Assembly (NCBI GenBank): GCA_022925895.1
Contig: JAKSYS010000765.1
Coordinates: forward strand, 1 to 26,880
Source of the DNA: Fragilaria crotonensis
Lineage: Eukaryota; Bacillariophyta; Fragilariophyceae; Fragilariales; Fragilariaceae
Direction: 5' to 3'
Length of the DNA: 26,880 bases
Both the position numbers and the translations under genes were made by a program. The first letter of the stretch is position 1, and every line of letters begins with the position of its first letter. Below are positions 1-26,880 of this stretch, in pieces. A model generated the notes under the pieces. That model searched no databases. It worked only from the letters and a program-made list of their open reading frames with translations, and was not told the origin of the DNA.

Positions 1-4
1 TCTA

Positions 5-28
5 CATCAGAAGGTGCGTATTGTTTAG
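5..28 (+). repeat. Left terminal inverted repeat
   Basis: It begins CATCAGAAGGTGCG and ends TTGTTTAG. It pairs with 9912-9935 in inverted orientation with two mismatches (G/A and A/T). Only four bases of the window lie outside it, so the left flank and any target-site duplication cannot be checked. Confidence 0.75.
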
Positions 29-393
29 TTTTTTTAGATGTTTAGTTCCAAACATTAAATTATGACCGATCAGTACCTTTTCACTATTTTTGGTTATGAA
101 TAAAACAAATATTGCGCAACAGCTTCATAAAGTTGATTTGCAATTTATTTGTCTCAAACAAAACAAGCACAAAACATATTTGTTGAGATTAAAACGTTTA
201 TGTTACGTACTCAGCAATTACATCAATTTATAAGAGTCGGTTCATAATCATATTATGTTTAATTCAAACTATAATTGGTACATCACCGTCATCCATATAT
301 GTTCTGAACGCAACATCCCTTGCACATAGATACCGTGTATTACTATCTTATCGATTCTTTACTTTCTTTTGTCGTTCAGCAAAACAGTCGTTC
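29..393. other. Noncoding AT-rich left end of the transposon
   Basis: This AT-rich stretch lies between the left inverted repeat and the stop codon of ORF-A. No convincing gene is visible on either strand. It presumably carries the 3' end signals of ORF-A and subterminal sequence for transposase binding, but I see no clear repeated subterminal motif. Confidence 0.5.
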
Positions 394-2264
394 TCAATCA
401 TCTAAATCCCATGCCGCCTCAACAAAGGTTGCAGTCATTGCTGCTGGCACTGCAGTGTCATTGTCTTGTTCTCCTCCTCGTGCATCTCGTCCATGCACTA
501 GACCTGCCTGACTCATGCAAAACGCCAGTAATTGCTTCTCCATTGCCTCTGCTTGGGTGCATTGCCTGTCTTCCTGCACAAGGCTGTAAAGTTCATTGAA
601 TCGTGCGATTCCTCATGACTCCACCCACCGTATTTGCAGTGCCCACTTTTTGTTCGTGTGTATGCTCCTCGCTGTCTAGGTTTCGCTTTCTTCTTTCGTT
701 GTCCTTGCTCTGAATCAGAATCTTCGGCCTCATCAGCAACAGGAGGCATGGATTTCCACTTATCAATATAATTTTCAAACATTAGTAACGCAAATGCCTC
801 GTCACTTTTGTGACAATTCTGCCACGACCACCGGGCTCTCTTGCTTCCGAAATCAACTGCCTTGTCTTGTGCTTTCCCCAATACCTCCTTCCGCACACGC
901 ATTCCAAGTATGTTCCAAAAACCAATAGAAAGCTTGCAACTCGCGTTCCGTTGTGGCTCTTCTCAGCTTACAGAGCTCGTCCATTGTGAACAATTCCTCT
1001 CCAGTCAATTTAAACTTGGCGATGGTTTCTCGAACAATCTTTCCACCCGATTGCTCACAAGAACTTCGTTTGGTGTTCAAGGCTTCATTAAACACGCTCT
1101 CGTATAGCATCTGAAATGACCACGCTGCTGTTCCGGCACATTCTCATGATCCATCACCAACCTGATTGCCTGTTGAAAACTCGCATCACTGTTTATAAAC
1201 TTGATCTTCCTGAAGATATCGGATTTGACAAATACTCGTACACGGTCAGTGACATGTTTTTGCCGATTTTTAATTGACTGCGATCGCGACATCCCGCGTA
1301 TGTGGAGCGTTTCACCATCAAGTCCCAGAGTTGATGCGGCAGCACTTGTTGGTGCTTTGGCAACAACCGCAACCGTTGGGATTTTACTGGCTGTATGACC
1401 CGTAGTATACTCGTTGTCCCTACGCCCCTTGGCCTTTCGCTCCTCGTCGCTTGAAGTTGACAAATCCTCCTGATCACAATCCACCACTGCTTCTTCATTT
1501 TCATTGTCCACAAGAATGTCATCGTCATCATCTGATGATGAATGGTCAGCAGTATGGTAGCTAGTTTCATATTCCTCGTCATCATCAACATCGTCCCTAT
1601 TGACATAGCGTGGTGGATCTGGTGAATGATTAGCAGCGGAGTTTTGCTCTTCTTCTTCCTCTTCCTTTACACGTGGTTTTGGATTATGTTTCGTACCCAC
1701 TGTACGTACCAAAACAATTTCTGCCACCGATGATTTATCGTCATCCGATGTTTGCTCTTCCTCTTCTTCAGGTGGTGCCGGGTTACGCCTTGTCACCACC
1801 CTACGTGCCACCGTCTTCTTCACAAGTTTTGCCACTTTTGCTGCGCCCTTACTCGATTTGTTGGTAGTATTCGTGCTTACCTGCGGGTTCTTGTTCTTCC
1901 TCTTCTTGTCGTCGGTATTAAGTGAATCAGCAGCAGCGGTTCGCTCATCAATTGGAGCCGCAGCAGTGGTTCCCTCATCATTCTGGTTGGTACTAGTACT
2001 TACAACATTCTTCTTACTTTTTTCATTCGTCTTGTTCGTACCTTTTTCATTCGTCTTGTTCTTTGGATTCTGGTTCAGTTGCCTCCTTGCAGTCTTCTGG
2101 AACTCCTCCTCAATCGCCGCCACTCTTGTCGCCTTCGCTTCTTTTTTACGGGTGCGAGGGGACTTGCGACGAGGAGGAATCATCATCTCCTCCGGTGGAC
2201 CCTCGTCTTCCGAAGCTGTCTCCTCCGGTGGACCGTTGTCTTTCGTAGCTGGCAATGGACCCAT
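394..2264 (-). CDS. Transposon ORF-A, unknown function, broken by three frameshifts
   Basis: The protein would be about 620 residues, starting MGPLPATKDNG at 2264 (the more upstream open codon is TTG, not ATG). The first two thirds are low complexity: Lys/Arg-rich segments alternating with acidic runs (EEEEE, SSDDDDD), as in disordered nuclear proteins. The last third looks folded: FINSDASFQQA, then LYESVFNEALNTKRSSCEQ, then FENYIDKWK and a final YGGWSHEG-IARFNEL segment. I recall similar C-terminal segments in uncharacterised diatom transposon-associated proteins but cannot name a domain. The reading frame changes near 1115, 905 and 610. Each change is repaired by one extra base in a short homopolymer (T3, A2 and G2 on the coding strand). 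It lies inside the same terminal repeats as the transposase, so a role in transposition or target recognition is plausible but unproven. Confidence 0.6.
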
Positions 2265-2770
2265 GATGGATGTACACAAGAAGGAGAGTGGGAAGTGGTA
2301 GTCTTATCAAACTATTAAACTATTGATGAACAGCAAATTCTATGCGATATGTTGCAAGGCTACTATTGCGTGCTTAGTATGTTTTTGCCTTGTTTGAATG
2401 AAGTCGTGCATTGTTGAACAATCTTGTGAACATATCTTTTTGAAATCGCATATATTGACCCTTGTATAGTGATTATGTAATTAATCCACCTTAAACTTCA
2501 ATCTGTATTGTAATATAGTTTGTTTATTGTCAGTTGATGTTTCATAATGTTTCGCGTGACAAGTTACTTCGACTAATTTGGGTACTAATCATACTATTCA
2601 AGTAACATGTGTTTTGGCATTGTTTCTGTAAATATGGTGCGTCCGTTACATTTTATATCATATTAATCATTATAATGTTACATACGTTCTTCCATACGCC
2701 ACAAATTTTTTCGCGATACAAAATAATATCACATTAGTACATATTAAATTTTTCTATCTACAATACTTTG

Positions 2771-2793
2771 GTATACTACTCTGCGTAGTATAC
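2771..2793. repeat. Perfect hairpin, 9-bp arms
   Basis: The arms are GTATACTAC and GTAGTATAC, separated by the five bases TCTGC. The same GTATACTAC word occurs just outside the right terminal repeat, at 9942-9950. Confidence 0.8.
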
Positions 2794-2804
2794 ATCTGCA
2801 TTGT

Positions 2805-2835
2805 TGTTTATCACATATCGGTCATGTGATAAACA
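2805..2835. repeat. Perfect hairpin, 12-bp arms
   Basis: The arms are TGTTTATCACAT and ATGTGATAAACA with a 7-base loop (ATCGGTC). It lies 11 bp downstream of the other hairpin. It is not followed by a T-run as a bacterial terminator would be, and this is a eukaryotic context, so a protein-binding or folding role is more likely. Confidence 0.8.
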
Positions 2836-3205
2836 CACTCATTTTTTACGGCGTAGCTATTTGGTATGCACCGACCATGTGCTCGCCACCCTTGCCGTGT
2901 GTATTGAGAGTACTTAGAGTGATTTCTGTGCTCCTGAACTTTTTGGGTCAAGTCACATGGTATACATTACCTATAAAATGTATGCATTAAAAAAATGTAC
3001 TTAGAGTAAAGTACTCAGAGTAATTTTTAAGTCTTCAGTATGTGTCGTACACGCTGTACTACGTCGTTGCCATTCGCAAGTGTATGGCTTTCTATCACTC
3101 ACAGTTTGTACACAACCTTTCAAATTGTGTTCTTTGAAGCACTTTGCAAGAAGTAGCTTATCACTGTCGGATCGTTCTCTTGTGTTGTTGTCGCATCCTT
3201 TCCTC

Positions 3206-3319
3206 CTGCCATACAGCGGAGAGTGGAGGTTGTTTCATCCATCACGCGCTCGTTGCACTGCCATACAGCAGTGAGAGGTTCTGAACAAGACATTTTTTCC
3301 TTTTCCTGCCATACAGCGG
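3206..3319 (+). repeat. Three direct repeats CTGCCATACAGC(G/A)G before the oxygenase-like gene
   Basis: Copies lie at 3206-3219, 3258-3271 and 3306-3319, spaced 52 and 48 bp. The 12-base core is identical in all three, and the last copy ends 13 bp before the ATG at 3333. The position suggests a leader or promoter iteron. Sequence around the copies is less similar (GAGAGTGGAGG, TGAGAGG, GAAGAGG), so they may be remnants of a longer ~50-bp tandem repeat. Confidence 0.75.
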
Positions 3320-3332
3320 GAAGAGGAATACC

Positions 3333-3852
3333 ATGTCGTCCAATCGACGTGATAGTGATCTGATTGCGAAGTCGAAGAGAACATCGCCTTGCCAGGCATC
3401 AGTTTTGAGCATGGGATCATCGCCGCGGCTCTCGAACGACGAACAAGACGCCGCTGGAGATGGGGATACTTCGGTTCCAGAGGGACGTAGTCCACGTGAA
3501 TATCTGCCGTCCCAAAATCAGGCGATGGCACTCTTGTCTAGGGCTCTGATCCCATCAAAGCGAGAGGCATTTACTTTGCGCTTTCAGCAGAGTGTGACGA
3601 AGGAAGACAATCGGATTCTTGGTGAGCCCACAATATGCAACACTCCCACCAGATGGATTGCTGATGCTTTTGGATGCGACGAGCCTTTCCGTCTCCGTGA
3701 GATGGGTGACATGTTCCTAGTCATGGAACTATGTCTGATTATCTCGAAGAATTTTACGTCATGGACGTCATTCTTAACCGGCACCTTCGCCCCAAAAGGA
3801 AAACCAGCAAGGAGTTTTCCCGAATGGGAAGTCTGACAAGGATGACAACAAC

Positions 3853-3911
<59 letters not shown>

Positions 3912-5720
3912 CATGAACGATGTCACTGACGATCCATATGGAGGCGACGACAATGATTGCTTGTTTGCGGGTAAGGGCGGGGATAAGAATAATAGTAAAC
4001 TTCCCGTTGATCCGGACAAAGTTGTAACGGTCTGGTGTTACAAACCTGAGGACCTCAACGATGCATTCGATTACAAGTTCAGGACAATGATTCTGTTTAT
4101 GCCTCAGTGTGGCGTGTTTTACTGTGCACGGGAGCGCCGCAAAGGTGATGCGGGGTTGCAAAGTCACTCATTCCTCTCGACATGAGCTGGCTGCGCATGA
4201 AGAGAACAGTGACGCCGCTATCCAGCAGTGGTGTTACAGGAGTTGCCGAAGTCACGTACACATTTGGCAAGGATGGCTACGTGAAAGGTTTTCGGATACC
4301 CGATGGTCTGCAAAGTACTATCGCGACTTCAACCGTGTGTCGGCTTGGAGGATTTCACTCCACAAAACAATTGCACGACGACAGAATCGCATAATCTATA
4401 GGGCAGTACAGTGTCATGACAGTGATGGTCCCATGCTGCCACCGGACATTTTCAACGGCCAGGATATTGGCTGTTGGCCGCAAGGTGTTTTGAAGGCTGA
4501 GTATAACCGCCGTCTGGCGAGGTCCAACAGTGCGAGGATGAATGGCCGCCACTATGCCATGGGTTGCCACCACTTTAGGCTCCTGAACAGTGTTGGATCA
4601 TCGATCCAGCACTCGATCACTACGTGGATGTTTGGATTGATGTTGACACTGTGGGTCATTGTGCTGATCGGCAGTCGGTGGTTATGATCAGGAACCTGAT
4701 GGTCGTTGATGGCGAAGCCGACCGACAATCTGCTATGTATCGTGACGAATGGGACCACCACACGCACCTACTTGGGGCATTGAACCACATCACATTCCAC
4801 AACACTGTGTTGAACCGTCGACTGGGAAAGGGTGGGAGTGTGAGGTCTAAAGGTGGTGATGTTGGCACAATGCACGCCATTGGTACTGGCTTTGACTTTA
4901 ATGGTGCGATGCGTCCCTATGCTTCGAATCTGATGGTTCCCGAGCGCCTTCTGCGAAATATGGTCCTTTGTTTGGCACGATGTGGGGGAAGTTTTCTTCC
5001 CTCAGGTGCTGGCTGTGATGAGGGACACGGAATCCGATACTGGTCTCCAGCCTATCTCACCAATGGAAGGTGACCCCCATAAAAAACGTAGCGCAGGATT
5101 TACTATTGACATGAGTGTCAACCTTGGTAATTCGTCGCACTTCGACGTGCACGACGCTTCACAAGGCTACAGTGTTTGGACGGAAGAGATTCCCGGCTGT
5201 GGTGCCAACTGGTATTTTGTTCTGCCGAACGTCCACGGCAAACGGGCACCCCGGCGGGGGGCACATGGAGAGCAATTGGAGGGGAAACCTTTCGCTGGCC
5301 TGGCTATTAAACTTGGACATGGTGTGGCAATCAGTTGGGATGGTCGTGTAATCAGACACTGTACGTCGATCTCCCAGCCTGACGGACTCAGCGGTGGAAA
5401 AGTTGGTTTCGATCGCAAGAAGTTTGGTAACAAGCTGTATGGAACGTTCACCGCCGCGAAGGAAAAGGTAGTGAAGGCAGGGGAGAGCGCAGTGTCAGGC
5501 AAGCAACAAGTTGGGTGTTGTTGATTCTTGCGAGAAAGAAGTTGGCGATCATCAGAATGGAGACAGTAGCGTTCGTGGTGGCCATGACGAGGATGGTGCC
5601 GACAATGCGCATGAGCAGCATGATCCACAAGCGCATGCACCAGAGGCCAAGGAGGCGGGGCCCTTGTCACAACAAGAGAACATTGATAACTACAGGATTC
5701 CAAAGAAGAGGCGTACATGA
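3333..5720 (+). CDS. Transposon-borne protein with 2OG-Fe(II) dioxygenase-like domain, broken by frameshifts
   Basis: The protein would be about 795 residues. It starts MSSNRRDSD at 3333 and has a Ser-rich N-terminus. An Asp run encoded by 19 GAT codons (3853-3909) precedes a region rich in aromatic and basic residues. The best domain is at 4950-5480: NSSHFDVHDASQ gives an HxD pair (His codon 5138, Asp 5144), then NWYFVLPNV, then GVAISWDGRVIRHCTS with a distal His (5357). HxD plus a distal His about 70 residues on, set in beta strands, is the metal triad of the 2OG-Fe(II) (cupin-fold) dioxygenases, and the layout recalls the TET/JBP group. No 2OG-binding Arg/Lys is certain. The C-terminus (5511-5720) is polar, ends IPKKRRT and looks like a nuclear localisation signal. 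The frame changes near 3815, 4120-4180, 4610-4680, 4960 and 5515. An AATAAA lies near 5778. A different double-stranded beta-helix protein is the main alternative. Confidence 0.55.
3853..3909 (+). repeat. (GAT)19 microsatellite
   Basis: Nineteen uninterrupted GAT triplets are followed by GAC. In the frame continuing into DMNDVTDD they encode poly-Asp. The neighbouring frame gives a meaningless poly-Met ORF. Confidence 0.95.
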
Positions 5721-5804
5721 CGAAGTCCGCCACTTACTACTACAGGATGATCGCAGGCTTCGAAATGTCATTCATGAATAAATGCTTGTCTATTGTTGGA
5801 TTCT

Positions 5805-8800
5805 TTAGTACCTCCTACGCTTCTTCTTGTTCGCGTAAGGTTGCACCACTACCCCATCAGAATCTTCTTTGTTGTGGACGCTGTCATATTCATCATTGGC
5901 ACCATCCTCCTCCTCGTTGTCGCCATCACCTTCGTCATCAACATCACCTTCTTTGTCATCAACATCATCTTCGTCGTCATCAACATCATCTTCGTCGTCA
6001 ACATCATCTTCATCATCAACATCATCTTCGTCGTCACCATCATCTTTGTCATCAACATCATCTTCATCATCAACATCATCTTCGTTGTCAACATCATCTT
6101 CGTCGTCAACATCCTCTTCATCATCAACATTGTCTTCATCGTCAACCTCTTCCTCCTCGTAGTCACTTTCTAACGAAGGTGAATCTCGCGATTCATGACA
6201 CTTGTTGATCATCGAGTCCCATGACGTTACCCATTCGTCTTTCCTCCGAAAAGGAAAAGGTAATACTCCTCCGCTCCGACATCGCGAATGCCTATGGTTG
6301 GTGCGACAAGGTTGTTGACGTTAACCATGAACAATGTTGGCTTTGATTTCGCATCCTTGCGATTTAGTTTGTAACGACCTATCATTGTGTTGAGAATTCC
6401 CTCACTTCCTCGTCGATTGCATCAAAGGAGTGTATGAGAGCGTACACTCCTGCTTCTTTTATTGATGGCTGTCCCGATTCTTGAAGGGCAATCCGTGCAC
6501 CTCGGGGCAAGTGACGAAGGTCAACAAAGGTGTGGATAAATGCCGGTAGTGGATATTGGAAGCCGTGCCACTCAACCATTGCATGGTCATTCCAAGGTTT
6601 GCCATCGTATATGCTTGGATGTGCACGATACTTATGCCCATTGACGCAAATGAACTCTGTGAAGCATGGAAGCTTCCCATCGGTCAAAAAGGGCAGCAAA
6701 CAATGTTGCCCAAGGAAATGCATTGCACTGCGAGACAAGGAGTCGCCACCAGGATTGTCTGTGGGATACGTCCGATTCCAGCGGAAGCTAGGGCTTGGAT
6801 CCCCAACCCTCCGTGAGATTGTGAATTGTCGGCCAGACATTGTTGGAAGTGCATCGTCTTCACCGGACTTTCCAGCAGCAGTCGCAAAAGAACTACCGCC
6901 CTTGTGAATGATATCCTGCTGCATGTCTTGCCATGCGGAGGCAATAGCAAGGTTTTCGATGTACCTGTGTGCCGCCTGCCTTGTGAATGTCTTCGCACGT
7001 TTTTGGGTGTTCCTTGCCGTGATCTTTGATAGAGGTATGTGTGCTGATTCGGCATAGGCACTATTAACGTTCTCAGGAACCCCATGATCGAGGATGTCTT
7101 CGCTGAGGTGTAGGACCAAGTGGGTCTTGATAGTGTTATTGCCCATTCCACTCGCTCTCGGTGAGACACTTGCCATTTGACGCATCAGCCACTGCACTGC
7201 ACAATGTGATTTTGTGACTTGCGCTTTTGAAATGGTGGATTGCTTCATCCATTGGTGCCACTGGAGGAGGGATGATACAACGAGTATCCAATCCGCAAGA
7301 TGTGCCTCGTTGCTCAGCCTTTGTAGTTCTGGGTCCTTAACTTTCAACTTCTTTGGGTCCTTGACTTTCGACTTGTTCTTCGACTTCTTTGCACCGTTTT
7401 TGGGTGGCAGGGGCGGTGTGAATATTTGTCTGAATCTGGTTGTGTGCATTGCAAACAACTTCACCAACAGGCATCCTGTTATCTCGTGCCCCATCAAATT
7501 GGTGCCGGAAGAAAATCCTTTGGGAAGTTCATTCTTGGGAGATCGCGGTCGCTGTGTCGTGACAATCGCCCACCAATGGAAGCACACAGTCGATCATAAT
7601 ATTTCAGGGACAAGGAGTCGCGACCGCCTGCTTGAGCTGCGAACGCTTCGAGACAGTATTTAAACCAGCCCAAGGAAATGAGGTGCAACATCTCACCAGG
7701 ACACGCCCCAAATATTCCCCTCTTATTATGGAGACCAAAACGAACCTTGTCAAAGCCGTTGACCAGATAGTTCTGCGACATTGCTTTCAGCCCTTCCAAA
7801 TCACCCGATCTGACCAGCTTGTTGATAGCAGCTGGATTCCTGTGGCGATACTTCGCCTTTGAGTATCCAGATTCAAGGGTGGGACATTCGCACACGCGAC
7901 AAAGTTGCTTAACGGAGCTGAAGCGAGCTGTATAATGCCCACATAGACGATCATGGCCCTCAGTATCGCCAATTATGAATGGGATGTAAGGATGCAGTAC
8001 AATGGGATAAACCTTCCCATCGTAATGTAACATCCAATTGAATCCCTTGCGTTGCAAGTCAAGGAAGCCGGATTCTTCGAGGATGAACTTGATCTGCATG
8101 TGCATCTCGTTAAGGATGTAAGTGGACCAGCTCACATTGGGAATAGACTTCAGTGCAACTTGACCAATAACAGTGCCGTCAGGAACATCGGCAGCCATGG
8201 TGGGAGCAAACCCAGACTTTCTACCTTTTTTGCTTGTCGGCTTGTGTGCTGGAAATTGGCATATATAGCCAAGGATTCGCATTGCGCTATGCTGCGATCG
8301 AACACCATGCTTGAGAAGGCCATGAGATATAGTCATGGGTTCCATCTGCATCCGACCATATGTGTCTACTTGTGTCTTGTCCATTGCTACGACTGTTGGT
8401 AAAATCATGTCGACACCCTTTTTCTTGACAAGTTCTTTGTACGTCCTGCGGTAACAACGACCTGTATTGATGTCTCCAATGTCACCAGACTTTGAGGGTT
8501 CAACAAAAGGATCCTTATGTTCATGAAACAAATAGTTTTCGTCGCGATTCAGAAGAGGGCACGAGAGGAGAGATGCGAAGACTTGAGAGGCATCAAAATA
8601 CACCATGGATACGATCCTCTTTGAATAAGGCAGATAGAGCTGCTTCTCCTTTGGTATTAATCCCTTCATGTTGTACCTGCAATACAACTTTTGTACAACC
8701 TTCTCTCGGGATGGTTGGCAGTCCACCTGGAATATATGTCCATTACTGTTGGCTTGAGCTGACCAATTAAGAATACGAGTAAATGCATTGAGAGGTGCAT

Positions 8801-9402
8801 TTAGCTCCTTGAGAAGGTGTAGCAATTCAATATGGACCTTTTCCTCTCGAGAGAATCGGTCGAGGCCAAGTGGATTTGAACGCAACTCAAGCAGTTCCTC
8901 ATACAGTTTCAGCACACATCGATCGGGTGCCCTTCTCCGTCAACGTGAGGATCTTCTCCTCATTGTTCCAAGGAAGTGCATCATCTAATGATGGGAATCC
9001 ATCCTCGCGATCATCTTCAATCTTACCATCCTCGAAACAACGCTCTTTGCTAGTCCTGGCTATACCTGATGATGCGTCCACTTTTGACGATTGCACGTTC
9101 GTCTTTCGAGTCAATGCTGGACCATTTGCCGGCTTCCTTGTCGAAGAAAGATTCCCAGAAAGTGGATGAGTCACAGATGACAAATCATTTGATGAAAGCC
9201 GTCCGCTTCTCCTTAGTGGTGAGGATTGTGTTGCCGCATCATTGTTACGAAGAACACTACCAGAAATGAACTCGTGGCATGTTGTGTAGAGCTGCTCGCA
9301 AATGGGACTCTGAGCAATGTGAGTTGAAAGCCTCTTGAACAATCGATGACAACCAGCACATCGCGAAGAAGAGGTAATACCACTAGTTGAGCCCGATGCC
9401 AT
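5805..9402 (-). CDS. Plavaka-like transposase, broken by frameshifts
   Basis: It is about 1,200 residues, starting MASGSTSG at 9402. A Cys/His finger near the N-terminus (CAGC...HIAQSPIC) is the likely DNA-binding part. The RNase H-like core has VVAMDKTQVD (catalytic Asp near 8380), then FIIGDTEGHDRL (second Asp near 7966), a CRVCECP zinc-binding insert, and GACPGEMLHLISLGWFK (candidate third acid, Glu near 7693). This matches Plavaka/KDZ-type transposases, where the last acid precedes an LH-rich segment. Next come THLVLHLSEDILDHG and SAYAESAHIPLSK, then an EEYYLFLF segment, a long Asp/Glu tail and a C-terminal KKKRRRY nuclear signal. Breaks lie near 8938, 7512-7515 (a T4 run on the coding strand where T5 restores the frame), 6395 and 6245. 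The gene converges on the oxygenase-like gene with an 84-bp gap. It should cut and join the element's terminal repeats in the nucleus. As it stands it cannot make a full-length protein. Confidence 0.75.
5925..6165 (-). repeat. Acidic minisatellite-like tract in the transposase C-terminus
   Basis: Degenerate repeats of TCATCAACATCATCTTCG on the plus strand encode a DDVDDED-type repeat on the minus strand, about 80 residues almost entirely Asp, Glu and Val. The plus-strand ORFs here (Ser-rich or His-rich) are only shadows of it. Confidence 0.85.
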
Positions 9403-9911
9403 TTTCAAGAAACAATTTTAGAAACAAGCTGTGAGATTTTGCATGTGCACAAAAAATGCTGTAAAATGAAACAAATGCCTTGAAGATATAAAATAAGAAT
9501 TGCGACGAGTAAAGAAACCACTTGGCAGGAATTCACAATTCTATTTCAATAGCCTCGAGGAAAATGGTAAGAAAACGAAAGATGTTTTCGAAGATGCGGG
9601 AAAATGTTGAGGCTTTGAATCGACAATTGAGTAATCGAAAATCAAACAATTTTATGAAAGAACTCAATGTTGTTAAGAAATCATCCACTGTTGTTTTGAT
9701 CATCATAATTGTGATATACTGAACAAAATTTTCTTCTATTTGTTATCATTACAACACGAATGCTATACATCCAATAGATGTTCGTTAAGACAAACATTAA
9801 AGTGTCGGAGACTTACAAAGACGCCGTATTAATGTATGAAACCGCCATAAAATAATACATATCAAACAAATATTGTGAATATGCAACAAATTTCTCAATA
9901 AAAATGACAAC
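9403..9911. other. AT-rich right end of the transposon, including the transposase promoter
   Basis: The transposase reads away from this segment, so its promoter and 5' leader should lie here. The DNA is AT-rich with many ACAAA words. The only ORF with a plausible protein is the small one at 9564-9722, listed separately. Confidence 0.5.
9564..9722 (+). CDS. Small basic ORF with hydrophobic C-terminus (doubtful)
   Basis: Fifty-two residues starting MVRKRKMFSK, with a helical basic and amphipathic first half and a final TVVLIIIIVIY that could be a membrane tail. It sits divergently just upstream of the transposase, inside the terminal repeats. No family is recognised. The DNA is AT-rich, so a chance ORF is quite possible. 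Confidence 0.2.
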   Translation: MVRKRKMFSKMRENVEALNRQLSNRKSNNFMKELNVVKKSSTVVLIIIIVIY

Positions 9912-9935
9912 CTAAACAAAACGTACCTTCTGATG
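9912..9935 (-). repeat. Right terminal inverted repeat
   Basis: It reads CTAAACAAAACG to CCTTCTGATG on the plus strand, the reverse complement of 5-28 with two mismatches. The next bases outward are ATCACCG. The similarity stops at both edges, as expected for the tips of an element. Confidence 0.75.
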
Positions 9936-10257
9936 ATCACCGTATACTACCCTCCGCCACATTTCTCTTATCGATACTGCTAGTACACCATATGTTCAGT
10001 TGTCAATGTGAATGCCTTCCTGACCAAATCAAATCGCTCCAAGATTACCTCGTACATATCCCATCATGACGTTTCTCATCCGGCACTTCTATGCTTCTTC
10101 AGCCGGTTGTGGACTTGTTCTTGCAAACTTGAAGAAACTGATATATTGGGGTTGTACTCGATAGGAATGACATGTTGGGTCCTTGATTCCCAGCGTTGCA
10201 ACTGAGAAAATAAGGAGACGTTGATCCACGAAGTGACATTGCTAATGTACCAGGAAA
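9936..10257. other. Intergenic, flank of the transposon
   Basis: Nothing convincing is seen apart from a GTATACTAC word at 9942-9950, shared with the hairpin at 2771. It separates the right transposon end from the next gene. Confidence 0.4.
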
Positions 10258-10879
10258 ATGTGCGACAGACTGTTGCAGCAATTTGAAGTGAACGGTGCTT
10301 TACCCATGACGTTTGCCAATGTTCAGGCAATGCTAACTACCATGCAGGAACAGCTCGTACGGCAACTCAGGGACAGTGCTGGTGTCAAACAACTTGCAGC
10401 GCCAGCAGTCACACCTAGTGCTACTGGGCGAGCAGCTCAGTGGCTCACCTGGTACCATCCAGGACGAGGCAAGTTTCAAGGTCCCCGACTTCAACTTCCC
10501 TCAGATGCTGACAATTAAACCGTGCTGGGATTTATACCTCCATGGCAACAACCTCCTGAGGATCAGACCCTACCGACTGCTGGACAACAACGACATGAGA
10601 ACACATGCAGACAAATGCCGGTTGTCAAACATGAAGGCAGTCTGCAAATTCATCATTCAACACACCGATGCCAATGTTCTTGATGCAAATGGAAGTGATG
10701 TCAATGTGCTCGATTCAAACCCTGAGGAGACCGACATTTATTTTGCTGGTGCCTGGCCACTGGCCGTAGCCAAACTAACGAACAACAACAACCGCAGCGA
10801 AAAGATTAGGGGGGATTTGGTTATGACTACAGTGTACAACCTGATCCAAAAGTATAAACGAGGAGCAAGGGAAGCATAA
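10258..10879 (+). CDS. Transposon-associated protein of unknown function, one frameshift
   Basis: The protein would be about 207 residues, starting MCDRLLQQFEVNG. The N-terminal part is helical with many Gln (TTMQEQLVRQL). After a frame change near 10435 comes the characteristic part: FNFPQMLTIKPCWDLYLHG, then LLRIRPYRLLD, then a helix with MKAVCKFI and a final MTTVYNLIQKYKRG. From memory, small domains with a W-x-x-x-HG...IRPYR pattern recur in diatom and oomycete repetitive-element proteins, sometimes next to transposases. I cannot give a domain name. It lies outside the repeats of the large element, so it may belong to a second, degraded element. Confidence 0.45.
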
Positions 10880-12060
10880 AAATGCCTTCAGTTTTGGGAG
10901 TAGTACCACCTGCGTTAACACAGTAAAAGGTAGTAAAGGTAATCTCCACTCGTTTGCATCCTCAAGCATTGCGTGTCGGATGCTTGACACAAAGTAAGTA
11001 TCCATGCATCAGCAAGCCAGCAACCAAAGGTGACGAGGAGGCTCCCATGAACAGTTGAAATTCTACGAATAGTTACATAGCTATTTGTGCATCGGCAAAT
11101 GCAAACAAGAGATGCCGTCAGAAACATGTTGGAATCATCTTTCAACAATAAAGCTGCGACAGTCCACCCAGCCAGCAGGAAAGACGCAGCAAATAGAACA
11201 GCTGTTAGCATCGCTCCCCAAGAAATCACCACCCACCAAAGCACACGACCAACTATGCTCGGGCATCAGCGTGGATGGAAAAGTTTACCCTCTTCATTCA
11301 GCGAGGCGAGTGGATTTGTCCTGGCTGCAAAAACTGCTCCGAGGTAAGATGCTGCGCCAAAACCCAATTCGAGCCATGCCAAACAGTTGTTTATCACCCA
11401 TTGCTTGTTGAATTCGTCTTGTTTGAAGCAATTGCAATAGCATTCAAAACATTGAGGAGAACGATGACTCCTACGATTTGTGGTAAAGGTGACAAAACTG
11501 CGGTCGTTGTTGCGTTGCTTCCACAAAACGTTCACCGAGACAATCCGGATCACTTGATTTAGTAAGGTGGCCAGTCCTTCTAGACTAGAAGGCTAGATTT
11601 ATCCACGGTGATGAAGGGACTTCGTAGAATCAAAATTATGCCCTTCATGCAAGCATGAATGGAGTATGGAATGCGGAGATATATCCAGAAAACAGGTCGT
11701 TTCTGATACCGTCATCCAGTTCACGCAACCGCCGAAGACAATGTTGGAATTTCCAATATAGGTTCTGGACATAATCCTCAACAAACTTGCATTTCAATTA
11801 CACTTGAAAAGCAAATGGCGCCAAATTGTACATGTTCGAAGTATCTTGTTCTCCACAGGTGTCATACCGAAGAAGGAAAAATGTCACTGCTGCCACATCT
11901 AGTAGTAGTACAGTAGATTACTTTGTAATACTGTGATAAATGTCATAAAATAAGCATAAACAATTAGCAAATTTAACGATGGGTTGAAACATAATGCGAG
12001 CAACGTACCTTGTTGTTTATTGTATCATGTGATACTGTGAATTAATTTCGCTGCTACTTG
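10880..12060. other. About 1.2 kb with no supported gene
   Basis: Short overlapping ORFs occur in all frames, none with recognisable motifs. A CPGCKNCSEVRCC string near 11330 is Cys-rich but isolated and unsupported. The segment may be the remains of the element that carried 10258-10879. Confidence 0.4.
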
Positions 12061-12399
12061 TGAAAATTTGCACTCTTCGCTCCACAAACAAGACACCACG
12101 CATCACCATCGAGCACACTGACACATACTATACGTTGCAACGCACGTAGTAGAAAAGACGGCAGACCGCAGGATACGGCGAAGTTGAGGAGAGGTCTCAC
12201 ATCGGAAGGTGAATGTCTGGCAAAAGATGAATTGCTTTTATTAGAACATATGTGGTGGGATTTCGTGGTCAGTGGCGAGGATATGGATACTCGCTTCGAT
12301 GCCGATTCACTGCCTATATTCAAATACACGTACAAATCGCGTGGACTACTGGATGTTCCCCTACTGTATTGGTGTTCGGGGTTGTCAGATTCAATCTGA
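12061..12399 (+). CDS. Possible exon or small protein, unknown (doubtful)
   Basis: A plus-strand frame is open up to the stop at 12397-12399. Its end reads RRGLTSEGECLAKDELLLLEH, MWWDFVVSGEDMDTRFDADSL and IFKYTYKSRGLLDVP in short pieces that look protein-like. There is no ATG at a convincing place. The opposite strand has a 147-codon ORF over the same DNA that looks less natural. It could be a 5' exon of the large downstream gene or a remnant. Confidence 0.2.
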
Positions 12400-12677
12400 C
12401 AAAACCCGTGGGTTATAAGATCTTCAAAGAGGGGGGTGGGGTACTTGAACCTCATACTACGGTAGGTAGTAGCTCGTACTGAAAAATGACAGTGCAAGTA
12501 CTAGGAGTGACACGGTGACATGACACGCAGTTGCTGCTGTTGACGAGCAACCAGATGCGGAACGGAATTGAATCTTCATCCGGTGATCCACAAAACCACT
12601 AACGAGACCACCAGGATGATGCTCGACTATTGTGTGTCTTAGGATCTGAGCTTTCGAAACAACTGCGATTGTAGGCG

Positions 12678-15600
12678 ATGAAGACCCCATGGCAGTATGA
12701 ATGGAAACGACCAAAGGTAGACGAGCTCCCCGTTGACCATGGAGATGAGTCTGCTCTCTGTGTGACGGCTGCACTCGTGGATCCCTTCGAGCTGAACAAG
12801 CTCACCACCACTCCACTATTAATTACTGTCACGCTGTACAGTGATGATGGTTCATTGGGACATCGAATGCTTTTGAGACTCGTTGAACCACCATCAACAG
12901 AATTACAGTCACGGGAGTTGCGATGGCCTGGGTCCATGCTAGGTGATAATCAAGGGGGAGGAGTTGTGTCAATTGAGCTGTGCCGGAAATCAAGGCAGTC
13001 GAAGTCACTTACTTCTGCTGATGCCCTTGATGTGATTCAGCTCATGGCTCTGGGAATTGTCAATAACGTATCGATTCAAATGGGTGACCAACCAGAACAG
13101 GAAGTAGAAGCCGTTGTCCACTCCCACGGCTCGCAGGACGGGACGCCTCTGATCTGACTGAACTCATGCTGGCGTGCTTAACTTCGAATGGGCATGTGCA
13201 TCTGTATAAGGCACTCGATTTGTTGAAACCTGTTCACGAGGATGTCGACGCAAAGCATGAGTTTGGATTTGGAATGGCAAGTCTGTTGTTGGGAACTGAT
13301 ATCTTCCGGCGGGTTCAAGAATCTCTCTACCCACTTAGCCAACCTTGCGGTACAGTACAACTCTCGGTGCCGCTAAGACAAAAGGAGACCCGAAAACCTA
13401 GATCCTTCTTTTCGTTCTTTTCCCACCAAGAGAAAGAGGAAGGAGCCGAGATTCATGTGTGGGACGAGTCCTTTTGGAATTCGACTGAGAGATCGACGGC
13501 CGTCCATCGGACGCTACATAATATTCCGACTGGCATGGTATCTGCTTTCCAGTACGTTGTCGTCTTTGGTCGAGGAAGTCGTATCCGACGTATTCGAAAG
13601 AAGCAACAGCGTGATGTTGTTGTTGTGGAAGGGTTGGAAGCGTTGAAAGACAACGAAGCGGAATCAACCAACGACCAATGGTGGCAGGGTGAACCTGAAA
13701 CGAAAGACGATGCACCCCAACTGGACGATCAGGAGCCATGGTGGAAAAGTGGTGCGGATGAGGATGAAGTCGTCGAAACGACCGAAACCGGCGGCTTTGT
13801 TTCATTTATCGATCTTCACCACGCGTCGGAAACCCGCACTCTCTACCTTCCATTCGCGCCCAAGGCGCTTTATCCATTGTGTTGGGGTGACTTGGCGTTT
13901 GTGGTTGTTCTAGCCGATGAATCTGTGACCCCAGATCGTTGTGCCAAAGCTATGGCAATTCGTGTCGATTCTTCCAGGAAGGTTTTCTTTGATTGTGGTG
14001 CGACTCCTACATCTCCCGCGGATGAGGAAATGGAGATCATTACTGCGGACGGAAGGCTTATAAAGAAATCAGCTTGCGAGGTGCGACGCTTCACTCTTAT
14101 TCCCATTACTTTGCCTATCGACGATCATCTTTCTTCTACGACAATTCGGACTATGACTGTATCATCCTTGTTGAGCAGTCCTCCCAGCATCGAACTGCTC
14201 TACAAGAGCCCCACTGGTGACAACGAAGATCTTTGTGATGTGGCAATGACCTTGAACTATCTCCATTGCTTCGATACATTGGAATCAAGCGACCTGCCTT
14301 CGTATGCCCACTATACAAATAAGTCCTCACCCATACCTGTCATTCGGACCAGACAGAGTGTCAGAAACGCTGCTCGACTATCTCGATCATTCGACTTGAG
14401 ATCTATCGAAAGCGCTTGGTCGCGCTCTTTCCAGGGCTGTTCCTTCTTCTACATTGAACGAGCCCTTTTTTTCATCTGCTGGGATGGTGCGACGGAAGGT
14501 GAAGGCGCCTACGTGGTGGAGTTGGTGGACCACCTAGGTGACATGAACAATGGTCCTGTCACTTGCACGATTTTAGCACTAGAGCAATCCAACCATGCGT
14601 ACTCCAACCTCGCTGACGAGCTCTATGTGACTGCTACTGCTGATACCGAAGTCTCGCTTAAAGAGCCGAATTTATTTGTCATCACTCAAACTGAGCAAGG
14701 TAATTTTGAAACCGCAACATCCGACGACGAACGTGGAGATGGCAGCAACATTGTGATCGATGCATTGGATAGTATCTCATCGTTAAGTTATCGTGGCACC
14801 GAATCGATGCTATCCCCGTCGAACTCTCCAAAAGTCAAGCGATCACAACGTCTGTCTCACCTTGAGAAGTCACATCGACTTGTGCAAAAGTGCGACTCTT
14901 GGGCAATGCTAGGAGATACAGAGGAGAGTCGTGCCACCTTTGAATCACAAGTGCCAGTCCTCCTATCCGTCCTCCACAGTCATGCTCAGGTATTTTCACT
15001 CCGACATTGTTTCGTTAGGAACGTTGAAGCGACTCCCTTTTATCATGTCCTGAGCTGGCTGTCTCAGCGTGAGGATTATTTTACTGCCTCTTGCATCGCC
15101 CTTGGGCTCCTTGGTGATGTGGAATCGTGGCACGAACTTAAGCTCCTCAAATGCACTGGAGAAGATGACTACGACGATGATCAAGACAGCCTCGAGTGTA
15201 TTTTGGACAGTATTGTCCCCCTTTATCCGAAAGGAACGCTATCATTGTATCCTAGACAGTCCGTTGTCTCTCACGTGGCCGATATGGCAATAGGTTGCTT
15301 AGCGAAAGGTGGCCTTGTCATGTCAACGATCTTGGATTCCTTCTTGCGACGCAACACAGACTATGACTCAGCAAAGGCCGAGTTAATGCTTGCGGCCGTG
15401 ACTACAAGATGTGTGTCTCGTGAGCCTGAGACGGTAAATATTGCTATGGGATCAGGGTACGAATACTCCGAAAACTCCAATCCGGAAGACCTGCTTTGGG
15501 CTCTGAGGGCGCTTCTATCTGTTGGTGTTGCGAGAGATGAATTGTCCCGAGCTATTGTGCTTGTGAACGTTGCTATGCCTGACGAATTACGGTATCGAAA

Positions 15601-16909
15601 ACCCACGAGCTCCGATGCGCGCTCGCCCCCTCTGGACTTCTGCAAGGCTATGGTTTCCACTATCATATCAGCGTCTCCGGATGCGGCGTCTCTTCTGCTG
15701 GGCTTAGTTGATGAGGAGTCTCGGAAAAGATATTGGAGGTCTCTTTCACGGGAGGCTCAACTTGAGTTTGCACTCATTGATGTTGACGACAAATGTCCGT
15801 TGCTGTGCCAGGAAGAAGTTCGAATATGGGCGCTGAAGTGCTTAGACGAGTGTGTCACCCAGGAAGCGTCACCAACTGCAGTCAATCTGAATGATTTGAT
15901 GCCCACGAGCTGGTTGCGAAGGTTGTGCGAGGGCTGCTTACAAAACGCAGAATGCGACTTCGGTCAGATTCTAACATATGGCGTTTCTGACAGTCCCGAT
16001 GACGATGACGAGGGGACGCTGAAGTACGTGACTGAATTCGCGAACATTCAGCAAGCCCTCACGGCTACCTCATCTAGTTGCGGGCTTGATTTTGACCTCA
16101 TTATTCCTGCGCTTCTCATTTTGCAGCAGCGCGAAATGACTTGGAACGAGGAAGCTGTGGTCTCAACTCAACGTGTCTTGGATGCAGCATGTTACATGGC
16201 AGGTCGTCATGGACATAGCACTTTTCCCTTCGATGGCTCGACTGTCATGCGGCAATGCGTATCGGCAAGCAATGTAGCTGCTGGAGCCAACTTACTCGGA
16301 GGCACGAATGGCTTGGTCCTGAGTTGCTGTGATATTCTGATCCAAGGCGCGGCAATTTGACATGGCGACAGCTGAATCATACATATTAGATGACAATCTG
16401 TCACCGGCAGTTTTGACTTCACGTGAAGCTGATCGAGAAAATTCTTCGCGATTACTGACGGGCACCGCCAGGTCTTGTGGCTGCTCTTGAACCACGTGCT
16501 TAACGTGCGAACGTTCGGAGAGTTTCGTCCCATCCACATGCGGGGTAAGGTGGACCCCGTATTTGCCGCGCAAGCTTGTCTGCGAACATGGTTGGCATTG
16601 TCTAGTTCAACAGACTCAACCCCTTGGTTAGTGAATGGTTGCGCCGCAATCTTGAGATTGACGGCGAAAAATTAGTCCCAAAAGGCTTGCGCTGTGCCGC
16701 GCTCACGCGAGTCCTGATGTGGCTGACCTCGGATCAGTCTACAGACGAATTAGCCACAATCATGGGGTTGAGAGCACCTTCCTTGTCCAACTTGCGCAGT
16801 CTTGCCATGGTTTGTTGGAAACCGTTCCCAGTCGGTGGCAGAAGACATTATTGCCCGTGCCGATGACAACTTTCGTTCTCCAATACCTTTCCCATTAGCC
16901 ACCTTATAG
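12678..16909 (+). CDS. Large conserved-looking protein of unknown function (about 1,410 aa)
   Basis: It starts MKTPWQYEWKR at 12678; a TAG two codons upstream could instead be part of a 3' splice site. After one break near 13138 (a GGG run), a single frame stays open from 13166 to 16360, 1,064 codons. The first 600 residues are beta-rich (HVHLYKALDLL, VVVFGRGSRIRR, GGFVSFIDL, FFYIERALFFICWDG) and interrupted by acidic loops, as in a beta-propeller. The second half is alpha-helical (DMAIGCLAKGGLVMSTILDS and similar), as in an alpha-solenoid. Propeller plus solenoid is shared by large nucleoporins and membrane-tethering or coat proteins; I cannot choose between them. The C-terminus continues through breaks near 16350, 16458, 16620-16623 (a C4 run) and 16828 (CCC) to FPLATL and a TAG at 16907. 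It contains GEFRPIHMRGKVDP and SVAEDIIARADD. Confidence 0.7.
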
Positions 16910-17454
16910 TGTTTGCTTCGCTTAAATCAACCCTCTTGCTTCGCTCCACATTCTTCTACGAGAAGTGTTTGATTTCCTAACTCTACAACTACAGCTATTG
17001 TAGTTTAAGAATTGATCGGCGTAGCGCAAATACTACAAGCCAGTGCTTACAGATTGCGATGGCGTGCTAAACCGGCAAACTACCGGTAGAAGTTTTCTGT
17101 TTGCCCATCTGTATGCTATACCGGTAGGATATGTCAGCATGCGAGTACTACCGGTAGTACCAGGTGGTAATCATACCGAAGTTGTGGTACAACTACTTGT
17201 ACCAGGTATGGAGGACGAATTGTCTACTGTTGTTTGTTTGTTTGTCTGCGTAGATAAAATTACCAACACACTTGGACCAGCACACACATCGACGAACACA
17301 ACAAAACGCATTCCGAGAAGAATACTACAGTATCAGATGGATCGTAGCAGACGAGACCATTGCCCCCGTTTCATGCGGGTTGCCAGCAGCCGTCATGGAG
17401 CCAGAGAAAGACATTAGCTCCTGATTGTTTCCGACCCTAATCCGTGTTTTGCAA
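16910..17454. promoter_or_regulatory. Intergenic region upstream of XPF with palindrome cluster
   Basis: The 545 bp contain three TACCGGTA palindromes (17081, 17119, 17149) and GTACCAGGT words. The plus-strand ORF at 17043-17417 begins at a non-ATG codon, is interrupted by these repeats and resembles no protein. The region most likely holds the 3' end of the upstream gene and the XPF promoter. Confidence 0.45.
17081..17160. repeat. Three TACCGGTA palindromes, one within a 16-bp perfect palindrome
   Basis: Copies lie at 17081-17088, 17119-17126 and 17149-17156. The third sits inside GTACTACCGGTAGTAC (17145-17160), a perfect 16-bp palindrome. They end about 295 bp before the XPF start codon, so a dimeric transcription factor site is possible. 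Confidence 0.7.
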
Positions 17455-20449
17455 ATGTCGACTTCGAATAGAAATGATACAAGGAACGACGATGACGAGT
17501 CCAGCACTCAACATCCACTGGTTCCAACCGGCCTCCTGCCCGCGTACTTGGCGGAAGCCTTCGGAGAAATCTATGAAGAAGACGGCCTCTTGGTTTTGGG
17601 TAAGGGATTGGGGCTGTTGCCTCTGTTAGCTGCCTTTGTCCGTTTCTACGGTGACGTTGAAGAAGGATATAGTGCAGATTCCAACGCAAAGAAGCCTCCG
17701 CTTGTCTTTGTTTTGGGTCTCAAGGACAATGAACGCAACGCGCTGGTATCGATACTGGAAACATGGGGAACACCTCCACATCTTCTTCCGACGATGGTGA
17801 CGAACGAGAGTGGACAGGGAAAAGATCGAGCCGGTAGGTTTCTTCGAGGCTTTTGTAATCAGGTTTACTTATATTTCCCTGGCGAGAACTCACTGATTTC
17901 TCTCAGTTCTTTACCAGCAAGGTGGAATTTTTGTATAACGACGCGTATTCTTATTGTAGACCTTTGACTAGCATCGCCAACCCCAGCGACATTGAGGAAT
18001 GCTGGTTGCGCATGCCGAGAATGTGACAGAACAATCCACCGAGGCATTCATTCTTAGAATCTTTCAGACGCAAAAGCAATTCGCCTCGAAGGATGGAACT
18101 GGTAAGGGATTCATCAGCTTTTCGGAATCACCTGAGGTGCTTCTTTCGGGTTTTGCCAAGATTGACAAGGTGATGAAGGCTCTGTATGTGCGGCGACTAT
18201 ATTTGTACCCACGATTTCACTCAACCATCGCTGATGAACTTGAGCGACGAGCCCCTCATGTGGATGAACTCCATCAACAATTGACGCCAAAGATGAAGGA
18301 GATCCAAATGCAATAGCTGCTGCAGTGCAAACATGTATTCGAGAGCTTAAGGCGTCAACAACCTTGCTGGAGTGGAAGGACGACGAGCTGTCTGTTGAGA
18401 ACTGTGTCACCCAAGATTTTGATCGGGCTATTTCACGGCAGTTGGAAGGTGACTGGCACCGTCTCAAACCTCAGACAAAGCAACTAGTTCAAGACCTCCG
18501 CACACCCGAACTCTTTTTCTGTCTCTGATTCATTATGATTGCATTGCCTTTTGGAAACTGATTAACTCTATCAAGACGATTTCCGCTGCATCGCGGCAGC
18601 CAAGCATGTGGTTGTTTACTCCTGCTGCCGATATGCTTTTTCGAAAAGCCAAAGAGCGCTTGTACAATGTTGTAAGGCCAAAGCCGACACAGAATGTGCC
18701 TGACCCCGTTGCCAAACTTGAACCTATCTTGGAAGAGAATCCCAAATGGCGGCTTTTGCGACAGATTGTCAAGGAAATTCATGACGAAACCGCGAAATCT
18801 CCAAATACAACGGCTTCTGTAAATGTCCTCATCATGGTCAAAGATGAGACATCAGTGGAAGTGATACGCAGCTATCTTGTGGATGGCAAAGAAAAGACTA
18901 TGACAGGTCGCTGGCTACGATATCTAGAAGGTCACAACGATCGGTCCAGATCAATTACCAAAAACGCCGGTGGCTCCTCTGCCATCACTGAAGAAAGTCG
19001 ACTGCTACTCGAAGATGAACAACGTGCTCGACAAGCTCTCTATGGTCGAAACTCATCGAGGGCCTTGACAGGATCGAAACGCAAGAACTTAAACCAAGTC
19101 CCTGACTACATGCGCAAGCATCGCAAGGTTGCTGCTGAAAAGAGTCGAGGCATAGCTACGAGACAGACCGAAGACCTAGAACGCAGGGCTGTACTCGATG
19201 AAGCGTTGGAGGTCACAGACCACGATTTAGGTTCCACGTTGCCGCGCTTATTAGAAAGGAACGAGGAGGACAACGATGACAACGATGAATCCAAGTGGTT
19301 CGACGTTCACATGGCAAACGAAATGCGACTGTTCATCAGAAGTTATTCATCGATTGATGGAGATCAAGCAAGTTTATTGCTTCAAGATCTCAACCTCGTT
19401 ATGTCGTCCTCTATGACGCGGATGTCTCTTTCGTTCGAGCAGTTGAAATCCACTCCAGTTTGCAACCTGATGATCAGGAACGTATTCGGGTATATTTCAT
19501 GCTGTTCGAAGCCAGTGCAGAAGAAAAGAAATTCCGAAAGGCACTTGAACGAGAGCAGAACGCCTTTGAACGGCTGATTCACCACAAAAAGATAATGGCA
19601 CCCACCTTTAACACATTGTCCGGAACTACTCAAGAGATGCAGCAGGCTATGGAGAGTGGGTGTGTGGCAGGAACGTATGCCGGCGGTTCATTGCCGTTGT
19701 CTGTTGACACTCGCACTGGAAGAGGGAAGGCCAAGGCTGACACTGAGAAACGAGACATTGCTGTTGATGTGCGAGAATTTCGTTCGGCTCTACCCTCCAT
19801 ATTGCACCAAGGAGGCATGCGCCTTGCCCCAGTGACTCTGACCGTCGGCGATTTCGTCCTCAGCAATGTGCATTGTGTCGAAAGGAAATCAATCTCTGAT
19901 CTTTGGGAGCTTTGCATCCGGTCGGCTCTTCACACAAGCCGAGAGCATGTCCAAATGTTACAAGTGCCTCTTGCCTTCTAATCGAATTTGACCCCAGCAA
20001 GTCGTTTTGCTTACAGAACGTTAACGAAATGGGAATCGAAATTCGAACAGACTCGGTTTGCTCAAAGATGGTTCTACTGACGTCGCACTTTTCAATTACG
20101 GCTCCTCTGGTCGCGGAGTCCCCACGAGACTCTGCGGATCTTCAAGGATTTGAAGCAGAACCACGATGAGGTAGATGTTGACAAGGCTGTGGAAATGGGC
20201 AGAAACGAATCAGTTGAAGCTTTCCTGAAGGAAGCGGACGAAGACGACGACGAAATCAATGAAGTTGCACGTGACATGCTGTTGCGGTTACCGGGAGTCA
20301 ACGTCCACAACGCAAGGAAGATCATGCAAGGGTGTGATTCGATTGCAGAATTAGTAGACTTGCCACGCGACGAACTGAAACGCATCGCTGGACCTGTTAC
20401 CGGGCAAAAGCTCTTCACGTTCTTTCGCCAAAAGATGGGAGCGACGTAA
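17455..20449 (+). CDS. XPF: DNA repair endonuclease XPF/ERCC4, broken by frameshifts
   Basis: It is about 975 residues, close to the family's usual 900-1,000, starting MSTSNRNDT at 17455. XPF pairs with ERCC1 and cuts the 5' side of damaged bubbles in nucleotide excision repair, and also acts on crosslinks. The inactive helicase-like part starts LLPAYLAEAFGEIY. YQQGGIF and TTRILIVDL align with the family, then AFILRIF and LYLYPRFH. The nuclease domain has FRSALPSILHQGG, TVGDFVLSN and the catalytic VERKSISDL (near 19877). The C-terminal double HhH region has MLLRLPGVNVHNARKI and IAELVDLPRDEL. One GT-AG intron (17834-17906) is supported by the restored YQQGG junction. The frame breaks near 17933, 17964, 17998, 18307, 18500, 19395, 19903, 19970 and 20091. 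Several are repaired by one base in a short run (CTTTG, GGAATG, CCAAATG, AACCTC). It is the last plus-strand gene before a convergent PSII gene. Confidence 0.92.
17834..17906 (+). other. XPF intron, 73 bp
   Basis: It begins GTAGGTTTC and ends TTTCTCTCAG. Removing it joins GCC G to TT CTT TAC and restores the conserved YQQGGIF motif in frame. A pyrimidine-rich tract precedes the acceptor. Confidence 0.85.
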
Positions 20450-20780
20450 TTGAGCCGTTTGCTTGCTGACAGGAAAATGGTCTTGTGGCGCTATTGAGAT
20501 CTACCTAAACCAACTTCTTGACCTTCCACTGTCGATATAATTCCGAAGCTCAATTCATGCTTGCTGCAGTCAAACCTCGCTTCTGCCATTAGTCACTTAG
20601 TGTTGGCTATTGGCTACTATTTCCGATATCTACATATGCTATGCTAGCTATTTTCGACGTGGATGCTTTATTCGAGTCAGGTAGACTCATCAACGACGTT
20701 CAACTTGTTGACAACGAAGTGTCTATCGGAGAAGGTCATCCATCCATCAGTAGCAGGTAACATCATAAGACTGATAATAC
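20450..20780. other. Convergent intergenic region between XPF and the PsbQ-like gene
   Basis: The 331 bp between the two stop codons should hold both 3' ends. I see no gene or clear repeat. The plus-strand ORF at 20663-20866 starts in it and runs antisense into the PsbQ-like gene, and is taken as spurious. Confidence 0.5.
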
Positions 20781-21329
20781 TCAAGGCATTGTTGCCTCAT
20801 CGCTATACTGCAACGGTATGGTCAAGGAGTCTTCCGCAACAGCCACAAAACTTGCCAATGCCGTGACACTGTCCTTGTAGACTCCCAATAGCTCGCCATC
20901 TTTCAGCTTTCTGCCCCTGACACCGAATCCAGCCGTAGTGTACAACTTTTCGAACGATGAAATAAAGCTTTGGTACGAAGAAGCCAGTTTTTCGGCATCC
21001 ATGCCATCTTCTCCCCACGGACCAGCGTGGTGCATGCCTTGCGAATCTCGGAAATGGAGGCTCTCGGATCGCTGCCATTAACTCCAGGTACTGATCATTC
21101 ACGACATAAAGTTCTAGTGCATCAATCAGCTTCTGGCACGCTTGACGCCTCGAATGGCGGTGGATGAGGCGACCTTGTTTGTAACGTCAGCGTGAGCTGC
21201 GTGTGGAAGTAGGACGGATCCGGCAAGCGATGCCGCTGCTGCATCCAGAAGCTGTCGACGGGAAGAAGGAGACTACCGAAAATCCTTGACCACCGTCAGG
21301 CAAGAGAGAAGCAACAACGTTAACTTCAT
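20781..21329 (-). CDS. PSII extrinsic protein, PsbQ-like, plastid-targeted, broken by frameshifts
   Basis: It is about 185 residues, starting MKLTLLLLSCLT at 21329. The leader is tripartite, as in diatom lumen proteins. A hydrophobic signal peptide comes first. A Phe lies near the cleavage site once one base is restored. A twin-arginine thylakoid signal follows (SSRRQLLDAAAASLAGSVLL, ending AAHADV). The mature part is a small helical bundle: QKLIDALELYVVNDQYLELM, REPPF-SEIRKACTTLVRG, LASSYQSFISSFEKLYTTAG, VYKDSVTALASFVAVAEDSL. This fits the four-helix PsbQ/PsbQ' proteins that stabilise the oxygen-evolving complex on the lumen side; diatom Psb31 is the alternative. Breaks near 21275, 21255, 21136, 21053 and 21014 are mostly one base missing from a short run. 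A tandem TGACTCA array lies about 115-135 bp upstream of the start. Confidence 0.7.
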
Positions 21330-21422
21330 GATGAGTTTCGAGTATATACTTGTTGATGTGCACGATGACGTGATTTCAATCCGATGGCGGTAGTTTTTTC
21401 GCTTTACTGATGCTGTCATGAG

Positions 21423-21464
21423 TGAGTCATGACTCCTGGTTCATGACTCATGACTCATGACTCA
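21423..21464. promoter_or_regulatory. Tandem TGACTCA (bZIP-type) sites
   Basis: TGAGTCA lies at 21423-21429, then three head-to-tail TGACTCA copies at 21444-21450, 21451-21457 and 21458-21464. TGA(C/G)TCA is the classic AP-1/GCN4 bZIP half-site pair. The array is about 95-135 bp upstream of the PsbQ-like start codon, so it may drive that gene. Binding is inferred, not shown. Confidence 0.6.
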
Positions 21465-21598
21465 TGACATGTGACATCCTTACTAGTGGTATTTGGGAGG
21501 TGGCGCGACGGGCGTTGCGAGAGGCTTGTGGCTGGCGTTGTGCAACGGGTGTGTGATCTGTTATTTAGATGGCGTACTGTGCGAGGTATTGGCGGTTA

Positions 21599-21725
21599 CC
21601 AGGTACTGGTAGTACCTCATGCAAGTCATGCACGTGTACTCCAGTACCAGGTACTGTATCTCATACAAGGTACTTGTACATCGCCAGTACTCCAGTATGG
21701 AATATATCTATGAAATGTACAGTAC
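21599..21725. repeat. Cluster of GTAC-centred palindromic words
   Basis: CCAGGTACTG occurs at 21599-21608 and 21647-21656. CAGTACCAGGTACTG at 21642-21656 is a perfect odd palindrome. GTACTTGTAC lies at 21670-21679, with further AGTAC copies around it. Related words occur upstream of XPF and between TCD and Rab11. Confidence 0.65.
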
Positions 21726-21902
21726 CAGTCCTTCACCACCAAGGGAAACATCCCATAGAAGAAGAAGTAAAAGCAACTTACCACTGCCGTGTCGTCAAGG
21801 ACTGCAGTCCCTGGTAGCATCCAACATCGTCTGGTTTCAGGTTCCAGGATACTCCGGAGAACACTGTAGTTGGTTGTCAATCGCCGTCCTCGTCAGGATA
21901 CG

Positions 21903-22358
21903 ATGGTTTTTGAGTTGCCCGAAGCAGTTGTCGATGACGGCACAGACATAGACGATTGGCCAGAGAGTGATGTCGAATGTGATGCACCAGCGGAACAAGA
22001 CGAACTGGTGCGAGAGCTTGACTACGAATGGGAGCAAGAACAGAACCGATATTTCCGTGAGGCTGATGATGAGATTCAGCGTCAACTGGAACAAGAAATC
22101 GATGATGCTATCTAAAAGGAACTAGATGAACGGATGGAGGAACAGCTCAACAAATATATGCAACGACAACAACAAATAGAAGACGACATTGAGAGCGTTT
22201 TGTACATGGAAAGAATCCTTGGTTTCACTGAGCAGCGCCCTGCTCTTCCCGTGACAGTTGCAGACGTTGATGCGACGATCCAGCCAATAGTTAAGGCTCA
22301 CATGGCAAATGAAAAGCTTAAGCAAATTGCAACGACTGAAGGTCCGCCGCGTGCGTAG
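21903..22358 (+). CDS. Small acidic coiled-coil protein, unknown, with an in-frame TAA
   Basis: It starts MVFELPEAVVDDGTD at 21903; the open frame upstream begins only at a TTG. The N-terminus is acidic. A long charged helix follows (YEWEQEQNRYFREADDE, then QLEQEIDDAI), then a TAA at 22113-22115. The same frame resumes at once with KELDERMEEQLNKYMQ and ends TEGPPRA at 22358. Helix character and frame continue across the stop, so it is probably one protein of about 150 residues. A plain homopolymer deletion cannot explain it because the frame is unchanged. No family is recognised. It converges on TCD, with stop codons 146 bp apart. Confidence 0.45.
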
Positions 22359-22504
22359 GTTGTAAGATGATGGGCTCAGCTGCCTGCACGTATGGCACAT
22401 TTTGCAACCGTTACATCGTTGGAGGAGAAAAGAACTACAGTGGCGCGCAGGGATTATTCTATAAGAGTTCTTTGTACAAACGTAGCTGTAGATATTCAAG
22501 TAAT

Positions 22505-23889
22505 TCAATCGATGCGACACGATCGAAGTCGCTGTTCAATCTTCTGGCGGACATTCTCAGGCACGCTTTCTTGATTGTCGACATCAAACTTTTTCAGTGC
22601 TCTGCATCCCATCAGGACCAAGTTGTCGCATCTCGAAGGCTTTGTCAGATCCCATCGAACAAGCTCCAAAACAGTCCCAAGCTTATCTCCGGTGACACCG
22701 CATCGGTTTCTCCAGACCTCGAGGAGATATTCAACGTCGTCTCCGTCTATCTGAATAGGCCCGACCCAAATTCCATTGACAATTCGGCCTTCCATGTCAT
22801 TCTCATCGTCGCCATGCTCGGTTGCTGGGACGACACCTTCTACTGATTCCCTTTCTTCAGCTCGCGCCGCTTCGCGTGTTGAAAAATACGGTTCCGAACA
22901 TTGCGACCAACTCGTTCTCCAGTGACAGGGGCGAAAGGCTTATTTCTAGCTCACAAAGTGCCGTGGCGGCAAGAGTCTGTCCCATCACTGCAGGCATGGT
23001 GCCCAACACAGGTATGATACGGATTCTCATGCCGTCGACAGCACCAAATTGATGAACGCCTTGCTCCTTTGCTCATCCGTAAAATCCGCTAGCTTGACAA
23101 CGGTCTTTTCGAACTATACACCACCGTCAGCTTCTCCATATCATCCATGTATGACGTGTCTCCGTGTAGCAGACGTTTGATGGATTGGCGAAGTTTGCTG
23201 GCCAGAGGGTCGCGACTGGCAGTCCGAAGGTCGGAAATGTGGAGACGAGGACATCAGACTTCCCACCCGCACCCATGCAGGAAATGACTCGTACATTGAG
23301 CTTCATGCATTGTGCCAGCAAGGCCGCCTTGGTGGGAATGTCGTCAATGGCATCAATTACCAAATCCCAATCGTGACCATCGAGCAGCTGGGGTCCAGTT
23401 TCTGCGGTATACATTTGCACGATGTCTTCAAGTACCAAGTATTCTGGATCAGACATAGACGCTCGCAGAATCGCTTCATGCAGCTTGCCTTGGGGGTTCC
23501 TACATCGGCAAGAGTTGCACAAGCATGACGGTTTAATGACGACAGTGAGACTTGATCAAAGTCAATCATTCGCAGGTGACCAACCCCAGATCGCGCCAGC
23601 ATATGGGCCGCATGAGAGCCCACTCCACCGAGACCAACAACGACAATCTTTGCACCTCGAAGTCGTTCCATGCCGTCATCGCCGAAGTACAGCGTGTGTC
23701 GCGACAATTGCTCGTCACGGAGTTCCTGGTATGCTGCTATTTGTATTGTGGCGGCCTTTTTCACTTTCGCTGGACCTATCAGACTGTTTCTTTCGATTCC
23801 ATATTGACAGGACCAGCGCGATGCCGTTGCTCCAGGATAAAACTTGTCAAGGTCGACCGTAACAACACTGCGTTGGCATGTGCACTCAT
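22505..23889 (-). CDS. TCD: tRNA threonylcarbamoyladenosine dehydratase (TcdA/Tcd1-like), broken by frameshifts
   Basis: It is about 460 residues, starting MSAHANAVLLRS at 23889 (the longer frame starts at a non-ATG). The enzyme is an E1-like ATP-dependent dehydratase that turns t6A into cyclic ct6A at position 37 of ANN-decoding tRNAs. Visible are SRHTLYFGDDGMERLRGA, the nucleotide-binding VVVGLGGVGSHAAHML, DFDQVSLSSLNRH, ADVGTPKASCMK, DLVIDAIDDIPTKAALL, VISCMGAGGKSD, then RIIPVLGTMPAV. The C-terminal part (22795-22505: EYLLEVWRNRCGVTGDK, LELVRWDLTKPSRCDNLV) resembles the extra C-terminal region of yeast Tcd1/Tcd2, which bacterial TcdA lacks, so this is the eukaryotic form. Yeast Tcd proteins are mitochondrial outer membrane proteins; the hydrophobic N-terminus here may anchor it. 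Breaks near 23790, 23480, 23248, 23110, 23070, 22930 and 22850 are mostly one missing base. It is divergent from Rab11. Confidence 0.85.
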
Positions 23890-24367
23890 CTTGTTGTTGT
23901 CAATTGTCCGTCGGTTTGTATGGTGTGTGGTGGTCGGAGGTCGGAGGAGTTCCTCTTTGCTGTGTGCAAGAAAGGAAAGACTCAAGTCATTAAGTAACTG
24001 AAGACAAAATATACATACGTGCTACTAGTACAAGTACGCCGTACTCCACCAGTGCCTACGAGTGTCAGCTGGCAACTGGCAACTGCTGTATGTTGAGCAT
24101 GGGCAGAGCATGGGGTGTATCTCTCTTGTGTGCGATGTGTACTTCTACTATATCGTTCACGCCTACTGGGTACTATACCATTACTGCACTAGGTGTTGTG
24201 TGCTGATCGAGTCATTAGTCATGTGACCGGCTCCCAGAAAATCTGCTGGATTGCTATAGCACGTATTTTATGTGCATTTTTCCCACACAGACGAAATAAG
24301 AAACTTCCCGTCGACCACCACTTCATTATTGAATAGATTGCAGCGGCCTTGTCTACTTTCAGTTATC
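23890..24367. promoter_or_regulatory. Divergent promoter region between TCD and RAB11
   Basis: The 478 bp separate the two start codons. GTACAAGTAC at 24029-24038 is the reverse complement of the GTACTTGTAC found at 21670. More GTAC words follow. No gene is seen. Confidence 0.5.
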
Positions 24368-25309
24368 ATGGACAACGAAAGCTACGATGTGAGTGTTTCC
24401 CATTGAAGGTTTCCGGCAGACTGGCAGTGAGCGAACGCTCCGCAATTTCTTGCCCGAAGTTGACTTCCAAGCCCCAACCAGGAATAACTATTGTACGAGC
24501 TATGGGAGGTTCACTGGATGTCTTATGTGCGCCTATTTTTAATAGCAACTGACGAGCTCTGTTTGACGAAATGTACCCCAACGGCAGCATGATATTTGAT
24601 TAACGCGTTGACGAAACCCCTCACATCATTTCTCCCTCCCTCACCTTCAGTTCATCTTTAAAATTGTTCTTCTTGGAGATTCGGGTGTTGGAAAGTCAAA
24701 CTTGGTCTTTCGCTTTACTAAAAACGAGTTCAATAAAGACTCAAAGTCCACCATTGGAGTGGAGTTTGCCACCAAAACGGTGCAGATTGAAGACAACAAG
24801 CTGGTGAAAGCACAGATCTGGGACACTGCCGGGCAGGAACGCTATCGCAGTATCGCATCGTCCTATTACCGCGGTGCTGTAGGTGCATTGTTGGTGTACG
24901 ACGTTACCGATAGAAACTCCTTTAATCATGTTCCGATGTGGCTCAGGAGGTTGAAGAAAATGCTGAAAAGGACTGTTTGATCATGTTGGTTGGGAACAAG
25001 ACAGATCTTAATGATCAGCGCACAGTATTCGTAAGAGACGGGCGGTCTTTTGCAAGAAAGAATGGACTAGCCTTCATTGAAACTTCTGCCCTGGATGCCA
25101 CTGGTGTTGACACTGCCTTTCAACGAATTCTGCAGGAAATCTACAAGACGCAGACGAAAAAGCAACTTAAGAATGTCAACCGGGCGACCGAAGGCCATTC
25201 AGGGGGAACTGGTGATGGTTTCCAGGCCGGGCGCGGACAGGCCATCAGTCTGCACAATCCACCAGAACCGGAACACATGCAACCGCAGAAGAGTGGAGGG
25301 TGCTGCTAA
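24368..25309 (+). CDS. RAB11: Rab11 family small GTPase, one intron, one frameshift
   Basis: Exon 1 is seven codons (MDNESYD, 24368-24388) and exon 2 runs 24651-25309, about 227 residues in all. Rab11 controls recycling-endosome and post-Golgi traffic to the cell surface. All G motifs are present: [10 protein letters not shown] (P-loop), KSTIGVEF (switch I, Rab11-type), [12 protein letters not shown] (switch II), NKTDL, and [14 protein letters not shown], which is close to the Rab11 ETSALDSTNVE box. The C-terminus, KSGGCC, gives a double-Cys geranylgeranylation site. One base is missing near 24943 (MWL to [16 protein letters not shown] would be in frame with one more base). The hypervariable tail before the CC is long and polar. 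It is divergent from TCD. Confidence 0.95.
24389..24650 (+). other. RAB11 intron, 262 bp, phase 0
   Basis: It begins GTGAGTG after the seventh codon and ends CTCACCTTCAG. Splicing joins ...SYD to [12 protein letters not shown], the normal start of a Rab11 G domain. The ORFs inside it are not coding. Confidence 0.9.
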
Positions 25310-26323
25310 GTGTTTTTTCGATTGAGAGTATTGTAATTTAGGTTTGCGATGCTTTGTGTGTAGCTTGTTCCGATTTAATAACGGTCAGTCCCAGCACTAC
25401 CACTATCGCAAGGCAATGACTACTACTAGTGTTTGTTTGTTATACCAAATGAGAATGGTCTGACGACGGTGACCTTAATGATTACCTCGCTCCTACCTTT
25501 GCCAAGAAATACGACATTGGAAACTCCAGCTCCGTTCTGTGCATAACTAAGCACGGGCAAGAACACATCAATTTGTTCGACAGTGCATTCAGCTCAGCTA
25601 AAAATAAAAATTAATTTCGATTTAACGCAGAGTCCTGCAAGTGATCGATGAGTAGGCTCGCCAAATGGCTGATCTCTTGTGGTTGTATACGCGATAGATA
25701 AACTGAAAAGTGGCTGAACTTTTCGAAGTTGATGGGTTGTGGGTTGTGGCCATGTTAGATTCTACTTTATGCAGCGAACTTGGAATAAAGACGCCGTCCT
25801 TTGAATAAGGGTGCAGAGGCGTCAGGACGCATCAGGAACAGGCAGTCAGTATGACGTACTCAGTGCACGCGACAATTCCTGCTGCAGATATTGAACCCTA
25901 TCAAATTCGTTCATCGTCGCGTCAATCATTGACCATTTAAGTTGTACTCGTATCTCGAGTACATAGATCAGAATTTTCATTGGTCATCAGAAGTACTGTA
26001 TAAACAAAAACCTAACATGCATTATCTGACAAAAGGAATGTAGTACTCGACTCGCATGGCAGCTGGAGTAACAATGTACTTCGGCACAGTGCAAGACGCA
26101 TCCGACGAATCTGTTTTAAACTGGGGTCATGTCGCTTCCCGAAGCCCGAATTGCTGGTTGGCGAAAATTTAAGGGAGGGCTGTTGTGGGAGTCTCAATGA
26201 TGGTGGCATCTTCTTGAAGTCATTGACAACTTTTTAGAGATATCACCGCGTTTCAGCTCGAGTACGCTGTTCAACCTTTCAATCAACTGGATCGTCCTTG
26301 AGACCAAGTCCGACCTCTTCTCA
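25310..26323. other. About 1 kb intergenic, no supported gene
   Basis: This follows the Rab11 stop. I see scattered AT-rich segments, AATAAA within 25590-25610 and GTAC/CTCGAGTAC words near 25950, but no coding signal on either strand. It should contain the 3' ends of Rab11 and of the minus-strand gene to the right. Confidence 0.45.
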
Positions 26324-26880
26324 TCAGATACTTTGTTCTCCTTCCTCCTCCACCACTGGAGGCACTCGACAATCCGGGCAAATCACTGCTTCCGCATCAG
26401 GGACACACAGCAGGCAGACATCACACCAGGCACATGGCACGGAGGCGGCAACTCCAGACTCTAGCCTGAACGGTCTCATGCGCTCCACGGAGATCCATAA
26501 CGAACCCTGGAGCAACTTCGATCTTATGGAGAGGGCTGGTAGCTCGTGGTGAATGTTGGACTTGTCCAAAGGTCGTTGATCTTACTCGTTCAGGAGACCA
26601 GCGGTGGCGCTCAATAGTGACAGAGTGGCCATGCTGCGTTGATGTGTTGGCGTATAAAGCGCCTGGCAACGATTCGTTGACGGCATCGTGCATCATTTCT
26701 GATTGTCGGTGCGGTAATTCTCTGTTGATAGAATAAGATAGCGGTGGATCAGGAGCTCGAGAGGAACGCCATTGCAGCCTTGGGGCTTCTCACTTCGTCA
26801 AATACGGAGTCGGATTTAATGACGAAGTCGGTGTGAGCTTCATTTTGGCCTTCATCAAAAGGTCTGCTTGGCTCACGTAA
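26324..26880 (-). CDS. Partial Cys-rich protein running off the right edge, broken by frameshifts
   Basis: A minus-strand frame enters at the right edge and runs to 26749 (FDEGQNEAHTDFVIKSDSVF, then SPKAAMAFLSSS). Another runs 26569-26324 (HHELPALSIRSKLLQGSLWI, RMRPFRLESG, CAWCDVCLLCVPDAEAVICP, DCRVPP) and ends GEQSI. The CxxCxxC...CxxC...CPDC spacing suggests a zinc-binding C-terminus. How the pieces between join is unclear, and an intron or several missing bases are needed. I do not recognise the family. It would be convergent with Rab11. Confidence 0.35.

Follow-up and report, generated by a model that had tools for sequence, protein, structure and literature searches.

The stretch of DNA analyzed here, hereafter the window, comprises 26,880 nt of Fragilaria crotonensis (contig JAKSYS010000765.1), and its numbering is used throughout. 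A complete Plavaka DNA transposon of the PlavakaB type, 9.9 kb in length and delimited by copy boundaries, inverted ends, and 2-bp duplications, occupies positions 5 to 9935 (no strand assigned). Within it, an oxygenase-like gene runs on the forward strand from an ATG at 3333 to a stop codon ending at 5720; we estimate its product at roughly 750 amino acids, the frame of the window copy being broken and split over several reading frames. Encoded on the opposite strand are a Plavaka transposase gene at 6382–9417, also in several frames (6382–7593, 7494–8939, and 8899–9417), and two more open frames of 149 and 408 amino acids at 513–2303. These last two seem to be part of the element, since related DNA is found near oxygenase-like loci on contigs C529 and C394.

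The limits of the transposon were located by flank searches and near-identical copies elsewhere in the genome, with copy matching that starts at window positions 1–5 and ends at 9935–9939. Its terminal inverted repeats are CATCAGAAGGTGCGT on the left (5–19, forward strand) and, as the reverse complement, CATCAGAAGGTACGT on the right (9921–9935, reverse strand); the inverted ends follow the pattern CATCAGAAGGT(G/A)CGT, with CATCA...TGATG termini. A 2-bp target duplication was observed in five of the six copies for which both ends were read (TA three times, GA and TG once each). The window copy has no 2-bp duplication; its left flank there is four bases of contig end. The right flank (9936–12424) also occurs, at 95% identity and with the transposon absent, at positions 45532–48106 of contig C158 of the same genome, which fits a putative second haplotype or allele with an empty site. 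The original prediction had placed the gene inside a Plavaka-like element, and this assignment was borne out by the transposase domain, the CATCA...TGATG ends, and the 2-bp duplications together: the middle transposase frame (7497–8939), alone among the three, matched the Pfam model PF18759 above the cut-off (E = 3.9e-8). Excerpts from Kojima (2025; PMC12730594) give fungal PlavakaB elements the same CATCA...TGATG ends with duplications of 2–3 bp, and place every fungal Plavaka family that bears a TET/JBP gene within PlavakaB.

A single window frame of the oxygenase-like gene encodes a conserved C-terminal domain at 4985–5521 (forward strand), which was delimited from the family alignment described below and holds both an HxD motif and a distal His. 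Both residues had been predicted at the positions where we read them: the HxD motif is H-F-D (CAC TTC GAC, 5138–5146) and the distal His is the CAC at 5357–5359, the last codon of the stretch W-D-G-R-V-I-R-H (5336–5359). Between them, at 5153–5155, lies an Asp three residues past the Asp of HxD. The predicted basic, nuclear-signal-like C-terminus is also present, as YRIPKKRRT followed by the stop (5691–5720), and recurs in diverged family members as YRIPKKKRG (L019), YRIPKMIR (L021), and, in changed form, YTVPRRKRLRY (L030). A long GAT repeat at about 3853–3911 codes for a poly-Asp run whose length varies between copies.

Besides the window copy, nine near full-length matches to the gene, 94–100% identical, were found in the genome; two of these, on contigs C511 and C98, fall short of the gene's 3' end. 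Many of the differences between the window and seven of the nine (L002–L008) are short indels, often in single-base runs, a pattern to be expected if the copies are young or the assembly was made from long reads. The stop-free stretch reaches 601 codons in L006 and 581 in L002, where it departs from the register of L006 over a short part. A search of the 62-Mb genome (881 contigs) with a 601-aa protein from one copy returned at least 88 matches, which merge to about 61 loci; the number is approximate, since matches were merged if they lay on the same contig and strand less than 3.5 kb apart. By our count by eye, about 20 diverged loci retain an open frame of at least 600 aa with no stop within the match (for example 724, 747, 817, 771, 754, 751, and 698 aa).

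A family alignment was built from 24 members, 15 of them less than 90% identical to each other, with the lowest pair at 51%. It does not include copies nearly identical to the window gene, the three loci L022, L034, and L036, each of which duplicates an aligned row, loci that were never cut out, or L041, the frame of which stops before the motif. Numbered from the start of the window domain (4985–5521), 28 columns are invariant, including D42, N49, H52, D54, D57, S59, G61, E67, N75, W76, W118, D119, G120, R121, R124, H125, S128, P132, D133, G134, T154, and F155, where invariance refers to the aligned rows and not to the loci left out. Thus the H and D of HxD (H52 and D54), the Asp that follows (D57), and the W, D, G, R, second R, and distal His of the downstream stretch (W118 to H125) are identical in 24 of 24 rows, and the retention of the HxD and distal His residues among copies, on which the prediction had staked itself, holds throughout the alignment. 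Conservation also extends far upstream of the domain (11 rows aligned).

In four hand-picked pairs, dN/dS was 0.26, 0.19, and 0.13 (dS 1.2 in the last), and 0.105 in a fourth pair for which dS was saturated; all four show purifying selection on the gene. Large DNA transposons often carry accessory genes, and one rival reading sees in this one a host gene acquired by accident that does nothing for the transposon. Excerpts on the large DNA transposons of brown algae also describe accessory genes (PMC12477816). Such an origin is nevertheless very improbable here given the low dN/dS, the long open frames of the diverged loci, and a recurrent association with transposases.

That association was quantified over the 61 loci. 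A Plavaka match lies within 8 kb of 28 of them, convergent with the oxygenase-like gene in 27 cases and mostly about 2 kb away; by chance, such a neighbor would be expected at about 2% of loci. One type of MULE transposase lies within 8 kb of 12 loci (10 divergent, one overlapping, one convergent), only one of which also has a Plavaka match, and a second MULE type is near two loci (14 of its 62 matches entered the computed count; the remainder, read by eye, added no pair). For the remaining 20 of 61 loci, two of which are near contig ends, none of the Plavaka or MULE transposase types looked for was present within 8 kb. A tree was built from 23 rows, the window row being omitted in view of its 99% identity to L006. 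On it, the main MULE type is linked to four rows, which formed one branch with full support, and the Plavaka-linked rows fell in at least two places. Adjacency alone falls short of showing that the MULE transposase and the oxygenase-like gene form one element. The 106 Plavaka transposase matches in the genome merge to 83 loci, less than half of them near an oxygenase-like gene; with Plavaka copies both with and without the gene, the genome is a natural comparison set. Among the individual neighbors, MULE transposases adjoin oxygenase-like genes at L047:2361–5315 (E = 6.1e-12) and L050:1916–3562 (E = 7.7e-8). Ulp1-type proteases (Peptidase_C48) were detected at L050:643–1782 (E = 5.8e-8) and L026:27–944 (E = 2e-5), adjoining the oxygenase-like loci L029, which is MULE-linked, and L026, and may belong to the elements of those two loci.

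Database searches returned no named family for the protein. The check proposed with the original prediction, a profile search for TET_JBP or other oxygenases, came back empty: none of the 24 members matched a Tet_JBP or oxygenase model in Pfam, and Tet_JBP had no match in the whole genome. The 13 Pfam families that the members did match were all weak, unrelated, and scattered (best E 0.027), with the TauD-type family absent among them, and NCBIfam and PHROGs yielded only weak, scattered matches to unrelated families (best E 0.012 and 0.13, respectively). Profile searches of the family against the PDB found no match. By sequence, 32 PDB matches were returned, all with their best stretches inside the query's acidic, poly-Asp N-terminal region; these were rejected. 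Profile-profile comparison of the 24 rows with single sequences reached significance for neither TET2 nor the Naegleria TET; AlkB received the top score (probability 21%), which we gave no weight since the alignment does not pair the HxD motifs. No relatives were found in phages, nor in viral contigs (two scans) or prokaryote contigs, the contig scans being by short peptide patterns and possibly omitting records from this or very near genomes. A tblastn search of phages with the Naegleria TET gave weak, partial matches only (best E = 0.5), so no TET profile was built from them.

The missing Tet_JBP match does not exclude a TET/JBP enzyme, for two reasons. On controls, the model (PF12851) recognized a human TET fragment (E = 3.8e-27), but the Naegleria TET itself scored no better than E = 0.046, short of the cut-off. 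Moreover, the PE-type proteins of fungal PlavakaB elements needed structure comparison for their recognition, HHpred having returned E = 1.4, according to excerpts from Kojima (2025; PMC12730594). Our own single-sequence AlphaFold model of the window domain (4985–5521) was uninformative (mean pLDDT 31.5) and was not used in a fold search. The predicted beta-rich frame was only weakly borne out: in a propensity profile over 15 sequences less than 90% identical, strand made up 33% and helix 12%, but the number of strand segments (six) was no higher than in shuffled columns (mean 5.5).

We compared the family more directly with five proteins in an anchored test, in which the HxD and distal His were held fixed and the surrounding residues were scored against the profile of the same 15 sequences, with 5000 shuffles each. 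With both windows summed, TET2 fit at p = 0.0008, TauD at p = 0.027, and the Naegleria TET at p = 0.18; AlkB (p = 0.14) and PHD2 (p = 0.23) were scored on provisional sequences, and AlkB-like sequence around the HxD and distal His is unsupported. After correction for five tests, TET2 was significant and the other four were not. The single windows of TET2 gave p = 0.012 and 0.016 (the latter for the distal-His window) at -8.3 and -6.8 bits, and every anchored score was negative, the best single window being that of TauD at -2.7 bits. Because the absolute scores are all negative, and better only than those of shuffled residues, we take the resemblance to TET2 as weak support and not as a homology match. 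These same scores, a strand pattern no better than shuffled columns, and homology that went undetected at any level leave some weight with a different reading: that the HxD and His form another kind of metal site, such as that of a nuclease or of a protein accessory to transposition, with the TET look due to chance. We consider this doubtful rather than remote. The order and spacing of the invariant HxD and WDGRxxRH stretches match those of the two stretches that bind the metal in known oxygenases, the TET2 fit survives correction for five tests, and a subunit specific to Plavaka transposition would not be expected to adjoin both Plavaka and MULE transposases. An oxygenase of the broad type is likely, and TET-like is the best single resemblance, with neither assignment secure.

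The resemblance to TauD raises the question of the substrate. TauD/TfdA-type 2OG oxygenases have, like the family, an identically spaced WD(N/G)RxxxH stretch, and in the distal-His window TauD, the letters of which were confirmed, fit better than TET2 did (p = 0.002). The gene could encode a beta-helix Fe(II) oxygenase of JmjC-, TauD-, or AlkB-like kind that acts on a histone, another protein, or RNA, perhaps still in the service of the transposon; the assignment to a DNA base depends on a single Asp and a single aromatic position. We judge this unlikely: the summed windows favor TET2 over a TauD fit that fails the five-test correction, and the Asp at +3 is invariant. The family differs from TauD in that there is no likeness around the HxD motif (p = 0.59), the HxD-to-His distance is 154 residues in TauD as against 61 in the family consensus, and no conserved Arg was found after the distal His.

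Residue correspondences with TET2, the Naegleria TET (4lt5), and CMD1, which were drawn by motif alignment without structure, bear on the TET-like reading in both directions. In excerpts on these enzymes, the N4 of 5-methylcytosine (5mC) is held by Asn1387 in TET2, Asp234 in the Naegleria TET, and Asp350 in CMD1, each three residues past the Asp of HxD, where CcTet has Gly331 (PMC7854593, PMC11040006). The family has D57 at this place in all 24 rows, and so resembles TET2 and the Naegleria TET (N or D) and differs from CcTet. TET2, the Naegleria TET, and CcTet also share with the family the HxD motif and an aromatic residue at the place where 5mC stacks; the base is reported to stack on Tyr1902, Phe295, or Phe416 (excerpts of PMC7854593 and PMC11040006), and the aligned residue in the family is F155 in 24 of 24 rows. 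In TET2 and the Naegleria TET, as in the family, the distal His stands twelve residues after a Gly. In contrast, the family differs from the three enzymes in two residues and has no significant sequence similarity to them. The His that reads the N3 of 5mC is replaced by Ala (A157 in 20 of 24 rows), and the Arg past the distal His that binds the C5 carboxylate of 2OG (Arg1896 in TET2 and Arg289 in the Naegleria TET; excerpts of PMC7854593 and PMC11040006) by Asn. A 2OG-binding Arg or Lys had been put forward as a check on the prediction, and the outcome spoke against the literal 2OG label: the aligned position, located by motif only, carries Asn (N149) in 23 of 24 rows and a gap in the last.

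CMD1, the TET homologue of Chlamydomonas, offers a possible parallel. According to excerpts of PMC7854593, it uses ascorbate, its Arg at the place of the 2OG Arg points away from the site and does not hold 2OG, and it has Trp358 eleven residues past the Asp of HxD. Like CMD1, the family has Asp at +3 and, at the spacing of Trp358 (+11), W65 (Trp in 22 of 24 rows, Phe in two), a comparison of residue spacing from published numbering only. Based on the Asn at the place of the 2OG Arg and this Trp, the co-substrate may not be 2OG. A broader scenario would have elements of two unrelated superfamilies, Plavaka and MULE, taking up an unrecognized TET-like branch of Fe(II) enzymes, present in dozens of copies in one genome, with a co-substrate other than 2OG, ascorbate being the obvious candidate, and rewriting cytosine marks to escape silencing; we regard this as distinctly unlikely and offer it as speculation.

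Our preferred reading is that a diatom PlavakaB element carries its own nuclear, Fe(II)-dependent, double-stranded beta-helix oxygenase of TET/JBP-like kind, and that base oxidation by this enzyme counters silencing. We hold it tentatively, with somewhat less than even confidence, and the TET/JBP-type interpretation overall is plausible but not proven. The order of events would be as follows: once the gene is transcribed, the protein would enter the nucleus by way of its basic C-terminus; HxD...H would bind Fe(II); the Asp at +3 would hold a modified base flipped out of the DNA, probably 5-methylcytosine; and oxidation of the methyl group would remove or change the mark on copies of the element, such that the transposase could stay expressed. 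Here we infer the fold, the metal, the co-substrate, the base substrate, and the anti-silencing role. Counted in favor are the Plavaka domain and ends, the 61-locus family, the invariant motif residues, the low dN/dS, the convergent Plavaka neighbors, the anchored TET2 fit, the +3 Asp, F155, the parallel with fungal PlavakaB, and the methyltransferase genes of the host (C5-DNA methyltransferase has 15 matches in the genome). Counted against it are the missing Tet_JBP, oxygenase, and PDB matches, the negative anchored scores, the Naegleria TET at p = 0.18, the better fit of TauD in the distal-His window, the 2OG Arg and N3-reading His that are not conserved, the Plavaka-linked rows in at least two places of the tree, the 20 of 61 loci without a transposase, and the uninformative model. 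Of the oxygenase call itself, what stood is a strongly conserved HxD...H protein in a Plavaka element, in a diatom host with methyltransferase genes; what failed to appear was any Pfam, PDB, or profile match.

Transposon-borne TET/JBP genes in fungi are said to have been first reported by Iyer in 2014. Excerpts from Kojima (2025; PMC12730594) describe such genes carried by fungal PlavakaB elements, and the closest counterpart there is the PE type of Agaricales. Set side by side by description and not by sequence, the fungal and diatom systems share the Plavaka transposase, the CATCA...TGATG ends, the 2-bp duplications, and a protein with an HxD/E...H motif whose sequence similarity to known TETs is very weak at best; in both, relatives of the gene stand beside several kinds of transposon (PMC12730594, excerpts). 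They differ in the motif (HxD in the diatom, HxE in the fungal PE type), in the host, and in the transposons involved, the diatom genes being beside Plavaka and MULE whereas the superfamilies listed in the fungal abstract do not include MULE (PMC12730594, excerpts). In the literature searched, outside Repbase and most subscription journals, transposon-borne TET/JBP genes were reported from fungi and none from diatoms; among the papers listed for diatoms and Plavaka were one on a green alga and one on a fungus; and the accounts of brown algal and Amoebidium transposons, as excerpted, name no such enzyme. In the diatom Phaeodactylum, methylation is reported to be limited to transposons (PMC12344493, excerpts), which makes an anti-methylation role directly testable in diatoms.

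If the enzyme reading is true, anti-methylation enzymes are carried by transposons in fungi as well as in diatoms, two distant eukaryotic branches, and this shared strategy would have arisen by convergence or by transfer. Even with another chemistry, a conserved family that counts about 61 loci in a single genome and has no Pfam match is a new part of transposon biology. The diatom host supposed in the original prediction is supported by matches to silicon transporters (19 in the genome, best E = 4e-193) and by a light-harvesting protein that has FCPI-7 and Lhcr11, which we take to be components of diatom photosystem I, as its best relatives of solved structure. The matches of a second light-harvesting protein at E ≤ 1e-30 are confined to four LHCI chains in a single entry. 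Outside the transposon, the window holds three further genes that by eye appear to belong to the host: an XPF/ERCC4-type nuclease-like gene (17425–20449), an E1-like (ThiF/TcdA) enzyme-like gene (23127–23899), and a Rab GTPase-like gene (24612–25309).
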